A program made the position numbers and the translations under genes. Shown here piece by piece: positions 1 to 64,000 of a stretch of DNA of 64,000 nt. The notes beneath the pieces were generated by a model. It did not search any database. It was not told where the DNA came from and saw only the letters and a list, made by a program, of their open reading frames with translations. Position 1 is the first letter of the stretch; each line of letters opens with the position of its first letter. Source of the DNA: Isoptericola halotolerans (GTDB lineage: Bacteria; Actinomycetota; Actinomycetes; Actinomycetales; Cellulomonadaceae); NCBI RefSeq assembly GCF_003003075.1, contig NZ_PVTX01000002.1:310001-374000 (forward strand), written 5' to 3'.

Positions 1-1731
1 ACGTCCGAGCCGCAGTCGATCGACTTCACGGTCGTCGAGGGCGACGGCGGCGACGACGACGTCACCGCGCCGACCGTGACCGCCGAGGTCGCGGGCGAGC
101 AGGACGACGACGGCGCGTACGTCGGGTCCGCGACGCTCTCGCTCGCCGCCACGGACGACGAGGCCGGCTCGGGCGTCGCCTCGATCGAGTACGACGCGCA
201 CGGTCACTGGATGCCGTACACCACGCCGGTGGAGTTCACCGAGCCCGGCGAGCAGACCGTCTCGTACCGCGCGACGGACGAGGCCGGCAACGTCTCGGAG
301 GTCGGGACGACGTCGTTCACGGTCGTCGAGGGCGACGGCGGCGGCGACGACACCACCGCGCCGACCGTGGCCACCGAGCTCTCGGGCGAGCAGGACGACG
401 ACGGCGCGTACGTCGGGTCCGCGAGCGCGGTCCTGACGGCCACCGATGCCGGTTCGGGCGTCGAGACCGTCGAGTACGACCTCGACGGCGCGGGCTGGAC
501 CGAGTACACCGAGGCCGTGGTGGTCGACGAGCCCGGTGAGCACGAGCTCGTGGCGCGGGCGACCGACGCCGCCGGCAACGTCTCGCCGGAGAGCGTCACG
601 ACGTTCACCGTGGTCGCGGGTGACGGTGGGGGCGACACGGTCGCCCCGGTGGTCGAGCCCGAGGTCAGCGGCGAGCAGGACGCGGACGGCGCCTACCTGG
701 GCTCCGCCGCGGTGGCTCTCACGGCGTCCGACGACGGTTCGGGCGTCGAGACCGTCGAGTACGACCTCGACGGGGCGGGCTGGACCGGGTACACCGAGGC
801 GCTGGTGCTCGACGAGCCGGGCGAGCACACGGTCTCCTACCGGGCCACGGACGCCGCCGGCAACGTGTCCGAGGTCGGGTCGGTGACGGTCACGGTCGTG
901 GCCGCCGAGCCGGGCGACACCGAGGCGCCCACGGTGGAGCACGCCCTCTACGGCGCGCGCAACGACGCCGGCGAGTACGTGGGCAGCGCGTCGATCACCC
1001 TCGACGCCACGGACGACGACTCCGGCGTCGCGTCCGTCGAGTACCAGCTCGACGGCGGGACCTGGTACCGCTACGCGTCCCGGCTCACCGTGCCGACCCC
1101 GGGCGAGCACACGCTCTCCTACCGGGCGACCGACGTCGCGGGCAACGTCTCGGCGCCCGGGACCGTCACCTTCACGGTCGCGTCGGACGTGCCGGAGGAC
1201 ACCGTCGCCCCCGAGGTGACGGCGTCCGTCAGCGGGGAGCGCGACGCCCGCGGGAGCTTCGTCGGGCGTGCGACGGTGACGCTCGCGGCGTCCGACGAGG
1301 GCTCGGGCGTGGACCGCACCGAGTTCCAGGTCGACGGCGGCACGTGGCAGCGCTACGCGGCTCCGTTCGTCGTCGGGTCCGACGGCGACCACGTCGTGCG
1401 CTACCGGGCGACCGACGGCGCGGGCAACGCGTCGCGGACCGGCGGCGTCGTCTTCACGGTGGTCGCGCGGGACGGTGACCGGTGCGTCGGTTCCGACGTG
1501 CGGCCCACGGTGGTGATCGACGGCAACGACAGCACCGTGGCCAACGTGGACACCGGCGACGGATGCACCCTCAACGACGTGATCGCCGAGGACGACGACT
1601 ACCGCACCCACCGGGCGTTCCTGCGGCACGTCAAGCAGGTGACGAGGGACCTCGTGCAGGACAAGGTCCTCAAGCCGGTCGAGCGCCGGCGGATCATCAT
1701 GGCGGCGGAGCTGTCCAGCATCGGTCGCTGA
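1..1731 (+). CDS. Secreted multi-domain protein with tandem Ig-like (OmpL47-type) repeats, C-terminal part
   Basis: The frame is open from the first base, so the N-terminus lies outside; 576 residues are visible. They consist of about five tandem modules of roughly 95-100 residues, separated by short Gly/Asp linkers. Each module carries a GVxxVEYxxDG core, a following PGEH turn and a closing RATDxAGNVS strand. This pattern is known from bacterial Ig-like/OmpL47-type beta modules of large exported actinobacterial proteins, often attached to ThuA or sugar-dehydrogenase domains; the catalytic part, if any, is upstream. The last ~80 residues differ: two Cys (CVGSD and GDGCTLND) precede a helical tail containing LRHVKQVTRDLVQ. 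Modules 2 and 3 are nearly identical, suggesting recent internal duplication. A strong hairpin follows the stop. Function beyond an extracellular scaffold or binding role cannot be stated. Confidence 0.85.
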   Translation, partial: TSEPQSIDFTVVEGDGGDDDVTAPTVTAEVAGEQDDDGAYVGSATLSLAATDDEAGSGVASIEYDAHGHWMPYTTPVEFTEPGEQTVSYRATDEAGNVSEVGTTSFTVVEGDGGGDDTTAPTVATELSGEQDDDGAYVGSASAVLTATDAGSGVETVEYDLDGAGWTEYTEAVVVDEPGEHELVARATDAAGNVSPESVTTFTVVAGDGGGDTVAPVVEPEVSGEQDADGAYLGSAAVALTASDDGSGVETVEYDLDGAGWTGYTEALVLDEPGEHTVSYRATDAAGNVSEVGSVTVTVVAAEPGDTEAPTVEHALYGARNDAGEYVGSASITLDATDDDSGVASVEYQLDGGTWYRYASRLTVPTPGEHTLSYRATDVAGNVSAPGTVTFTVASDVPEDTVAPEVTASVSGERDARGSFVGRATVTLAASDEGSGVDRTEFQVDGGTWQRYAAPFVVGSDGDHVVRYRATDGAGNASRTGGVVFTVVARDGDRCVGSDVRPTVVIDGNDSTVANVDTGDGCTLNDVIAEDDDYRTHRAFLRHVKQVTRDLVQDKVLKPVERRRIIMAAELSSIGR

Positions 1732-1747
1732 CCCGGTCACCGACCGT

Positions 1748-1795
1748 CGAACGCAGCGGGCCGCGCTCCCCCGGGGGCGCGGCCCGCTGCGTTCG
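1748..1795 (+). terminator. Strong hairpin terminator
   Basis: A perfect 19-bp inverted repeat (arms 1748-1766 and 1777-1795) with a 10-nt loop starts 17 nt after the stop of the Ig-repeat gene. There is no U-tract, as is common for actinobacterial terminators. It separates that gene from the methionine riboswitch leader. Confidence 0.8.
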
Positions 1796-1856
1796 ACCTG
1801 GTGTCTCACTTCGTGGTCAGGCTCGACCGCATCGCGGTCACGGCTTACGATCGAGT

Positions 1857-1966
1857 CTCACCATCCAGAGCGGCCGAGAGTCCTGGCTCGACGACGCCGC
1901 AGCAACCCGTTCTCCGACGGAAGCCTCCCGAGGACGAAGGTGCTCAACACCAGGCCCGATGGAGTG
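1857..1966 (+). promoter_or_regulatory. SAM riboswitch (S-box-like) in the metF leader
   Basis: The leader shows the S-box order of conserved blocks: GAG near the 5' side, CTGGCTCGACGACGCCG, CAGCAACCC, then GGTGCTCAACACCAGG before the closing strand. CCATC (1861-1865) can pair with GATGG (1958-1962) as P1. The ribosome binding site of metF (GGAG, 1961-1964) overlaps the 3' strand of P1 and lies six bases before the ATG. This implies translational control: ligand-bound aptamer hides the site. S-box RNAs upstream of metF/metE are established; the exact class (SAM-I versus SAM-IV) was not resolved by eye. Confidence 0.78.
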
Positions 1967-1970
1967 ACGC

Positions 1971-2969
1971 ATGGTCGCAGAGGCATCCCTGACGCCACGG
2001 CACCGCCCGACGGTGAGCTTCGAGCTCATGCCGCCGCGGCGGCCCGAGGCCGCCCCCAAGTTCTGGGAGACCGCACGCCGCCTGGTCGCGGCGGACCCCG
2101 ACTTCGTCTCGGTGACCTACGGCGCCGGGGGCGGCGACCGCGCGACCGCCCGCCAGGTCGTGGCGACCCTCCTCGAGGGCACGCCCGTCCTGCCGATCGC
2201 GCACCTGACCTGCGTGGGCGCCTCGCGCGAGGACGTCTCCGACGTCGTCGACGAGTTCCTCGAGGCCGGGGTCCGCAGCTTCCTCGCGCTGCGGGGCGAC
2301 CCGCCGCGCGACCAGCCCGACTGGCGCCCGCCGGCGGACGGGGTGCACTCCTCGATCGAGCTCGTCGCCCTGCTGCGCGAGGTCGAGGCGCGGCGGTGCG
2401 CCGCCGACCCGGCCGCCGCCGTCCGCGGCGCGGCACGACCCCTGACCGTCGCCGTCGCCACGTTCCCCGACGGCAACCGCCAGGCGGGGACCACCCGCGC
2501 CCAGGAGGTGCAGCGCCTCCTGGAGAAGCAGCAGGCGGGCGCGTCCTTCGCGATCACCCAGCTGTTCTACGCCGCGGACAGCTACACCGACTTCGTCGCC
2601 GAGGCCCGCGCGGCCGGCGTGACGATCCCGATCCTCGCCGGGCTGATGCCCACGACCGAGCCGCGCCGGCTCCGTCGTGTCGAGGAGCTCACCGGCGTCC
2701 CTGCGCCCCGGCACCTGCTGGCCGCGCTGGACGCCCTGCCGGACCCGGAGGCGCAGCACGCCTACGGGACCGCGTACTCCGTCGAGCTCGCCCAGCGCGT
2801 GCTCGACGCCGGCGCGCCCGGCCTGCACGTGTACACGTTCAACAAGTACCGACCCGCTCTGGACCTGCTCGAGGGTGTCCACCTCGGCGGTCGGACGCCG
2901 CACGGCGTCCCTGACCTGGCCAGAAGGCCGCTGGTACCGGGCATCCCGACCGAGGCTCCCGCCGTCTGA
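1971..2969 (+). CDS. metF: Methylenetetrahydrofolate reductase
   Basis: Cytoplasmic flavoprotein that reduces 5,10-methylene-THF to 5-methyl-THF, the methyl donor for the next gene, metE. The 332-residue product has the family's N-terminal strand TVSFELMPPR, the FVSVTYGAGG motif, LALRGDPP, and the AGLMPTT segment of the TIM barrel. Length is at the upper end of the usual ~290-310 residues, with a short C-terminal extension containing the TFNKY motif seen in MetF. The ATG is six bases after the GGAG that is part of the riboswitch. It lies 51 bp before metE in the same orientation, so both are probably transcribed and controlled together by SAM. Confidence 0.95.
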   Translation: MVAEASLTPRHRPTVSFELMPPRRPEAAPKFWETARRLVAADPDFVSVTYGAGGGDRATARQVVATLLEGTPVLPIAHLTCVGASREDVSDVVDEFLEAGVRSFLALRGDPPRDQPDWRPPADGVHSSIELVALLREVEARRCAADPAAAVRGAARPLTVAVATFPDGNRQAGTTRAQEVQRLLEKQQAGASFAITQLFYAADSYTDFVAEARAAGVTIPILAGLMPTTEPRRLRRVEELTGVPAPRHLLAALDALPDPEAQHAYGTAYSVELAQRVLDAGAPGLHVYTFNKYRPALDLLEGVHLGGRTPHGVPDLARRPLVPGIPTEAPAV

Positions 2970-3020
2970 CGCCTGCACCGCAGGAGGCACGACGCGGGAC
3001 GACCGACACCAGGAGTGCTC

Positions 3021-5495
3021 ATGACCACCACGACCGACACCCCCACCACCCCGGCATCGCGCGCCGCGTTCCCCGGCGGCACCATCCTCGGCTACCCCCG
3101 CATCGGCCGACGCCGCGAGCTCAAGCGCGCCGTCGAGGCGTTCTGGGCGGGCCGCACCGACGCCGTCGCCCTCGAGGTGACGGCCGGCGCGCTGCGCCGC
3201 GAAACCCTGCAGCGCCTCGTCGCGCTCGGCCTCGACCCCGAGGACGGCTCCGTCCCGGGCTCGTTCTCGTTCTACGACCAGGTGCTCGACGTCGTGGCGC
3301 TGCTCGGCGCCGTCCCCGCCCGGTTCCGGGACCTGATCGACGACGAGGACGGCTCGCTCGACCTGGACGGCTACTTCACCGTCGCCCGCGGGCGCGGCGA
3401 GGACGCGCCGCTCGAGATGACCAAGTGGTTCGACACGAACTACCACTACCTGGTCCCGGAGATCAGCGAGACCACCCCGATCTCCTTCGCCGACCACCGC
3501 ATCGTGCGGGAGTTCGCCGAGGCCCAGGAGGCCGGCATCACCACGCGCCCGGTCCTCGTGGGGCCGGTGACCTTCCTCGCCCTGTCCAAGGCGGCCGACG
3601 ACGCGGGCGAGGGCTTCCACCCCCTCGACCGGCTGGACGACGTCGTCGCCGCCTACGCCGACCTGCTGCGAGCGCTGGCCGCGGTCGGAGCGCCCTGGGT
3701 GCAGCTCGACGAGCCGGTCCTCGTCTCGGACACGGTCGACGCCCCCGCCGAGCGGGTCGACGCCGCGATCACCACCGCGTACCGCGCGCTGGCGACCGAG
3801 CTCACCGCCCGGTCCGACGACGACGGCCTCGACGCCGAGGCCGAGCGTCCGGCCATCCTCGTGGCCACCCCGTTCGGGGGGCTGACGACCGGCGCCTCCG
3901 AGGGCGCCGGGACGACGACGGCCCGTGACGGCCTGGCCCTGCTCGCCGCCACGGACGTGGACGCCATCGCGATCGACCTGGTCAAGGGCGCCGTCCCGAC
4001 GGGGTCCGGACCGGACGGGACCGTCCCCGGCCTGGCGACGAAGACCCTCGTGGCGGGCGTCGTCGACGGGCACAACGTGTGGCGTGCCGACCTCGCGGCC
4101 CGGTTCGACCGGCTCGTCGCGCTCCGCTCGCTGGGTGCCGGTGCCCTGGCCGTCGGCACCTCGACGTCGCTGCTGCACGTGCCGCACGACGCCGACGACG
4201 AGACGTGGGAGGGGCCGGCCGCCGACCGCGCCGGGCGCTCCCCCGCGCTGCGTCGCTGGCTGGCCTTCGCCGACCAGAAGGTCCGCGAGGTCACCGTGCT
4301 GGCCCGCGCCGTGGCCGAGGGGCCGGACGCGGTGCGCGCGGAGCTGGACGCGGCGAGCGCGGCCGTGGCCGAGCGCGCTGCCGCGGCGGGCGTCGTCGTC
4401 CCCGCGGTCCGCGAGCGGCTGACCGCGCTGACCGAGGGCGACTTCGCCCGCGGTGCGCACGACGACCGGGTCGCCGCCCAGCGCGAGCGGCTCGGGCTCC
4501 CGCCGCTGCCCACCACGACGATCGGCTCGTTCCCGCAGACGTCACAGATCCGCACGGCGCGGTCCGCCTGGGCGAAGGGCGAGCTCGACGACGAGGCGTA
4601 CACCGCCGCGATGCGGGCGGAGATCGCCCGCGTGGTCGCGCTCCAGGAGGAGATCGGCCTCGACGTGCTGGTGCACGGCGAGCCGGAGCGCAACGACATG
4701 GTGCAGTACTTCGCCGAGCTGCTGGACGGGTTCGCGACGACGGACCTCGGCTGGGTGCAGTCCTACGGTTCGCGCTGCGTGCGCCCGCCGATCCTCTGGG
4801 GCGACGTGACGCGGCCGGCGCCGATGACGGTCGAGTGGACCCGCTACGCCCAGTCGCTCACGGCGCGCCCGGTCAAGGGCATGCTGACCGGGCCGGTGAC
4901 GATCCTCGCGTGGTCGTTCGTGCGCGACGACCAGCCGCTGGCGGACACCGCCAACCAGGTGGCGCTCGCCCTGCGCGACGAGGTGCGCGACCTCGAGGCC
5001 GCCGGCACCGCCGTCGTGCAGGTGGACGAGCCCGCCCTGCGCGAGCTGCTGCCGCTGCGCCGCGCGGACCAGCCGGACTACCTGCGCTGGTCCGTCGGGG
5101 CGTTCCGGCTGGCGACGGCCGGGGCCGGCGCCTCCACGCAGGTGCACACGCACCTGTGCTACTCGGAGTTCGGCGAGGTCATCGGCGCGATCGACGGGCT
5201 GGACGCGGACGTGACGTCCATCGAGGCGGCGCGCTCGCGCATGGAGGTCGTGCCGGAGCTGCACGCCGCGGGGTACGCGCGCGGCGTCGGACCGGGCGTC
5301 TACGACATCCACTCCCCCCGGGTCCCGTCCGTGGACGAGGTCACCGAGCTCCTGCGGCTCGCGGTGGGCTCGATCGACCCGGACGTGGTGTGGGTCAACC
5401 CGGACTGCGGGCTGAAGACCCGCGGGTACGCCGAGGTGGAGCCGTCGCTGCGTCACCTGGTCGCGGCGGCGCAGGCGGTCCGCGCCGGCCTCTGA
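3021..5495 (+). CDS. metE: Cobalamin-independent methionine synthase
   Basis: Transfers the methyl group of 5-methyl-tetrahydropteroyl-triglutamate to homocysteine without B12. The 824-residue protein has both barrels of the family: the N-terminal one begins [12 protein letters not shown] and the C-terminal one begins [10 protein letters not shown]. Zinc/homocysteine ligands are visible: H711 and C713 in HTHLCYSEF and C796 in NPDCGLKTR. The ATG at 3021 was chosen because AGGAG (3011-3015) sits five bases upstream; an in-frame GTG two codons earlier overlaps that site. It follows metF and shares its SAM-responsive leader. The family is oxidation-sensitive and slow, so producers usually express it strongly. 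Confidence 0.96.
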
Positions 5496-5506
5496 GCCGC
5501 GGCACC

Positions 5507-5565
5507 GCCGTCGCCCCGAGCGTTGCCCCGCGGGGGTGAGCAATCTCATCGCTCGGGGCGGCGGC
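5507..5565 (+). terminator. metE terminator hairpin
   Basis: Arms around CGCCCCGAGCG (5512-5522) and CGCTCGGGGCG (5550-5560) pair perfectly and extend by GCCG/CGGC outside, giving a stem of about 16 bp starting 12 nt after the metE stop. The loop contains a second small GC hairpin. Confidence 0.7.
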
Positions 5566-5849
5566 CCTGTGCCACCATGGTGGGCGGGGCCGTCGCACGG
5601 GCGGACCGACGGATCGGTACGAGGAGCGAGAGATGCAGCGCGTCGTCGCGGGGAGCGGGGTGGCCCTCAGGGCCTGCTCAGGCAACCCGTCGACCCAGGC
5701 CGCCTGCCGCTGACCCGATACGGGTCGTGCGCGGAGGGGACCTGGCTCCGCCCTGCCCTCCTCCACCCGATCCACCGACCCACGGCTGACGCGCTCAGGC
5801 GCCCGCCGAGGTCGGTCGCGGGTGGTGCCCTGCTCCCGAAAGCCGACCC
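5566..5849 (+). other. Long non-coding leader before the FBP-domain gene
   Basis: About 280 bp without a convincing gene. An open frame across it has poor third-position GC and no family match. There are several local inverted repeats (for example GGCCCTCAGGGCC near 5662 and GCCTGCTCAGGC near 5671). No known riboswitch consensus could be matched by eye (TPP, cobalamin, SAM, glycine, ZTP and c-di-AMP were considered). It may be a structured 5' leader or simply a promoter region. Confidence 0.4.
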
Positions 5850-6350
5850 ATGAACCCCCTGGACGAACAGCAGATCCGCGCCAGCCTCGTCAACGCCACG
5901 CGCAGCGAGCGGCAGCGGATGATCCTTCCCGAGCTCGCCGAGGTCCGCTGGGACCGCCTCGACTACCTCGGCTGGCGCGACCGCAAGCAGCCGCTGGCCG
6001 CGTACGCGGTCACCGAGGTCGACGGCGAGCCCGTCGGCATCATCCTGCGCGCCCCCGAGACCAGCAGCCGCCGGGCGGCGATGTGCGCCTGGTGCGAGGA
6101 CGTCGCCGACGGCAACGACACGTCCCTCTACGTGGCGCGCCGGGCCGGGGCGCCCGGCCGCAAGGGCAACACCATCGGCACCCTGATCTGCACGGATTTC
6201 CGCTGCTCGCGCAACGTACGCCGGCGCCCCACCCTCGCGGAGGCCGGGTTCGACGACGACGTGGCGCGCGCCGCCGTCGTCGAACGGCGTATCGACGGCC
6301 TGCGCGAACGCACCCGGCGGTTCCTCGAGGAGGTCCGCAGCACCGCCTGA
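5850..6350 (+). CDS. FBP-domain (FusB-like treble-clef zinc finger) protein
   Basis: A 166-residue cytoplasmic protein matching the actinobacterial family with a C-terminal treble-clef zinc finger related to the elongation-factor-G-binding FusB/FBP domain. The zinc ligands are evident as CAWC (about residues 77-80) and CTDFRC (about 115-120), separated by a basic RRAGAPGRKGNT loop. FusB proteins bind EF-G on the ribosome and can rescue stalled complexes; whether this homologue does so is unproven. No clear Shine-Dalgarno precedes the ATG, which follows a long leader. A terminator hairpin lies 24 nt downstream, so the gene appears monocistronic. Confidence 0.8.
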   Translation: MNPLDEQQIRASLVNATRSERQRMILPELAEVRWDRLDYLGWRDRKQPLAAYAVTEVDGEPVGIILRAPETSSRRAAMCAWCEDVADGNDTSLYVARRAGAPGRKGNTIGTLICTDFRCSRNVRRRPTLAEAGFDDDVARAAVVERRIDGLRERTRRFLEEVRSTA

Positions 6351-6373
6351 CCGGTGCCGCGAGGGAACAGCAG

Positions 6374-6406
6374 CCGCCTGGCCCGGACCGCGGTCGGGCC
6401 AGGCGG
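6374..6406 (+). terminator. Hairpin terminator after the FBP gene
   Basis: Twelve-base perfect arms CCGCCTGGCCCG (6374-6385) and CGGGCCAGGCGG (6395-6406) enclose a 9-nt loop, 24 nt after the stop. Confidence 0.8.
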
Positions 6407-6565
6407 TGATCGATAGTGCTCGTTTCGGATTGAGTGTGCCCTGGAAGCATGCCGTCGCGATCACTCGTGCACTAGCGTGCGTCCTCAGTCGACGCGGTCG
6501 GTGCCATCTGGACGCCACCCGGTCGACCTGACCAGCTCCCCTGCAACGACGCACGAGAGGTCCTG

Positions 6566-8023
6566 ATGATGAAGACGTTCCTGACCCGACTACTGGCAGG
6601 ACTGGCCGCGCTGGTGCTGCTGCCGATCGCCGCGGTGACCGTGTCCTCCGCACCCGCTGCCGCCGCCACCAGCCAGTTCCGAGGGATGAACTGGGCGGTG
6701 CTGGGCGACAACTTCGTCACCGGTCCGCTCGTCCTGGACGGTCTGAGCAGCTCCGACAGCTACGCGACCGTCGAGGCCAAGGCCGACGCCCTGTACGACG
6801 ACATGGAGAGCACGCTCGGTGTCGACACCGTCCGCCTGCCGGTCAACACCCACACGGTCGGCACGGCCTGGTGGAACAGCTACCGCGCCACCATCGACGC
6901 GGCGACCGCCCGCGGCTGGAAGGTCGTCCTGGCGTACTGGGAGGACGGCGCCGCGTCGGACGGCCGCATCACCGACTACGCCGCGTGGAACACCATGTGG
7001 TCCACCGTGACGTCGCAGTACGGCTCGAACGGCCTCGTGTACTTCGAGCCGATGAACGAGCCGCACGGATACAGCTCGACCGCGTGGCGAGACGTCGCTG
7101 CCGACTGGCTCGACTACCACTACTCCGCCGTGCCGAGCCGGGTCCTGATCGGCGGGACCGGGTACAGCCAGGACCTGCGTGACCTGTGCGCCGACTCCCG
7201 GTTCGCGGACACGTTGTTCTCGTTCCACCACTACGCGTTCATGTACGGCAGCAACACCTACGACGGCTGGGTGGATCACGTCCGGTACCGGCTCGGCGAC
7301 TGTGCCTCGCGGGCCGTGGTGACCGAGTTCGGCGCACCGATGAACGACGGCCGCGACTACGCCGACGCCGGCAGCACGGACAACTTCGTGCGCCACGTCC
7401 GCGCGGTGACCCAGGTCATGCGGGACGAAGGGATGGGGGCGACCTACTGGCCGGCCCTCGGCGGCAAGCCGGGCACCATCGGCTACGACTGGTACTCGAT
7501 GTACGCGAAGAGCGGCACCGGCACCGGTCTCGACCTCACGCTGCGCAACCAGACCGGCGCGGACCGGCTGCGGTACGGGTGGGGCGACGACGTCTCCGGC
7601 GGCGGGCCGGGCGGCACGGTGACCCAGATCGTCAGCGAGGTGTCCGGCAAGTGCGTGGACGTGGTCTCCGCCTCCACGGCGAACGCCGCCGAGGTGGTGC
7701 AGTACACCTGCGGCAGCGGCTCGAACCAACGGTTCGAGCTACGAGACCTGGGCAACGGCTACCACCACCTCGTGGCGCAGCACTCCGGCAAGTGCCTCGA
7801 CGTCAGCGGTGCCTCCACGGCCGACGGCGCGGCGATCATCCAGTACACGTGCGGCAGCGGCACCAACCAGCAGTGGGAGCTCCGCGAGGCGGGCGGCGGC
7901 TACGAGCTCGTGGCCCGGCACTCCGGCAAGTGCCTCGACCTGCCGAGCAGGTCGACGGCGAACGGCACCCGGCTGCAGCAGTACGGCTGCTGGGGTGCCG
8001 CCAACCAGCGCTGGGACCTGTGA
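6566..8023 (+). CDS. Secreted GH5 glycanase (endoglucanase-like) with C-terminal ricin-type lectin/CBM13
   Basis: A 485-residue exported glycoside hydrolase. Residues 1-35 form a signal peptide ending in an Ala-rich cleavage site (SAPAAAA). The GH5 barrel follows: FRGMNWAV at its start, acid/base E165 in FEPMNEPHG, and nucleophile E254 in VVTEFGAP. From about residue 350 a beta-trefoil lectin carries three repeats, each with GKCxD and a QxW-type ending (NQRFEL, NQQWEL, NQRWDL), typical of CBM13. It likely cuts beta-1,4-glucan, mannan or a related polymer outside the cell; substrate cannot be read from sequence. ATG ATG tandem starts follow GAGAGG (6552-6557). No CebR-type palindrome was seen upstream. 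Confidence 0.9.
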   Translation: MMKTFLTRLLAGLAALVLLPIAAVTVSSAPAAAATSQFRGMNWAVLGDNFVTGPLVLDGLSSSDSYATVEAKADALYDDMESTLGVDTVRLPVNTHTVGTAWWNSYRATIDAATARGWKVVLAYWEDGAASDGRITDYAAWNTMWSTVTSQYGSNGLVYFEPMNEPHGYSSTAWRDVAADWLDYHYSAVPSRVLIGGTGYSQDLRDLCADSRFADTLFSFHHYAFMYGSNTYDGWVDHVRYRLGDCASRAVVTEFGAPMNDGRDYADAGSTDNFVRHVRAVTQVMRDEGMGATYWPALGGKPGTIGYDWYSMYAKSGTGTGLDLTLRNQTGADRLRYGWGDDVSGGGPGGTVTQIVSEVSGKCVDVVSASTANAAEVVQYTCGSGSNQRFELRDLGNGYHHLVAQHSGKCLDVSGASTADGAAIIQYTCGSGTNQQWELREAGGGYELVARHSGKCLDLPSRSTANGTRLQQYGCWGAANQRWDL

Positions 8024-8067
8024 TGGCGGGCGGAGCAGCATGTTCGCCGAGAGCGAAACGACCCCTC

Positions 8068-8094
8068 TTGGCACTCTGCGGCCGAGAGTGCTAA
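8068..8094 (+). promoter_or_regulatory. CIRCE operator (HrcA site) overlapping the hsp20 promoter
   Basis: TTGGCACTC, a nine-base spacer, and GAGTGCTAA form the CIRCE element with one change from the consensus TTAGCACTC-N9-GAGTGCTAA. TTGGCA (8068-8073) can serve as -35 and CTAAAT (8091-8096) as -10 with 17 bp between, so bound HrcA would block RNA polymerase directly. CIRCE controlling groES/groEL is established. Confidence 0.9.
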
Positions 8095-8188
8095 ATCAGG
8101 AGGTGTAGCCAGGCGACGCCGGACGGACCGGCGCGCTGATCGCGGTCGGGGCCGCACCGCGCGGCCCTCGTCGAGGAGGTGATGCGCG

Positions 8189-8614
8189 ATGGCTACCTAC
8201 TGGGACCCGTTCCAGGAGATGGACCGACTTTTCGGGTCGCTCGCCACGTCGAGGAACGCCCCGGCCATGCCGATGGACCTGTTCCGCGAGGGCGACCACT
8301 ACGTCCTCGCCGTCGACCTGCCCGGGATCGACCCCGGCAGCATCGACGTCTCGTGCGAGGACCGCACGCTCACCATCCGCGCCGAGCGCACGCCACGTTC
8401 CGGCGAGGGTCAGTGGCTCCTGCGGGAGCGCACGTCCGGCACCGTCGCCCGGCAGCTCACGCTGGGCCGGGGGCTGGCGCTCGACCGGATCACGGCGTCG
8501 TACGCCGACGGGGTGCTGACGCTGACCATCCCGGTGGCGGAGGACGCGAAGCCGCGCCGGATCGAGGTCAGCCACGACTCCCGCCCCGAGGCCATCGAGG
8601 CCGGCAACGGCTGA
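8189..8614 (+). CDS. hsp20: Small heat-shock protein, Hsp20/alpha-crystallin family
   Basis: A 141-residue ATP-independent chaperone that holds unfolding proteins. The N-terminus MATYWDPFQEMDRLF is typical of actinobacterial Hsp18/Hsp20; the alpha-crystallin domain spans about residues 38-130, with GDHYVLAVDLPGIDP at its start and the ADGVLTLTIP signature near its end. GAGGAGGT (8173-8180) gives a strong ribosome site eight bases before the ATG. The CIRCE element 95 bp upstream predicts HrcA repression and heat induction, which differs from the RheA-controlled hsp18 known in Streptomyces. The gene appears to stand alone. Confidence 0.95.
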   Translation: MATYWDPFQEMDRLFGSLATSRNAPAMPMDLFREGDHYVLAVDLPGIDPGSIDVSCEDRTLTIRAERTPRSGEGQWLLRERTSGTVARQLTLGRGLALDRITASYADGVLTLTIPVAEDAKPRRIEVSHDSRPEAIEAGNG

Positions 8615-8665
8615 CCAGCGGCGATCTCCTCGCGGCGAGACCGGCGATCGGCGTCGGTGAGGGCC

Positions 8666-8884
8666 TCAGCCCTTGCTGGCGCCGATCATCGGCAGGCCGA
8701 ACGCGAGCGACGCGGCCACGATGCCCCCGCCGAACACGTACGGCGCGATCGCGGGGTCGGCCGTGGCGCCGACACCGATGAGGACCAGGCCGGCGAGGAA
8801 CAGCACGAACGAGACGATCACGCGCCCGAGCATCGCGCCCGGGGTGTCGTTCTGCGGGGCCGGGTTCACCTTGAAGTCGCTCAT
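8666..8884 (-). CDS. Small two-helix membrane protein, unknown function
   Basis: A 72-residue protein with two predicted membrane segments (VIVSFVLFLAGLVLIGVG and APYVFGGGIVAASLAFGLP) after a short hydrophilic N-terminus. I do not recognise a family. TAGGCT ends six bases before the ATG and there is no Shine-Dalgarno, so the message is probably leaderless; this also supports the start. It converges with hsp20 and lies just upstream of the MOSC gene on the same strand. Confidence 0.7.
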   Translation of the reverse strand: MSDFKVNPAPQNDTPGAMLGRVIVSFVLFLAGLVLIGVGATADPAIAPYVFGGGIVAASLAFGLPMIGASKG

Positions 8885-8907
8885 GGGCCCAGCCTAGCCC
8901 GCGCCGC

Positions 8908-9492
8908 TCAGGGCAGCCGCGGGCGCCGGACCGCGACGCCGGCGCGCGCGGGGTCGAGCCGGACCGGGCTCACCAGCACGGCGGGGCCGCGCCGCAGCAC
9001 CCCGTCGGTCAGCGGCATGCAGCGCACGCCGCCGCGTCCCCGCATCGCGGCATGGACACCGGTCGCCAGGACGCGGTCCATCCAGGCGCACGGGTGCGCC
9101 GGGCGTCCACCACGCAGCGTCACGGCGTCCTCGTCACCGCCGTCGCCGGAACGGATCGTGAACTCCTCTCCGACCAGGGGTGCCAGCTCGGCTCCGCGCA
9201 GCACGACGTTGCGTCGCGTGAGCGTGGGGTCGAGCGGACCGGTGCCGAGCTCGCGGGCGATCTCCTCCAGCGCCTCGGCCGCGAAGAGCGTGACCGCTGC
9301 GTCCATGTGGGCGGCCTTGCCGAAGAACCTGTCCCCCACCAGACCCTTGCCGGCCACGACCTCGGCGGCCTCGGGGTACGACGTCGGCACGTCTGCCGCG
9401 CCGTCACGCGGCCGCCCGAAGTAGGCGTGCTCGGGGGACACGAGCAGGAGCTCGATCTCGACCGGGTACTCGAAGGGTGCCAGGGGTGCCAC
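8908..9492 (-). CDS. MOSC-domain protein
   Basis: A 194-residue MOSC protein, the fold of the molybdenum-cofactor sulfurase C-terminus. Members transfer or reduce groups with molybdenum cofactor or detoxify N-hydroxylated bases, as YiiM does. Visible features are IELLLVSPEHAYFGRP at the start, GKGLVGDRFFG and the conserved cysteine in HPCAWMD. The longer open frame upstream is antisense to the kinase gene, so I chose the GTG at 9492 just before the family's first strand. The gene is divergent from the kinase at 9562. Substrate is unknown. Confidence 0.8.
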   Translation of the reverse strand: MAPLAPFEYPVEIELLLVSPEHAYFGRPRDGAADVPTSYPEAAEVVAGKGLVGDRFFGKAAHMDAAVTLFAAEALEEIARELGTGPLDPTLTRRNVVLRGAELAPLVGEEFTIRSGDGGDEDAVTLRGGRPAHPCAWMDRVLATGVHAAMRGRGGVRCMPLTDGVLRRGPAVLVSPVRLDPARAGVAVRRPRLP

Positions 9493-9561
9493 GCCCTGAG
9501 TCTCGCACCGGCCCGCGGCTCGCACCGGCCCGGGTCGCGCACCGCCCGCTACGATCACGGG

Positions 9562-10152
9562 ATGCCCGAGCCTGCGATCCCCCGCCGCGTGCTGGTCGCC
9601 GGCACCTCCGGGGCCGGCAAGACGACGCTGGCGGCCCGACTGGGCGAGATCCTCGACGTCCCGCACACGGAGCTGGACGGGCTGTTCCACGGTCCGAGCT
9701 GGACGCCGCGGCCCACGTTCCTCGACGACGTCCGCGCGCTGGTCGCGACCGACGCCTGGGTCACCGAGTGGCAGTACCGCGCCGTGCGGCCGCTCCTGCT
9801 CGAGCGGGTCCAGCTCCTGGTGTGGCTGGACCTGCCGGTCCGCCTGCGGATGCGCCAGGTGGTCCGGCGCACCCTGGACCGGCGGCGCCACCGCACGGTG
9901 CTGTGGAACGGCAACATCGAGCCGCCGTTGCGGACCTTCTGCACCGACCGCGACCACATCGTGCGCTGGGCGTGGCGGACGCGGCGCACGCTCGACGGTC
10001 TCGACGAGCGGCTGGCCGTCCAGGCGCCTCACGTGGAGGTCGTGCGCCTGCGCAGCCACGCGGAGGCCGAGCGGTGGCTCGAGCGGGCCGCCGCCCGCAC
10101 CGGGCGTCCCGTGCCGACGTCGGCTCCCGCCGTCGGCGTACGCCCTCTGTAG
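9562..10152 (+). CDS. P-loop nucleotide kinase / topology-modulation-like ATPase
   Basis: A 196-residue protein with a Walker A loop GTSGAGKT (residues 14-21) at its N-terminus, followed by LDVPHTELDGLFH and FLDDVRALVATDAWVTEW, a layout shared with FlaR/'adenylate kinase' and topology-modulation proteins. The Arg-rich lid region (RRTLDRRRHRTVLWNGN) fits a kinase lid. The phosphate acceptor is not known. TACGAT (9550-9555) ends six bases before the ATG and no Shine-Dalgarno is present, so the transcript is probably leaderless. Divergent from the MOSC gene. Confidence 0.8.
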   Translation: MPEPAIPRRVLVAGTSGAGKTTLAARLGEILDVPHTELDGLFHGPSWTPRPTFLDDVRALVATDAWVTEWQYRAVRPLLLERVQLLVWLDLPVRLRMRQVVRRTLDRRRHRTVLWNGNIEPPLRTFCTDRDHIVRWAWRTRRTLDGLDERLAVQAPHVEVVRLRSHAEAERWLERAAARTGRPVPTSAPAVGVRPL

Positions 10153-10177
10153 ACGCGACCTCAGGAGACGCGGGACC

Positions 10178-10594
10178 TCAGGACACGAGCCGGTCGGCGA
10201 GCAGCTTCACGATCCGCACGTCACCGTCGAGCCAGTCGACGTCCCACAGGGTGTCCGCGTCCAGCCAGCGGAGCTCGTCGTGCTCGACGAGCGGTGCCGG
10301 CTCGCCGCCGGCGAGCGTGGCCATCCACAGGCGCAGCACGTGGCGCTCCGTGATGAACCAGGCGCCGTCGTCGGGCCCCGGGACCTCCGGCCCGAGCGTG
10401 ACGGTGACGCCGAGCTCCTCGTGGAGCTCACGGTGCAACGCCTCGTCGGGCCGCTCCCCCGGTTCTGCCTTGCCACCGGGGAACTCCCACCTCCGGGCGA
10501 GCTCCGCGGGCTGGGACCGGCGGGCGGCGAGGAGACGCGCCGGCCGGTCGAGCGAGTCGACGATGGCGGCGGCGACGACGAGGCGACGGATCAT
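10178..10594 (-). CDS. Nudix hydrolase, MutT-like
   Basis: A 138-residue Nudix enzyme. The box is complete: G41-x5-E47-x7-R55-E56-L-x-E59-E60-L-G-V. The context (WEFPGGK just before the box, short length) is that of MutT/8-oxo-dGTP diphosphatases, so removal of oxidised nucleotides is the likely role. Longer upstream codons exist, but the ATG at 10594 has CAGACT seven bases upstream as a leaderless -10 and fits the family's N-terminus. It converges with the kinase gene and follows the LuxR-type gene's terminator. Confidence 0.9.
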   Translation of the reverse strand: MIRRLVVAAAIVDSLDRPARLLAARRSQPAELARRWEFPGGKAEPGERPDEALHRELHEELGVTVTLGPEVPGPDDGAWFITERHVLRLWMATLAGGEPAPLVEHDELRWLDADTLWDVDWLDGDVRIVKLLADRLVS

Positions 10595-10630
10595 GGCGGT
10601 GAGTCTGCCATCCGGCCCCGAAGAGACGTG

Positions 10631-10668
10631 TGCCCCGCCACCAACATCCCCCGAGTGGTGGCGGGGCA
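10631..10668 (-). terminator. Terminator of the minimal LuxR-type gene
   Basis: Thirteen-base perfect arms TGCCCCGCCACCA (10631-10643) and TGGTGGCGGGGCA (10656-10668) lie 17 nt past the stop of the gene on the minus strand. Confidence 0.8.
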
Positions 10669-10684
10669 AGACGTCGTCAACCGG

Positions 10685-10918
10685 TCAGGTCGTGCGCATG
10701 CCCGTGCTGCGGGCCCAGGCGACGGCATCGGCCCGGGTCGAGACCCCGAGCTTGCGGTAGACGCTCCGCACCTGAGACTTCACGGTGTTTCGCGTGACGA
10801 AAAGCTTGCTGGCGATCTGCTCGAGCGTGACTTCCTCGGACAGGTTGGACAGCACGACCTGCTCACGAACCGTCAGGCCAGGGTCAAGGGTCAGACGGTC
10901 CATCTCGATTGCACTCAT
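10685..10918 (-). CDS. Stand-alone LuxR-type HTH regulator (77 residues)
   Basis: A very short DNA-binding protein that is almost only a GerE/LuxR helix-turn-helix (residues 15-72): LTVREQVVLSNL, ASKLFVTRNTVKSQVRSVYRKLGV. The classic LuxR pattern of four helices is intact but no receiver or sensor domain precedes it. The start at 10918 is set by GGAGGAAG immediately upstream; the longer frame upstream lacks support. Its own terminator follows. Such minimal GerE proteins occur in actinobacteria and may act constitutively or with a separate partner; the target is unknown. Confidence 0.85.
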   Translation of the reverse strand: MSAIEMDRLTLDPGLTVREQVVLSNLSEEVTLEQIASKLFVTRNTVKSQVRSVYRKLGVSTRADAVAWARSTGMRTT

Positions 10919-11164
10919 CGTTCTTCCTCCATGACGGCCGCCAGTCGCCATGACCGGCTCGGGGATATCCGTCATGAGTGGAGAGAGTGCGGGTGACGGT
11001 TCATGACGCAGGCCACACGCGAGCCGGGGATGCAACCGGAGTCGGAGCGCTCCCACGGCCCGCGTCAGGGCGGCCGCGGGGCGGTATCTCCGCAGGCCAG
11101 CGCCCTGCCGGGGTGTTGCGTCAAGCAACCGAAACCCGATTATCACGATTGGATCACGGTTGAC

Positions 11165-11533
11165 TCACCCTGCGTGCTGCGCGTACTCCTCCGCGGACAG
11201 GAGCTGGCCGGCGCCCGTCACCTCGACCTTGAACAGCCACCCCGACCCGAAGGGCTCCGAGTTCACCACCGCCGGGTCGTCGATCGCGGCCTGGTTGACC
11301 TCCACGACCGTGCCGGACACCGGCGAGTAGAGCTCGGACACGGACTTGGTGGACTCGATCTCGCCGATGACCGTGCCGGCCTCGATCGTGGCGCCCACCT
11401 CGGGGAGCTCGAGATAGACCACGTCACCGAGCGCGTCGGCGGCGACGGACGTCACGCCCACCGTGGCGGGGGTCGCGTCGTCGACCCACTCGTGCTCGAC
11501 GGAGTAGCGCAGGTGGGTGGGGAAGTCGGCCAT
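11165..11533 (-). CDS. gcvH: Glycine cleavage system H protein
   Basis: The 122-residue lipoyl carrier that shuttles the aminomethyl group between the P, T and L proteins. The lipoyl-lysine is K63 in GEIESTKSVSELYSP. AGGAG precedes the ATG. It is the last gene of the gcvP-gcvT-gcvH operon; a 68-bp gap separates it from gcvT. Lipoylation would require LipA/LipB encoded elsewhere. Confidence 0.96.
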   Translation of the reverse strand: MADFPTHLRYSVEHEWVDDATPATVGVTSVAADALGDVVYLELPEVGATIEAGTVIGEIESTKSVSELYSPVSGTVVEVNQAAIDDPAVVNSEPFGSGWLFKVEVTGAGQLLSAEEYAQHAG

Positions 11534-11601
11534 GAGAAGTTCTCCTGTCGTGGGGTAGGGCTGGCTCGATTGTGTCGGACGGCGGCGCGGTGCGCCGGGT
11601 C

Positions 11602-12774
11602 TCAGCCGCGCTCGCGCCGGTAGAACGGCAGCGGGACGACGACGAAGGGTTCCGCCCTCCCCCGCACGTCCACGGCCAGCTCGGTCCCCTCGGCGGAGAC
11701 CTCCGGGCTCACGTACGCCATCGCCACCGGGTGACCGAGCGTGGGCGACGGCGCACCCGACGTGACGGTGCCGACCCGAGGCCCGAGGGACCCGTCGGGC
11801 GACGGCACGGCCTCCGGCTGCACGACGGGGTAGCCCGCGCGGGCGGGCCGCCGTCCCGTCCCGCGCAGTCCCACCAGCACCCGCTCCGGCGCGCGCTCGG
11901 CACGGGCGGCCAGCGCGGCGCGGCCCACGAACTCGACCGGGGTGCCGTCGTCGGACACCTTGTCCAGCTTGACGATGCGGCCGACGCCGGCGTCGTACGG
12001 CGTGGTCGTCGTGTCGAGCTCGTGGCCGTAGAGGGGCATCCCCGCCTCGAGGCGGAGCGAGTCGCGGGCGGAGAGCCCGGCGGGCACGAGCCCGCGCGGC
12101 TCCCCCGCTGCGAGCAGCGCGCGCCACAGTGCCACGGCGTGCGGCGCGGCGACCCAGATCTCGAACCCGTCCTCGCCCGTGTACCCCGTGCGGGCCACGA
12201 GCACGGCCTCCTCGCCGAACCGCATGCCGAGGCTGGCGTAGTACCTCAGCTCGTCGAACGCGGTGCCACCGGAGATCTCGGAGTCCTCGGCGAGGACCTC
12301 CCGCACGATCTGTGCGGCGCGCGGGCCCTGCACGGCGATCAGCGCGTCGCGCGCGGAGACGTCGCGCACCTGGGCGTCGAACCCGGCCGCCCGCTCCAGG
12401 AGCGCGACGAGCACGGTCTCGGAGTTCGCCGCGTTGGCCACGACGAAGTACTCGTCCTCGCCGGTGCGGTAGACGATCAGGTCGTCCAGCACTCCCCCGT
12501 CGTCGGCGCAGATCATCGTGTACCGGGCGCCCGCGCGGCGGAGCTTCGACAGGTTGCCGACCAGGGCGTGGTCGAGGGCCGCTCCCGCGTCCGGGCCGGT
12601 CACCGCGATGCCGCCCATGTGGGACAGGTCGAACAGGCCGGCGGCCTCCCGCACGGCGCGGTGCTCCGCGAGGTCCGAGGTGTACCGCAACGGCATCATC
12701 CAGCCGCCGAAGTCCGTCATCGTCGCGCCGAGCGCCTCGTGCTCGGCGTGCAGCGGCGTCTTCTTCTCCGTCAT
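11602..12774 (-). CDS. gcvT: Glycine cleavage system T protein (aminomethyltransferase)
   Basis: A 390-residue THF-dependent enzyme that takes the aminomethyl group from lipoyl-H protein, releasing ammonia and 5,10-methylene-THF. The sequence shows GATMTDFGGWMMPLRY, the LFDLSHMG motif, the folate-site YTGEDGFEIW and SLRLEAGMPLYGHEL. It begins seven bases after the gcvP stop, so the two are translationally linked. The product feeds the one-carbon pool also used by MetF in this window. Confidence 0.96.
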   Translation of the reverse strand: MTEKKTPLHAEHEALGATMTDFGGWMMPLRYTSDLAEHRAVREAAGLFDLSHMGGIAVTGPDAGAALDHALVGNLSKLRRAGARYTMICADDGGVLDDLIVYRTGEDEYFVVANAANSETVLVALLERAAGFDAQVRDVSARDALIAVQGPRAAQIVREVLAEDSEISGGTAFDELRYYASLGMRFGEEAVLVARTGYTGEDGFEIWVAAPHAVALWRALLAAGEPRGLVPAGLSARDSLRLEAGMPLYGHELDTTTTPYDAGVGRIVKLDKVSDDGTPVEFVGRAALAARAERAPERVLVGLRGTGRRPARAGYPVVQPEAVPSPDGSLGPRVGTVTSGAPSPTLGHPVAMAYVSPEVSAEGTELAVDVRGRAEPFVVVPLPFYRRERG

Positions 12775-12781
12775 GGCGTCC

Positions 12782-15688
<2,907 letters not shown>

Positions 15689-15717
15689 GAGGAGCGCTCC
15701 GAGGGTCGGTGGACTGG

Positions 15718-15925
15718 GACCCTCCCCGCTCTGTCATGGGACCTGAGAGTTTTGCCGGTCCGCCTGTACGGGGCGCGCCGGCTTGCACCGTCGGTGGGCC
15801 TCCGCCGAGGCGGGGGCCACTTTTCAGAGTTGCCTCGCCGTGACGGTACAGGGGCCTGAGAGATTCCCGGGGAGGGTTTGCTCCTTCGGCGCCGGCCCCG
15901 GGGGGCCGGGCTCTCCCGTCACGGT
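15718..15925 (-). promoter_or_regulatory. Tandem glycine riboswitch
   Basis: On the minus strand two gcvT-type aptamers follow each other. The first (about 15925-15846) begins CGTGACGGGAGAG and carries the ATCTCTCAGGC box. The second (about 15840-15718) has the AACTCTCAGGTCCC box followed by GACAG. Each has a GGAG/GCAA core. The arrangement before gcvP matches the established cooperative glycine riboswitch that turns on glycine cleavage when glycine is abundant. The second aptamer ends about 30 nt before the GTG, leaving room for control of the ribosome site. Confidence 0.93.
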
Positions 15926-15960
15926 TCGAGCGGCTGTGCGGTTGTCCGCGCAGTCTACCG

Positions 15961-16080
15961 CCGAGGCAGTGCCCCGTTCGCCGAGGTAGTGCCCGGTGGG
16001 CCGAGGTAGTGGCCGGCGGGCCGAGGTAGTGGCCGGTGGGCCGAGGTAGTGGCCGGTGGGCCGAGGTAGTGCCCTCAGCG
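15961..16080. repeat. 20-bp tandem repeat array, left (6 units)
   Basis: Six units of exactly 20 bp start at 15961, 15981, 16001, 16021, 16041 and 16061. Each begins CCGAGGTAGTG (first unit CCGAGGCAGTG) followed by a variable GC-rich nine-base half, usually GCCGGTGGG. The units at 16021 and 16041 are identical. The array touches the stop of the small membrane-protein gene at 16075 and ends before the glycine riboswitch. The same core occurs in opposite orientation at 16360-16490. Confidence 0.95.
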
Positions 16081-16317
16081 CGACGAGGCGTCGTCGTCGG
16101 CCCACCGTCGATCGGTGTCCATGGCGAGGTACAGCGCCGGCCCGACCACCGGGAGCGCAAGGATCACGATCGCCCACCCGACGGCGGTGCCGCCGACCAT
16201 CCGGGGCGAGCGCCACCAGGCGTGGAGGGCGACCAGCGTCATCGCGAGCACGCCGAGCGCTATCACCGTCCACGCGACGTCGTACCAGGCTGGCATGAAC
16301 GGCACCGTCGGGTTCAT
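16075..16317 (-). CDS. Small PLDc_N-type membrane protein
   Basis: An 80-residue protein with two membrane segments (about residues 10-32 and 44-64) ending in VVGPALYLAMDTDRR. This resembles the PLDc_N module, the two-helix piece found at the N-terminus of cardiolipin synthases and also as stand-alone proteins in actinobacteria. No catalytic HKD motif is present. TAGCAT ends six bases before the ATG, indicating a leaderless message. The gene is enclosed by two inverted repeat arrays; the left one overlaps its last codons. Confidence 0.75.
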   Translation of the reverse strand: MNPTVPFMPAWYDVAWTVIALGVLAMTLVALHAWWRSPRMVGGTAVGWAIVILALPVVGPALYLAMDTDRRWADDDASSR

Positions 16318-16359
16318 CCCGGCATGCTAACCGCCACGCCCGCACTCCAGGCCAGCGAG

Positions 16360-16490
16360 CACTACCTCGGCGGGAACCGCACTACCTCGACGAACGGGCC
16401 ACTACCTCGGCGGGAACCCCACTACCTCGGCGAACGGGGCACTACCTCGGCCGGAACCGCACCACCTCGGCGGGCGGGGTGCTACGTCAG
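16360..16490. repeat. 20-bp tandem repeat array, right (6.5 units, inverted relative to left array)
   Basis: Units of 20 bp start at 16361, 16381, 16401, 16421, 16441 and 16461, each with ACTACCTCGG, the reverse complement of the left array core. The variable halves alternate between CGGGAACC(G/C)C and CGAACGGG(G/C)C types, giving a 40-bp higher-order period. A degenerate half unit (GCTACGTCAG, 16481) runs into the stop of the LysR gene. The first left-array unit is the reverse complement of CGAACGGGGCACTACCTCGG at 16431-16450 with one mismatch. Confidence 0.93.
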
Positions 16491-17395
16491 GTGAGCTCGA
16501 GGCCGCGGGCGACGTCGACCATCGCGTCCACGACCGCCCGCACCGCCGGGCCCGGCTCGTGCCGGGTGGCCCGGTGCCGCATGATGACCCGGCGCGAACC
16601 GAGACCGGGCATCGCCACCACGTCGACGCCGTCGGGCACCTCGCCGCTCTCGACGGCGAGCGCCGGGAGCATGGCGATGCCCTGACCGGCGGCGACGAGC
16701 GCGAGCGCGGTGTCGAAGTCGAAGTAGGCGTGCCGTGCCTCGATGGTGGTCCCCAGGGTGCGGCCGAGGCGCCGCAGCGCACGGTCGGCCGCGGTCCCGC
16801 CGAGGGCGCCGACCCAGGGCAGGTCGCGCAGGTCGTCGAGGCGTTCCGGCGTGGGCAGGGAGACCGGCACCACGAGCCGCCAGGGTTCGTCGAGCAGCGG
16901 GACGTCGTGGGCGCCGCGGGGGGCCGGGGCGTCGACGTCGCCGTCGTGCTCGAGGAGGACGACGTCGAGGTCGCCGGCGCGCAGCATCCGCACGGAGTCG
17001 GCGGGCTCGTGCTCGCGGACGTCGATGGTGACGCCGGGGTGCTCCTCGGCGAGCGGCGCGAGCAGGGGAGCGACGACCGCGCGGATCGCCGACTGGAACG
17101 CGCCGACCTTGACCGTCCCGGTGACGCCCTCGCCGAGGTTCGCGATCTCCTGGCGCGCCTCGAGGAGCTCGGCCTCGATGCGTTCGGCGACGTCGGCGAG
17201 CACCCGGCCCGCGGGTGTCAGCGTGACGCCGCGCGGCCCTCTGTCCAGCACCGGGAAGCCTTCCTCGGCCTCCAGACGAGCGATTTGCTGGGACACGGCA
17301 GAGGGGGTCACATGCAAAAGATCTGCCGCGGCGAGGACGCCGCCGGCGCGGTGCACGGCAAGGAGGAAGGCAAGCCTTCGTGGGTCGGTGGCCAT
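16487..17395 (-). CDS. LysR-family transcriptional regulator
   Basis: A 302-residue regulator. The winged HTH occupies residues 6-62 (FLLAVHRAGGVLAAADLLHVTPSAVSQQIARLE) and an effector-binding domain follows from about residue 92 (VKVGAFQSAIRAVVAPLL). The AVSQQI recognition helix is typical of the ArgP/IciA-like actinobacterial branch, but the effector is unknown. It is divergent from the membrane-protein gene at 17537, a common arrangement of LysR regulators with their target. Its 3' end abuts the right repeat array. Confidence 0.92.
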   Translation of the reverse strand: MATDPRRLAFLLAVHRAGGVLAAADLLHVTPSAVSQQIARLEAEEGFPVLDRGPRGVTLTPAGRVLADVAERIEAELLEARQEIANLGEGVTGTVKVGAFQSAIRAVVAPLLAPLAEEHPGVTIDVREHEPADSVRMLRAGDLDVVLLEHDGDVDAPAPRGAHDVPLLDEPWRLVVPVSLPTPERLDDLRDLPWVGALGGTAADRALRRLGRTLGTTIEARHAYFDFDTALALVAAGQGIAMLPALAVESGEVPDGVDVVAMPGLGSRRVIMRHRATRHEPGPAVRAVVDAMVDVARGLELT

Positions 17396-17536
17396 GTAGC
17401 GATGCTAAGCGGCATCTGCAGAAACATTCAATTGTGCTGAACGTGTTTCGTGCCGCAACATTGCTCTCGGCGCCCGCCGGAGTCAGTGGTCCGAGGCCGG
17501 CGTCATCCCACCTGAAACCCCCGTGAGGAGGCTCGT

Positions 17537-17959
17537 ATGTTGCCGTACCTGTTGTCCGTGGTCACCGCTCTCGGTTGGGTCGGCGCCATCGTCGGCCTCG
17601 TCGCCTACTTCCAGGTGTCCCGAGGTCGTTGGGCACCCAACTCGATCCAGTTCCAGGCCGCCAACCTCTGCGCGACCTCGATGCTGTTCCTCGTCGCCGC
17701 TGTCCACGGCGTGTGGCCGTCGGTCGCCGCGAACGTCGCCTGGATGGTCATCGGGGCGCAGGCCGTCCTCATGATCGTCCGCGCCCGCCGCGACGCCCGC
17801 CGCGGGGCGAAGTACGCCGAGCAGGCCTACGCCGAGCCGGCGTACGCCGAGAGCAGCACCTTCACGGAGACCGGCTTCAGCGAGACGACCAGCACCACCG
17901 TCACGCCGGAGCTCGTCGTCGACCACCTCGAGGTCCGGACGCCGCTGGCCGTGCGCTGA
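17537..17959 (+). CDS. CBU_0592-like small membrane protein
   Basis: A 140-residue protein with about three membrane helices in the first 80 residues (ALGWVGAIVGLVAYF, SMLFLVAAVHGVWPSVAANVAWMVIGAQAVL). The pattern GWVG...AYF...W(A)PNS...QAAN...HGVWPSVAxNVxW matches the CBU_0592-type family of unknown function. A hydrophilic tail rich in Ala, Tyr, Glu and Thr follows. GAGGAGG (17524-17530) precedes the ATG. It is divergent from the LysR gene and may be its target. Confidence 0.75.
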   Translation: MLPYLLSVVTALGWVGAIVGLVAYFQVSRGRWAPNSIQFQAANLCATSMLFLVAAVHGVWPSVAANVAWMVIGAQAVLMIVRARRDARRGAKYAEQAYAEPAYAESSTFTETGFSETTSTTVTPELVVDHLEVRTPLAVR

Positions 17960-17969
17960 GGCGTCCGCC

Positions 17970-19139
17970 TCAGAGCGTGGCCTGCCAGGCCACGATCCGG
18001 TCGACGGCGCGCGCGACGACGTCGGGGGCCGCGGCGAAGGACAACCGCACCCAGTCGCGGCCCCGCTCGCCGTCGAAGTCCGTCCCCGGCGTGATCGCGA
18101 CGTCGGCCTCCGCCAGCAGGCGTGAGCAGTACGTCACGGCGTCCAGACCGAAGCGGGAGACGTTCCCGTACAGGTAGAAGGCGCCGTCGGCCGGAGCCAC
18201 CGGTCGCCACCCGAGCTCGTCCACCCGGTCGAGCAGCGCGGTGCGCGACGCCGCGTAGCGCGCCACGTTCTCCGCCGCGGCCGCGTAGCCCTCGGCGGAG
18301 AACGCCGCGATCCCGGCGTGCTGGGCGAGCGCCGGGGGAGACAGGGCGACGTTGCCGGCCAGCGCGTCGACCGGACCGACGAGCTCCTCGGGCAGCACCA
18401 GCCACCCGAGGCGCCAGCCGGTCATCGCCCAGTACTTCGAGAACGAGTTCACGACGACGGCGCCCCGGTCCGTGTGGGTGGCCGCGGTCGCCTGCTGCAC
18501 GTCCTGGCTGTAGGCGATGCCGTGATAGATCTCGTCGCTGATCAGCCGTACCTCGTGCTCGGCGCACCAGCGCGCGACGGCGTCGAGCTCGGCCGGGGCG
18601 ATCATCGTCCCGGTCGGGTTGGCGGGGGAGGCGACGACCACCCCGTCGAGGCCGCCGCCGTAGTACGCCTCCATGAGCTGCGACACGGTGGGCTGGTAGC
18701 GGGTCTCGGGGCCGCAGTCCAGCTCGACGACCTCGCAGCCCAGCGCGGCCAGGATGTTCTTGTACGCCGGGTAGCCGGGACGGGCGAGCGCGACGCGGTC
18801 GCCGACGTCGAACGCCGCGAGGAACGCGAGCACGAACCCGCCGCTGGAGCCGGTGGTCACGGCGATGCGGGCCGGGTCCACCTCCACGTCGTACCAGCGC
18901 CGGTAGTGCGCGGCGATCTCCGCGCGCAGGGCGGGCACGCCCAGCGCCTCGGTGTAGCCGAGGTCGGCGCGGCGCAGCAGGTCCGCCGCACGCTCGCGCA
19001 CGACGTCGGCGGCGCCCGTGGAGGGCTCGCCGGCGCAGAGGTTGAGGACGTCGTGGCCCGCGGCCCGGCGTGCGTTGGCGGCGGCGAGCACCTCCATGAC
19101 GGCGAACGGCGGGACCTGGCTGCGGCGCGAGACCTTCAT
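17970..19139 (-). CDS. PLP-dependent aminotransferase, class I/II
   Basis: A 389-residue cytoplasmic transaminase of the aspartate/aromatic aminotransferase fold. Visible are CAGEPSTGAADVVRE, the GYTEALGVPALR substrate region, SPANPTGTM, SDEIYHGI and the PLP Schiff-base lysine in NSFSKYWAMTGWRLGW. The closing arginine motif is WVRLSFAA. Upstream codons extend the frame, but the ATG at 19139 starts MKVSRRSQVPPFAVM as in the family and has CATGAT six bases before it as a possible leaderless -10. The amino-acid substrate is not decidable; it converges with the membrane-protein gene. Confidence 0.92.
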   Translation of the reverse strand: MKVSRRSQVPPFAVMEVLAAANARRAAGHDVLNLCAGEPSTGAADVVRERAADLLRRADLGYTEALGVPALRAEIAAHYRRWYDVEVDPARIAVTTGSSGGFVLAFLAAFDVGDRVALARPGYPAYKNILAALGCEVVELDCGPETRYQPTVSQLMEAYYGGGLDGVVVASPANPTGTMIAPAELDAVARWCAEHEVRLISDEIYHGIAYSQDVQQATAATHTDRGAVVVNSFSKYWAMTGWRLGWLVLPEELVGPVDALAGNVALSPPALAQHAGIAAFSAEGYAAAAENVARYAASRTALLDRVDELGWRPVAPADGAFYLYGNVSRFGLDAVTYCSRLLAEADVAITPGTDFDGERGRDWVRLSFAAAPDVVARAVDRIVAWQATL

Positions 19140-19220
19140 GGCGCCCATCATGCCCGGCGTCGGCGTCGGCGGCCGCCGTCCCGGGATGTCCGTCGTCCCC
19201 CGGCTGGGTAACGTGACCGC

Positions 19221-19823
19221 ATGGTCGCCCACCGCCGAGAGCCTGACGATGCTCCCCGCGAGCGCCCCGCCGTGGCGCAGGACCCCGCGCGCCGGGCCGC
19301 GCAGTACCGCGTGGACCGCGAGATCGACCGCGAGCGGGCCCAGCGGTCGGCCGGCGGGCGGCACCGCGCCGACCGCGCCGAGCACGCCGACCAGCGGGCC
19401 GGCCGTGCCGACCCGCCTGCCGACGAGGCCCCGCCCCGCCCCCGGATGGACGACCGCGCCCGGTGGGTGGACACCGTCGTGGACCAGGCGATCCGCCGAG
19501 GCGAGTTCGACGACCTGCCGCTGCAGGGCAAGCCGCTGCCCGGCATCGGCGGGACCCACGACCCGGACTGGTGGCTGCGGAACCTCGTCGAGCGCGAGCA
19601 GATCAGCGGCGTCCTGCCCGCCGCGCAGCTCCGCGCCGAGCACTCCGCCATGGACGAGACGCTGGACCGCGAGCACGACGAGCACCGGGTGCGCGAGATC
19701 GTCGCCGACTTCAACGCCCGCGTGATCGACGCCCGCCGGCAGCTCACGGGCGGCCCGCCCGTCGTGACCCCGACCCGCGACGTCGAGCGCGAGGTCTCCC
19801 GCTGGCGTCAGCGGCGCCGGTAG
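19221..19823 (+). CDS. DUF1992 (DnaJC28-type conserved region) protein
   Basis: A 200-residue protein. Its first 70 residues are charged and low in complexity; the DUF1992 module follows with VDQAIRRGEFDDLPLQGKPLPG and RNLVEREQISGVLP, the diagnostic core of this family, which in eukaryotes is fused to a J domain (DNAJC28). No J domain is present. Function is unknown. TAACGT ends six bases before the ATG and no Shine-Dalgarno is visible, so it is probably leaderless. Divergent from the aminotransferase gene. Confidence 0.85.
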   Translation: MVAHRREPDDAPRERPAVAQDPARRAAQYRVDREIDRERAQRSAGGRHRADRAEHADQRAGRADPPADEAPPRPRMDDRARWVDTVVDQAIRRGEFDDLPLQGKPLPGIGGTHDPDWWLRNLVEREQISGVLPAAQLRAEHSAMDETLDREHDEHRVREIVADFNARVIDARRQLTGGPPVVTPTRDVEREVSRWRQRRR

Positions 19824-19833
19824 TGTCGCGCTC

Positions 19834-20637
19834 ATGACCTGGACCGTCGCCGAGCTCGTGGCGCGCACGGCGACGGCGCTCGACGTGCCGGCGCGGCCCA
19901 CCACCGTGGACGGCCTCGACGCGGGCGACCCGGAAGCCGTCGTGCGGGGCGTCGCGGTGACGACGCTCGCCACGCTGGGGGTCCTCGAGCGAGCGGTGGC
20001 GGTGGGCGCCAACGTCGTCGTGACGCACGAACCGCTCTTCTACGACCACCTGGGCGCCGCGACGGCGCAGCTCGCCCACGAGGGGGACCCGGTGCACGCC
20101 GCCAAGGCCGCGTTCGTCCGCGAGCACGGCCTCGCGGTCTGGCGGATGCACGACGCGTGGCACGACCGGCGCCCGGACGGCATCGACGCCGGCACCGCCC
20201 GCGCGCTCGGCTGGACGCTGGACCCGGAGGCGGCCGCGCGCGGGGTCGCGTGGTGCGACGTGCGCCCGACGACGGTCCGCGAGCTGGCCCGCCACGTCGC
20301 CGCCGCGCTCGGCTCGACCCAGACGCGGTTCGCGGGCGACCCGCACCGGACGGTGCGCCGGGTGGGTCTCGACCTGGGCTTCCGCGGGTTCGCCCGCCAC
20401 CGCTCCCTGCTGCGCACGGCCGGCGTGGACGCCGTCGTGGTGGGGGAGGCGCACGAGTGGGAGACGGCGTCGTACGCGGCGGACCTCGCCCACCTGGACG
20501 GCACGGGGCTGGTCGTCGCCGGCCACGTGCCGAGCGAGCAGGCGGGCATGAGTCTCTTCGCCGACTGGCTGCACGCCACGGTCCCGGAGGTGCCGGTGAC
20601 GTTCCTGTCGACCCCTGACCTGTTGGTCGCGGCATGA
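19834..20637 (+). CDS. Nif3-like dinuclear metal centre protein
   Basis: A 267-residue member of the NIF3/YqfO family, hexameric proteins with a two-metal centre. Metal ligands lie in VVVTHEPLFYDH (N-terminal half) and in GEAHEWETASYA (C-terminal part). Family members have been linked to GTP cyclohydrolase-like or nuclease roles, none secure. Length fits the short form without the inserted PII-like domain. TAGTGT ends seven bases before the ATG, suggesting a leaderless start even though DUF1992 ends only 10 bp upstream. Its stop overlaps the next ATG. Confidence 0.85.
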   Translation: MTWTVAELVARTATALDVPARPTTVDGLDAGDPEAVVRGVAVTTLATLGVLERAVAVGANVVVTHEPLFYDHLGAATAQLAHEGDPVHAAKAAFVREHGLAVWRMHDAWHDRRPDGIDAGTARALGWTLDPEAAARGVAWCDVRPTTVRELARHVAAALGSTQTRFAGDPHRTVRRVGLDLGFRGFARHRSLLRTAGVDAVVVGEAHEWETASYAADLAHLDGTGLVVAGHVPSEQAGMSLFADWLHATVPEVPVTFLSTPDLLVAA

Positions 20638-21734
20638 GCACGCCGCTCCCGGCGCCCGCTCCGGGCCCCGGGCCGGCGCCGGAGGCGGGCTGGGTGCCCG
20701 ACGTGCTGGACGGGTTCGAGCAGCGCACGCTCGCGCTCGCCCCCGACTTCGAGGGCGAGGTCGTCGCGACGCTGGTCCGGCGGCGGCGTGACGCTCCGCC
20801 GTCGGCCGACGCGGGCGTCGACGTGCTGTACGTGCACGGCTGGACGGACTACTTCTTCCAGACGCACCTCGCGGACTTCTGGGAAGGGCTCGGCGTGCGC
20901 TTCCACGCGCTGGACCTGCGCAAGTACGGCCGGAGCCTGCGCCCGCACCACACGCCGGGGTTCATCACGCGGCTGCGCACCTACGACGAGGACATCGAGG
21001 CGGCGCTCGCCGAGATCGGTCACGGCCCGGGCGCCGGCAGCGACCGGCGGCTGGTCCTCATGGGTCACTCCACCGGCGGGCTCGTCCTCAGCCTGTGGGC
21101 GCACCACCGCCCCGGCCGCGCCGACGCACTGGTGCTGAACAGCCCCTGGCTGGAGTTCCAGACCCGCAAGGTGGGCCGGCTGGTCCTCGAGCCCAGCATC
21201 CGGGCGCAGGCGGCGATCGCACCCCGCAGCCACCTGGTGAACGTCGACCTGGGGTTCTACGCACGGTCCATCTCGGCCCGGCACGACGGCGCGTGGGAGC
21301 TGGACGCGGCGTGGCGGCCCGACGCGGGGTGGCGGGTGACGCCGGCCTGGCTGGCCGCGATCTTCTCGGGCCACGACCGGGTCGCCCGCGGCCTGACCAT
21401 CGACATCCCGATCCTGGTGCTGCTCTCGGCCCGCTCGACGCCGCCGGTGCGCTGGAGCGAGGACATGATGCGCACGGACACAGTGCTCGACGTCGTCGGC
21501 ATCGCGGCCCGGGTCCCCCAGCTGGGGCGGCTCACGACGCTGGCCCGGATCGAGGGAGCCCTGCACGACGTCACGCTGTCGGCACCCGCGGTGCGCGACG
21601 TCGTCTGGTTCGAGGTGGCGCGTTGGTTCCGCGCCTACGTCCCGCCGGCGGCGGGCCCGGCGCCGGAGCCGGAGCCGCGGGGCTGGCGTCGCTGGTTCTC
21701 CGGGCGACGGCAGGCCGGCCGTCGGCCGGCCTGA
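20634..21734 (+). CDS. Alpha/beta hydrolase (serine aminopeptidase/lysophospholipase-like)
   Basis: A 366-residue hydrolase that begins inside the Nif3-like gene's stop (ATGA overlap), so they are co-translated. After a Pro/Ala-rich 20-residue N-terminus the fold shows VLYVHGWTDYFFQ (oxyanion hole), LDLRKYGRS and the nucleophile elbow LVLMGHSTGGLV. The acid and His of the triad lie in the C-terminal half (a His in GALHDVTLS is likely). The tail is Pro/Glu/Arg-rich. Monoacylglycerol-lipase-like or peptidase-like activity is possible; substrate is not known. Confidence 0.85.
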   Translation: MSTPLPAPAPGPGPAPEAGWVPDVLDGFEQRTLALAPDFEGEVVATLVRRRRDAPPSADAGVDVLYVHGWTDYFFQTHLADFWEGLGVRFHALDLRKYGRSLRPHHTPGFITRLRTYDEDIEAALAEIGHGPGAGSDRRLVLMGHSTGGLVLSLWAHHRPGRADALVLNSPWLEFQTRKVGRLVLEPSIRAQAAIAPRSHLVNVDLGFYARSISARHDGAWELDAAWRPDAGWRVTPAWLAAIFSGHDRVARGLTIDIPILVLLSARSTPPVRWSEDMMRTDTVLDVVGIAARVPQLGRLTTLARIEGALHDVTLSAPAVRDVVWFEVARWFRAYVPPAAGPAPEPEPRGWRRWFSGRRQAGRRPA

Positions 21735-21768
21735 GCCGGGGGAGCCGCCTGCTCGACGCGGCGGTCCG

Positions 21769-22287
21769 CTAGCTCTCGCGGAGCGCGGCGCGGACGTGGT
21801 CGACGATGCCGTCGGCGGCCGCCTCGATCTCGGTGAGGCAGGTCTCGAAGCCGTCCTGGTCGCCGTACCAGGGGTCGTCGACGTCGAGCACGGACTCGCT
21901 CCCGCCCGCGGGGACCGCCGGGGCGCTCGGGTCGAACGATCTGTACATCCGGATGTCTGCGTCTGTACCGTCGGCGAGGGCCCGCAGCGCCCGGGCGTGC
22001 CGAGCGGTCATGGCCAGCACCAGGTCCCGGTCGCCGAGCTGGTCCGCCCGGACCTGACGGGCGCGGTGGCCGTCGCCCGTCGGGTAGCCGCGCGACGCCA
22101 GCACGCGGCGCGCCCGGGGGTCGACGGGGTTGCCGTGCTCCTCGTCGCTGACACCGGTCGAGTCGACCACGACCCGGTCCTCCAGACCTGCCGCCGCGAG
22201 CCGGTCACGCAGCACGATCTGCGCCATCGGGGACCGGCAGATGTTGCCGGTGCAGACGGTCATCACACGAAAGGTCTCTGAGCTCAC
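21769..22287 (-). CDS. Low-molecular-weight protein-tyrosine phosphatase
   Basis: A 172-residue phosphatase. The P-loop CTGNICRS (C12 to R18) sits at the N-terminus, and the general acid Asp is in DVDDPWYG. These enzymes remove phosphate from tyrosine in signalling and capsule control; in actinobacteria PtpA homologues are of this type. GTG at 22287 was chosen because the family starts only a few residues before the P-loop; a GTG two codons upstream is an alternative. It is divergent from the NmrA-like gene at 22352. Confidence 0.92.
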   Translation of the reverse strand: MSSETFRVMTVCTGNICRSPMAQIVLRDRLAAAGLEDRVVVDSTGVSDEEHGNPVDPRARRVLASRGYPTGDGHRARQVRADQLGDRDLVLAMTARHARALRALADGTDADIRMYRSFDPSAPAVPAGGSESVLDVDDPWYGDQDGFETCLTEIEAAADGIVDHVRAALRES

Positions 22288-22351
22288 GGGCACATGGTCG
22301 CAGACCGGGCGCGACCGGGCGGGTCGCGGCTCGTCCGCGTAGCGTTGCCGC

Positions 22352-23290
22352 ATGAGGTGGTCCGCAGACGGCTTGATCGCGGTGACCGGCGCCTCCGGAC
22401 GGCTGGGTTCGCGCCTCGCGTTCCGGCTCGCCGCGGAGGGCGCGCACCAGCGACTGGTGCTCCGCGAACGCTCCCGGGCGCCCCGGCTCGGCGACGGCCG
22501 CCCGCTGCCGGAGTGCGAGGTGGCGGTCGCCGACGGCTACGAGGACGCCGCCGGGATGCGCGCGGCGTTCGAGGGCGCACGGACCGTCTTCCTCGTGAGC
22601 GCCCGGGAGTCGGCCGACCGGGTGGCCCTGCACACCGCGACGATCGACGCCGCCGTCGCCGCCGGGGTCGAACGGCTGGTGTACATCTCGTTCGTCGGCG
22701 CTGCACCGGACGCCACGTTCACGTTCGCCCGCGACCACTGGGCGACGGAGCAGCACCTGCGCCGCAGCGGCCTGCGGTGGACGGTGCTGCGCGACAACCT
22801 GTACCACCAGTCGCTGGCGAGCTTCGTCGGTGCGGACGACGTCATCCGCGGCCCGGCGGGTGACGGTCGCGTGGCCTCGGTGGCGCACGACGACGTCGCG
22901 GACGTCGCGACCGCCGTCCTGCTCGACGAGGACCCGCGACGGCACGACGGCGTCACGTACGACGTGACGGGACCGATCGCCCTGAGCCTCACGCAGGTGG
23001 CGGCGCTGCTGACGCTCGCGACCGGCCGCCAGATCACCTACCACGACGAGACGCTGGACGAGGCGTACGCGTCCCGGGCCGGCCTGGGGGCCTCGGACGT
23101 CGAGCTGGCGGGCTGGGTGTCGTCGTACACGGCGATCGCGGCCGGCGAGCTGGCGCACGTCTCGCCGGACGTCTCCCGCCTGGTCGGGCGCCCTGCACGC
23201 TCCTTCGAGCAGTGGTTGGACGACTACCCGTTCGAGTGGGAGCACCTGCTGCGCGGTCCGGGCGGCGGCCCGAGCGGATCTGCACGCTGA
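22352..23290 (+). CDS. NAD(P)-binding NmrA/QorB-like oxidoreductase
   Basis: A 312-residue atypical short-chain dehydrogenase. The Rossmann motif is VTGASGRLGSRLAFRLA (about residues 11-27); YISFVGAAPDATFTFARDHWATE and LRDNLYHQ follow, as in QorB/NmrA proteins that reduce quinones or sense NADP. The catalytic YxxxK of classical SDRs is absent, as expected for this branch. TAGCGT ends six bases before the ATG, indicating a leaderless message. Physiological substrate is unknown. Confidence 0.85.
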   Translation: MRWSADGLIAVTGASGRLGSRLAFRLAAEGAHQRLVLRERSRAPRLGDGRPLPECEVAVADGYEDAAGMRAAFEGARTVFLVSARESADRVALHTATIDAAVAAGVERLVYISFVGAAPDATFTFARDHWATEQHLRRSGLRWTVLRDNLYHQSLASFVGADDVIRGPAGDGRVASVAHDDVADVATAVLLDEDPRRHDGVTYDVTGPIALSLTQVAALLTLATGRQITYHDETLDEAYASRAGLGASDVELAGWVSSYTAIAAGELAHVSPDVSRLVGRPARSFEQWLDDYPFEWEHLLRGPGGGPSGSAR

Positions 23291-23297
23291 AAAACCC

Positions 23298-23326
23298 TTG
23301 GCGTGCCGCGCCGTCGGGCATAGCGT
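23298..23326 (+). promoter_or_regulatory. Promoter of the micro-ORF
   Basis: TTGGCG (23298-23303) and TAGCGT (23321-23326) are separated by 17 bp. This reads toward the tiny ORF at 23361; it starts 8 bp after the NmrA-like stop. Confidence 0.6.
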
Positions 23327-23341
23327 CGTGCCTACGAACTG

Positions 23342-23355
23342 AAAGGAGGTGATCC
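23342..23355 (+). promoter_or_regulatory. Fourteen-base Shine-Dalgarno complementary to the 16S rRNA 3' end
   Basis: AAAGGAGGTGATCC is the exact complement of the conserved bacterial 16S rRNA tail GGATCACCTCCTTT. It lies five bases before GTG 23361. Normal sites pair over 4-7 bases. Confidence 0.85.
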
Positions 23356-23360
23356 GAGCA

Positions 23361-23399
23361 GTGAAGACTCTTCGGACCAGCGAGGTGGTCACGGGCTGA
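23361..23399 (+). CDS. Twelve-codon micro-ORF (leader-like peptide)
   Basis: GTG followed by 11 codons and TGA encodes MKTLRTSEVVTG. It has its own apparent promoter (23298-23326) and an extraordinary 14-base ribosome site. Its last four sense codons and stop form the left arm and loop of a perfect 12-bp hairpin (23384-23413). No gene follows on this strand, so it is not an ordinary attenuator of a downstream operon. Translation to the end would melt the hairpin. I do not recognise the peptide. Possible roles: a ribosome-titrating small RNA, a stand-alone micropeptide, or a decoy; none is shown by sequence. Confidence 0.6.
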   Translation: MKTLRTSEVVTG

Positions 23400-23413
23400 G
23401 TCCCGTGACCACC
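23384..23413 (+). terminator. Hairpin overlapping the micro-ORF stop
   Basis: GGTGGTCACGGG (23384-23395) pairs perfectly with CCCGTGACCACC (23402-23413) around a six-base loop that contains the TGA stop. There is no U-tract. Confidence 0.75.
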
Positions 23414-23416
23414 GGG

Positions 23417-23473
23417 ACCCGCGGGGGCCGTGCCATCGTCCAGCACGGCAGGAGACCACTCCACCCCGCGGGT
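23417..23473. terminator. Nested, probably bidirectional terminator
   Basis: CCCGCGGGG (23418-23426) pairs with CCCCGCGGG (23464-23472), and within it GCCGTGC pairs with GCACGGC around 23427-23449. On the plus strand TTCTTCC follows. It separates the micro-ORF from the convergent lipoprotein gene. Confidence 0.65.
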
Positions 23474-23492
23474 TCTTCCGTGCCTGCGGACG

Positions 23493-24167
23493 CTACGCCC
23501 GCCCGCAGTAGTCGGTGATGGCGTCGGCGGCGACGTACTCCGTCACCGGGTCGGGCGAGGTGCTGCAGTCGGCGACGCCGGTCTCGACCTCCTCGAACGA
23601 CGTCACGTCCGCGTCCACCGCGTTGCTGCCGTCGCCGCAGCTGACGGTCGCGCTGCCGGTCGTGCGCTCGGCGTACGCGTAGAGCACGTAGGTGCCCTTG
23701 TCGACGTCCACCAGCAGGGAGTCGGTCTCCACGATCGCGGGGGCCCCGGTGGCCTCGAGGAGCCCGCCCGCGACGGCGTCCCGCACCATCGCCTCCTGGT
23801 CCTCGGTCGCGCCGCCCTCGGCGCGTGCACCGGCGTCCTCGCCCCGGCTCCACTCGCTCTGCACCGCGGTGCCGCCGTCGCCCGACACGCGCACCACGGT
23901 GACGGCCGTGTAGATGTCCTCGGACTCCGGCGTGCCGAGCCACTCGACCGACACCCCGCCGCCGCAGCTGCTCTCGACCGCCGGCGCCGTGTCGGCGGAG
24001 GCGCTCGCGGACGCCTCACCCGCTCCGGGGTCGTCCGCGCCCGCACAGCCCGTCAGCAGCAGTGCCGTGCAGCCGGCGGTGACGGCCGCCAGCCGTCGCC
24101 CGTTCGTCCTGGTTCTCGCTCCGTTGCGCCTCACGAGCCGCAACGTACCGGACGGAAAGCGCTTCAC
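23493..24167 (-). CDS. Putative lipoprotein, unknown function
   Basis: A 224-residue exported protein. An Arg-rich N-terminus (RRNGARTRTNGRR) and a hydrophobic stretch lead to the lipobox LLLTGC with C41 as the lipidated residue; the basic region could serve the Tat or Sec pathway. The mature part starts with an Ala/Ser/Asp linker and contains several cysteines (SSCGG, VSCGDG, ADCST, DYCGR) that may form disulfides. No family recognised. It converges with the micro-ORF region and lies downstream of the ABC permease genes but separated by 60 bp. Confidence 0.75.
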   Translation of the reverse strand: MKRFPSGTLRLVRRNGARTRTNGRRLAAVTAGCTALLLTGCAGADDPGAGEASASASADTAPAVESSCGGGVSVEWLGTPESEDIYTAVTVVRVSGDGGTAVQSEWSRGEDAGARAEGGATEDQEAMVRDAVAGGLLEATGAPAIVETDSLLVDVDKGTYVLYAYAERTTGSATVSCGDGSNAVDADVTSFEEVETGVADCSTSPDPVTEYVAADAITDYCGRA

Positions 24168-24227
24168 GACAGGATGAAACCGTCGCAGAACGGCAACGAT
24201 TCCGCATCATTGGCACGTGTCACCCGC

Positions 24228-25169
24228 TCAGCCCTTCAGACCGGAGTGCGCGAGGCCCTGGACGAACTGCCGCTGCGCCACGAGGAACACGGCGAGCACG
24301 GGGATCACCGTCAGGGTGGTCGCCGCGAGCTGCACGTTCCACATCGGCCCGCCGTAGGCGTCCACGTACTGGGTGAGGGCCTGCGGCAGCGTGAAGTTCT
24401 CCCGGCTCGACAGGTACACGATCGGCTCCAGGTAGAGGTTCCAGGACTTGAGGAACGTGAAGATCGCGACGGCGGCGACCGCCGGCCGGGCGAGGGGGAA
24501 CGCGATGCGCCAGAAGATCCCCCAGCGGCCCAGCCCGTCCATGCGCCCGGCCTCCTCCAGCTCCCGCGGCAGCCCGAGGAAGAACTGCCGCATGATGAAC
24601 GTCGCCAGCACGCTCGGTGCGCCGAAGATCGGGACCACGATCAACGGCCAGTGCGTGTCGACGAGGCCCAGGGCGTTGACCATGCGGAACAGCGGCACGA
24701 TCGTCACCTCGGCCGGGACCAGCATCCCGACGAGCACCAGCACGAACAGCGCGTTCGCCCCGGGGAACGAGATCCGCGCGAACGCGTACCCGGCCAGCGA
24801 GGCCACGAGGATCGTCCCGGCCGTCACCAGCGCCGCGATGTACAGGCTGTTCCAGTACTGCTGCGCGAACGGCTGCAGCGCGAACACGTCGGCGTAGGCG
24901 TCCCAGGAGACCTCGTGCGGCCACAGCGTGGGCGGGATCCGCAGGATCTCGCTCATCGGCTTGAGGCTCGACGTCGCCATCCACCACGTCGGGAACACGA
25001 ACGGGACGCTCAGCACCACCAGCAGGGCGACCAGCAGCCCACGGACGGCGCGCGGCCGACGACGGCGGCGCGCGGCCGGCACGTCACCGACGGCGGGCGG
25101 CGGCCCGGCGAGCGCCGGCGGGTCGGTCGCCGGACCGGCCACCGGTGCGGACGTGACGTCAGACCTCAT
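24228..25169 (-). CDS. Sugar ABC transporter permease (MalG/CUT1 type)
   Basis: A 313-residue inner-membrane permease with six predicted helices and the EAA loop EEAGRMDGLGRWGIFWRIAF that contacts the ATPase. The start overlaps the end of the preceding permease gene by 11 bp, so both subunits are made together. The cytoplasmic N-terminus is long and Pro/Ala/Arg-rich. This is the last gene of the lacI-led operon. No ATPase gene is present, so a shared MsiK-type ATPase encoded elsewhere is probably used, as in other actinobacterial CUT1 systems. Confidence 0.93.
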   Translation of the reverse strand: MRSDVTSAPVAGPATDPPALAGPPPAVGDVPAARRRRRPRAVRGLLVALLVVLSVPFVFPTWWMATSSLKPMSEILRIPPTLWPHEVSWDAYADVFALQPFAQQYWNSLYIAALVTAGTILVASLAGYAFARISFPGANALFVLVLVGMLVPAEVTIVPLFRMVNALGLVDTHWPLIVVPIFGAPSVLATFIMRQFFLGLPRELEEAGRMDGLGRWGIFWRIAFPLARPAVAAVAIFTFLKSWNLYLEPIVYLSSRENFTLPQALTQYVDAYGGPMWNVQLAATTLTVIPVLAVFLVAQRQFVQGLAHSGLKG

Positions 25170-26091
25170 CGTGGACCCACCTCTTTCGCGTCCGCCACTG
25201 GATCAGGGTCAGGGCCAGGACGATGACGAACAGGAGCACGGAGATCGCGCTCGCGTAGCCGAACTCGTTGAACCGGAAGGCCTGCTGGTACAGGTAGTAG
25301 ACGAGCACCGTCGTGGAGTTCCCGGGCCCGCCGCCCGTCAGCACGTCGATCTGCGCGAACACCTCGAGCGAACCCACCACGGTGAGGATCGACACGAGCA
25401 GCACGGTCGGGCTGATGAGGGGCAGGGTGATCGAGCGGAACCGGCGCCACGCACCCGCGCCGTCGATCCGGGCCGCCTCCTGGACCTCCTCGGGGACGCT
25501 CTGCAGCGCGGCCAGGAACAGGATCATGTTGAGGCCGACGTTCTTGAAGACCTGGACCACGATGACGGCGAGCATCGCCGTCGGTCCGCTGCGCAACCAG
25601 TTGGGTCCCTCGACGCCGACCGACGCGAGGAACCCGTTGATCCCGCCGTCGTCCTGGAGCAGGAAGCCCCACACGATCGTCCAGGCGACGAGGGACACGA
25701 CGACGGGCGAGAAGAAGAACGTGCGGAACGTCGTCGTGCCCGGCAGCTTCTGGTCGAGCAGCACGGCCAGGAGCAGTGCCAGCGTGACGTTGAGGACCAC
25801 CAGGCCCACGGAGAACCACAGGCTCGCGACGAGCGAGTCCCGCAGCCCGGGGTCGGCGAGCATCCGCTCGTAGTTGTCCGCGCCACTGAAGACGAACGTG
25901 CCCGCGAGCACGTTCCACTCGTGCAGGGAGTACCAGGCGACGGTGACCAGCGGCACGATGACGAACGCGACGGTGCCGAGCACCTGCGGCGCCACCATCA
26001 GGTAGCCGACGGCGCGGTCGCGCTGCGCCGCGGAGCCGCGGGTGCGCGCGGTGCGCACCCGCGGCCGCGCGGCCACCGGTGTCGAGGTCAT
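25159..26091 (-). CDS. Sugar ABC transporter permease (MalF/CUT1 type)
   Basis: A 310-residue membrane permease, first of the pair. Six helices are visible after a basic N-terminus (RPRVRTARTRGSAAQRDR), and the EAA loop reads EEVQEAARIDGAGAWRRFRS. The ATG overlaps the stop of the binding-protein gene (ATGA), arguing for translational coupling and stoichiometric synthesis. Forms the channel with the MalG-type subunit at 24228. Confidence 0.93.
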   Translation of the reverse strand: MTSTPVAARPRVRTARTRGSAAQRDRAVGYLMVAPQVLGTVAFVIVPLVTVAWYSLHEWNVLAGTFVFSGADNYERMLADPGLRDSLVASLWFSVGLVVLNVTLALLLAVLLDQKLPGTTTFRTFFFSPVVVSLVAWTIVWGFLLQDDGGINGFLASVGVEGPNWLRSGPTAMLAVIVVQVFKNVGLNMILFLAALQSVPEEVQEAARIDGAGAWRRFRSITLPLISPTVLLVSILTVVGSLEVFAQIDVLTGGGPGNSTTVLVYYLYQQAFRFNEFGYASAISVLLFVIVLALTLIQWRTRKRWVHDEV

Positions 26092-27395
26092 GAGCCGGCC
26101 AGGACGGGGTCGATCGACGTGCACACGTCCGCGAGCACCGCCTCGACGTCCGCGTCCGCCGTCCACAGCGGGTCGAGACCGGCGCGCACCGTGTCCTGCA
26201 GCTTGGCGAAGCTGGGGTGGGCGGGCTTGGTGACGGCGTCGGTGATCCCGTCCACGACGACCGCCTGGAGCTGGTCCTCGCTGAGCAGCGGGTTGGCCGC
26301 GCCGAGGACCTCGGCGGTGAGCAGCGACTCCCGCGGCGGCGGGAAGTAGGCGGCCAGCTGCTCGGCGTTCTCCGGGTTGGTGAACCACGCCAGGAAGTCG
26401 GCGGCCACGTCGGGGTGCTCCCCCTGGGCGAAGACGCCGATGCCCGCCTGACCGATGACGTTCTGCCGGCCCTCGGGCCCGGCCGGCAGCGGCACGACGT
26501 CCCAGGCGAAGCTGTCGTCGAGCGAGGAGGCGCGCGAGATCTGGGTGATGGTCAGGGCGGCGTCGCCCGCGAAGAAGTCGGCGGTCGTGCCCGGGCCGGG
26601 CATCGCGCCGTCGTCGAACGTCGCGTCGTGGATCCACGTCATGGCGTCGACCATGGCGGGGTCGGTGAAGGTGCAGGTGGCGCCGTCGGCGCTCCAGGGT
26701 GCGGCGTCCCAGCCGTCCCAGATCGTCGAGAGGTTCTCCCACACCTTGTAGTCGAAGTCCCGGACCACCAGGCCCTGCTTGCCGGACTCCTCGGCCGCCG
26801 CCGCAGCGATGTCCCGGGCGGCGTCGTAGGTCCACTCCCCGGACCCGACGAGCTCCGCGGGGGACGGCTGGCCGGCGGCCTCGACCTGGTCGGTGTTGAC
26901 GAACAGGGCGAACGGGCTGTTGGAGAACGGGTAGGCGAAGAGGCCGCCGTCCTGCTGCCAGAGCGCCAGCGAGCTCTCGAGGAGGTCGTCGTAGGCGTAG
27001 CCGTCGGTCCCCTCGAGCACCGGGCCGACGTCGACGAGGGCGCCGCTCTGCACGAACTCGGGTGCGTAGCTCTCGAGGATCCACGCCAGGTCGGGGGCGT
27101 TGCCGCCGGCGAGGCGGGTGGTGAGCGACGTCGTGTAGTCGTCGAACGGGATGGCCTCGAACGTGACCTCCGAGACGAGCTCGGGGTGCTCGGCGACGTA
27201 CGCGTCGGCGATGGACTGGAACAGGGCGAGCTGCGCCTCGTCGGCGGTCCAGACGGTCATCGTCAGCGGGACGGGCTCGCCCGGTGCCTCGGGCTCGCCC
27301 GCCGCCTGCGGGTCGGACGACCCGCAGGCAGCCAGGCCGAGGACCGCCGCGGTGGCGATGCCCGCGGCGAGGCCGCGGTGTCGGATGGTGTGCAT
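26088..27395 (-). CDS. Extracellular sugar-binding lipoprotein of an ABC transporter
   Basis: A 435-residue solute-binding protein of the CUT1 family. A signal peptide ends in the lipobox LAAC with C24. The mature protein has the cluster-1 pattern LTMTVWTADEAQ near its start, LAGGNAPDLAWI and FAYPFSNSPFALFVNTD. GAAGGAG precedes the ATG at 27395. Its neighbours are the FAD oxidoreductase upstream and two permeases downstream. The ligand is probably an oligosaccharide released by the secreted hydrolase next door, but the sugar itself is not readable. Confidence 0.93.
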   Translation of the reverse strand: MHTIRHRGLAAGIATAAVLGLAACGSSDPQAAGEPEAPGEPVPLTMTVWTADEAQLALFQSIADAYVAEHPELVSEVTFEAIPFDDYTTSLTTRLAGGNAPDLAWILESYAPEFVQSGALVDVGPVLEGTDGYAYDDLLESSLALWQQDGGLFAYPFSNSPFALFVNTDQVEAAGQPSPAELVGSGEWTYDAARDIAAAAAEESGKQGLVVRDFDYKVWENLSTIWDGWDAAPWSADGATCTFTDPAMVDAMTWIHDATFDDGAMPGPGTTADFFAGDAALTITQISRASSLDDSFAWDVVPLPAGPEGRQNVIGQAGIGVFAQGEHPDVAADFLAWFTNPENAEQLAAYFPPPRESLLTAEVLGAANPLLSEDQLQAVVVDGITDAVTKPAHPSFAKLQDTVRAGLDPLWTADADVEAVLADVCTSIDPVLAGS

Positions 27396-27458
27396 CAGTG
27401 CTCCTTCGAACTGGATGGGCGGTGGGTGCTGCACGGGTGCGCCGTCGGGGGGACGGGG

Positions 27459-29096
27459 TCAGTACGGGTGTGCGCCGTCGGCCCAGCGGATCTCGACGCC
27501 GGCGGCCGTGAGCTCCTCCTGCAGCTCGGCGAGCAGGTCGGACTTGGCGTGCACGTCGTGGGGCCGCACGCCGCGCTCGGTGCAGAAGGCCGCGAGGTGG
27601 CCGGCGACCTCGCCGACGTTCCACTCCACGGGGTGCAGGCGGTAGCAGCCGTTGGTGATGTGCGTGGTGCCGATGTTCTTCGCGGCGGCCAGCAGGTTGG
27701 TCGTGCGCTCGGGCAGCAGCGCGCCGAGCGGGATCTCGAACGGGGTGGAGGGGACGTCGATGTAGGTGTCCCCGCCGGTGGAGGGGTGCAGGTCGATGCG
27801 GTACATACCCACGCCCACGCTGTCCTCGTAGCGGGTGGCGCCCCGGTCGCCCCGCACCGCGTACGACACGTCGTTCTCCGTCACGGTGGTGACGGCGCGG
27901 ATCCGGCGACCCTCGCGGTGGTAGGCGGCCTGGGCGAGCCCGTCGGACGTACCCATGACGTCGGGCCGCAGGCGCAGTCCCGGGAACCCGGTGCCGCCGT
28001 CGGGCCGCGGGGCCTCGGTCTGCATCCAGTAGAGCATCGAGAGGCTGAGCTGCCTTGCGTCCTCGATCCGGGCGAGCTCCACCTCGCGCGGGACGTCGAG
28101 CACCGGCTCGAGGAAGTAGTCGATGGCGGGCCAGTTGACCAGGCAGACGTCGCTGGCGAGGAAGCCCGGCTCGAACAGGTCGCGCGCGAGGATCCGGCGG
28201 AACGTCCACAGGTTGCCGTCGCCCGGGTTGCGCGACTGGTCCGCGACGACCGCACCGGCGTCGTCGCCGGGGTTGGGCGTGAAGCTGCGCACGTCCATCT
28301 CGAGCGTGCGGGGGTTCGGTGCGTGCCAGGAGAGCATCCGCTCGCCGTTCCACGGCCCGGGCCGGTAGCTGCGCCAGAACTCGTAGCGCTCCGGCCTGTC
28401 GATGGTGTGGTCACCGTCGGTGTGCTCGACGGCGAAGCACACGCTCAGGGCCTGGACGTTGCCGGGCTGCGCCTCGGCCGGGGCGCTGGGCTCGCCGGTC
28501 GTCTCCCGGGACTCGAACCCGGTGACGTACGCGGTACCCGTCAGGGGCAGGAGCTCGCCCGTCTCCGTGGCGTCGAGCACGTAGCCCGCGGTCACCGTGG
28601 TCCGCGTGCCGTCCAGCACCGACTCCAGCGTCACCGAGCGCACCGTGTCGTCCGCCGTCTCGGCGGCGACCGGCCGGACGCGCTCCAGCAGCGTGAGGCG
28701 GCCCGCGGCCCGGGCGGGCAGCAACATCTCCTCCAGGACGCCGACGGCGACCCGCGGCTCGTGGCACAGCTTCGACACCCAGCCGGCGCCCGGGTTCAGG
28801 GCCGCCCGGGTCCGCGCCGCCGCGGTCAGGGGGTAGCGGCGGCGGTACGCGTCACGGATCCCGTCGCGCACGGCCCGGTAGCGCCGGGTCACGCCGAAGT
28901 CCTCGACCCAGGGGTGCTCGTCGGGCGGGACGCCCTGGGAGGTGAGCTGGCCGCCGATCCACGGGTGCTCCTCGGTCAGGACGACGCGGGCGCCGCGGTC
29001 GGCGGCGGCGAGCGCCGCGGCGACGCCGCCGAGGCCGCCGCCGACGACGAGGACGTCCGTGGTGACGTCGGTGGTGACGTCCGGGGTGGTGGGCAC
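27459..29096 (-). CDS. FAD-dependent oxidoreductase (FAD_oxidored family)
   Basis: A 545-residue flavoprotein. The dinucleotide motif VLVVGGGLGGVAAALAAADRG lies at the N-terminus after a Thr/Asp-rich lead, followed by EEHPWIGGQLTSQG and, near the C-terminus, LLAAAKNIGTTHITNGCYR. This is the PF12831-type family often found in carbohydrate-use loci; its reaction is unknown, although oxidation of a sugar hydroxyl is a reasonable guess. GTG 29096 was chosen for its position just before the flavin motif and the weak GGAAG upstream. It lies between the lacI gene and the transporter genes in one direction. Confidence 0.88.
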   Translation of the reverse strand: MPTTPDVTTDVTTDVLVVGGGLGGVAAALAAADRGARVVLTEEHPWIGGQLTSQGVPPDEHPWVEDFGVTRRYRAVRDGIRDAYRRRYPLTAAARTRAALNPGAGWVSKLCHEPRVAVGVLEEMLLPARAAGRLTLLERVRPVAAETADDTVRSVTLESVLDGTRTTVTAGYVLDATETGELLPLTGTAYVTGFESRETTGEPSAPAEAQPGNVQALSVCFAVEHTDGDHTIDRPERYEFWRSYRPGPWNGERMLSWHAPNPRTLEMDVRSFTPNPGDDAGAVVADQSRNPGDGNLWTFRRILARDLFEPGFLASDVCLVNWPAIDYFLEPVLDVPREVELARIEDARQLSLSMLYWMQTEAPRPDGGTGFPGLRLRPDVMGTSDGLAQAAYHREGRRIRAVTTVTENDVSYAVRGDRGATRYEDSVGVGMYRIDLHPSTGGDTYIDVPSTPFEIPLGALLPERTTNLLAAAKNIGTTHITNGCYRLHPVEWNVGEVAGHLAAFCTERGVRPHDVHAKSDLLAELQEELTAAGVEIRWADGAHPY

Positions 29097-29127
29097 AGGT
29101 GCTTCCGTTCTGTCGTGGTGCGGTGGT

Positions 29128-30198
29128 TCAGGGGACGAGCGAGCCGTCGGTGCCGGTGGGCGCGCGCTGCGACGCGGGTGGGCCGACCGTGCCACCGGTG
29201 ACCTCGGTGCACTCCAGGAGCCGGTGCAGCTCCTCGTCGCCGACGTCGTCGCCCGCGACCAGCCGGGAGAGCAGCAGGAGCGCGCGGGCTCCCATCTCCT
29301 CGCGCGGGATCGCGTAGCCCGACCACTCCTGCGGCCGGCGCAGCCGGTGGTGCGGCTGGCCGAGCAGCAGGACCGAGACGTCGCGGGGGACGTCGAGCCC
29401 ATGCCGGCCGAGCGCGTCGTGCAGCTCCTCGGGGTCGCGCTCGGGCGAGAGGACGACGGCGGTGAGGCCCTGCTCGACGACGGCCGTGACGATCTCGTCC
29501 GGCTCCTCCTCGGGGACGAGGCGGGCGCCGAGCCCGGCGTCGCGCAGCGCGTCGCGGTAACCCTCCCAGCGGTCGGTGGTGGGCTGGTCGGTGCCCAGCG
29601 CCCCGACGTAGCCGATCCGGCGGTGCCCGAGGCCGACGAGCCGCTCGACCACCCGGCGGGTCGCCCCGGTGTAGTCGGCGCCGACGTAGGGCAGCCGCCC
29701 GCCCTCGCTGGACCGCTTGCCGATGAACGCGAACGGGTAGTTGGTGTCGAGCAGGTGCTGCAGCTCGCTGCGGTCCTCGTGCTGGCCGAGCAGCAGGCAG
29801 CCGTCGGCGATGCCGAGCCGCTGCCAGCCGTCCCGGGTCAGCCGACGCCGACCCTCGACCACGCGAGCGCTCGTGAACAGCAGGATGTCGATGCCGAGCT
29901 GCTCGGCCGCGTGCTCGATCCCGACGAGGAACGGGCCGTAGAAGTCCCGCCCGCCGCCGGGGAAGGTGGCCTCGTAGGTGAAGACACCGATGATCTGGTT
30001 GCGGCCACCGGCCAGGCGCTGCGCCACCGGGTTGGCGGAGTAGCCGGTGATGCGGATCGCGTCGAGCACCCGCTGGCGGGTCTCGGCGCTCAGGCGGACG
30101 CCGGCAGGGAGCCGGTCGTTCAGCACGAACGACACGGTGGCCTGGCTGACGCCGGCCATGGCGGCGACGTCGGCCTGGGTGATGCGACGCTTCGGCAT
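29128..30198 (-). CDS. LacI-family transcriptional regulator
   Basis: A 356-residue repressor. The HTH is residues 5-27 (ITQADVAAMAGVSQATVSFVLN) with the hinge helix near NPVAQRLAGG; a periplasmic-binding-like effector domain follows. GAGGAGG precedes the ATG at 30198. It is the first gene of the operon with the FAD oxidoreductase and transporter. An ATGCGCAT palindrome with central CG lies 76 bp before the start and an identical core lies before the neighbouring hydrolase gene, so autoregulation and joint control are likely. Confidence 0.93.
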   Translation of the reverse strand: MPKRRITQADVAAMAGVSQATVSFVLNDRLPAGVRLSAETRQRVLDAIRITGYSANPVAQRLAGGRNQIIGVFTYEATFPGGGRDFYGPFLVGIEHAAEQLGIDILLFTSARVVEGRRRLTRDGWQRLGIADGCLLLGQHEDRSELQHLLDTNYPFAFIGKRSSEGGRLPYVGADYTGATRRVVERLVGLGHRRIGYVGALGTDQPTTDRWEGYRDALRDAGLGARLVPEEEPDEIVTAVVEQGLTAVVLSPERDPEELHDALGRHGLDVPRDVSVLLLGQPHHRLRRPQEWSGYAIPREEMGARALLLLSRLVAGDDVGDEELHRLLECTEVTGGTVGPPASQRAPTGTDGSLVP

Positions 30199-30268
30199 CC
30201 GATCCTCCTCGATCCGCCGGCGATGACGTGGTCGAGAGTCTGCCCGGGCCGAGGAGTCGGCAACAAGA

Positions 30269-30291
30269 CGATTATGCGCATTATTATCGCG
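30269..30291. promoter_or_regulatory. LacI-type operator candidate (lacI promoter)
   Basis: ATTATGCGCATTATTATCGCG contains the palindrome ATGCGCAT (30274-30281) with central CG, the hallmark of LacI-family operators. The A/T richness is striking in this genome and probably also contributes the -10 region of the lacI promoter. A half-similar CTGCGCATTAT occurs at 30341-30351. Confidence 0.6.
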
Positions 30292-30300
30292 CCGACGAAA

Positions 30301-30336
30301 GGGCCCCCAGCCGCGTCCTGCTGCGGCTGAGGGCCC
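30301..30336 (-). terminator. Terminator of the propeller hydrolase gene
   Basis: GGGCCCCCAGCCGC (30301-30314) pairs with GCGGCTGAGGGCCC (30323-30336) with small internal mismatches, 40 nt after the stop at 30376 on the minus strand. Confidence 0.7.
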
Positions 30337-30375
30337 CTCCCTGCGCATTATCCGAGCGCCCGGCTCACCCTCGGG

Positions 30376-32340
30376 TCAGGCGCACTCTCCCTCGTCCTGC
30401 CACGGACCCCACGGCGACGCCCCCGGCTCCTGGCCACGCGTCCACCACGCGGCGGACCACTCGTGCCCGGCGTGCACGACGACGTCACCGGAGTGGTGCA
30501 CGGCGCTCGCCGTCCACGCCGTGCCGCAGCCCGATGCGGCCCCCTGCTCGGCCCAGGGCCCGTGCACGCTCGCCCCGGGCACGTCGCCGCTGCTCCACCA
30601 GAGCGCCTCCCAGGTGGCGCCGTCGTACGCGACCGTCGCGCCGTCGTCGTACACCGCGGTGGCGTCCCAGGTGTCGTCCGGGGCGTCGCACGCGGCCGAC
30701 TCCTGCGCCGTCGGCGTCCAGCGGAACCAGTCGAACGTCGCCTCGATCTCGGGCGCCGCGGTGGCCCCGCGCAGGGCCGAGACCCCGACGCCCGTCGGGG
30801 CGAGCTCGGCCAGCGGGACCGGACGGCCGATGGTCGCGAACTCCCGCCCGTCCGTCGAGGCCGCGGCGAGGACGTTCGTCCCGTCGCTCGTCAGGCGCAG
30901 CCACACCGTCGTCCCCGTCCCGGCCGGGACGGGTGGGGTGTCGATCGACGCGTTCCGCTCCGCGCCGTCCTGGCGCCAGATGTACGAGAACCGTAGGCCG
31001 TTCGACCCGAACCCGTAGTCGAGCTTCGCGTACGTGTCGCCCGCGGTGTGCAGGATCAGGCCCGCCTGCTGGTAGCGCTCGCGCGGGTCGACGTCCACCT
31101 CCGTGGTGACCTCCCAGGGCCCGTCGGGGACGGCCTGCACCGGGAACGGCGCCCCCGCCACGCCCGTGCCGTACGTGGGGACGGTCAGCGCGCCGTCGGC
31201 CACCTCGTGCCGGGCACCGCCCGGGTTCACGACGTCCCACAGCGCGCCGTCGAGCACCGCGCCGTCGAACTCGTCGGACGCCGCGCCGCTGCACTGCTCC
31301 CGCAGCGGGTCGGGGTCGGGCGGCGTCGGCTCCACCCTGGTCGCGTACGCGATCGTGGCGCCGAGCCGGTCGCCCGACTCGTAGAACAGGTAGGTGTCCT
31401 CACCCTCGGTGACCACCTCCGGGGCGGCGACGCGTCCGACGTCGTCCCCGACCCCCGACGAGCGGTGCAGCACCCGCTGGGGGCCGATCTCGGTCACCGT
31501 CGGGTCGATCGCACGGGCATAGGTGACGCCCGACGAGCCGTGGTAGGCGAGGTAGTGCTGCCCCTCCCAGGTCAGCAGGTTGCCGCCCGACACGTTCTGC
31601 CCCGTCGCGGCGTCGGGGACGACGACCGGCTCCGCCCGCACGTCCCAGCTCTTGCCGTCCACCGACTCCGCCATCTTGATGCGGCGGATGTTGTCGGTGC
31701 GGTTCTGCATGTAGAACATCCCCCAGCGGTACGCCGAGTCCGGGTCCGGGTGGGGGAACACCCGGGCGTACGACGTCTCGGTGGTGCCGGGGCCGCCGTC
31801 GGCGTTCGTCACGGCGACGCCGGAGTCGTCGAACGTGACGCCGTCGGCCGAGCTCGCCCAGCGGGTCGTGGAGTTCTCGCCGTGGAAGTACAGCAGCACC
31901 TGACCGGTGGCGTCGTCCCACACCGCGTCCGGGGAGGAGACGTGGGAGACGCGGTCGTAGTGCGGCGGCCACTCGTTGTCGATGAGCGGGTTCTCGGCGT
32001 ACTCCGTCCACGGGCCGTCGAGCGAGTCGGCGTACAGCAGCGAGATGCCGCCGGGGGAGTCGTGCGGGGCGTAGTACAGGTACCACTCGCCCAGCGGGTC
32101 GGCGAGGTGCTCACCGGCGTGGAAGATGCTCGGGAAGATGAACTCGTTCGTCGGGTTGTAGTCCATCTCGGCCTTGTCGATGACCCGGCCGGAGAACGCG
32201 AACTCGGGGAGCGCCGGCTCGGCGTCGGCCGCTGCGGCGGTCGACGGCGCCACGAGAGCTCCGGCGAGCGCGATCGTCAGCGAGGTGGTGACGGCCGCCA
32301 GGCGGCCGGTCAGACGGCTTCGTCTGCGGTGAGGGTGCAC
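30376..32340 (-). CDS. Secreted five-bladed-propeller glycoside hydrolase (GH43/GH32-like) with DUF1349-type and two CBM5/12 modules
   Basis: A 654-residue exported enzyme. The signal peptide ends near AAAADAEP. Residues about 45-340 look like a GH43/GH32-type propeller (GEWYLYYAPHDSPGG, VSSPDAVWDD, TEGEDTYLFYESGD), but I could not assign all three catalytic acids. Residues about 355-555 form a concanavalin-like DUF1349 module (EFDGAVLDGALWDVVNPGG, YQQAGLILH). Two C-terminal repeats (WDATAVYDDGATVAYDGATW and TASAVHHSGDVVVHAGHEW) are CBM5/12 chitin-binding-type modules. GTG 32340 was chosen because GGAGGT lies five bases upstream. An operator like that of the adjacent lacI gene sits 104 bp upstream. 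Polymer substrate unknown. Confidence 0.82.
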   Translation of the reverse strand: MHPHRRRSRLTGRLAAVTTSLTIALAGALVAPSTAAAADAEPALPEFAFSGRVIDKAEMDYNPTNEFIFPSIFHAGEHLADPLGEWYLYYAPHDSPGGISLLYADSLDGPWTEYAENPLIDNEWPPHYDRVSHVSSPDAVWDDATGQVLLYFHGENSTTRWASSADGVTFDDSGVAVTNADGGPGTTETSYARVFPHPDPDSAYRWGMFYMQNRTDNIRRIKMAESVDGKSWDVRAEPVVVPDAATGQNVSGGNLLTWEGQHYLAYHGSSGVTYARAIDPTVTEIGPQRVLHRSSGVGDDVGRVAAPEVVTEGEDTYLFYESGDRLGATIAYATRVEPTPPDPDPLREQCSGAASDEFDGAVLDGALWDVVNPGGARHEVADGALTVPTYGTGVAGAPFPVQAVPDGPWEVTTEVDVDPRERYQQAGLILHTAGDTYAKLDYGFGSNGLRFSYIWRQDGAERNASIDTPPVPAGTGTTVWLRLTSDGTNVLAAASTDGREFATIGRPVPLAELAPTGVGVSALRGATAAPEIEATFDWFRWTPTAQESAACDAPDDTWDATAVYDDGATVAYDGATWEALWWSSGDVPGASVHGPWAEQGAASGCGTAWTASAVHHSGDVVVHAGHEWSAAWWTRGQEPGASPWGPWQDEGECA

Positions 32341-32438
32341 GGTGACCTCCGTCGGTAGGACCGGCGGCACCGTCGCCACCGGCGCCGGGACGTGCCCGGC
32401 ACCGGCAGTCTCCGGAGGCCCCGCGACTCAGGTCAACG

Positions 32439-32461
32439 AGATGATGCGCATTATTAGCGCG
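32439..32461. promoter_or_regulatory. LacI-type operator candidate (hydrolase promoter)
   Basis: ATGATGCGCATTATTAGCGCG shares 18 of 21 positions with the lacI-promoter box at 30271-30291, including ATGCGCAT (32444-32451). It lies between the hydrolase gene and the convergent end of the small membrane-protein gene. Confidence 0.6.
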
Positions 32462-32759
32462 TGAAGGGGTTCGACCGGTCGATCGTCGAGCCGGGGCTCG
32501 TGCTGCGTGCGCCCGTGCCGGAGTCCGGTCCGGCGTCGGACGAGGCGGTGCGCTGCGCCCCGCGGATCACCCGCAGGAACGCGATGCCCGTGCCCGCCAC
32601 GCACACGGCGATCACCCCGAGGAAGACGTTGAACGGGATGACGTCCAGTGCGAGGAGGATCACCGCCGCGCCCAGAAGCGCGCCCTCGACCAGCGCGATC
32701 GTCAGGAAGCTCCGGGTCAGGGCGGACGAGGAGCCGGTCGAAGCCTTGTCAGCGTTCAT
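32454..32759 (-). CDS. Small two-helix membrane protein, unknown function
   Basis: A 101-residue protein with two hydrophobic helices (FLTIALVEGALLGAAVILLALDV and VFLGVIAVCVAGTGIAFL) and hydrophilic ends; the C-terminal tail is Ser/Gly/Thr-rich. Family not recognised. TAGGCT ends six bases before the ATG, so the transcript is probably leaderless. Its last codons overlap the operator-like box of the next gene, which is on the same strand. Confidence 0.7.
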   Translation of the reverse strand: MNADKASTGSSSALTRSFLTIALVEGALLGAAVILLALDVIPFNVFLGVIAVCVAGTGIAFLRVIRGAQRTASSDAGPDSGTGARSTSPGSTIDRSNPFTR

Positions 32760-32904
32760 GGCCCGAGCCTATGGCGTCGCCACGCCAGACGGCGAGGTCC
32801 TCCGACGTGCTGCTACCCGCCGGGTTCCACCAGCAGGTACGCCACCACAGCCATCAGCCGGGGCGCGCCCGGAGGACAGGGGCAGCCGCGCCTAGACTGC
32901 CGCC

Positions 32905-33591
32905 GTGACCCTACGACTGATCGGCGCGGGCCTGCCCCGCACCGGGACGTCCTCGCTGCGGGAGGCGCTGGCGTTCCTCCTGGACGCGCCGGTTTACCAC
33001 ATGAGCGAGGTGTTCGCCCACCCCGAGCACGCTGCCACCTGGGTCCGAGCCATCGACGGCGACATGCCCGACTGGGACGATCTTCTCGCCGGGTACGCCG
33101 CGGGAGTGGACGCGCCGTTCTCGAACTGCTGGCGTGATCTCGCCGCTGCCAACCCGGACGTTCCGGTGCTGCTGTCGCACCGCGGCGACCCGGAGGTCTG
33201 GTACCGCAGCATGGCGTCGACCGTCCTGCCCCGCACCAGCGAGATGCTCGCCAGGGACGCCGACGACCCGATGGTCCCGCTCTTCAGGGTTCTCTTCCGT
33301 GATGTCTTCACCGACATCACCGATCCGCACGCGGTCAAGGAGGGCTACCACCGCCGGCTCCAGGAGGTCCGAGCACTGGTCCCGCCCGAACGACTGGTCG
33401 AGTGGCAGCCGGGCGACGGCTGGGAGCCGATCTGCCGCGCCCTCGGCATGGCCTTACCGGGCCGCCCCTTCCCGCACGTCAACAGCTCCGCCGACTACCG
33501 GTCGCGCGACGAAGCACGTTCCCGCAAGGACGACGAGCGACTCGCCCGCGTGCGCGCAGCAGGCAGCCAGGTGCCCGAGCTGCCCGACTGA
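32905..33591 (+). CDS. Sulfotransferase-family protein
   Basis: A 228-residue protein of the Sulfotransfer_4 type. The N-terminal RLIGAGLPRTGTSSLREAL is the phosphate-binding loop for PAPS, and PVLLSHRGDPEVWYRSM matches the 3'-phosphate-binding strand. The C-terminus has VEWQPGDGWEPICRALG, the family's closing motif. The acceptor is unknown; such proteins are scattered in actinobacteria. GTG 32905 is preceded by TAGACT ending six bases upstream, giving a leaderless start. Convergent with the pectate lyase gene. Confidence 0.85.
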   Translation: MTLRLIGAGLPRTGTSSLREALAFLLDAPVYHMSEVFAHPEHAATWVRAIDGDMPDWDDLLAGYAAGVDAPFSNCWRDLAAANPDVPVLLSHRGDPEVWYRSMASTVLPRTSEMLARDADDPMVPLFRVLFRDVFTDITDPHAVKEGYHRRLQEVRALVPPERLVEWQPGDGWEPICRALGMALPGRPFPHVNSSADYRSRDEARSRKDDERLARVRAAGSQVPELPD

Positions 33592-33689
33592 CGGACGAAC
33601 GCTGCGCGTCGTGGTGGGCGAGGGCCCGAGAAGCCCGCTGCTGGACCCCTCGTGCCCCCGCCCCCCGAATCACGCTACTGCGCCTGGAT

Positions 33690-36458
33690 CTACCCGAACG
33701 TGACGTCGAGCGAGCCGTCGGCCGCGAACGACCAGGCGAGGTTGCCCGCGTACTGACCGCACGCGGACCCGTTCGAACCGGACCAGAAGGAGTTGCCGCC
33801 GGCGTCCGTGCCGGAGTAGCGGTCGCTGGAGCCGCTGTCGCAGGACACGTTGCCGCTGAAGGTGTGCGACCCCTCGTCGAAGTTGAAGTTCCGCTCCTCG
33901 TTGCCGATCGACACGTTGCCGGTGATGGTCATCGAGCCAGGGTTGCTGTTGTACGTGAACCCGTGCTTGCCGTTGTCCACCGCGTACGAGTCGCGGACGA
34001 CGTGGTCGACCTCGATGTCCTCGCCCCCGAGCTTGAAGCCGTTGCGGTCACCGTTGCCGGCCTGCGAGCCGTCCGACAGCGTGCCGTTGGAGAAGGCGAG
34101 CGAGCTCTCGATGGTCACCTCGCCGATCGGCCCGGTCTCGGACTTGGTGTAGAGGTCCCAGCCGTCGTCGATGTTGTGGTGCGCCACCGTGTCGCGGAAG
34201 ACGTTGCCCGGCCCGGAGGTGAGCTTGGCCGCGAACCCGTCGGCGTCCTCGCCGTCCGAGTCGGCGTTGTCGTGCGACTCGCTCGAGACGATGAGGTTGT
34301 GCGACGGCCACTGGTCCGACGGCGCGCCCGCGATCAGGCGGGAGAGCTGCAGCCCGGTGTCGTGGTTGTACCGGGTCACGACGCGCTCGATGATGTTGTG
34401 GTTGCCGCCGAGCAGGATGCCGTTGTCCCCTGCGTGCTGGACGACGAGCCCGTAGACGTGCCAGTAGTCGCCACCGATGGCGAGACCGCGGTTCGAGGAG
34501 TCCTCCGCCTGCGCGGAGAAGTCGAGCACCGGCGTCTCGCCCGGGTAGGCGGAGAGCAGCGTGCGGTCGCCCGCGGTGCCGTCGTTGCCGGGCTCGATGG
34601 TCACGGTGTCGGCCAGGTCGTACGTGCCACCCCGCAGGAAGATCTCGCCACCCGCGTCGACCCGGTCGATCGCCGCCGTCAGCGTGGTCGGGTCGGACTC
34701 CGTCCCGGAGGCTCCGGAGGAACCGCCCGGTGCCACGTAGAGGGTGTCAGCGCCGGGCTGGGGCTCGTCGGTCGGGTCCGGGTCCGGCGTCGGGTCCTCG
34801 GTCGGGTCGGGGTCCGGTGCCGGGTCGGTGCCCGGGTCGCCGGCGTAGGTCTCGAACTCGCCGACCCGGGGGGTGCCGCTCGAGGAGGTGATGACGAAGT
34901 CGATCTTGCTCAGCGACGTCGTCGGGACGTCGATGACGCCGGCGCCGCTGCCGGTGGCCAGCACGTCGTCGTTGTCGTGGTTGACGACCTGCCACGCACC
35001 GATGTTGCCCTCGGCTCCCGCGGCCTCGCGGATGTTGATCGAGGACACCGTGGTGTCGGTGCCCCACTTGACCGAGATCCGGCCGGTGGAGCCCGACGGC
35101 GACCAGTAGGTGCTCATGTCGCCGTCACGGACGTTGCCGTAGCTCGTGCCGTCACCCTTGGAGGAGCCGTCCGAGCCCGCACCGATGCTGAGGTTCTCGC
35201 CGCTGGGCGGGTCCGTCGGGTCCGTCGGGTCCGGGTCCGGAGTCGGGTCCGGGTCAGGCGTGGGGTCCGGGTCGGGAGTCGGGTCCGGGTCCGGCGTGGG
35301 GTCCGGGTCGGGAGTCGGGTCCGGGTCCGGCGTGGGGTCGGGGTTCTGCGGCGAGCAGGAGCCGTCGGAGACCTGGAGGCCCTTGTTCGCGCCGGCGGTC
35401 GCCGCGAGCAGGTTGGGGACGCACTGGGCGTCGTCGAGCTGGTAGGAGTACGGCACGGACACCGAGGTGGTCGACGTCGGGTTCGGCCCGGCGGGGTGGT
35501 TGTCCGAGCCGTCCGAGGACCAGGTGATGTTGTCCCAGATGTTGCCGCTGACCTCCCAGTACCCCATGTCGTCCGTGTAGAAGGTGCCGAGCGGGTCCTT
35601 GGAGTCCTCGAAGTAGTTGTTCTCGACCAGCGCCTCCGCGCCGAGGCGGGAGTTGATCCCGGACTTGGTCAGCCCCACGAAGTGGTTGTTGTAGGTGTGC
35701 GCCGTCCCGGCCCGCAGCAGGGGCGTGCGGGAGTCGATGTTCTCGTAGAGGTTGTGGTGGTACGTGACGGGACCGTTGCCGGTGTCGCCGTCGCTGGAGC
35801 CGACGAGCCCGCCGCGCCCGGAGTTGCGCAGGATCGAGTACGACAGCGTCACGTGCGTGGTGTCGTTCTTCATGTCGAAGAGGGCGTCGTAGCCCTCGGA
35901 CTCGCCGCCGGAGGCCTCGAGCGTGAGGTGGTCCGCCCAGACGTTGCTGACGTCGCTCTCCATGCCGATGGCGTCGCCGCCGTTGGAGGTGGGGGAGCCC
36001 GACTTCTTGACGTTCCGCACGTGCAGGTTCTGCAGGATGATGTTGTCCGACGAGCGGATGTGGATGCCGAGCTCGTCGAAGAGCGCGCCGCTGCCCACGC
36101 CGACCAGCGTGACGTTGCTGATCTCCTTGAGCTCGATCACGCCGTCGGCGGTGTTGCAGCTGTCCCCGGACACCTTGCTGGTGTTGCCGTGGTTGATGGT
36201 GCCCTCGACCTCGATGATGATCGGGGTGTCGCTGCTGGCACGGGAGCAGAGCGCCTGGTGGATCTCGGTGCCGGTGCTGGCGCTGACGGTCTGCCCGCCC
36301 GCGCCGCCGGTGGTCCCGCCGTTCTGGGTGGCGAACCCGGTGGCGCTGCCGGTGGCGGCCTGGGCGTCGGCCATCCACAGGGCGGTGATGCCCATCGTCC
36401 CGGCGAGGGCCATCGTGGCTCCTGCCGCGGTGAGCCGTCTGGCGGCTGTTCTTCTCAT
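33690..36458 (-). CDS. Secreted double pectate lyase: PL1 - CBM - PL9
   Basis: A 922-residue exported enzyme with two lyase domains. The signal peptide ends at ADAQA. Residues about 36-365 are a PL1 beta-helix (IIIEVEGTI, GGDAIGMESDVSNVWADHLT, VTYHHNLYEN, TPLLRAG). A (DPDPTP)n linker covers about 371-417. A discoidin/galactose-binding-like module follows (about 425-535; GTSYGNVRDGDMSTYWSPSG). A second DPT-rich linker lies at about 539-567. The rest matches PL9: LYVAPGGSSG, EIFLRGGTYDL, SNRGLAIGGDYWHVYGLVV, DGEDADGFAAKLTSGPGN. Such enzymes cut polygalacturonate by beta-elimination with calcium. Two GAAACCGG-like boxes lie upstream. Confidence 0.92.
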   Translation of the reverse strand: MRRTAARRLTAAGATMALAGTMGITALWMADAQAATGSATGFATQNGGTTGGAGGQTVSASTGTEIHQALCSRASSDTPIIIEVEGTINHGNTSKVSGDSCNTADGVIELKEISNVTLVGVGSGALFDELGIHIRSSDNIILQNLHVRNVKKSGSPTSNGGDAIGMESDVSNVWADHLTLEASGGESEGYDALFDMKNDTTHVTLSYSILRNSGRGGLVGSSDGDTGNGPVTYHHNLYENIDSRTPLLRAGTAHTYNNHFVGLTKSGINSRLGAEALVENNYFEDSKDPLGTFYTDDMGYWEVSGNIWDNITWSSDGSDNHPAGPNPTSTTSVSVPYSYQLDDAQCVPNLLAATAGANKGLQVSDGSCSPQNPDPTPDPDPTPDPDPTPDPDPTPDPDPTPDPDPTPDPDPTDPTDPPSGENLSIGAGSDGSSKGDGTSYGNVRDGDMSTYWSPSGSTGRISVKWGTDTTVSSINIREAAGAEGNIGAWQVVNHDNDDVLATGSGAGVIDVPTTSLSKIDFVITSSSGTPRVGEFETYAGDPGTDPAPDPDPTEDPTPDPDPTDEPQPGADTLYVAPGGSSGASGTESDPTTLTAAIDRVDAGGEIFLRGGTYDLADTVTIEPGNDGTAGDRTLLSAYPGETPVLDFSAQAEDSSNRGLAIGGDYWHVYGLVVQHAGDNGILLGGNHNIIERVVTRYNHDTGLQLSRLIAGAPSDQWPSHNLIVSSESHDNADSDGEDADGFAAKLTSGPGNVFRDTVAHHNIDDGWDLYTKSETGPIGEVTIESSLAFSNGTLSDGSQAGNGDRNGFKLGGEDIEVDHVVRDSYAVDNGKHGFTYNSNPGSMTITGNVSIGNEERNFNFDEGSHTFSGNVSCDSGSSDRYSGTDAGGNSFWSGSNGSACGQYAGNLAWSFAADGSLDVTFG

Positions 36459-36627
36459 CGTTGCCTCACTTCGTCATCGAATCGGGCATGGCGGGTGGTG
36501 CGACGCGCCAGGCGGACCGTCCGCCGTCGGGCAGCACTGCCCGGGTGACGCGTGGCCTCATCGAGAAGCCCCTGTCGTGCCTGGCTCCGACGCTGGAGCG
36601 AGACACCCAGATGAGGTCGGCTCCATC

Positions 36628-36662
36628 AGGAACCGGTTTCTCATGCTAGAGATCGGTTTCCC
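36628..36662. promoter_or_regulatory. Operator-like tandem boxes before the pectate lyase gene
   Basis: AACCGGTT (36631-36638) within GGAACCGGTTTCTC is a palindrome with central CG, like LacI-family operators; GATCGGTTTCCC (36651-36662) repeats GGTTTC 20 bp on. They lie about 170 bp before the lyase start; a regulator gene is not adjacent. Confidence 0.45.
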
Positions 36663-36700
36663 AGGGCGCAAGTTCACCCGCTGTTTCACCCGCGGACGGG

Positions 36701-37537
36701 TCAGACCGCGCGCAGCCAGTCGTACGCGACCGGCAGGGCGCCGAGGACGCTGACGTGCCCGTCGCGCGGGCGCAGCCACAGCTCGCCCGCGGGCAGGCCC
36801 GTCACCAGCAGCTCGCCGTGGTGGCGGGGAATCACCCGGTCGGCGCCACCCTGGACCACCAGCACGGGCGCGGTCACGTCCGCGAGCGCCGCACCCCACG
36901 GCCGGACGAAGGCGACGTCGTCGTCCACCAGGCCTCCCGGCCACTCCTGGCCGGCGCGTACGGCGTCGTCCCCGAGCCCGGCCCAGGAGCCGGCGAGCAT
37001 CGCGTAGTCGGCCTCCGTGAAGCTCGTCTCGTCGAACTCGGCCGTCTCGCCGAACCGCTCGCGCGCGGCCCGGCCGCCGAGCGCGGCCCGGAGCCCGCCG
37101 TCGTCGGCCATGCCGGCGAACCAGGCGTCGGTGCCGTCGTACGGGGCGACGCCCGCGAGGGTCACGACGCCGCGGACCAGGTCGGGTCGCAGCGCCGCGA
37201 GCGCGAGGGCGTGCGGCCCCCCGCCGGAGGCGCCGACGGCGTGGCAGGCGGGCACGCCGAGCGCGTCGAGGGCGTGGCCGACGTCGGCCGCGGCGTCGGC
37301 CACGGACCGTCCGGGCGCCGGGGTCGAACCGCCGTACCCGGAGCGCGCGGGGGAGAGGACGCGCAGGCCACGGGCGGCCGCCGCGGCGACCACCGGCGCG
37401 AGCAGCGCCCCGGACTGGGGCGACCCGTGGTGCCAGACGACGGCGGGCTCGTCGCGGTGCGCGTCGGTGTGCGCGCCGGTGTCGTGCACCACGAGCGTGC
37501 GTCCGTCGGGCAGGTCGACGTCGTACCGTGCCGTCAT
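36701..37537 (-). CDS. Alpha/beta hydrolase
   Basis: A 278-residue hydrolase. VVWHHGSPQSGALLAPV provides the oxyanion region, LSPARSGYGGSTP the following loop, and VGASGGGPHAL the serine nucleophile elbow. Asp in VQGGADRVIP and His in RDGHVSVLG complete the triad. GAGAGG precedes the ATG at 37537. Resembles haloperoxidase/proline-iminopeptidase-like hydrolases without a decidable substrate. It lies between the pectate lyase and a small zinc-motif gene on the same strand. Confidence 0.88.
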   Translation of the reverse strand: MTARYDVDLPDGRTLVVHDTGAHTDAHRDEPAVVWHHGSPQSGALLAPVVAAAAARGLRVLSPARSGYGGSTPAPGRSVADAAADVGHALDALGVPACHAVGASGGGPHALALAALRPDLVRGVVTLAGVAPYDGTDAWFAGMADDGGLRAALGGRAARERFGETAEFDETSFTEADYAMLAGSWAGLGDDAVRAGQEWPGGLVDDDVAFVRPWGAALADVTAPVLVVQGGADRVIPRHHGELLVTGLPAGELWLRPRDGHVSVLGALPVAYDWLRAV

Positions 37538-37589
37538 CGCGGTCCTCTCGTCGTGACACCGGCGTCCGAGCAAGGCTTGCGCAGGCAAC

Positions 37590-37814
37590 CTACCGCGCCG
37601 TCTCGCGGCTGAGCGCGACCGGCGGACGACGGCGGTCGTCCTGCTGGTCGACGCGCCGCACGCCGCACCCGGCGCACCGCACGTAGAGGATGCGGCCGGT
37701 GGAGACGGTGTGGCCGGACTCCACGACCCACCCGTGCTCGTGCGGCGACGCCGCGGTGCTCCGGTGGTCGTGTGCCTGTCCGTGCGCCTGTCCGTGCGCC
37801 TCGAGTGTCGTCAT
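37590..37814 (-). CDS. Small His-rich protein with one CxxC motif
   Basis: A 74-residue protein. The N-terminus repeats AHGQ and is rich in His; the middle reads VVESGHTVSTGRILYVRCAGCGVRR, a zinc-ribbon-like CxxC. I do not recognise a family, and the exact start is uncertain because the repeated HGQ region may be non-coding. It is divergent from the CGNR-type gene, with only 26 bp between starts. Confidence 0.55.
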   Translation of the reverse strand: MTTLEAHGQAHGQAHDHRSTAASPHEHGWVVESGHTVSTGRILYVRCAGCGVRRVDQQDDRRRPPVALSRETAR

Positions 37815-37840
37815 GCGGTCCAGCGTGGTGTCATGGTCTT

Positions 37841-38404
37841 GTGCACCTCAACCCTTACGGCGAGTACGCGGTGCTCCTGGCCGCCTCCCTCGCGGACGAC
37901 TGGCCCGGCGACCGCGCCGGCATCGAGGCGCGGACCCGCGAGTTCGGCATGACGATGACGTTCCCCGTCGCGCCCGACGACCACCCGCGCACCCGCCGCG
38001 TCGTCGACGACTGGCTCGCCGTCGTCGACGCCACCGACCCGGAGGAGCGTGCCCGGCGGCTCAACGCGCAGATGGCCGCCGCCGCGGCCTACCCCCGCCT
38101 CACCGACCACGACGACGAGGGCTGGCACCTGCACTACCGCGACGAGGACCAGTCGCTCCCGCGGGTGCTGCACGCCGTCATCAGCGTCGGCACCGCCCTG
38201 CACCTCACCACCCGCGGCATGCACCGCCTGCACCGGTGCGCCGCGGGCGAGGAGCCGGGCGACCCGTGCGCCGCCGTCGTCGTCGACGTCACCCGGAACG
38301 GGCGTCAGCGCTACTGCTCCGTGCGCTGCGCCAACCGTGCCGCCGTCCGGCGTCACCGTGCGCGCGCCCGGCACCAGCCGGTCGGCCACGGGAGGGGAGC
38401 GTGA
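37841..38404 (+). CDS. CGNR zinc-finger (ABATE-type) protein
   Basis: A 187-residue protein with the stress-induced ABATE layout: N-terminal HLNPYGEYAVLLAASLADDW, a central helical region, and a C-terminal zinc finger RYCSVRCANRAAVRRHRAR in which CAN replaces CGN. A first Cys (RCAAGEEPGDPC) lies before it. These are suspected transcription regulators. GTG 37841 was chosen because it starts directly at the conserved VHLNPYG; the upstream codons are low in complexity. Its TGA overlaps the lipoprotein ATG (TGATG), so the two are coupled. Confidence 0.78.
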   Translation: MHLNPYGEYAVLLAASLADDWPGDRAGIEARTREFGMTMTFPVAPDDHPRTRRVVDDWLAVVDATDPEERARRLNAQMAAAAAYPRLTDHDDEGWHLHYRDEDQSLPRVLHAVISVGTALHLTTRGMHRLHRCAAGEEPGDPCAAVVVDVTRNGRQRYCSVRCANRAAVRRHRARARHQPVGHGRGA

Positions 38405-39090
38405 TGACCAGGTCGGTCACGGCCCTCGCGCTCGCCCTCACCGCGACGCTGCTCACGGCGGGCTGCGCCGACGAGGCCACCCCACCCGCCGACGCGGCAG
38501 GGCTCTCGGAGCGGTACCCCGACGACACCGCGGCGGACTGGGTCGCGTCCGCGGACCACGTCGTCGTCGCGACGGTCGTCGCCGAGCGGGAGGTGCCGCA
38601 GGACGAGGACCCTGCGGAGAGCGGCGAGACGACCGTGCCGCGCGAGGTCAGCCTTCACCTCGACGAGGTCGTCTGGTCGGCGGAGGAGCCGGCACGCGGC
38701 GCTCCGGAAGGCCGCTTCCCGCTGGTCGCCCGCGGATGGACGCTCGACGAGGGCGAGAAGGTCCCGGTCGTCGCGGAGGGCACCCCCCGGCTCGAGGTCG
38801 GGCACAGCTACGTCCTCGCGCTGTTCTGGGAGCCCGCCGTGCCCGACGGGCCCGAGCCCGTCCCGGCCCACTGGAACACGCTCGGGCTCGACAGCGTCGT
38901 GCCCTTCGACGGCGGCGTCATCGGTGCGGGAGAGGTCGCCGGGACGGTGGTCTCGCCGTCGGCCGCCCCGGGGGGCGTCGGCTCCGACGACGGCGCCGCG
39001 ACGCTCGGCGAGGAGCTCGCCGGGCAGAATCTCGACGCGCTCAGGACCGCGCTGGACGAGGCCGCGCCGGGCGTCCGGGAGGACGGCTAG
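38404..39090 (+). CDS. Putative lipoprotein, unknown function
   Basis: A 228-residue exported protein. The signal sequence ends in the lipobox LLTAGC (C21), followed by an acidic Asp/Ala-rich lead. The mature part (ADWVASADHVVVATVVAE, LEVGHSYVLALFWEP) resembles small beta-rich proteins of unknown role. It overlaps the stop of the CGNR gene by one base. No relation to the phosphorelay 47 bp downstream is evident. Confidence 0.75.
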   Translation: MTRSVTALALALTATLLTAGCADEATPPADAAGLSERYPDDTAADWVASADHVVVATVVAEREVPQDEDPAESGETTVPREVSLHLDEVVWSAEEPARGAPEGRFPLVARGWTLDEGEKVPVVAEGTPRLEVGHSYVLALFWEPAVPDGPEPVPAHWNTLGLDSVVPFDGGVIGAGEVAGTVVSPSAAPGGVGSDDGAATLGEELAGQNLDALRTALDEAAPGVREDG

Positions 39091-39136
39091 GCATGGCACC
39101 CGTGCGCTTCGGGCAACCGGCCACTACCGTGGCGGC

Positions 39137-39979
39137 ATGACCGCTGGACCCCACCCGGGCCGCCCCCGTGACCCGGCCGCCGCCTCCGACCGCACCGCGG
39201 TCGTGGTCGAGGACGACGCCGAGATCCGTGCGCTGCTCGAGGAGGTCCTCACCCAGGCCGGGTTCACCACCTACACCGCCGTCGACGGACGCAGCGGGGT
39301 CGACCTGGTGACGCGGATCGACCCCCTGCTGACCACGCTCGACATCAGCCTGCCCGACATCGACGGGATCGAGGTGTGCCGCCAGATCCGCACCGTCTCG
39401 AACACCTACGTCGTGATGCTGACCGCGCGCACCGACGAGATCGACGCCCTGATGGGCCTGGACGCGGGCGCCGACGACTACCAGACCAAACCGTTCCGGC
39501 CACGGGAGCTGCGGGCACGCATCGAGGCGATCCTGCGCCGGCACCGCCGCGACGTCCCGCCCGCCGCCGCCCCGGCCGCGGCACCGGCCGCCGCCCACGC
39601 ACCGCACGCCGGGGCCCGGCCGCTGCCCGACGGTGCGGCCTCCGCGCTGACGGTGACGGCGGACGCCGACGGGCTGCTGGTGGACCCGGCGGGCCGCACC
39701 GTCCACGTCGACGACGTGGAGGTCCACCTGACCCGCAGCGAGTTCGACCTGCTCGCCGCGCTCGTCAACGCGCCCGGCCGGGTGCTCTCCAAGGACACCC
39801 TCGTGCGGGTCCTGTGGGGCGACGAGTACGACACCGGTACTCCCGTGACCCCGGCCGACCGCCGCAGCGTCGAGGTCCACATGGCCAACCTGCGGCGCAA
39901 GATCGGCGACGACCCGGCCTCACCGCGGTGGATCAGGACGGTCCGCGGCGTCGGCTACCGCTTCGACCACCGACCCTGA
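39137..39979 (+). CDS. OmpR-family response regulator
   Basis: A 280-residue regulator. The receiver (about 18-135) has phospho-acceptor D69 in TTLDISLPDIDG and the lysine in DYQTKPF; a Pro/Ala linker (about 140-160) leads to a winged helix (about 185-278) with LTRSEFDLLAALV and RRSVEVHMANLRRKIG. TACCGT ends six bases before the ATG, so the message is probably leaderless. Its 3' end overlaps that of the convergent HPt gene by 25 bp. No kinase is next to it on its strand; the hybrid kinase 1.4 kb away and the two HPt proteins are likely partners. Confidence 0.92.
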   Translation: MTAGPHPGRPRDPAAASDRTAVVVEDDAEIRALLEEVLTQAGFTTYTAVDGRSGVDLVTRIDPLLTTLDISLPDIDGIEVCRQIRTVSNTYVVMLTARTDEIDALMGLDAGADDYQTKPFRPRELRARIEAILRRHRRDVPPAAAPAAAPAAAHAPHAGARPLPDGAASALTVTADADGLLVDPAGRTVHVDDVEVHLTRSEFDLLAALVNAPGRVLSKDTLVRVLWGDEYDTGTPVTPADRRSVEVHMANLRRKIGDDPASPRWIRTVRGVGYRFDHRP

Positions 39980-40341
39980 CCGAGGGCGGCCGACACCAGG
40001 GCCGCGGCCTCCTGCGCGTCCACCATGACGTCGCGGGCCAGGGCGCGCGCCGTCTCCAGCCCGGGGTCGTCCTCGTCGAGGGCCGCCTGGCAACGCGCCG
40101 TGGACCGGGCCAGGTCCTCCAGACCCAGCATGACCGCCGAGCTGTGGAGGCTGAGGAGCCGCACCCGTGCCAGCTCGCCGTCCCCGCGGGCCAGGGCCCG
40201 TCGGCAGGACGTCAGCCGCCGCGGCAGCAGCTCGAGCCAGATCGTCGCGAACCGGTCGACCGCCGGCGCGTCGCCCTCGAGCCCGTCGATCAGGTCCTGC
40301 CACGCCCGCGCGACGGCGGCGAGCGGATCGAGGCCGGTCAT
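39955..40341 (-). CDS. Stand-alone HPt phosphotransfer-like protein
   Basis: A 128-residue helical protein. LLSLHSSAVMLGLEDLARSTAR is an HPt phosphorylation helix with H66; the usual LKGSA after the histidine is SSAVM, so the phosphorylatable histidine is likely but less certain than in the second HPt. It overlaps the convergent regulator gene by 25 bp. An ATG four codons upstream is an alternative start. A tandem 11-bp repeat lies about 160 bp upstream and may be an OmpR-type site. Confidence 0.75.
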   Translation of the reverse strand: MTGLDPLAAVARAWQDLIDGLEGDAPAVDRFATIWLELLPRRLTSCRRALARGDGELARVRLLSLHSSAVMLGLEDLARSTARCQAALDEDDPGLETARALARDVMVDAQEAAALVSAALGQGRWSKR

Positions 40342-40498
40342 GGCCGGCACCACGGCAGCACGGTGGCTCCGACGTCGGCGGACGTCGGCTCGGCGTCGTG
40401 CGAGAGCAGTACGGGCATGTCCGGCTCCGCGGGCTAGTGAGGCATCGATACCTCGATGCTGAGCACCCGACCTCGTGGAGGGCTGCCGTTCCGATCAG

Positions 40499-40524
40499 GA
40501 TCACCTCAAGATCACCTCAAGATC
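40499..40524. repeat. Tandem 11-bp direct repeat, PHO-box-like
   Basis: GATCACCTCAA is repeated exactly at 40499-40509 and 40510-40520, followed by GATC. Head-to-tail 11-bp repeats are the normal site of OmpR/PhoP-type dimers (actinobacterial PHO boxes contain GTTCACC). It lies between the two HPt genes. Confidence 0.6.
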
Positions 40525-40544
40525 CCGACCGGTGGCGCGTCGTG

Positions 40545-40916
40545 TCAGAGCCCTCGCAGGGCGCTCGCGGTCGCGCGCAGCCGGTCGAGGGCCGCCGGCA
40601 TCCCGTCCCGGTGACCGTCCTGGAGCGCGGACTCGACGTGCCGGGCGGCATCGGCGAGCTCGTCGTCCCCGAACGTCCCCGCCGAGCCGACTATCGAGTG
40701 GCACAGCAGCGCTGCCTCGTCGCGGTCCGCCGGGTCGGGCGCCGCACCGCCGGAGGTCGCGCCGGGGGTCGCGCTGGGGGACGCGCCGGAGGGCGCGAGC
40801 AGCTCCAGGACCCGGTCCGCCCGGCCGAGGTTGCGCTGCCGAGCGCTGCGGGCGAGCCGCGCGACGGCGTCGTCCAGCGCGTCGTCCTCGGGGACACCGC
40901 TCCCCGACCCGCTCAC
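40545..40916 (-). CDS. HPt phosphotransfer protein
   Basis: A 123-residue HPt domain protein. LLCHSIVGSAGTFGDDELADAARHVE holds H73 in the normal H-S-x-x-G-S-A context. An Ala/Gly/Pro-rich loop (about 41-60) interrupts the first helix. GTG 40916 overlaps the stop of the preceding receiver gene (GTGA), so both are co-translated and act together. Probably relays phosphate from the receivers of the hybrid kinase to a regulator. Confidence 0.85.
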   Translation of the reverse strand: MSGSGSGVPEDDALDDAVARLARSARQRNLGRADRVLELLAPSGASPSATPGATSGGAAPDPADRDEAALLCHSIVGSAGTFGDDELADAARHVESALQDGHRDGMPAALDRLRATASALRGL

Positions 40917-41299
40917 TCGTCCCACCCGAGCACGTCGGCGAGGCGCTGCGGCAGCGCGAGCGGGTCGAAGGGCTTGGTGATCACCCCGACCGCGCCCAGG
41001 CCGTCGAGCTTGCGGATGTCCTGGGCCCCCACCTTCGCGGTGAGGAAGACGACGGGGACGTCCCGCAGCACGTCGATCGTCCGGATCCGGGCCAGGACGG
41101 TGGGGCCGTCGTGCGTGGGCATCATGACGTCCAGCAGGATGACGTCCGGCCGCACCTGACGAGCGAGCTCGACGCCGTCGGCCCCGTCGCCCGCCGTGCG
41201 CACGTCGTGCCCGCCGACGGCGGACAACGACAGGGCGGCGACCTCGCGGATCGACGGGTCGTCGTCGACCACCACCACGCAGCGTCGGCTCGTTCCCAT
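40913..41299 (-). CDS. Single-domain response regulator (CheY-like)
   Basis: A 128-residue receiver without output domain. VVVVDDDPSIREVA contains the acidic pocket, D57 lies in ILLDVMMPTHDG, and the lysine is in GVITKPFDPLALP. It is divergent from the hybrid kinase and overlaps the HPt gene by four bases. Such receivers serve as phosphate sinks or shuttles in relays. ATG 41299 was taken; GAG codons upstream allow a slightly longer form. Confidence 0.88.
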   Translation of the reverse strand: MGTSRRCVVVVDDDPSIREVAALSLSAVGGHDVRTAGDGADGVELARQVRPDVILLDVMMPTHDGPTVLARIRTIDVLRDVPVVFLTAKVGAQDIRKLDGLGAVGVITKPFDPLALPQRLADVLGWDE

Positions 41300-41380
41300 C
41301 TGCTCCGTCCCCCCGTGACCGGACCCGGCCGACGCTACCCCGCCCGGGCGCCATCGGCATCCGCCACCTACGCTCGGGCC

Positions 41381-44300
41381 ATGGTTGAGGCGCGACGCGC
41401 GGCAGCACGAGCGCACGCACTGTTCCTCCGCTGGTGCTGGGCAGCCGGGGCGGTGATGCTCGTGCTCGCCGTCGTGCTCGCGGGTCCGTTCGACGCCGCG
41501 ACCCGCCAGCTGGTGTCCCAGTCCGCCCTCGCCGCGGCCGCCGTCTTCGCGTCCGTGAGCTGCGGCTGGCGCGCGGTGCGCTCCACCGGACGACGTCGTC
41601 GCGCCTGGGGAGCGCTGTCCCTCGGCGGGATCGTGGGCCTGCTGGGCAACGTCTACGCCACCGCCGTCGGCGACCCCTCGACGGGCGACATCGCCTACAT
41701 CGCCGCCCTCTCGCTGGGCGTCGTGGGCCTCGCCCTGTTCCCCACCGTGCGACCGCGCGGCCAGGAGATCGTGCGCATGCTGCTCGACAGCGTCGTGGTC
41801 GGCGGGTCGGTGCTGTACATCGCCGTGTTCGCCGTCGTGCTGGGCGGGCGCGACTGGACCGCCCAGCCCGCCGTCAGCGCCTACGCCCTGCCCGTGGTGG
41901 ACGCGCTGCTCGCCACGCTCGCCGTGCTCGTGATGACGCGGTCGAGCGCCGAGGAACGCGTCCCCCTGGTCCTCGTGGGCAGCGGGTTCGTGCTCTACGC
42001 CGTCGCCGACGTCGCGTTCGCGCTGTTCTCCGCCAGCGGCGGCTTCACCTTCGGCAGCCCCGTCGACCTCGGCTGGATCGGCGGGTACGCCGCCATCGCC
42101 GTCGCCGCGCGCCACCCCGCGGCGTCCGGGAGCCCGATCGACAGCCGGCGTCCGGGGGACGGCTCGCCGGTGCTCGGCACCGTGGTGACGTTCTCCCTGT
42201 TCCTCGCGGCGGCCCTGGTCCGGGTGGTCCGGTCGGGCGAGGGGGTCCCGTGGGTGGCGGACGCCCTGTGGGTGGCGGTGCTGGCCGCGGTGGTGATCCG
42301 GCAGATCCTCGTCGTCGTGGACAACGAGTCGCTGCGGCACGGCCTGGAGCGCCGGGTCGAGGACCGTACCGCGCAGCTGCGCGCCCTGGCCGGCGAGCGC
42401 GAGCGCACGCTCGAGTCCGTCGCGGACGGCATCTACGGCGTGGACGCCGCGGGGCGGCTCACCTTCATCAACGCGGCGGCGTCCCGCACGCTCGGCGCGA
42501 CGCCGGCCGACCTCGTCGGGTGCGACGTGCACGCCACCTTCCACGCCACGGACGCCGACGGCACCCCCTACCCCGTGGAGGGCTGCTACATCACCGAGGC
42601 CGTGCGCGACGGCGTCACCACCACCGCCGAGCAGGACGTCTACCTCCGGCTCGACGGCAAGGAGGTGCCGGTCGAGGTGACCGCCAGCCCGCTGCGCGAC
42701 GACGGGACGATCCGCGGGGCGGTCGTCGTCTTCCGCGACGTCACCGAGCGCCGCGAGATGGAGCGCATCAAGGACGAGTTCGTCTCCGTGGTGAGCCACG
42801 AGCTGCGCACCCCGCTCACGTCGATCCGCGGTTCGCTCGGCCTGCTGGACAGCGGCGTCCTCGGCGACGACCCCGAGCGGGCGCAACGGATGGTGCACAT
42901 CGCGCTGACCAGCAGCGAGCGCCTCGGCCGGCTCGTGGACGACATCCTCGACATCGAACGCATGGCGGCCGGGTCGACGCAGCTGGACCTGGCGGACCAC
43001 CGGGTGGAGACGCTGCTGGATTCCGCGGAGGAGCAGGTCGCGATCCTCGCCGAGAAGGCCGGGGTCACGCTCGACCACGACCCGTCCGCCGAGGTCGTCA
43101 GCGCCGACGCGGACCGCATCGTCCAGACCCTGGTCAACGTGCTGTCCAACGCGGTGAAGTTCTCCCCGCCCGGGAGCGCGGTGCGCACCAGCGTGGTGCC
43201 CGTCGGGGACATGGTCGAGGTGCGCGTCGACGACCAGGGCCGCGGGATCCCGCCCGACAAGCTGGAAGCCGTCTTCCGCCGGTTCGAGCAGGTCGACGCC
43301 TCCGACGCCCGCGAGCGCGGCGGCACCGGCCTGGGGCTGCCCATCGCCCGCAGCATCGTCGAACGCCACGGCGGCCGGATGTGGGCCGTGAGCGACGGCG
43401 AGGGGACCGGGGCGAGCCTGCGCTTCACCCTGCGTCGCGTCGACCCGCACCGCGCGCCGTCCGGGCCGCGCACCGCCGACGGCGAACCCGCGACGCGCAC
43501 CCACGCTCCGCCGTCGTCCCTGGCCGCTCAGGAGACCGCCGAGGACATCGACGCCGCAGGCCCGCCGCGCGTCGTCGTCGTGGACGACGACCCCTACGTG
43601 GTCGACGTCCTGAGCACCGTCCTGGAGGAACGTGGCTTCACCGTCCTCGGGGTCACGGACGGCCGGACGGCGATCGAGCTGATCGCCGCGGAGCATCCGG
43701 CGGCGATCGTCCTGGACCTCGCGATGCCGGGCACCGACGGCGCCGAGGTGCTGGCGCAGGTGCGGCGCACCGCCGCGACGGCACGGGTGCCCGTGGTGGT
43801 CGTGTCCGGGACCCGGCCCGCCGACGCCCGGGAGGCCGCCTCGCTGGCCGACGGCTGGCTGGTCAAGCCCGTCGACCCGGCACAGCTCGCCGGCACGGTG
43901 CGCGACGTCGCCCGGCGGCACCCGCACCACGAGCAGGTCCTCGTCGTGGAGGACGACGACGACCTGCGTCGCGTCGTGGCCACGGTGCTCGAGAGCGGCG
44001 GGCTCGCCGTGACCCAGGCCCGCTCCGTCGAGGAGGCACGGCAGGCGCTCGCCAGGGTGGAGCCGGACCTCCTGCTGCTCGACCTCTCCTTGCCGGACGG
44101 CACCGGCAACGCGCTGGTCAGCGACCTGCGGCGCGACGGGCGCCTGCGGCAGGTCCCGCTCGTCGTCTACACCGGCTCCTCCGTCGGCATGCAGGAGCGC
44201 GAGGACCTCCGCCTGGGCCGTACCGTCTTCCTCGCCAAGGAACGCACGGCACCCCAGGCCCTCCTGGGCCCGGTGCTGGACCTCCTGGACTCCGTCGCCG

Positions 44301-44446
44301 GCCGCGGCGCCCCAGACAGAACTGATCCCGACCACCGAGGAACCGATGAGCGCCAACCTGACCATCCGCATCAGCAAGGGGACCGGCACCGGCCGGACGA
44401 CGCTGGCAGCCTTCGACGCCGCCCTGGTCGCCGCCGGGGTCGGTGA
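41381..44446 (+). CDS. Hybrid sensor histidine kinase: 8-TM sensor, PAS, HisKA/HATPase, two receivers
   Basis: A 1021-residue membrane kinase. About eight helices occupy residues 20-320; the PAS domain spans about 340-455; HisKA has H473 in EFVSVVSHELRTPL; the ATPase shows NVLSNAVKFSPPG, DQGRGIPP and GGTGLGLPIA. Receiver 1 (about 728-845) has D778 in IVLDLAMPG, receiver 2 (about 852-970) has Asp near 900 in LLLLDLSLPDG. TACGCT ends six bases before the ATG, so it is probably leaderless. The last ~34 codons overlap the arginine decarboxylase gene by 101 bp and encode a charged unstructured tail. With the divergent receiver/HPt genes it forms a multi-step phosphorelay. Confidence 0.9.
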   Translation: MVEARRAAARAHALFLRWCWAAGAVMLVLAVVLAGPFDAATRQLVSQSALAAAAVFASVSCGWRAVRSTGRRRRAWGALSLGGIVGLLGNVYATAVGDPSTGDIAYIAALSLGVVGLALFPTVRPRGQEIVRMLLDSVVVGGSVLYIAVFAVVLGGRDWTAQPAVSAYALPVVDALLATLAVLVMTRSSAEERVPLVLVGSGFVLYAVADVAFALFSASGGFTFGSPVDLGWIGGYAAIAVAARHPAASGSPIDSRRPGDGSPVLGTVVTFSLFLAAALVRVVRSGEGVPWVADALWVAVLAAVVIRQILVVVDNESLRHGLERRVEDRTAQLRALAGERERTLESVADGIYGVDAAGRLTFINAAASRTLGATPADLVGCDVHATFHATDADGTPYPVEGCYITEAVRDGVTTTAEQDVYLRLDGKEVPVEVTASPLRDDGTIRGAVVVFRDVTERREMERIKDEFVSVVSHELRTPLTSIRGSLGLLDSGVLGDDPERAQRMVHIALTSSERLGRLVDDILDIERMAAGSTQLDLADHRVETLLDSAEEQVAILAEKAGVTLDHDPSAEVVSADADRIVQTLVNVLSNAVKFSPPGSAVRTSVVPVGDMVEVRVDDQGRGIPPDKLEAVFRRFEQVDASDARERGGTGLGLPIARSIVERHGGRMWAVSDGEGTGASLRFTLRRVDPHRAPSGPRTADGEPATRTHAPPSSLAAQETAEDIDAAGPPRVVVVDDDPYVVDVLSTVLEERGFTVLGVTDGRTAIELIAAEHPAAIVLDLAMPGTDGAEVLAQVRRTAATARVPVVVVSGTRPADAREAASLADGWLVKPVDPAQLAGTVRDVARRHPHHEQVLVVEDDDDLRRVVATVLESGGLAVTQARSVEEARQALARVEPDLLLLDLSLPDGTGNALVSDLRRDGRLRQVPLVVYTGSSVGMQEREDLRLGRTVFLAKERTAPQALLGPVLDLLDSVAGRGAPDRTDPDHRGTDERQPDHPHQQGDRHRPDDAGSLRRRPGRRRGR

Positions 44447-44852
44447 CTTCAACCTCATCCGACTGAGCTCCGTCGTCCCGCCCGGCAGCACGATCCTCGA
44501 GGTGGACGCCGAGGACGCCCTGGTCGGCGAGCACGGGGACGCGCTGTACTGCGTGTACGCGGAGGCGCACGCCTCGCTGCCCGGGCACGAGGCGTGGGCG
44601 GGCGTCGCCTGGTCGCTCCGTGACGACGGCAGCGGTGCCGGGCTCTTCGTCGAGCACGAGGGCCCCTCGCACGAGCAGGTCGCCACCGACCTCATCCACA
44701 GCCTGGAGGACCTCTCCGCGTCGCGCGGGGGCATCTACCACCCGAGCGGCCGCCTGATCACCGGCATCACGTGCGACTCGCTGCCCGTGTGCGCCGTCGT
44801 CGTCGCGACCTTCCGGCGGGCCGGCTGGGAGGCGATCGCCGATGGCCACTGA
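44346..44852 (+). CDS. Pyruvoyl-dependent arginine decarboxylase
   Basis: A 168-residue enzyme that self-cleaves to generate a pyruvoyl cofactor and converts arginine to agmatine. The cleavage motif is IRLSSVVPPGS with the S41-S42 bond and the pyruvoyl residue formed from S42, as in the Methanocaldococcus enzyme. YCVYAEAHA, WAGVAWS and ITGITCDSLPVCAVVVA fit the family. GAGGAA (44337-44342) precedes the ATG, which lies inside the kinase gene's 3' end. The downstream acetyltransferase-like gene starts 11 bp before its stop. The cluster implies that the relay and agmatine production are linked. Confidence 0.88.
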   Translation: MSANLTIRISKGTGTGRTTLAAFDAALVAAGVGDFNLIRLSSVVPPGSTILEVDAEDALVGEHGDALYCVYAEAHASLPGHEAWAGVAWSLRDDGSGAGLFVEHEGPSHEQVATDLIHSLEDLSASRGGIYHPSGRLITGITCDSLPVCAVVVATFRRAGWEAIADGH

Positions 44853-45384
44853 CGTCACGTTCGAGCCGACGCTCGGCGGCGACGTCGCCGAGAGCTTCTG
44901 GCAGCTGTACCTGGACGCCTTCGAGCCGCTGCGCACGCGGGCCGCCGCCCGTCACGTGCTGCACCGCGAGGAGTTCGACGAGGAGATGGCCGACCCCCGC
45001 GTGCTCAAGCTGCTCGCCCACGACGACGCCGGGGAGCCCGTCGGGATGACGACCCTGGCGACCGACCTCGCCGCCGTGCCGTGGGTCAGTCCCGAGTTCT
45101 TCGCCGCCCGGTACCCGGAGCACGCGGCGCGCGGCGCCGTCTGGTACATCGGCTACACGCTCGCGCACCCCGGACGACGGGCGACGCGCACGTTCATGGA
45201 CATGATCGACGCGCTCGTCGCCCACCTCGCCGAGCACCGCGTGGTCTGCGCCTACGACGTGTCCCGGTTCAACGACGACGGGCTGCGGTTCGCCGACAAC
45301 CTGCGCCGGCACCTGGAACGGACGCGGGACGTCACCGTCGAGGAGGTCGACCGGCAGACGTACTACGCGACGACGTTCCACTGA
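44842..45384 (+). CDS. GNAT-like acetyltransferase
   Basis: A 180-residue protein with a GNAT-like arrangement: FWQLYLDAFEPLR at the start, VGMTTLATDL, AVWYIGYTLAHPGRRATRTFM in the CoA-binding region, ending VDRQTYYATTF. The canonical Q/RxxGxG/A motif is replaced by PGRRAT, so fold assignment is tentative. It overlaps the decarboxylase gene by 11 bp, so they are translated together; acetylation of agmatine or a polyamine is an attractive but unproven role. Confidence 0.6.
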   Translation: MATDVTFEPTLGGDVAESFWQLYLDAFEPLRTRAAARHVLHREEFDEEMADPRVLKLLAHDDAGEPVGMTTLATDLAAVPWVSPEFFAARYPEHAARGAVWYIGYTLAHPGRRATRTFMDMIDALVAHLAEHRVVCAYDVSRFNDDGLRFADNLRRHLERTRDVTVEEVDRQTYYATTFH

Positions 45385-45423
45385 TCGGGGCTGCCCGTGC
45401 GGGACGTCGCCGGGCCGGGGACG

Positions 45424-46218
45424 TCACCGCAGGAGGAAGTCGCGGACGACGGCCGCGAACATCTCCGGATCGGTCTGGTCCGCGACGTGCCGGTGGCCCT
45501 CCAGCGCCACGACCTCGCAGTCCGGGACGGACTCGGCCACCGTGCGCACCGCGTCCTGGAGGAACGCGGGGCTGTCCCCGCCACGGATCAGCAGGGTGGG
45601 TGCCGTGACGGCGGCCGCCTCACCCGGTGCCAGCACCAGCGGGACGCTCTCCTCGCGGGGGACGGTCGGGGCGCTGGCCACCCGGGCCGCCCAGCTCGGC
45701 TGGTCGCGCAGCGCGGCGATCTCGTCGTCGGGCATGTGCAGCACCTCGCGCATCATGAGGTCGACGACGTCCACGTACCGGCCCTCGTCGGACGCCACCT
45801 GCAGGCGTGCGACGACGTCGGCCGGTGGGGGGTGCTCGACGAGCGCCGGCTCGTAGAGCACCAGACGGCGGACGTGGGGCGTGCGGGCAGCGGCACGCAG
45901 CGCCAGGTACCCGCCGAGGGAGTGCCCGAGCACGTCCACCGGCTGCGCCGCCTCGGCGGCCAGGTCGTCCACGACCGCGACGACGTCCTCGACCTCGCGC
46001 TCGGGCGCCCAGCGCGGACCGTCGGTGCTGCCGCCGCGACCGCGCCGGTCCATCGCGTGGACGGTCCGGTCGCCGGCGAGGAGGTCGGTGATGCGCCACC
46101 GCCGATGGTCCGACATCGTGCCGTGCACGAGCAGCAACGGTGGGCCGGAGCCGCTGCTCCACACCGCGATCCGTGCGCCGTCCGGCGCGTGCACCTGCCG
46201 AGGGCCTGACTCGCTCAT
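45424..46218 (-). CDS. Alpha/beta hydrolase
   Basis: A 264-residue hydrolase. LLLVHGTMSDHRRW supplies the oxyanion hole, VDVLGHSLGGYLALRAA the serine elbow, LIRGGDSPAF the acid loop and LEGHRHVADQTDPE the histidine. ATG 46218 was preferred over the preceding GTG because AGGAGG lies five bases upstream. Adjacent to the MarR gene on the same strand with 39 bp between, so it may be under MarR control. Confidence 0.88.
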   Translation of the reverse strand: MSESGPRQVHAPDGARIAVWSSGSGPPLLLVHGTMSDHRRWRITDLLAGDRTVHAMDRRGRGGSTDGPRWAPEREVEDVVAVVDDLAAEAAQPVDVLGHSLGGYLALRAAARTPHVRRLVLYEPALVEHPPPADVVARLQVASDEGRYVDVVDLMMREVLHMPDDEIAALRDQPSWAARVASAPTVPREESVPLVLAPGEAAAVTAPTLLIRGGDSPAFLQDAVRTVAESVPDCEVVALEGHRHVADQTDPEMFAAVVRDFLLR

Positions 46219-46256
46219 CACAACCTCCTGTGGGCGACCGCGTGACGCTCACCGCT

Positions 46257-46766
46257 TCACGGGGCCGGGAAGTCCTCCGGTCGGGTGCGCAGCTTCGCGG
46301 CGATCCGGGCCAGCGCCCGCTGGTCGGTGGCGGTCAGCGGGTCGAGCACGTGCTCGCGCACGGAGCGCAGGTGGGCGGGGGCCGCCTCGACCACCTTCGC
46401 GTAACCCTCGTCCGTGAGCGCCGCGATCGTGCAGCGACGGTCCTCGGGGTCCGGGTACCGGTGCGCCCAGCCGCGCGCCTCGAACCTCTTCATGACGTTG
46501 GAGAGCCGGGGGAGCGAGCCGTTGGTGAGGTAGGCCAGCTCGCTCATGACCAGGCGGCGGTCCTCGGCCTCCGACATGTGGCTCAGCGTGAGGTACTCGA
46601 AGAGACTCAGGCCGGCCGCACGCTGCACCGCCGCGTCGAGGCGGCCCGGCAGCAGCAGCATCAACGAGGCCGCGCCGGTCCACGCCTCCTTCTCGCTCGG
46701 CGAGAGCCAGCGCTGCCCGCCGTCGACGGCCTCGTCGACCTGTTCGTCCTGGGTCGGCTGGGGCAT
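46257..46766 (-). CDS. MarR-family transcriptional regulator
   Basis: A 169-residue winged-helix regulator. The HTH covers about residues 60-115 (LTNGSLPRLSNVMKRFEARGWAHRYPDPEDRRCTIAALTDEG), with the DPEDRR wing typical of MarR. TAGGGT ends six bases before the ATG, indicating a leaderless message. It is divergent from the RidA-like gene; a palindromic GTTCATGCTTGAAC lies in the shared promoter and is its likely site. Ligands are often phenolic compounds, unknown here. Confidence 0.9.
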   Translation of the reverse strand: MPQPTQDEQVDEAVDGGQRWLSPSEKEAWTGAASLMLLLPGRLDAAVQRAAGLSLFEYLTLSHMSEAEDRRLVMSELAYLTNGSLPRLSNVMKRFEARGWAHRYPDPEDRRCTIAALTDEGYAKVVEAAPAHLRSVREHVLDPLTATDQRALARIAAKLRTRPEDFPAP

Positions 46767-46786
46767 GCCCTCACCCTAGATTACTT

Positions 46787-46842
46787 TTGGCATGAAGTGA
46801 ACCGTGCTACGTTCGGATCGTCCTTTCAGTTCATGCTTGAAC
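46787..46842. promoter_or_regulatory. MarR-type operator and ridA-like promoter
   Basis: GTTCA-TGCT-TGAAC (46829-46842) is a perfect 5-4-5 palindrome; a related GCATGAAGTGAAC lies at 46790-46802. Between them TTGGCA and TACGTT suggest the plus-strand promoter of the RidA-NmrA pair. Confidence 0.65.
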
Positions 46843-46861
46843 CAATGAGAGCGAGCTAGCG

Positions 46862-47290
46862 ATGATCGAGCCCCAGTTCTTCGTCACCCCCGGCTACGGC
46901 GACATGCTGCGCGAGCAGCTCCACTACCAGCAGGCCGTCCGGATCGGCGACACCGTCCACCTCTCCGGCCAGGGGGGCTGGGACGACGAGTTCCACTTCC
47001 CCGAGGACCTGCGGGAGGAGATCGTCCAGGCCTTCGACAACGTCGAGCGGACCCTGGCGCTGGCCGGTGCCACGTGGCGCGACGTCGTCGCCGTCGACAG
47101 CTTCCACGTCCCCACGGCGACCGACGAGATCGGCGACGAGCACACGTCCGTCATGACCGAGCAGTTCCGGCTCCGGATGGGCGAGCGTGCACCGGTCTGG
47201 ACCGAGATCGGCGTCGCCGCGCTCGGCGCCGTCGGCATGCGGGTCGAGATCCGGGTCACCGCGATCACACCGCCCACCACCGACTCCTGA
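46862..47290 (+). CDS. RidA/YjgF-family protein
   Basis: A 142-residue protein of the RidA superfamily. VHLSGQGGWD, IVQAFDNVERTLALAGATWRDVVAVDSFHV and VEIRVTAITP show the fold and the Arg (MRVEIRV) region near the active cleft. RidA proteins hydrolyse reactive enamine/imine intermediates; this divergent form may act on another small molecule. It lies 25 bp before the NmrA-like gene and is divergent from MarR; together with the hydrolase this looks like a small catabolic or detoxifying module. Confidence 0.85.
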   Translation: MIEPQFFVTPGYGDMLREQLHYQQAVRIGDTVHLSGQGGWDDEFHFPEDLREEIVQAFDNVERTLALAGATWRDVVAVDSFHVPTATDEIGDEHTSVMTEQFRLRMGERAPVWTEIGVAALGAVGMRVEIRVTAITPPTTDS

Positions 47291-47315
47291 CCCGCACCCC
47301 CACGGAGGTCCCACG

Positions 47316-48131
47316 ATGCGCATCCTGATCACCGGCGTCCGCGGCAAGACCGGTTCGGCGCTGGCCGACCGGCTGGCACCGCGCGACGACGTCGAGCTGT
47401 GGGGCGGCAGCAGCGACCCCGCGCTCGTGGACCACGACCGGGTGGTCCCGGTCGAGCTCTCGTGGGACCGGCCGGAAGGCTGGGCTCGCGCGACCGACGG
47501 GGTCGACGCCGTGTTCGTCGTCGTCCCGCTCCGCGAGGACGCACCCGATCTCGTCGCGTCCTTCCTGGCCACCACCCCGGCGTCCACGCACGTCGTGCTG
47601 CTCTCCGAGCGCGACCCGGAGCAGTCGGGCTCGGAGGGCTGGTCGGCGAGGGTGGAGCGCGCCGTCCGTGAGAGCGGGCGGTCGTGGACCATGGTGCGGC
47701 CCGGATGGTTCATGCAGGTCCTCACGGACCCCCGGTTCTTCGGCGAGCAGATCGCCGAGGGCCGGTTCGCGTTCCCGCACCCGGACGCCCGCATGGCGTG
47801 GATCGACACGCGTGACATCGCCGAGGTGGCCGAGCTGGCGCTGACGGACGAGCGGCACGTCGGGCAGACCTACGAGCTGTCCGGCCCCGAGGCCGTGCCG
47901 CCGGCCCGGACGGCGGCACGCCTCTCGGCGGCCCTGGGCCGGACCGTCCGCTACACCGACCCGGGGACCGAGGGGTCGCTGGAGGGCCTGAGCGGTTTCG
48001 AGCGGGACCTGACCGCGCTGACCTACGAGCGGGTACGCGCCGGGCACTTCGCCCTCGTCACCGACACGGTGTCCCGGCTGACCGGCCACCCGGCGCGGTC
48101 CCTGGAGCGCTTCGTCGCGGACGCGGCGTAG
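47316..48131 (+). CDS. NmrA-like NAD(P)-binding oxidoreductase
   Basis: A 271-residue atypical SDR. ILITGVRGKTGSALADRLA is the nucleotide-binding motif; VRPGWFMQVLTDPRFF and WIDTRDIAEVAELAL follow the NmrA/QorB pattern. GGAGG precedes the ATG. It follows the RidA-like gene in an apparent operon driven by the MarR-controlled promoter and resembles the paralogue at 22352 in layout but not closely in sequence. Confidence 0.87.
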   Translation: MRILITGVRGKTGSALADRLAPRDDVELWGGSSDPALVDHDRVVPVELSWDRPEGWARATDGVDAVFVVVPLREDAPDLVASFLATTPASTHVVLLSERDPEQSGSEGWSARVERAVRESGRSWTMVRPGWFMQVLTDPRFFGEQIAEGRFAFPHPDARMAWIDTRDIAEVAELALTDERHVGQTYELSGPEAVPPARTAARLSAALGRTVRYTDPGTEGSLEGLSGFERDLTALTYERVRAGHFALVTDTVSRLTGHPARSLERFVADAA

Positions 48132-48146
48132 GCCGGCCCTCCTGCC

Positions 48147-49091
48147 TCACTTGCGGTCGACGCGCCCGATCGGGTCGGGGGCACCGCTGAACGCGGCCCG
48201 CGCGGCGGGCCAGGCGTCCTCGTCCACGCCGAGCGCGGTCCGGAGGTAGGCCGTGGTCAGACGCTGCAGGACGGCGACCCGCTCCGGGCTCTCGTCGGTG
48301 GTCTCGGCCACCTCGTACCCGGCGATCCCGCCGAGCCCGTGCTCGGCGCCGTGGAGGGTGAGGAGGTCGGTGGCACCGGGGCTGTGCGTGTAGACGTCGG
48401 TGAACCAGTCCGGTCCACGGCTCGACATCTTGGACTGGTCACGGTCGCCGGCGACGACCAGCGTCGGGGTGGTCAGCTCCTGGAACGAGGGGCGCATGAA
48501 CGGGAAGTTCTCCTGCGCGAAGGGGTGCAGCTCGTCGCCGCCCAGCCCTGTCGCCGCCAGCAGGACGCCCGCCGTGACGCGGCTGTCGGACCGGTCCTCA
48601 CCGACCCGACCCGACTCGTCGAGGATCCGTGCACCGAGGAGCGTCTGGGCGGTCTGCCCGCCCCAGGAGTGACCGGTGGCGGCGACCCGGTCGCGGTCGA
48701 CCCGGCCGGCGAGGCCCGGGACCGCGGCCTCGAGGGTGTCGAGCTGGTCGAGGACGCGGGTGAGGTCCGCGATCCGCTCCGTCCAGATGGTCGGGAACAC
48801 GGGGTGGTCGAACCCGAACCCGTGGCGGCGCGAGTCCAGGTGCGTGGGCTGGACCACGACGAAGCCGCGGGACGCCCAGAACGCCGCGAGCGGCGCGTAG
48901 CCGTCGAGGTTCCACCCGTTGCCGTGGGACAGGAGCACGACGGGGAGGTTCGTGCCCGACGCCGGGGCGGACACACGCACCTCCAGCGGGACGGGTCGGT
49001 GCGGGGCTGACAGCTCGAGGGGAGCGACGGAGACGACCGGGGTGCCGGTGCCGACGATGCCGTCCAGGGTGTCGACGATCGAGGTGGTCAT
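48147..49091 (-). CDS. Alpha/beta hydrolase, chlorophyllase/PAF-acetylhydrolase-like
   Basis: A 314-residue hydrolase. LPVVLLSHGNGWNLDGYAPL, VVQPTHLDSRRHGF and the nucleophile elbow AATGHSWGGQTAQ are typical of the chlorophyllase/PAF-acetylhydrolase-like branch; LHGAEHGLGGI supplies the His. GGGAGGAAC precedes the ATG. No signal peptide. It is divergent from a TetR gene and its promoter region carries two identical GGAACGCTGTTCC palindromes, so it is likely the repressor's target. Confidence 0.87.
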   Translation of the reverse strand: MTTSIVDTLDGIVGTGTPVVSVAPLELSAPHRPVPLEVRVSAPASGTNLPVVLLSHGNGWNLDGYAPLAAFWASRGFVVVQPTHLDSRRHGFGFDHPVFPTIWTERIADLTRVLDQLDTLEAAVPGLAGRVDRDRVAATGHSWGGQTAQTLLGARILDESGRVGEDRSDSRVTAGVLLAATGLGGDELHPFAQENFPFMRPSFQELTTPTLVVAGDRDQSKMSSRGPDWFTDVYTHSPGATDLLTLHGAEHGLGGIAGYEVAETTDESPERVAVLQRLTTAYLRTALGVDEDAWPAARAAFSGAPDPIGRVDRK

Positions 49092-49138
49092 GACAGGTTC
49101 CTCCCTGAGGGGTGCGGCGCTCTGCGATACTGGTTATC

Positions 49139-49175
49139 GGAACGCTGTTCCACCACGATACGGAACGCTGTTCCG
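49139..49175. promoter_or_regulatory. Twin TetR operators GGAACGCTGTTCC
   Basis: The same 13-bp palindrome occurs at 49139-49151 and 49162-49174, 23 bp apart centre to centre, in the divergent promoter of the hydrolase and the TetR gene. The spacing of about two helical turns would place two dimers on the same face. Confidence 0.88.
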
Positions 49176-49211
49176 AAACGCAAGCCTGCGTCGTCGACCC
49201 CAGGAGGGCCC

Positions 49212-49823
49212 ATGTCTCACCCCGGTCCCGAGCAGCAGCCTGCCGCGCGGGCCAGGCCGGCGGGGCGGCCCCGCCGGAGCCAGGAGGACCTGCTCCAGGC
49301 GGCGGCCGCGGTCTTCGTCACCTCCGGTGTCGACGCCCCGGTGCGGGAGATCGCGGCGAAGGCCGGCGTCGGGGTGGGAACCCTCTACCGGCACTTCCCG
49401 ACCCGCGCGGAGCTCGTCGTCGCGGTCTACCGGCACCAGGTCGAGGCCTGCGCCGAGGCAGGGCCGCGGCTGCTCGCGGAGAGCCCGACGCCCGAGGTCG
49501 CGCTGCGCGCGTGGGTCGCCCTGTTCGTCGAGTTCCTGGTCACCAAGCACGGCCTCGCGGGTGCCCTGCACGCCGACGACGCCGGACCGGACGCGTTGCA
49601 CCGGTACTTCGTCGATCGCCTCGTCCCGGTCTGCGGCTCGCTCCTGGACGCGGCCCGTGCGGAGCGGGGCGCCAGCGCTTCGCCGGCCGACGCGTACACG
49701 GTGCTCAAGGGCGTCGGGAACCTGTGCATCGGCGCAGCGGCCGACCCGCGCTACGACGCCGACGAGCTGGTGCAGCTGCTGATCTCGGGGGTGCTGGCCC
49801 CCGTCGGTGACCGCGACGCCTGA
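49212..49823 (+). CDS. TetR-family transcriptional regulator
   Basis: A 203-residue repressor. The HTH is residues 24-66 (DLLQAAAAVFVTSGVDAPVREIAAKAGVGVGTLYRHFP), followed by the variable ligand-binding core. AGGAGG precedes the ATG. Divergent from the hydrolase at 48147; twin operators between them argue for autoregulation and control of that hydrolase. Its 3' end is 10 bp from the next TetR gene, which is on the opposite strand. Confidence 0.92.
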   Translation: MSHPGPEQQPAARARPAGRPRRSQEDLLQAAAAVFVTSGVDAPVREIAAKAGVGVGTLYRHFPTRAELVVAVYRHQVEACAEAGPRLLAESPTPEVALRAWVALFVEFLVTKHGLAGALHADDAGPDALHRYFVDRLVPVCGSLLDAARAERGASASPADAYTVLKGVGNLCIGAAADPRYDADELVQLLISGVLAPVGDRDA

Positions 49824-49832
49824 TCCACGGCG

Positions 49833-50384
49833 TCAGGACTCCGCGAGGGCGCGCACAGCGCGTTCGACGGCGGGACGCACGTCGAGCTCCGGGTCCACGG
49901 TCAGTCGGTGCAGGAGCAGGCCGTCGCAGAGCGCCATGAGCGCCCTCGTCGCGGGCTGCGGGTCGGCGATGCCGACCGCTCTCACCATCTCCTCCGTCCA
50001 CCGCTCGAACTGTCGCCGCTGCTGCCGCAACGGGGCGCCGAGCTCGGGGTCGTCGGCGAGCTCGAGGAAGAGCGCGTAGCGGGCACGGGTGCGCACGGCG
50101 AACGGCCCGGCCTGCTGCTCGGTCATCGCGCACAGGCCCTCGGCCAGCTCGGCGACGTCCGAGACCGCGAGCGCCGCCGGGGCGAAGTCGGCACGCTCGC
50201 GCTCGGCGATCCAGTCGACCACTCCACCGAGCAGCGCCCGGCGGGTCCGGAACCAGTTCGAGGTCGATCCCGGTGGGAGGCCGGCGCGTTCGTCGACGCG
50301 CGCATGGGTCAGCGCGCGGACACCCTCCGCGCCGAGCAGCTCCACGGCTGCCTCGAGTCCACGGTCACGGGTCGCGGGGGGCAT
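49833..50384 (-). CDS. TetR-family transcriptional regulator
   Basis: A 183-residue repressor. TRDRGLEAAVELLGAEGVRALTHARVDERAGLPPGSTSNWFRTRRALL forms the HTH (first 50 residues), of the type with NWF in the third helix. GAGGAGG lies five bases before ATG 50384; a GTG two codons upstream is too close to it. Divergent from the hydrolase at 50449, with an ACTATG-N2-CATAGT palindrome in between as its likely operator. Confidence 0.9.
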   Translation of the reverse strand: MPPATRDRGLEAAVELLGAEGVRALTHARVDERAGLPPGSTSNWFRTRRALLGGVVDWIAERERADFAPAALAVSDVAELAEGLCAMTEQQAGPFAVRTRARYALFLELADDPELGAPLRQQRRQFERWTEEMVRAVGIADPQPATRALMALCDGLLLHRLTVDPELDVRPAVERAVRALAES

Positions 50385-50406
50385 CGACACCTCCTCAGGG
50401 CAGGTC

Positions 50407-50422
50407 TACTATGAACATAGTA
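50407..50422. promoter_or_regulatory. TetR operator TACTATGAACATAGTA
   Basis: A 16-bp palindrome (TACTATG and CATAGTA arms, two central bases) lies in the 64-bp divergent promoter between the TetR gene and the epoxide-hydrolase-like gene. Its TA richness also supplies -10 elements. Confidence 0.8.
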
Positions 50423-50448
50423 AGACGAGGCGCACCGAGGAGGTCGCC

Positions 50449-51330
50449 ATGTCCCACCCCGCCCTGGCCTGGTCCCCGCCGTTACCGGAGGCCCCCGGAT
50501 TCGATCATCGGGTCGTCGAGACACCGGGCCTGCACACCCACCTCGCCGAGACCGGCGACGGTGAGGCGGTGCTGCTGCTGCACGGTTTTCCACAGCACTG
50601 GTGGCAGTGGCGCACGGTCGCGCCGATCATCGCCGCGCAGGGCTATCGCGTCCTCTGCCCCGACCTGCGCGGGGCCGGCTGGACGACCGCCGACGACCCG
50701 CGCATGTCACGGGAGACGCGGCTGCACGATCTGCTCGCCCTGCTCGACGAGCTCGATGTCGAGCGGGTGCACCTCGTCTCCCACGACATGGGAGCGATCA
50801 CCGCCATGCAGCTCACCTACGACCACCCCGAGCGTGTCCGCACGGCGGTGCAGCTCTCCGTGTGGCCGGGGTTCCTGACGTTCAGCCCGCGGCTGGCGCC
50901 GGCCTTCCAGCACCTGCCCGGGTTGATCTGGCACCGGCCCGGGTCGTCGCTGCGCGGCACGTTCTCCGAGCGGTACGTCGCCCGCCCGATGGCGGAGACG
51001 ACCGTCGAGGCACACCTGGCCCCCCTGTCCCGTCCCGAGATCGACGGCGCGGTCCGCCCGCTCTGCCGACGCATGATCCTGCCCGAGGCCCTGCGCATGA
51101 TGCGGGGCGCGTACCGCCGTCGGAGGCTCGCCGTGCCGACGCTCGTCGTGTTCGGCCGGCGGGACCACCCGACCACCGAGGAGCTGATGGCCCGCATCTG
51201 CCCGGAACCCGAGCGCTACGCCGACCGTGTCGAGTTCGCCTACGTCGACGACGCGGCACACTTCATCACGGACGACGCCCCGACCGCGGTCGCGCACCTC
51301 GCGACCGACTGGTTCGCCCGGGCAGCCTGA
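50449..51330 (+). CDS. Alpha/beta hydrolase, epoxide-hydrolase-like
   Basis: A 293-residue hydrolase. VLLLHGFPQHWWQWR gives the HGFP oxyanion motif; the nucleophile elbow is VHLVSHDMGAITAM with Asp, as in epoxide hydrolases and haloalkane dehalogenases; the acid lies near FGRRDHPT and His in DDAAHFITDDAP. CGAGGAGG precedes the ATG at 50449. Divergent from the TetR gene and probably controlled by it. The Asp nucleophile sets it apart from the serine hydrolases elsewhere in the window. Confidence 0.88.
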   Translation: MSHPALAWSPPLPEAPGFDHRVVETPGLHTHLAETGDGEAVLLLHGFPQHWWQWRTVAPIIAAQGYRVLCPDLRGAGWTTADDPRMSRETRLHDLLALLDELDVERVHLVSHDMGAITAMQLTYDHPERVRTAVQLSVWPGFLTFSPRLAPAFQHLPGLIWHRPGSSLRGTFSERYVARPMAETTVEAHLAPLSRPEIDGAVRPLCRRMILPEALRMMRGAYRRRRLAVPTLVVFGRRDHPTTEELMARICPEPERYADRVEFAYVDDAAHFITDDAPTAVAHLATDWFARAA

Positions 51331-51392
51331 CGGACCCCGACATCGCCGCGGGTCGGGACCCGCCCGGCTCGACCGCGCTCCGGCCGGTTCGT

Positions 51393-52118
51393 TCAGCTCG
51401 CGCCCAGCAGCTCGTTCATCTGGGCGTAGAAGGCGGCCGGGTCGCCGGCGAGCGACGCCTTCACCATCGCGGTCCAGTCGTCGACGATCACCTCGATCGA
51501 GCCCACCGCCAGGCCGTCGAGCGAGCGGCGCGGCACCTCGCGGGCGTCGATCTTGGGCCCGTCGTACCCGGCGGCGATGTCCGTGTCGGCGGCGCCGAGG
51601 AGGACTCCCTGGACGAGGGTGCCCTGCGCCGCGAGCTCCGTGCGCACACCGTTCGTCATGTTCCACTCCGCGGCCTTGGCCGCCGAGTACGAGCCTGTGC
51701 CCGGGGCGACGAACCACGAGAGCGCCGAGAGGATGTTCACGATCGCGCCCCCTCCGTTGGCCGAGAGCACGGGGGCGAACTCCCGGGTGACGTCGAGCGT
51801 GCCCCAGAAGTGGGTGTCCATCTCGCGGCGCACCTCGGCGAGGTCGCCCGTGACGAGGGCGGCACCGGTCGAGATCCCGGCATTGTTGACGAGAAGGGTC
51901 ACGTCGCGCGCGGTCGCCGCCGCCGCGACGACGGACCCGTGGTCGAGCAGGTCCATCCGCAGCGGCACCACCCGGGCGTCGTCGAAGTCGAGGCTCTCGG
52001 GACGGCGTGCCGCCGCGTACACCTTGCTCGCGCCGCGCTCGAGCAGCTCGAGCACGAACTGGCGGCCGATACCGCGGTTTGCTCCGGTGACGAGGGCGAT
52101 CTGATCGGTGACGTTCAT
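51393..52118 (-). CDS. Short-chain dehydrogenase/reductase
   Basis: A 241-residue classical SDR. TGANRGIGRQFVLELL binds NAD(P); LLVNNAGIS, NILSALSWF and the catalytic YSAAK follow in order. The substrate is unknown. ATG 52118 fits the family's N-terminus (MNVTDQIALVTG). It is divergent from the MerR gene; a promoter with a 19-bp spacer and a TGACG-N4-CGTCA dyad between -35 and -10 points to MerR-type activation of this gene. Confidence 0.9.
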   Translation of the reverse strand: MNVTDQIALVTGANRGIGRQFVLELLERGASKVYAAARRPESLDFDDARVVPLRMDLLDHGSVVAAAATARDVTLLVNNAGISTGAALVTGDLAEVRREMDTHFWGTLDVTREFAPVLSANGGGAIVNILSALSWFVAPGTGSYSAAKAAEWNMTNGVRTELAAQGTLVQGVLLGAADTDIAAGYDGPKIDAREVPRRSLDGLAVGSIEVIVDDWTAMVKASLAGDPAAFYAQMNELLGAS

Positions 52119-52180
52119 GGGTCCCTTGCTTCCTGCGTAGGTCTTCGATGAGGTCTTCCGCGCCGCATCCGGCCCGGCAT

Positions 52181-52212
52181 CGGTTACGCTAAAACCTGAC
52201 GTTGGCGTCAAG
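52181..52212 (-). promoter_or_regulatory. MerR-type promoter of the SDR gene (19-bp spacer)
   Basis: On the minus strand TTGACG (52211-52206) and TAACCG (52186-52181) are separated by 19 bp; the dyad TGACG-TTGG-CGTCA (52197-52210) lies across the spacer and -35. Long-spacer promoters twisted into shape by the regulator are the MerR hallmark. Confidence 0.75.
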
Positions 52213-52256
52213 GGCAAGGGGGACGCCACGAGGCACAGATCACAGGGAGGACGCAG

Positions 52257-52706
52257 ATGCGGATCGGCGAGGTCGCGCGCCGCGCGGGAGTCAGCACCAG
52301 AGCTCTCCGGTACTACGAGGAACAGGGCCTGCTCACCTCGGAGCGCTCCCCCAGCGGCCAGCGCACCTACCCCGAGTCCGCCGTCGAGCGAGTGCGGATG
52401 ATCCAGCAGTTCTTCACCGCGGGTCTGCCGAGCCGGACCATCCTGCGGATCCTGCCCTGCGTCGATACCGGGCACGGGTCACCCGAGATCTTCGAGCTGC
52501 TCGCAGCCGAGCGCCGCCGCATCACCGCGGCCATGGAGGACCTCGCGGCGGCACGCGACGCCCTCGACCGCGTGGTCGACATGGCGAACCATCCGACCCC
52601 CGAGCACTGCCCGGCCCTGCGCGAGCCGGCCTGGGCGCCGTACGACGGCGCCGAGGCGACGGAGGTCCCCACCGGCCCGAGCAGGGCCACAGCACTCCAC
52701 GCCTGA
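52257..52706 (+). CDS. MerR-family transcriptional regulator
   Basis: A 149-residue regulator. MRIGEVARRAGVSTRALRYYEEQGLL is the classic MerR N-terminal HTH; a wing and a coiled-coil (LLAAERRRITAAMEDLAAARDALD) follow. The C-terminal part is short and has one Cys before the coil (LPCVDTG) and one in EHCPAL, so a metal or thiol sensor cannot be excluded, but the layout resembles drug- or redox-type MerR proteins. GGGAGG precedes the ATG. Divergent from the SDR gene. Confidence 0.92.
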   Translation: MRIGEVARRAGVSTRALRYYEEQGLLTSERSPSGQRTYPESAVERVRMIQQFFTAGLPSRTILRILPCVDTGHGSPEIFELLAAERRRITAAMEDLAAARDALDRVVDMANHPTPEHCPALREPAWAPYDGAEATEVPTGPSRATALHA

Positions 52707-52770
52707 TCGGGGCAGAGTCTCCGCCTGCACCCGATCCTCGCGCCCAGCCGGCCCGCCTATGCTCACGCCC

Positions 52771-53124
52771 ATGGCACTGGAGTGGGAACAGATCATCGTC
52801 GACTCGTCCGACCCCGTCGCTCTCGGGCGCTGGTGGGCCGAGGCTCTCCGCTGGGTCGTGGTCGACGAGACCGAGGAGATCATCGAGGTCCGCCCTGCGC
52901 CGGACCAGATGCCGGGGCTGCTCTTCGTCCCCGTGCCGGAAGGCAAGACGTCGAAGAACCGGCTCCACCCCGACTTCCGCCCCGACGACCAGGAGGCCGA
53001 GGTCACCCGACTGCTCTCCCTCGGTGCCCGGCGCGCCGACGCCGTCCAGGACGAGCAGTCCTGGGTGACCCTCCTCGACCCGGAGGGCAACGAGTTCTGC
53101 GTCCTGGGTGCGCGGAAGAGCTGA
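52771..53124 (+). CDS. VOC/glyoxalase-like protein
   Basis: A 117-residue protein with the vicinal-oxygen-chelate fold of the 'Glyoxalase_6' type: WEQIIVDSSDPVALGRWWAEALRW, LLFVPVPEGKTSKNRLHPDF and LLDPEGNEFCVL. Usually a dimer acting as a dioxygenase, isomerase or antibiotic-binding protein; role unknown. TATGCT ends seven bases before ATG 52771, which supports this start over the upstream ATG and indicates a leaderless message. Confidence 0.88.
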   Translation: MALEWEQIIVDSSDPVALGRWWAEALRWVVVDETEEIIEVRPAPDQMPGLLFVPVPEGKTSKNRLHPDFRPDDQEAEVTRLLSLGARRADAVQDEQSWVTLLDPEGNEFCVLGARKS

Positions 53125-53172
53125 GCGAGGACCGGGCAGTCGTCAGTGCAGCTCAGTGATGCTCACTGGAGT

Positions 53173-53442
53173 TCAGTGACTCCGCCTGTCACCTGTTCGT
53201 GCAGAAGCCCCCTCCGTCCGATGCGGCGACCGGACGTATCCCACGACCCCGATCGTCGTCACGAGCACGGCCACGACGGCCAGGGTGAGCGCGAGGGCTG
53301 GGTTGCCGCCGCGCCCCTGCGCGTCTGACACGTACCCCTCGATGATCGCGGCAGCTGCCGCCGCGCCGAGCAGGCACCCGCCGAGAATCAGGAGCAGCGT
53401 CCAGGGTCGGCGTGCGCTCGACTTTTTCGTCACGGAAGGCAT
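53173..53442 (-). CDS. Small two-helix membrane protein, unknown function
   Basis: An 89-residue protein with two membrane helices (LLLILGGCLLGAAAAAAIIEGYV and ALALTLAVVAVLVTTIGVVGYV) and a basic N-terminus. Not recognised. It lies beside a gene-poor stretch and no clear ribosome site was seen; support is from the hydrophobic pattern and codon use only. Confidence 0.55.
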   Translation of the reverse strand: MPSVTKKSSARRPWTLLLILGGCLLGAAAAAAIIEGYVSDAQGRGGNPALALTLAVVAVLVTTIGVVGYVRSPHRTEGASARTGDRRSH

Positions 53443-53838
53443 CGTGACAGCATTGCCTGCGCGAAGCCACGGACGAGTCCTCGACCAGCACTCGACCGCA
53501 GTGCTCCTGGCCTTCTACCTCACCAGCTACGACACCGTCGAGCTCTTCAAGTGGGCCGCCAGCCACGACCAGCCCGAACCATGGGCTCAACAGCTCGGCG
53601 AACCTCCCGACACCCGGCCCACTGGAACGCACCACCCGCTCCACGGGCCTGCATCGCCGCGGACCGCCCGGCCGGCACACGACCTCCGGCGACAACGAGG
53701 ACGACCTGCCACCGCGCAACCGGCCCGCGTGACGACCCACCACGCCCATGAACGCCCCGCGACACCCTTGACGCTGCGTCCACCAGCAAGGGCGCCGTCC
53801 CCCGGCACTCAACCCGCCCCGACGGCCCCACCGAACGC
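53443..53838. other. Gene-poor stretch beside tRNA-Leu, possible decayed gene
   Basis: About 400 bp with no convincing intact gene. The plus frame encodes a protein-like segment (SHGRVLDQHSTAVLLAFYLT, then DTVELFKWAASHDQPEPW) around 53460-53600 but then degenerates into Pro/Arg-rich sequence. Base use is less GC-skewed at third positions than in its neighbours. Its place next to a tRNA gene suggests remains of an inserted element; no attachment-site repeat was found in the window. Confidence 0.4.
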
Positions 53839-53840
53839 AA

Positions 53841-53873
53841 AAAGTCCCGGCCAGGAGAACCTGACCGGGACTT
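53841..53873 (-). terminator. tRNA-Leu terminator
   Basis: On the minus strand AAAGTCCCGGTCAGG and CCTGGCCGGGACTTT pair around TTCT and are followed by TTTTT, an intrinsic terminator with a U-tract about 40 nt after the tRNA. Confidence 0.88.
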
Positions 53874-53914
53874 TCCGAAGGTGTTCCGGCTCTGAAGCCG
53901 AAACCCTCCTCACG

Positions 53915-53998
53915 TGCGCGAGGGGGGAGTTGAACCCCCACGCCCTTTCGGGCACACGGACCTGAACCGTGCGCGTCTGCCTATTCCGCCACTCGCGC
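53915..53998 (-). tRNA. tRNA-Leu (anticodon CAG)
   Basis: On the minus strand an 84-nt class II tRNA: acceptor GCGCGAG/CTCGCGC, D-arm GTGGCGGAATAGGCAGAC, anticodon stem-loop CACGG-TTCAGGT-CCGTG, a variable stem with GCCCGAAAGGGC and T-arm GTGGGGGTTCAACTCCCC. The anticodon CAG reads CUG. CCA is not encoded. Confidence 0.94.
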
Positions 53999-54274
53999 GT
54001 GCCGTAGGAGATTAGCACGCGCCGGCCCTCGGATCCCAACCCGTTCCGGCCCGTGGGGGAGGGACCTGCGTCACACCGCCGTCGCGCCGTCAGCCACCGG
54101 ATCCGGCCCGACGCGCCCCCACCTGCACGTCGTGACACGCTCGTGACCTCGGCGCACGGGTCTACCCGAGGGATTCGCACGAAATCCACAGGTTTACGGG
54201 CGCGGGTGGTGCACCCCTGCCTACGATCTGGATAGTCTGCCCGCGACAAGCACGGGTGGACGAGAGGAGGTGGC

Positions 54275-54994
54275 ATGGGAGCGCTGGACCGCTTCGAGAA
54301 GAGCGTCGAGCGGCTGATGAACAACGCGTTCGCCAAGGTCGGGCGTGGCGGTGAGGTCAAGGCGGTCGAGCTGGCCAGCCGCTTGCGGCGCGAGATCGAC
54401 GACCGTGCCGCCGTCGTCGGTCGCGACCGCACGGTCGCGCCGAACGAGTTCACCATCGAGCTGAGCCCCAACGACTTCGCGCAGGTGCAGTCGTGGGGTG
54501 CGGAGACCCTGGCCGACGAGCTCGCGACCAACCTGACCGAGTACGCGGCGTCGCAGCACTATGCGTTCGTCGGTCCGGTGAGCGTCTCCTTCGAGAACCA
54601 CGAGGAGCTGACGGGCGGTCGGTTCCAGCTCCGCTCGGCCACGGTGCGCGGCAACGTCGCGCCGGCGACGAACCCGGCGCCGAGCACCCGCCACCCCCTC
54701 ATCGACATCGACGGGCAGCGCTACCTCCTGACCGGTCCGGTGACGGTGATCGGCCGGGACGCGGAGGCGGACATCGTCGTCGACGACCCGGGCGTCTCCC
54801 GCCGCCACCTCGAGATCCGCGTCGCGCCCGAGGGCGTGGTCGCGACGGACCTCGGGTCCACCAACGGCCTCTTCGTCGAGGGCCACCAGGTCCCGGCGGC
54901 CACGCTGCTGGACGGCAACACCATGACCATCGGCCGGACCAGGATCATGTTCTGGACGGGTACGTCGGCCGGCCGATCGAACGAGGACTGGTGA
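54275..54994 (+). CDS. fhaA: FHA-domain protein FhaA
   Basis: A 239-residue cytoplasmic protein of the FhaA/DUF3662 type. The N-terminal module begins MGALDRFEKSVERLMNNAFAK; the FHA domain (about 148-230) has GRDAEADIVV, SRRHLEI and DLGSTNGLFV, the phosphothreonine-binding signature. In mycobacteria FhaA binds phosphorylated MviN and regulates peptidoglycan lipid II export. It is shorter than the mycobacterial protein because the long central linker is missing. GAGAGGAGGTGG precedes the ATG. First gene of the cell-growth operon. Confidence 0.93.
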   Translation: MGALDRFEKSVERLMNNAFAKVGRGGEVKAVELASRLRREIDDRAAVVGRDRTVAPNEFTIELSPNDFAQVQSWGAETLADELATNLTEYAASQHYAFVGPVSVSFENHEELTGGRFQLRSATVRGNVAPATNPAPSTRHPLIDIDGQRYLLTGPVTVIGRDAEADIVVDDPGVSRRHLEIRVAPEGVVATDLGSTNGLFVEGHQVPAATLLDGNTMTIGRTRIMFWTGTSAGRSNEDW

Positions 54995-55004
54995 TCGACC
55001 GAGG

Positions 55005-55493
55005 ATGAGCGAGCTGACGTTCACCCTGCTGCGGCTGGGATACCTGGTGCTGCTCTGGGTGTTCGTGCTCTCGGCCGTCGCGGTGCTGCGCCGCGACCTC
55101 GCTCTGCGCTCCCCGCGCTCGCGCAAGCGGGCCGACGACGGCGGCGCACCGGTCGCTGCACCGGCCCCGGCCGCGAGCAGCCCCGCCCCGGCGCGCAGCT
55201 CCGGGCCCCACAAGCTGGTGGTCACCGCGGGTCCGCTGACCGGGACCACCCTGCCGCTGTCGACGTCGTCGATCCTCATCGGCCGCGCCCCGAGCTGCAC
55301 GCTGGTGCTCGACGACGACTACTCTTCGTCGCGTCACGCCCGCATCTTCCCGCAGGGGGACCAGTGGTACGTCGAGGACCTCGGCTCCACGAACGGCACG
55401 TTCATCGGCGACCAGCAGGTCACCTCGCCGATCCCGCTCGCCCCGGGCGTCGGCGTGCAGATCGGCCGCTCCGTCGTCGAGCTGCAGGGGTGA
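55005..55493 (+). CDS. fhaB: FHA-domain membrane-anchored protein FhaB (FipA)
   Basis: A 162-residue protein. One N-terminal membrane helix (LRLGYLVLLWVFVLSAVAVL) is followed by a basic/Pro-Ala linker and a C-terminal FHA domain with IGRAPSCTLVL, SSRHARIF and DLGSTNGTFI. FhaB/FipA binds PknB-phosphorylated partners such as FtsZ-FtsQ in mycobacteria. It starts 10 bp after fhaA and ends 7 bp before pstP. Confidence 0.93.
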   Translation: MSELTFTLLRLGYLVLLWVFVLSAVAVLRRDLALRSPRSRKRADDGGAPVAAPAPAASSPAPARSSGPHKLVVTAGPLTGTTLPLSTSSILIGRAPSCTLVLDDDYSSSRHARIFPQGDQWYVEDLGSTNGTFIGDQQVTSPIPLAPGVGVQIGRSVVELQG

Positions 55494-55500
55494 CGCCTTC

Positions 55501-56816
<1,316 letters not shown>

Positions 56817-56820
<4 letters not shown>

Positions 56821-58403
56821 CGTCCCCGAGCTCCACCGTTGAACCCCGGCAGCGCCGGCCGCTGCGCATCGCGGAGGTGTTCCTCCTGATCCTGGCCCTC
56901 GGCGGGGGCATCGGTGGCTTCGCCATGGTCGGGCTGTCGATCCGCGGCGAGCTGCCCGACCAGTTCTGGTTCCGCAGCATGCTGCTCGCGGCCACCGCAC
57001 TGGTCGCGCACATCGTCCTTCGCCTGCGCGCCCCGTGGGCCGACCAGGTGATCCTGCCCGCGGTGGTGCTGCTCAACGGCATCGGCCTGTCCATGATCTG
57101 GCGTCTGGAGATCTCCGACGCCACGGGCATGGCCCCCGCGGACGCGGCCGGCAACATGCAGGCCACGCTGCTCGGCGCCATCGTCGCCTTCGCCCTGCTG
57201 TGGGTCCTCAAGGACCACCGGTGGCTGCGGCGCTACACGTACACCGCGATGGTCGTCGGTCTGGTGCTCATCGCGTTGCCCCTGATCCCCGGTCTGGGCC
57301 AGGAGATCAACGGGGCGAGGATCTGGATCAGCGTCGGCGGCTTCTCGCTGCAGCCCGCCGAGTTCGCCAAGATCGCCTTCGCGGTGTTCTTCGCCGGCTA
57401 CCTGGTGACCAACCGGGACACCCTCGCGCTCGCCGGGCCCAAGATCTTCGGCCTGCAGCTCCCTCGGCTGCGCGACCTGGGCCCGATCCTGCTGATCTGG
57501 GCGGCTTCGCTCGCGGTGCTGATCCTGCAGCGTGACCTCGGCACGTCGCTGCTGTTCTTCGGCCTCTTCGTCGCGATGCTCTACCAGGCGACGGCCCGTT
57601 CGAGCTGGATCGTCCTGGGCCTGACGCTGTTCGCGGCGGGCGCGCTCGCCGCGGCGCGGCTGTTCCCGCACGTCGGAGCCCGCATCGACGTCTGGCTGCA
57701 CCCGTTCGACGCCGAGTACTACGACCGCGAGGTCGGCGGTTCGTACCAGCTGGTCCAGGGCCAGTTCTCCATGGCGAACGGCGGCCTGTTCGGCACGGGC
57801 TGGGGGGAGGGGCGCCCCTTCCAGATCCCCTACGCCTTCTCGGACTTCATCTACGCGGCGCTGGGCGAGGAGCTCGGTCTCACCGGCCTGGCGGCCGTCG
57901 TGCTGACCTACCTGCTCATCGTGCAGCGCGGCCTGAAGTCGGCCCTCAGCGTGCGCGACGGCTTCGGCAAGCTGCTCGCGGGCGGCCTCGCCTTCGCGAT
58001 GGCGCTGCAGGTCTTCGTGGTGATCGGGGGCATCACCCGCATCATCCCGCTGACGGGCCTGACGCTGCCCTTCATGGCGCAGGGCGGTTCCTCCCTGCTC
58101 GCGAACTGGATCGTCATCGCCCTGCTGCTGCGGATATCGGACAGCGCCCGACGACCCTCCGACCTGCCGGTCCGCGGGCAGGTCTCGGCGGGCGCCCCGG
58201 CACCCGAGTCGGAACCGATCCTCGTCGGCCCGTCGGGGGCCGACGGCGGCACACCGGCCGACGGGACACCCGCGGCCGGCAGCAACCTGCCGCGCCGCCG
58301 GGTCGTCGACCGCGATCCGCACGGCGCCCCGGGGGACGCCGCCCCCACCGAGCACATCGGGACCGACGTCCCGCCCGAGCACCGAGGAGGTGAGAGCAGG
58401 TGA
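56817..58403 (+). CDS. rodA: Peptidoglycan glycosyltransferase of the RodA/FtsW (SEDS) family
   Basis: A 528-residue polytopic enzyme that polymerises lipid II for cell elongation together with the PBP encoded next. About ten helices span residues 20-440; GGFSLQPAEFAKIAFA, QRDLGTSLLFF, SMANGGLFGTGWGEG and IIPLTGLTLPFMAQGGSSLL are SEDS signatures including the catalytic Asp loop. The cytoplasmic C-terminal tail is long and disordered. GTG 56817 overlaps the pstP stop; the end overlaps pbpA. Confidence 0.94.
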
Positions 58404-59863
58404 ACACGACCACGCGCCGTCTGGCCGGGATCGTCATGGTCATGTTCCTCGCGCTCCTCGTCTCCACGACGTGGATCCAGTTCTTCGCGGCGGACCGGCT
58501 GAACAACGACCCGCGCAACGCCCGCGCCCTCTACGCGCAGTTCGGCACCGACCGTGGGCCGATCGTGGTGGGCGGTGAGGCCATCGTCGACTCCGTCCCG
58601 GTGGACGACGAGTGGAACTACCAGCGCGAGTACGCCCAGGGCCGCCTCTACGCCCCGCTGACGGGCTACTACTCGCTGGTCAGTGGTACCTCCGGCATCG
58701 AGCGGGCCGAGAACGACTTCCTCGCCGGGTCGGCCGACGCCCTCTGGGTGGAGCGCGTCCAGAACATCCTCACGGGCTCCGACCCGCAGGGGTCCTCCGT
58801 GGAGCTGACCATCGACCCGGAGGCGCAGCAGGCGGCCTGGGACGCCCTGGGCGACCAGCGCGGCGCCGTCGTCGCCCTCGAACCGTCCACCGGCCGGATC
58901 CTGGCGCTGGTGTCCAAGCCGACGTTCGACCCCAACGACCTCGCGAGCCACGACACGGCCGAGGCCAACCAGGCCTACCTCGACCTGCTCAACGACGAGG
59001 ACGACCCGCTCCTCAGCCGGGCGAGCAACACCCTGGAGCCGCCGGGGTCGACCTTCAAGCTCGTCACCACGGCGGCCGCCCTGGAGAGCGGCGAGTACAC
59101 GGCGGACTCCGTCATCGACGCGCCGTCGACCTACACGCTCACCGGTACGAGCACCGACGTCGGCAACTTCGCCGGCACCTCCTGCGCGTCGGCCGGCGAG
59201 ATGACCCTGGCCGAGGCGCTGCGGATCTCCTGCAACACCGCCTACCTCGGGCTCGCGGGCGAGCTCGGCGCCGAGGCCATGAACGAGCAGGCCGAGAAGT
59301 TCGGCTTCGGCAGCACCCACGACATCCCGTTCACGACGTCGGCCAGCCAGTACGACCCGGACGTGGACGCCATGTCCACCGACCAGGTCGAGCTCTCCGG
59401 CATCGGGCAGGGCAGCGTGCTCGCCCACCCGCTGCAGGTCGCCATGGTGTCCGCCGCCATCGCGAACGGCGGCGAGCTCATGGAGCCGTACTCGGTGGAC
59501 CGGGTCCGCGACGCCGAGCTGGAGGTGGTCGAGGAGACGCGCACCAACAGCCTCGGGCGCGCCGTCTCCACCGAGACGGCCTCCGCGCTCACCGACATGA
59601 TGGTCAGCGTCGTGGAGAGCGGCTCGGGCACCTCCGCGCAGATCTCCGGCGTGCCCGTGGCCGGCAAGACCGGCACCGCCCAGCACGGCGACAACAGCGC
59701 ACCCCCGCACGTGTGGTTCACCGGGTTCGCGCCCGCGGACGACCCGCAGGTCGCGGTCGCGGTGATCGTCGACGAGGGCGGGGCACTCGGGGGCGAGGCG
59801 ACCGGCGGGCGCGTGGCCGCCCCCATCGCCAAGGCCGTCATCGAGGCGGTGCTGAACGGATGA
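58400..59863 (+). CDS. pbpA: Penicillin-binding protein, class B transpeptidase
   Basis: A 487-residue membrane-anchored transpeptidase. A single N-terminal helix (IVMVMFLALLVSTTWIQFF) precedes the dimerisation part and the catalytic domain with STFK (about S217), SCN (about 277-279) and KTGT (about 423-426). Partner of RodA in septal or lateral cross-linking; in mycobacteria PbpA is phosphorylated by PknB. GTG 58400 overlaps the rodA stop and the stop overlaps the pknA ATG. Confidence 0.95.
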   Translation: MNTTTRRLAGIVMVMFLALLVSTTWIQFFAADRLNNDPRNARALYAQFGTDRGPIVVGGEAIVDSVPVDDEWNYQREYAQGRLYAPLTGYYSLVSGTSGIERAENDFLAGSADALWVERVQNILTGSDPQGSSVELTIDPEAQQAAWDALGDQRGAVVALEPSTGRILALVSKPTFDPNDLASHDTAEANQAYLDLLNDEDDPLLSRASNTLEPPGSTFKLVTTAAALESGEYTADSVIDAPSTYTLTGTSTDVGNFAGTSCASAGEMTLAEALRISCNTAYLGLAGELGAEAMNEQAEKFGFGSTHDIPFTTSASQYDPDVDAMSTDQVELSGIGQGSVLAHPLQVAMVSAAIANGGELMEPYSVDRVRDAELEVVEETRTNSLGRAVSTETASALTDMMVSVVESGSGTSAQISGVPVAGKTGTAQHGDNSAPPHVWFTGFAPADDPQVAVAVIVDEGGALGGEATGGRVAAPIAKAVIEAVLNG

Positions 59864-61311
59864 GGCCCTCCATCGGGCTCTCCCTCGGGGAGCGCTACCA
59901 CCTGACCCGGCAGATCGCCGTCGGCGGCATGGGCGAGGTCTGGGTCGCCGACGACGGCTACCTCGGCCGCGACGTCGCCGTGAAGGTGCTGCGCGAGGAG
60001 TTCACCGGCAACGAGGACTTCCTCCGGCGCCTGCGCACCGAGGCGCGCAACAGCGCGGCGCTCTCGCACCCGAACATCGCGCAGATGTACGACTACGGCG
60101 AGCAGGACGGCGCCGGCTACCTCGTCATGGAGCTCGTGCTCGGCGAACCGCTCGCGGACCTGCTCGAGCGTGAGCCCGTCGTCGCACCCCGCAAGCTCCT
60201 GCCCATCCTCGCGGCGACCGCCCGGGGCCTGCACCACGCCCACCGGGCCAAGGTGGTCCACCGGGACGTCAAGCCGGGCAACATCCTGCTCGAGCACGAC
60301 AGCCGCAACGTCAAGATCACCGACTTCGGCGTCTCACTGGCCGCCAACCAGGCGACGATGACCGCGACGGGCATGGTCATGGGCACGGCCCAGTACCTCT
60401 CGCCCGAGCAGGCCGTCGGTCAGCCCGCGACGGCGGCCTCCGACCTCTACGCGCTCGGCATCGTGGCGTACGAGGCCACCGCCGGCAAGCGGCCCTTCAC
60501 CGGGTCCACCCCGGTCGACATCGCCGTCGCCCACGTCAACAGCGCCGTGCCGCCCTTGCCGTCCAGCGTCCACCCGGGCCTCGACGACGTCATCATGCGC
60601 ATGCTCGCCAAGGACCCGAACAAGCGGCCCGCCTCTGGCGCCGCGCTGGCCGACGAGCTCGACGTCCTCGCCCGGGAGATCGCCGAGGACCCTCTCGGCG
60701 CACGCTCCCGCGCCGCACGCCGTGCCGCCCGGACCGGCCGGCCCGCACCCGTCCGCCACGCGCGGCCCGACGACGCCCCGCCGGCCCGGCCGCTCGACCC
60801 CGCGGCGCACGCCGAGCGCCCCGCCGCCGCGCCGTCGTCGTCCACGCCGGACCTGCCCGAACCCGTGGTGCCCCGCAGCTACCCGGCGCGCCGCGACCTG
60901 CGCTCCAGCGCACCTGCACGCCCGACGCCGCCGCGTGGCGGGCCGCCCAGCCGTGCCGCGACGCGCAGCGACCCGACGCGCACGCCGGCGTCCCGGGCCT
61001 CGAACCGGTCCTCGGCGCGCCCGGAACGCAGCTCGACCACCACGGGCCAACGGCTGGGTGGGCCGCTGGGCCGGCTCTCCTGGCCGCTGCTGGCCCTGCT
61101 GGGGCTGCTCGGCGTGCTGCTCCTGGCCACGCTCATGAGCGGACTCTTCGGCGGGGACGACGGCGACGCTGCTGCCCTGCCGCTCCTCGCCGGCGTCGTG
61201 CTGGCGACACGACCCGCGAGTCTGCGGGCGATGACCGATCCCGGTTCTGGGATGATGCTCCCGGACCCGTCGCACCCCGCCGGTGCGACAACGACCCAGA
61301 AGGACGTCTGA
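59860..61311 (+). CDS. pknA: Ser/Thr protein kinase PknA
   Basis: A 483-residue receptor-like kinase. The kinase domain (about 10-275) has the GGMGEVW loop, VAVKVL lysine, HRDVKPGN catalytic loop, DFGVS and SPEQAVG. A Pro/Arg-rich juxtamembrane region of ~120 residues leads to a helix near 405-427 and a short extracellular tail without PASTA domains, as in PknA. Phosphorylates division and wall proteins. ATG 59860 overlaps the pbpA stop. Confidence 0.95.
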   Translation: MRPSIGLSLGERYHLTRQIAVGGMGEVWVADDGYLGRDVAVKVLREEFTGNEDFLRRLRTEARNSAALSHPNIAQMYDYGEQDGAGYLVMELVLGEPLADLLEREPVVAPRKLLPILAATARGLHHAHRAKVVHRDVKPGNILLEHDSRNVKITDFGVSLAANQATMTATGMVMGTAQYLSPEQAVGQPATAASDLYALGIVAYEATAGKRPFTGSTPVDIAVAHVNSAVPPLPSSVHPGLDDVIMRMLAKDPNKRPASGAALADELDVLAREIAEDPLGARSRAARRAARTGRPAPVRHARPDDAPPARPLDPAAHAERPAAAPSSSTPDLPEPVVPRSYPARRDLRSSAPARPTPPRGGPPSRAATRSDPTRTPASRASNRSSARPERSSTTTGQRLGGPLGRLSWPLLALLGLLGVLLLATLMSGLFGGDDGDAAALPLLAGVVLATRPASLRAMTDPGSGMMLPDPSHPAGATTTQKDV

Positions 61312-63390
61312 GTGGTGGACAACACGCCCCGAGTACTCGCGGGCCGGTACGAGGTCGGTGAGCTCATCGGCCGCGGTGGCATGGCCGAGGTGCACATCGG
61401 CCATGACACGCGCCTCGGTCGCACCGTCGCGATCAAGGTGCTGCGGTCCGACCTCGCACGCGACCCCTCGTTCCTCGCCCGGTTCCGCCGTGAGGCGCAG
61501 TCGGCCGCCGCGCTCAACCACCCGGCGATCGTCGCGGTGTACGACACGGGCGAGGACACCTCCACCGACGCCTCGGGGCAGCAGGTCCACATCCCGTTCA
61601 TCGTCATGGAGTACGTGGAGGGCCACACGGTCCGCGACATCCTCGCCGACGGCGCCGCCGTGCCGATCGAGGAGGCCGTCGAGATCACGGTGGGCATCCT
61701 CAGCGCGCTCGAGTACTCCCACCACGCCGGGATCGTGCACCGCGACATCAAGCCCGCCAACGTGATGATCACGCCGACGGGTGCCGTCAAGGTGATGGAC
61801 TTCGGCATCGCGCGGGCGATGGCCGACTCGGCGGCGACCATGACGCAGGGTCAGGCCGTCATCGGCACCGCCCAGTACCTGTCGCCCGAGCAGGCGCGCG
61901 GCGAGCAGGTCGACGCCCGCAGCGACCTCTACTCCACCGGCTGCGTCCTCTTCGAGCTGCTCACCGGGCGCCCGCCGTTCGTGGGGGACTCGCCCGTGGC
62001 GCTCGCCTACCAGCACGTGGGCCAGCAGCCCCAGCGGCCCAGCGAGATCGCCAACGACGTGCCCGAGGTGCTGGACCGCATCGTCCTCAGCTCCCTGGCC
62101 AAGGACCGCAACGACCGCTACTCGTCGGCCGGCGAGTTCCGCTCCGACCTGGAGTCGGCCGTGCGCGGCGGCAACATCATGGCCCCGGCGCTCGGCGCCG
62201 CAGCGGCCGGTGCGGCCGCCGCCTACGGTGCCACCCAGGTGCTCGGGGACCCGCAGGGCACGCAGGTGATGTCGCCCGCCGGCGACCCGTCGCCCTGGGG
62301 CCAGACCGGCCTCCCGACCGACCAGACCGCCGTCGGCACGGCCGTCCCGCCCGGCGAGGAGGAGGACGAGGGCAACCGCAAGTGGCTCATGTGGACGCTG
62401 ATCGGCGTCGGCGTGCTGGCCCTCGCCGCGATCCTGTTCTTCTGGCTCACCAGCGGTGAGGACGAGCCGGACCTCGTCGCGGTGCCCGAGCTGACGGCCA
62501 ACATGAGCCCGACGGAGGCGCAGCGGCTCGTGGAGGGGGCAGGGCTCGTGTACTCCGAGCGCGTCGACGACGAGTCCGACGAGCCCGAGAACACCCTGAC
62601 CCGCTCCGACCCGGCCAGCGGCGAGCAGGTCGCGGAGGGCTCGACCGTGCTCGTCTACTTCTCCGGCGGGCCGGAGACCTTCTCGATGCCCGATGTCACC
62701 GGCCGGAGCCTCGAGGAGGCCGAGCAGCAGATCACGGATGCCGGCCTGGAGGTCGGCGAACGTGAGGAGCAGGCCAGCTCGAGCGTGGACGAGGGGGACG
62801 TCATCTCGACCGACCCCGCACCCGGCAATGCCGTCAACCCGGGCGACACCGTGGACATCGTCTGGTCCAACGGCCAGGTCGAGCTGCCCGACCTCATCGG
62901 GCAGGACCAGGAGGACGCCGAGGCCGCGCTCGAGGACCTGGGCCTCAACGTCCGCATCAGCAGCGAGCCCGTGCAGGACACCAACGACGTCGGCAAGGTC
63001 GTCAACCAGTCGCCCGAGGGCGGCACCGTGGACCAGGACACCACCGTCGAGCTCACGATCGGCGAGGAGCCCGAGGCCGAGATGGTGCAGGTGCCGAACG
63101 TCGAGGGGATGAGCGCCGAGGACGCCGAGTCCGCGCTGGGCGGGCAGGCCAACCTCACCGCGGTCCAGCGGACCGAGTCGTCGGAGGAGTACTGCCCGGG
63201 CTTCGTGGCGCGGCAGGACCCGCCGGCCGGGACCGAGCTGGAGATCGGGTCCGACGTGACGATCATCGTCTCGACGGGTGCCGAGGGCCAGGACTGCAGC
63301 GCCGGTGAGGCGACCCCGGCACCGCCGGAGGACGACGGCCCCGGCCTCGGCCTGGGCGGCGACGGGGAGACGCCCGGCGACGAGGGCTGA
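61312..63390 (+). CDS. pknB: Ser/Thr protein kinase PknB with four PASTA domains
   Basis: A 692-residue receptor kinase that senses muropeptides or lipid II. The kinase domain (about 8-280) shows GRGGMAEVH, VAIKVL, HRDIKPAN, DFGIARA with activation-loop Thr residues, and SPEQARG. The helix WTLIGVGVLALAAILFFWLT lies at about 354-375. Four PASTA repeats follow (starting near VAVPELTA, FSMPDVTG, VELPDLIG and VQVPNVEG), then an acidic tail. GTG 61312 directly follows the pknA stop. End of the operon. Confidence 0.96.
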   Translation: MVDNTPRVLAGRYEVGELIGRGGMAEVHIGHDTRLGRTVAIKVLRSDLARDPSFLARFRREAQSAAALNHPAIVAVYDTGEDTSTDASGQQVHIPFIVMEYVEGHTVRDILADGAAVPIEEAVEITVGILSALEYSHHAGIVHRDIKPANVMITPTGAVKVMDFGIARAMADSAATMTQGQAVIGTAQYLSPEQARGEQVDARSDLYSTGCVLFELLTGRPPFVGDSPVALAYQHVGQQPQRPSEIANDVPEVLDRIVLSSLAKDRNDRYSSAGEFRSDLESAVRGGNIMAPALGAAAAGAAAAYGATQVLGDPQGTQVMSPAGDPSPWGQTGLPTDQTAVGTAVPPGEEEDEGNRKWLMWTLIGVGVLALAAILFFWLTSGEDEPDLVAVPELTANMSPTEAQRLVEGAGLVYSERVDDESDEPENTLTRSDPASGEQVAEGSTVLVYFSGGPETFSMPDVTGRSLEEAEQQITDAGLEVGEREEQASSSVDEGDVISTDPAPGNAVNPGDTVDIVWSNGQVELPDLIGQDQEDAEAALEDLGLNVRISSEPVQDTNDVGKVVNQSPEGGTVDQDTTVELTIGEEPEAEMVQVPNVEGMSAEDAESALGGQANLTAVQRTESSEEYCPGFVARQDPPAGTELEIGSDVTIIVSTGAEGQDCSAGEATPAPPEDDGPGLGLGGDGETPGDEG

Positions 63391-63420
63391 CGCCCTGCCG
63401 CACGCCGCGGACGGCGCCGC

Positions 63421-64000
63421 TCAGCCCTGGTGGACGAGCGGCGCCATCCCGGCGGACCGTTCCACGGCCGCCGGGTCGCCGCACACCGCGAGCCAGTTGG
63501 CCAGCAGGCGGTGACCGCCCTCGGTCAGCACCGACTCCGGGTGGAACTGCACGCCGTGCAGCGGCAGGTCGCGGTGCTGCACGCCCATGATGACGCCACC
63601 GGCCGTGGTGCAGGTGACCTCGAGCTCGGCGGGCACGGTGTGCGGCTCCACGGCGAGGGAGTGGTAGCGCGTCGCCGTGAAGGGTGAACCCAGCCCGTCC
63701 AGCACGCCGACGCCCTGGTGCTCCACCTCGCTCGTCTTGCCGTGCATGAGCTCGGCGGCGTGCGACACCGTCGCCCCGTACACCTCGGCCAGGGCCTGGT
63801 GCCCCAGGCAGACGCCCAGCATCGGCGTCTCGGACCGGGCGCAGGCACGGATGACGTCCTCCGACGAGCCCGCGTGCTTGGGCGTGCCCGGTCCCGGCGA
63901 GACGAGGACGCCGTCGAAGGGCGTGCCGTCGTCGTGCCAGAAGCGACCGTCCGCATCGGGCTCCGGCACGGCGTCGTTGCGCACGACGGTGGTGCGGGCC
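63421..64000 (-). CDS. trpG: Glutamine amidotransferase of anthranilate/aminodeoxychorismate synthase, partial
   Basis: The C-terminal ~192 residues of a class I amidotransferase; the frame continues past the window edge (codons ARTTVVRNDAV run to base 64000), so the start is missing. GVLVSPGPGTPKHAG, the nucleophile Cys in MLGVCLGHQALAE, RYHSLAV and the His-Glu pair in VQFHPESVLTEGG are all present. It supplies ammonia to TrpE or PabB; the two roles cannot be told apart and the protein may serve both. It converges with pknB, as usual in actinobacteria. Confidence 0.93.
   Translation of the reverse strand, partial: ARTTVVRNDAVPEPDADGRFWHDDGTPFDGVLVSPGPGTPKHAGSSEDVIRACARSETPMLGVCLGHQALAEVYGATVSHAAELMHGKTSEVEHQGVGVLDGLGSPFTATRYHSLAVEPHTVPAELEVTCTTAGGVIMGVQHRDLPLHGVQFHPESVLTEGGHRLLANWLAVCGDPAAVERSAGMAPLVHQG

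Follow-up and report, generated by a model that had tools for sequence, protein, structure and literature searches.

A divergent homologue of the actinobacterial small RNA Ms_IGR-5 in Isoptericola halotolerans with a conserved 12-codon reading frame

Relationship to Ms_IGR-5 and other described RNAs

The closest described relative of the RNA reported here is Ms_IGR-5 (Rfam RF02471), which is typed in Rfam as 'Gene; sRNA' and filed as non-coding. Significant numbers of ribosomal reads have been reported for MS_IGR-5 homologues, both from M. abscessus and from M. smegmatis data already in print; the same authors caution that non-coding RNPs can also yield footprints (PMC4974804). Three further reports give the RNA-seq validation of RF02471 in S. 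lividans as 'yes' (PMC8079986), describe the S. avermitilis homologue as an sRNA transcription unit (PMC8780764) and place the M. smegmatis transcript ncMSMEG15794c in overlap with IGR-5 (PMC10454040). The RNA may also be Streptomyces scr4389, an identification extrapolated only from locus tags. No description of an ORF in Ms_IGR-5 was found in the literature searched, which covers neither the first account from M. smegmatis nor Rfam's own entry, and searches with micropeptide terms, with the peptide string CEVAAR and with Rv0812 plus sRNA returned no literature match.

Several other systems resemble this family in part. SgrS and RNAIII are dual-function RNAs, similar in being regulatory-type RNAs with a short ORF; they differ from the present family, which keeps its frame and not its peptide and in which the codons themselves form the fold. 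Leader attenuators of the trp type are alike in that hairpin formation would have to compete with the translating of a short ORF; the RNA described here differs in having no co-directional downstream gene in the window. The Caulobacter sRNA CC2171 (RF01867) resembles the RNA in a GC hairpin and in AAAGGAGGUGAUCC, placed close to the 5' end, and was matched at 23333-23413 with 26.2 bits (E 4.5e-4) against a gathering score of 75; it differs in that 106 model positions stand against 26 bases of the RNA. The RNA is not a member of that family, to which it is possibly parallel in design.

The RNA was located in a stretch of 64,000 bp from the genome of Isoptericola halotolerans (NZ_PVTX01000002.1, positions 310,001 to 374,000), hereafter the window, the coordinates of which are used throughout (Table 1). 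No Rfam family was matched at the element at the gathering threshold. RF02471 was nevertheless found to align from end to end (model positions 1-184) with 23334-23481, at 41.2 bits (E 3.5e-8) against its gathering cut-off of 45 bits, which is a curation threshold. Orthologues within the genus fall on both sides of this value, with L007 (64.7), L012 (59.8), L009 (59.6), G013 (55.7) and G008 (48.4) above it and L002 (40.7), L006 (32.7) and G016 (28.1) below it. Since orthologues in the genus pass while the window copy fails, the RNA is called a divergent homologue and not a filed member. The suggestion of a preliminary description of this DNA that the element was undescribed does not, therefore, survive, and the RNA is, as judged from its sequence, a divergent and shortened homologue of the actinobacterial sRNA Ms_IGR-5. 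A model built in this analysis (R1), the training set of which included the window's own copy (L001), gave 105.4 bits at 23341-23482.

The window copy has in common with the loci passing the cut-off the Shine-Dalgarno (SD) sequence, the ORF, a hairpin termed P1 and the terminator; it differs in its lower score and in having no middle domain. In most relatives this domain lies inside the loop of P1, between the stop codon and the 3' strand of the hairpin, an interval of 4 nt in the window. The interval measures 3-4 nt in eight of 30 loci from the window's own order (the window included), 38-102 nt in the other 22 and 27-88 nt in 87 loci found with the Rfam model. Loss of the middle domain is a likely reason for scores below the cut-off, yet the short copy G008 passes. 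As the window's clade keeps the SD, the frame, P1, a pairing of GGAC with GUCC in the terminator loop and the terminator itself without a middle domain, these five elements are regarded as the core of the RNA.

With filters that lose weak matches, RF02471 was matched in 192 of 296 genomes of the class and 57 of 119 genomes of the order, and was unmatched in the remaining 104 and 62; it was matched in none of 14 control genomes, among them Corynebacterium glutamicum. Six families of the order (f4, f6, f7, f9, f19 and f20) had no match among the genomes listed, in apparent cases of loss or strong divergence. All 17 other genomes of the genus gave a DNA match at E 3.1e-13 or better.

Table 1. Coordinates of the predicted features of the RNA in the window
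Feature	Position	Strand	Remarks
Promoter-like pair	23298..23326	+	TTGGCG (23298), 17 nt, TAGCGT (23321); read from sequence
Whole RNA, divergent Ms_IGR-5 homologue	23334..23481	+	~148 nt; both ends inferred from model match
Extended Shine-Dalgarno, complement of 16S 3' tail	23341..23355	+	15 nt, GAAAGGAGGTGATCC
12-codon ORF	23361..23399	+	GTG start, TGA stop; encodes MKTLRTSEVVTG
GGAC (codons 5-6)	23374..23377	+	5' side of long-range pairing with terminator loop
Hairpin P1	23384..23413	+	codons 8-12 with 23402-23413
Terminator-type hairpin	23414..23476	+	inner hairpins, T-containing tail; apical GUCC 23438-23441

The extended Shine-Dalgarno sequence and the reading frame

The SD contains AAAGGAGGTGATCC, a 14-mer on the plus strand (23342-23355) which occurs once in the assembly, and the contiguous complement of the 16S tail extends to 15 nt, the runner-up on either strand of the window reaching 10 nt. 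This bears out the preliminary description, according to which the site was far longer than any other in the window and was followed after five bases by a GTG. No 16S gene was found in a search of the window's own assembly, and the tail sequence was therefore taken from relatives, GGATCACCTCCTTTCT being present in 15 of 30 loci fetched from eight relatives' genomes. To our knowledge the tail is identical across the whole class, the sequence itself having been seen only in the relatives of the window's genome. Complementarity to the tail at all 14 positions, with G-U pairs allowed, was found in 88 of 89 loci detected with the Rfam model and in 27 of 30 own-order loci. Among the 119 sequences, 175 of the 179 cells of the 14-mer which are not Watson-Crick pairs are G-U pairs and four are mismatches (these cells are not independent of each other).

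Three sets of loci were used. The own-order set consists of 30 fetched loci, the best DNA matches from 58 genomes searched. The Rfam model supplied 90 loci, of which L219 was dropped as not located (probably because a fixed 5' offset was unsuited to a locus cut at a contig end), leaving 89. A pattern search gave at least 120 loci, nine of them with two frames; seven were dropped (L139, which had no frame, and six in which the first of two frames was spurious), then L128, which had no terminator call, and 112 were used. In this last set the SD, GGAC and GAGGTG are fixed by the pattern itself. In the second, the invariance of the SD and of GAGGTG is partly a selection effect, since the Rfam model scores and rewards those conserved columns; the model does not as such encode how long the frame is or that it lacks stops.

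The ORF has 12 codons in all 30 own-order loci and in 87 of the 89 model-found loci, the other two having 13 codons by way of an in-frame insertion; the codon counts that follow cover the 87. Both the SD and the ORF, the absence of which from sister species had been named as refuting the preliminary reading, were kept in all 30 fetched own-order loci, including those of all 17 other genomes of the genus. The first codon is TTG, ATG or GTG in 86 of the 87 frames and never CTG. The single exception (L044) has ATT in the place of its relatives' TTG; initiation at AUU is otherwise rare, infC being an example. Codons 2-12 of the 87 ORFs contain no in-frame stop against 10.1 expected from column shuffles, and none of 2000 such shuffles was free of in-frame stops. 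Of the 89 loci, 85 end in TAG, two in TAA and two in TGA; the window copy has TGA. The preference for TAG (L031-L060, L181-L240) perhaps reflects release-factor-1 specificity, and the weak pairing of a candidate helix P2, described below, does not demand TAG.

The encoded peptide varies considerably. Codons 2, 3 and 4 hold 11, 12 and 13 different residues, respectively, in the 87 ORFs, while codons 8-9 read GAG GTG throughout, third bases included. Residues fail to vary only where their nucleotides are base-paired or fixed at the third position, and where GGAC is replaced by GGAU, codon 6 encodes Met or Ile in place of Thr with the RNA pairing kept. The family has a conserved frame, start and stop, as a translated RNA would; peptide conservation beyond the constraint on the RNA, as a micropeptide gene would have, was not found. 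In these alignments, conservation of the peptide does not exceed what the RNA fixes. As the peptide is not conserved beyond the RNA, and the frame is both conserved and woven into the fold, being translated probably matters more than the peptide. What appears to be new is that an sRNA family carries a conserved reading frame in nearly every copy examined.

GAGGUG at codons 8-9 (window 23382-23387, columns 47-52 of the alignment A1 introduced below) is itself complementary to the 16S core and, unlike the later pairs of P1, never varies in A1; it may be a second, masked SD-like site.

Fold of the RNA

The 148-nt stretch has a predicted fold of -84.8 kcal/mol (z -5.45). The perfect 12-bp hairpin which the preliminary description had placed around the stop codon was recovered at 23384-23395/23402-23413, with the stop inside its loop, and directly 3' of it, in the same RNA, lies a larger terminator-shaped hairpin (23414-23476) which that description lacked. 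The structure line given by cmscan for RF02471 has part of the SD paired to bases further on in the ORF region and lacks the pairing between GGAC and the terminator loop.

Covariation was assessed in alignment A1, which comprises 66 of 231 sequences; L151, L211 and L217, with doubtful terminator or P1 calls, are among the 231 and outside A1. P1, formed by codons 8-11 with the strand before the terminator, was found to be paired in 96.8% of cells with double changes at five of nine pairs, and the terminator in 93.4% of cells with double changes at 11 of 12 outer pairs, against only 34-44% for slid versions of the structure. GGAC in codons 5-6 pairs with the apical loop GUCC of the terminator in 66 of 66 rows of A1, two of which are compensatory. 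Of all 231 sequences, 227 have the reverse complement of the site within the terminator, three of the remaining four having a G-U variant there and the fourth being L151 with its doubtful terminator; in this larger count the string was sought anywhere in the terminator, and only the A1 count is position-specific.

The same pairing was followed in one family (f45, presumably the Nocardioides family), in which 36 of 294 genomes have a GGA site not ending in C, in every case GGAU. Thirty GGAU loci were fetched from this family, and in 29 of them the loop reads AUCC, the remaining one having GUCC and hence a G-U wobble; this is a reading by eye, the automated tally having given 20 AUCC, five GUCC and five unread, with the string located in the stem in four of the five GUCC cases. 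Of 30 genomes chosen for a tree, 21 have GGAU (20 with AUCC, one with GUCC) and nine have GGAC, all nine with GUCC (three of these loops were read by eye). An rpoB tree of 29 of the 30 genomes (G610, with a split rpoB, was left out) requires at least four changes of the GGAC/GGAU site, three of them forced by supported branches. The loop follows the site in 2.9 of 3 independent pairs (sign test p 0.25, where three pairs cannot reach significance). Taken together, the comparisons establish, at the level of sequence, P1, the pairing of codons 5-6 with the terminator loop, the frame and the 16S complementarity.

Two further helices were considered. An alternative 5' hairpin, in which GUCC of the SD pairs with GGAC, had no double change in 66 sequences; it was rejected as a covarying helix and is kept as a hypothesis, for which reason the ribosome switch proposed below is likewise inferential. 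Helix P2 (codon 12 and the stop with GCUGGC) was rejected, with 79.5% of cells paired and a central A-U pair that fails in 37 of 63 cases, and because of this failure it does not explain the UAG stop. The motif GGCGAAUNCC (A1 columns 177-187), situated before the 3' strand of P1, is conserved in copies with the middle domain.

Upstream of the RNA, the promoter-like pair reported in the preliminary description is present, and a sequence of the form TTG-N19-24-TANNNT was found ahead of the RNA in 69 of the 89 homologous loci, compared with 0.98 after base shuffling. A strict sigma-70 consensus scan found no promoter at the window element and a strict terminator scan no terminator.

Proposed function and alternative explanations

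The preferred reading is of a self-contained RNA which is also a 12-codon minicistron and in which ribosome loading switches the fold; we hold it to be evenly balanced between right and wrong. The RNA would be transcribed from its own promoter-like pair and would terminate itself. Its very strong SD would capture a 30S subunit, which would open the 5' hairpin and also the pairings that use coding sequence, namely P1 and the codon-loop pairing. Where initiation or elongation faltered or stopped, P1 and the loop pairing would re-form, so that the RNA would exist in two states, ribosome-loaded and folded. The output would be the balance of these states, expressed either in the stability of the RNA or in the exposure of another part of it to a partner, and the peptide would be a by-product. 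That loading and translation would open P1 and the codon-loop pairing follows from the frame being built of the RNA's own structural elements; a switch between two states, the output it would have and the benefit it would bring are what we infer.

The preliminary description had been right about a small RNA with a conserved short ORF behind a full-length anti-SD complement, and it is plausible that the fold ties this RNA to the availability of ribosomes, as suggested there. That a 'non-coding' actinobacterial family might be a free-standing translation sensor, in which the act of translating is conserved and neither the peptide nor a downstream gene is, can be put forward tentatively, at somewhat less than an even chance. 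The mechanics of such a sensor, with the 16S tail pairing over 14 nt and the codons serving as switch elements (P1 and the pairing of codons with the terminator loop), are offered with the same reserve. If true, an actinobacterial RNA regarded as 'non-coding' and widespread enough to be matched in 192 of the 296 class genomes would be a conserved minicistron that may gauge ribosome availability; selection would then bear on the act of translation and not on the peptide, with no gene in cis involved.

A base-pairing sRNA which acts in trans, for instance through its middle domain, and for which ribosome loading only tunes stability or availability, is unlikely. Promoter-like and terminator-like ends would suit it, dual-function RNAs such as SgrS and RNAIII exist, and Ms_IGR-5 homologues are treated as sRNAs in the reports by others; however, eight of 30 own-order loci keep the SD, the ORF, P1 and the terminator loop with a middle domain of 3-4 nt, and the conserved stretches that remain serve in cis.

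It is less probable still that the RNA is a trap or sponge for 30S subunits, with the SD titrating small subunits or shielding the 16S tail and the ORF reduced to a mere start codon. The maintenance of the 14-nt complementarity through G-U substitutions agrees with such a role, as does the predicted SD:16S duplex of -33.2 kcal/mol in the window against -9.9 kcal/mol for the 5' hairpin, in which the start codon and a part of the SD lie. A sponge, however, leaves unexplained why the frame has a fixed length, takes up insertions in frame and lacks stops, and why codons pair with the terminator loop, and a single RNA would presumably need very high abundance to titrate 30S subunits.

A micropeptide gene, the product of which would be the 12-residue peptide, mainly x-T-x-E-V, is distinctly improbable. 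E-V is encoded by all 87 of the 12-codon frames and T by 83 of them, the frames are free of stops, and peptide selection could be an alternative cause of the invariant GAG GTG. Against this, the conserved residues coincide with nucleotides that are paired in the RNA or invariant at the third position, codons 2-4 are free to vary, the residue at codon 6 changes while the RNA pairing persists, and the 89 loci encode 75 distinct peptides (start read as M). A conserved micropeptide as the product, which the preliminary description had entertained, is accordingly not retained.

A leader-peptide attenuator of a downstream gene is very improbable, for all that an SD, a short ORF and alternative hairpins look attenuator-like and that in two of 30 own-order loci (L023 and L024) the RNA is followed by an NmrA-like gene in the same orientation. 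In the window the next downstream gene is convergent, in agreement with the earlier claim that no gene on the same strand could be attenuated; this ORF, without a Pfam match, is present and convergent in seven of 30 own-order loci, and in 23 of 30, as in the window, the NmrA-like gene precedes the RNA in the same orientation. Elsewhere the neighbours differ by lineage, and the RNA has its own terminator-type hairpin. In L031 (family f22, presumably mycobacterial) an aminotransferase class IV gene is followed by the RNA and a convergent THAP4-like heme-binding gene, and in L193 and L230 the RNA converges with a pyridoxamine-phosphate oxidase gene. Clusters with aminotransferase class IV, THAP4-like and oxidase genes cover 29, 24 and 25 of 105 loci, respectively, in a clustering which contains many spurious stop-to-stop frames and for which Pfam was consulted on only 18 frames. 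Both large downstream clusters (24 and 25 loci) are convergent where Pfam recognised the gene, and the oxidase cluster lies upstream of the RNA in some loci, such as L057. A neighbouring gene as partner was rejected, as the gene clusters differ by lineage. The varying neighbours, the mostly convergent orientation of the downstream genes identified and the promoter-like pair argue for a free-standing transcript, and a co-directional downstream gene is conceivable in single lineages.

A chance match beside an ordinary terminator has a negligible probability, with ~9e-5 exact 14-mers expected in the window from base composition and all 30 fetched loci retaining both SD and ORF. Nothing was found in its favour; like attenuation and the conserved micropeptide, it was rejected or demoted on the evidence against it.

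Two riboswitches were also identified elsewhere in the window, a SAM riboswitch (RF00162) at 1858-1965 on the plus strand with 51.1 bits and a glycine riboswitch (RF00504) at 15834-15928 on the minus strand with 67.4 bits.
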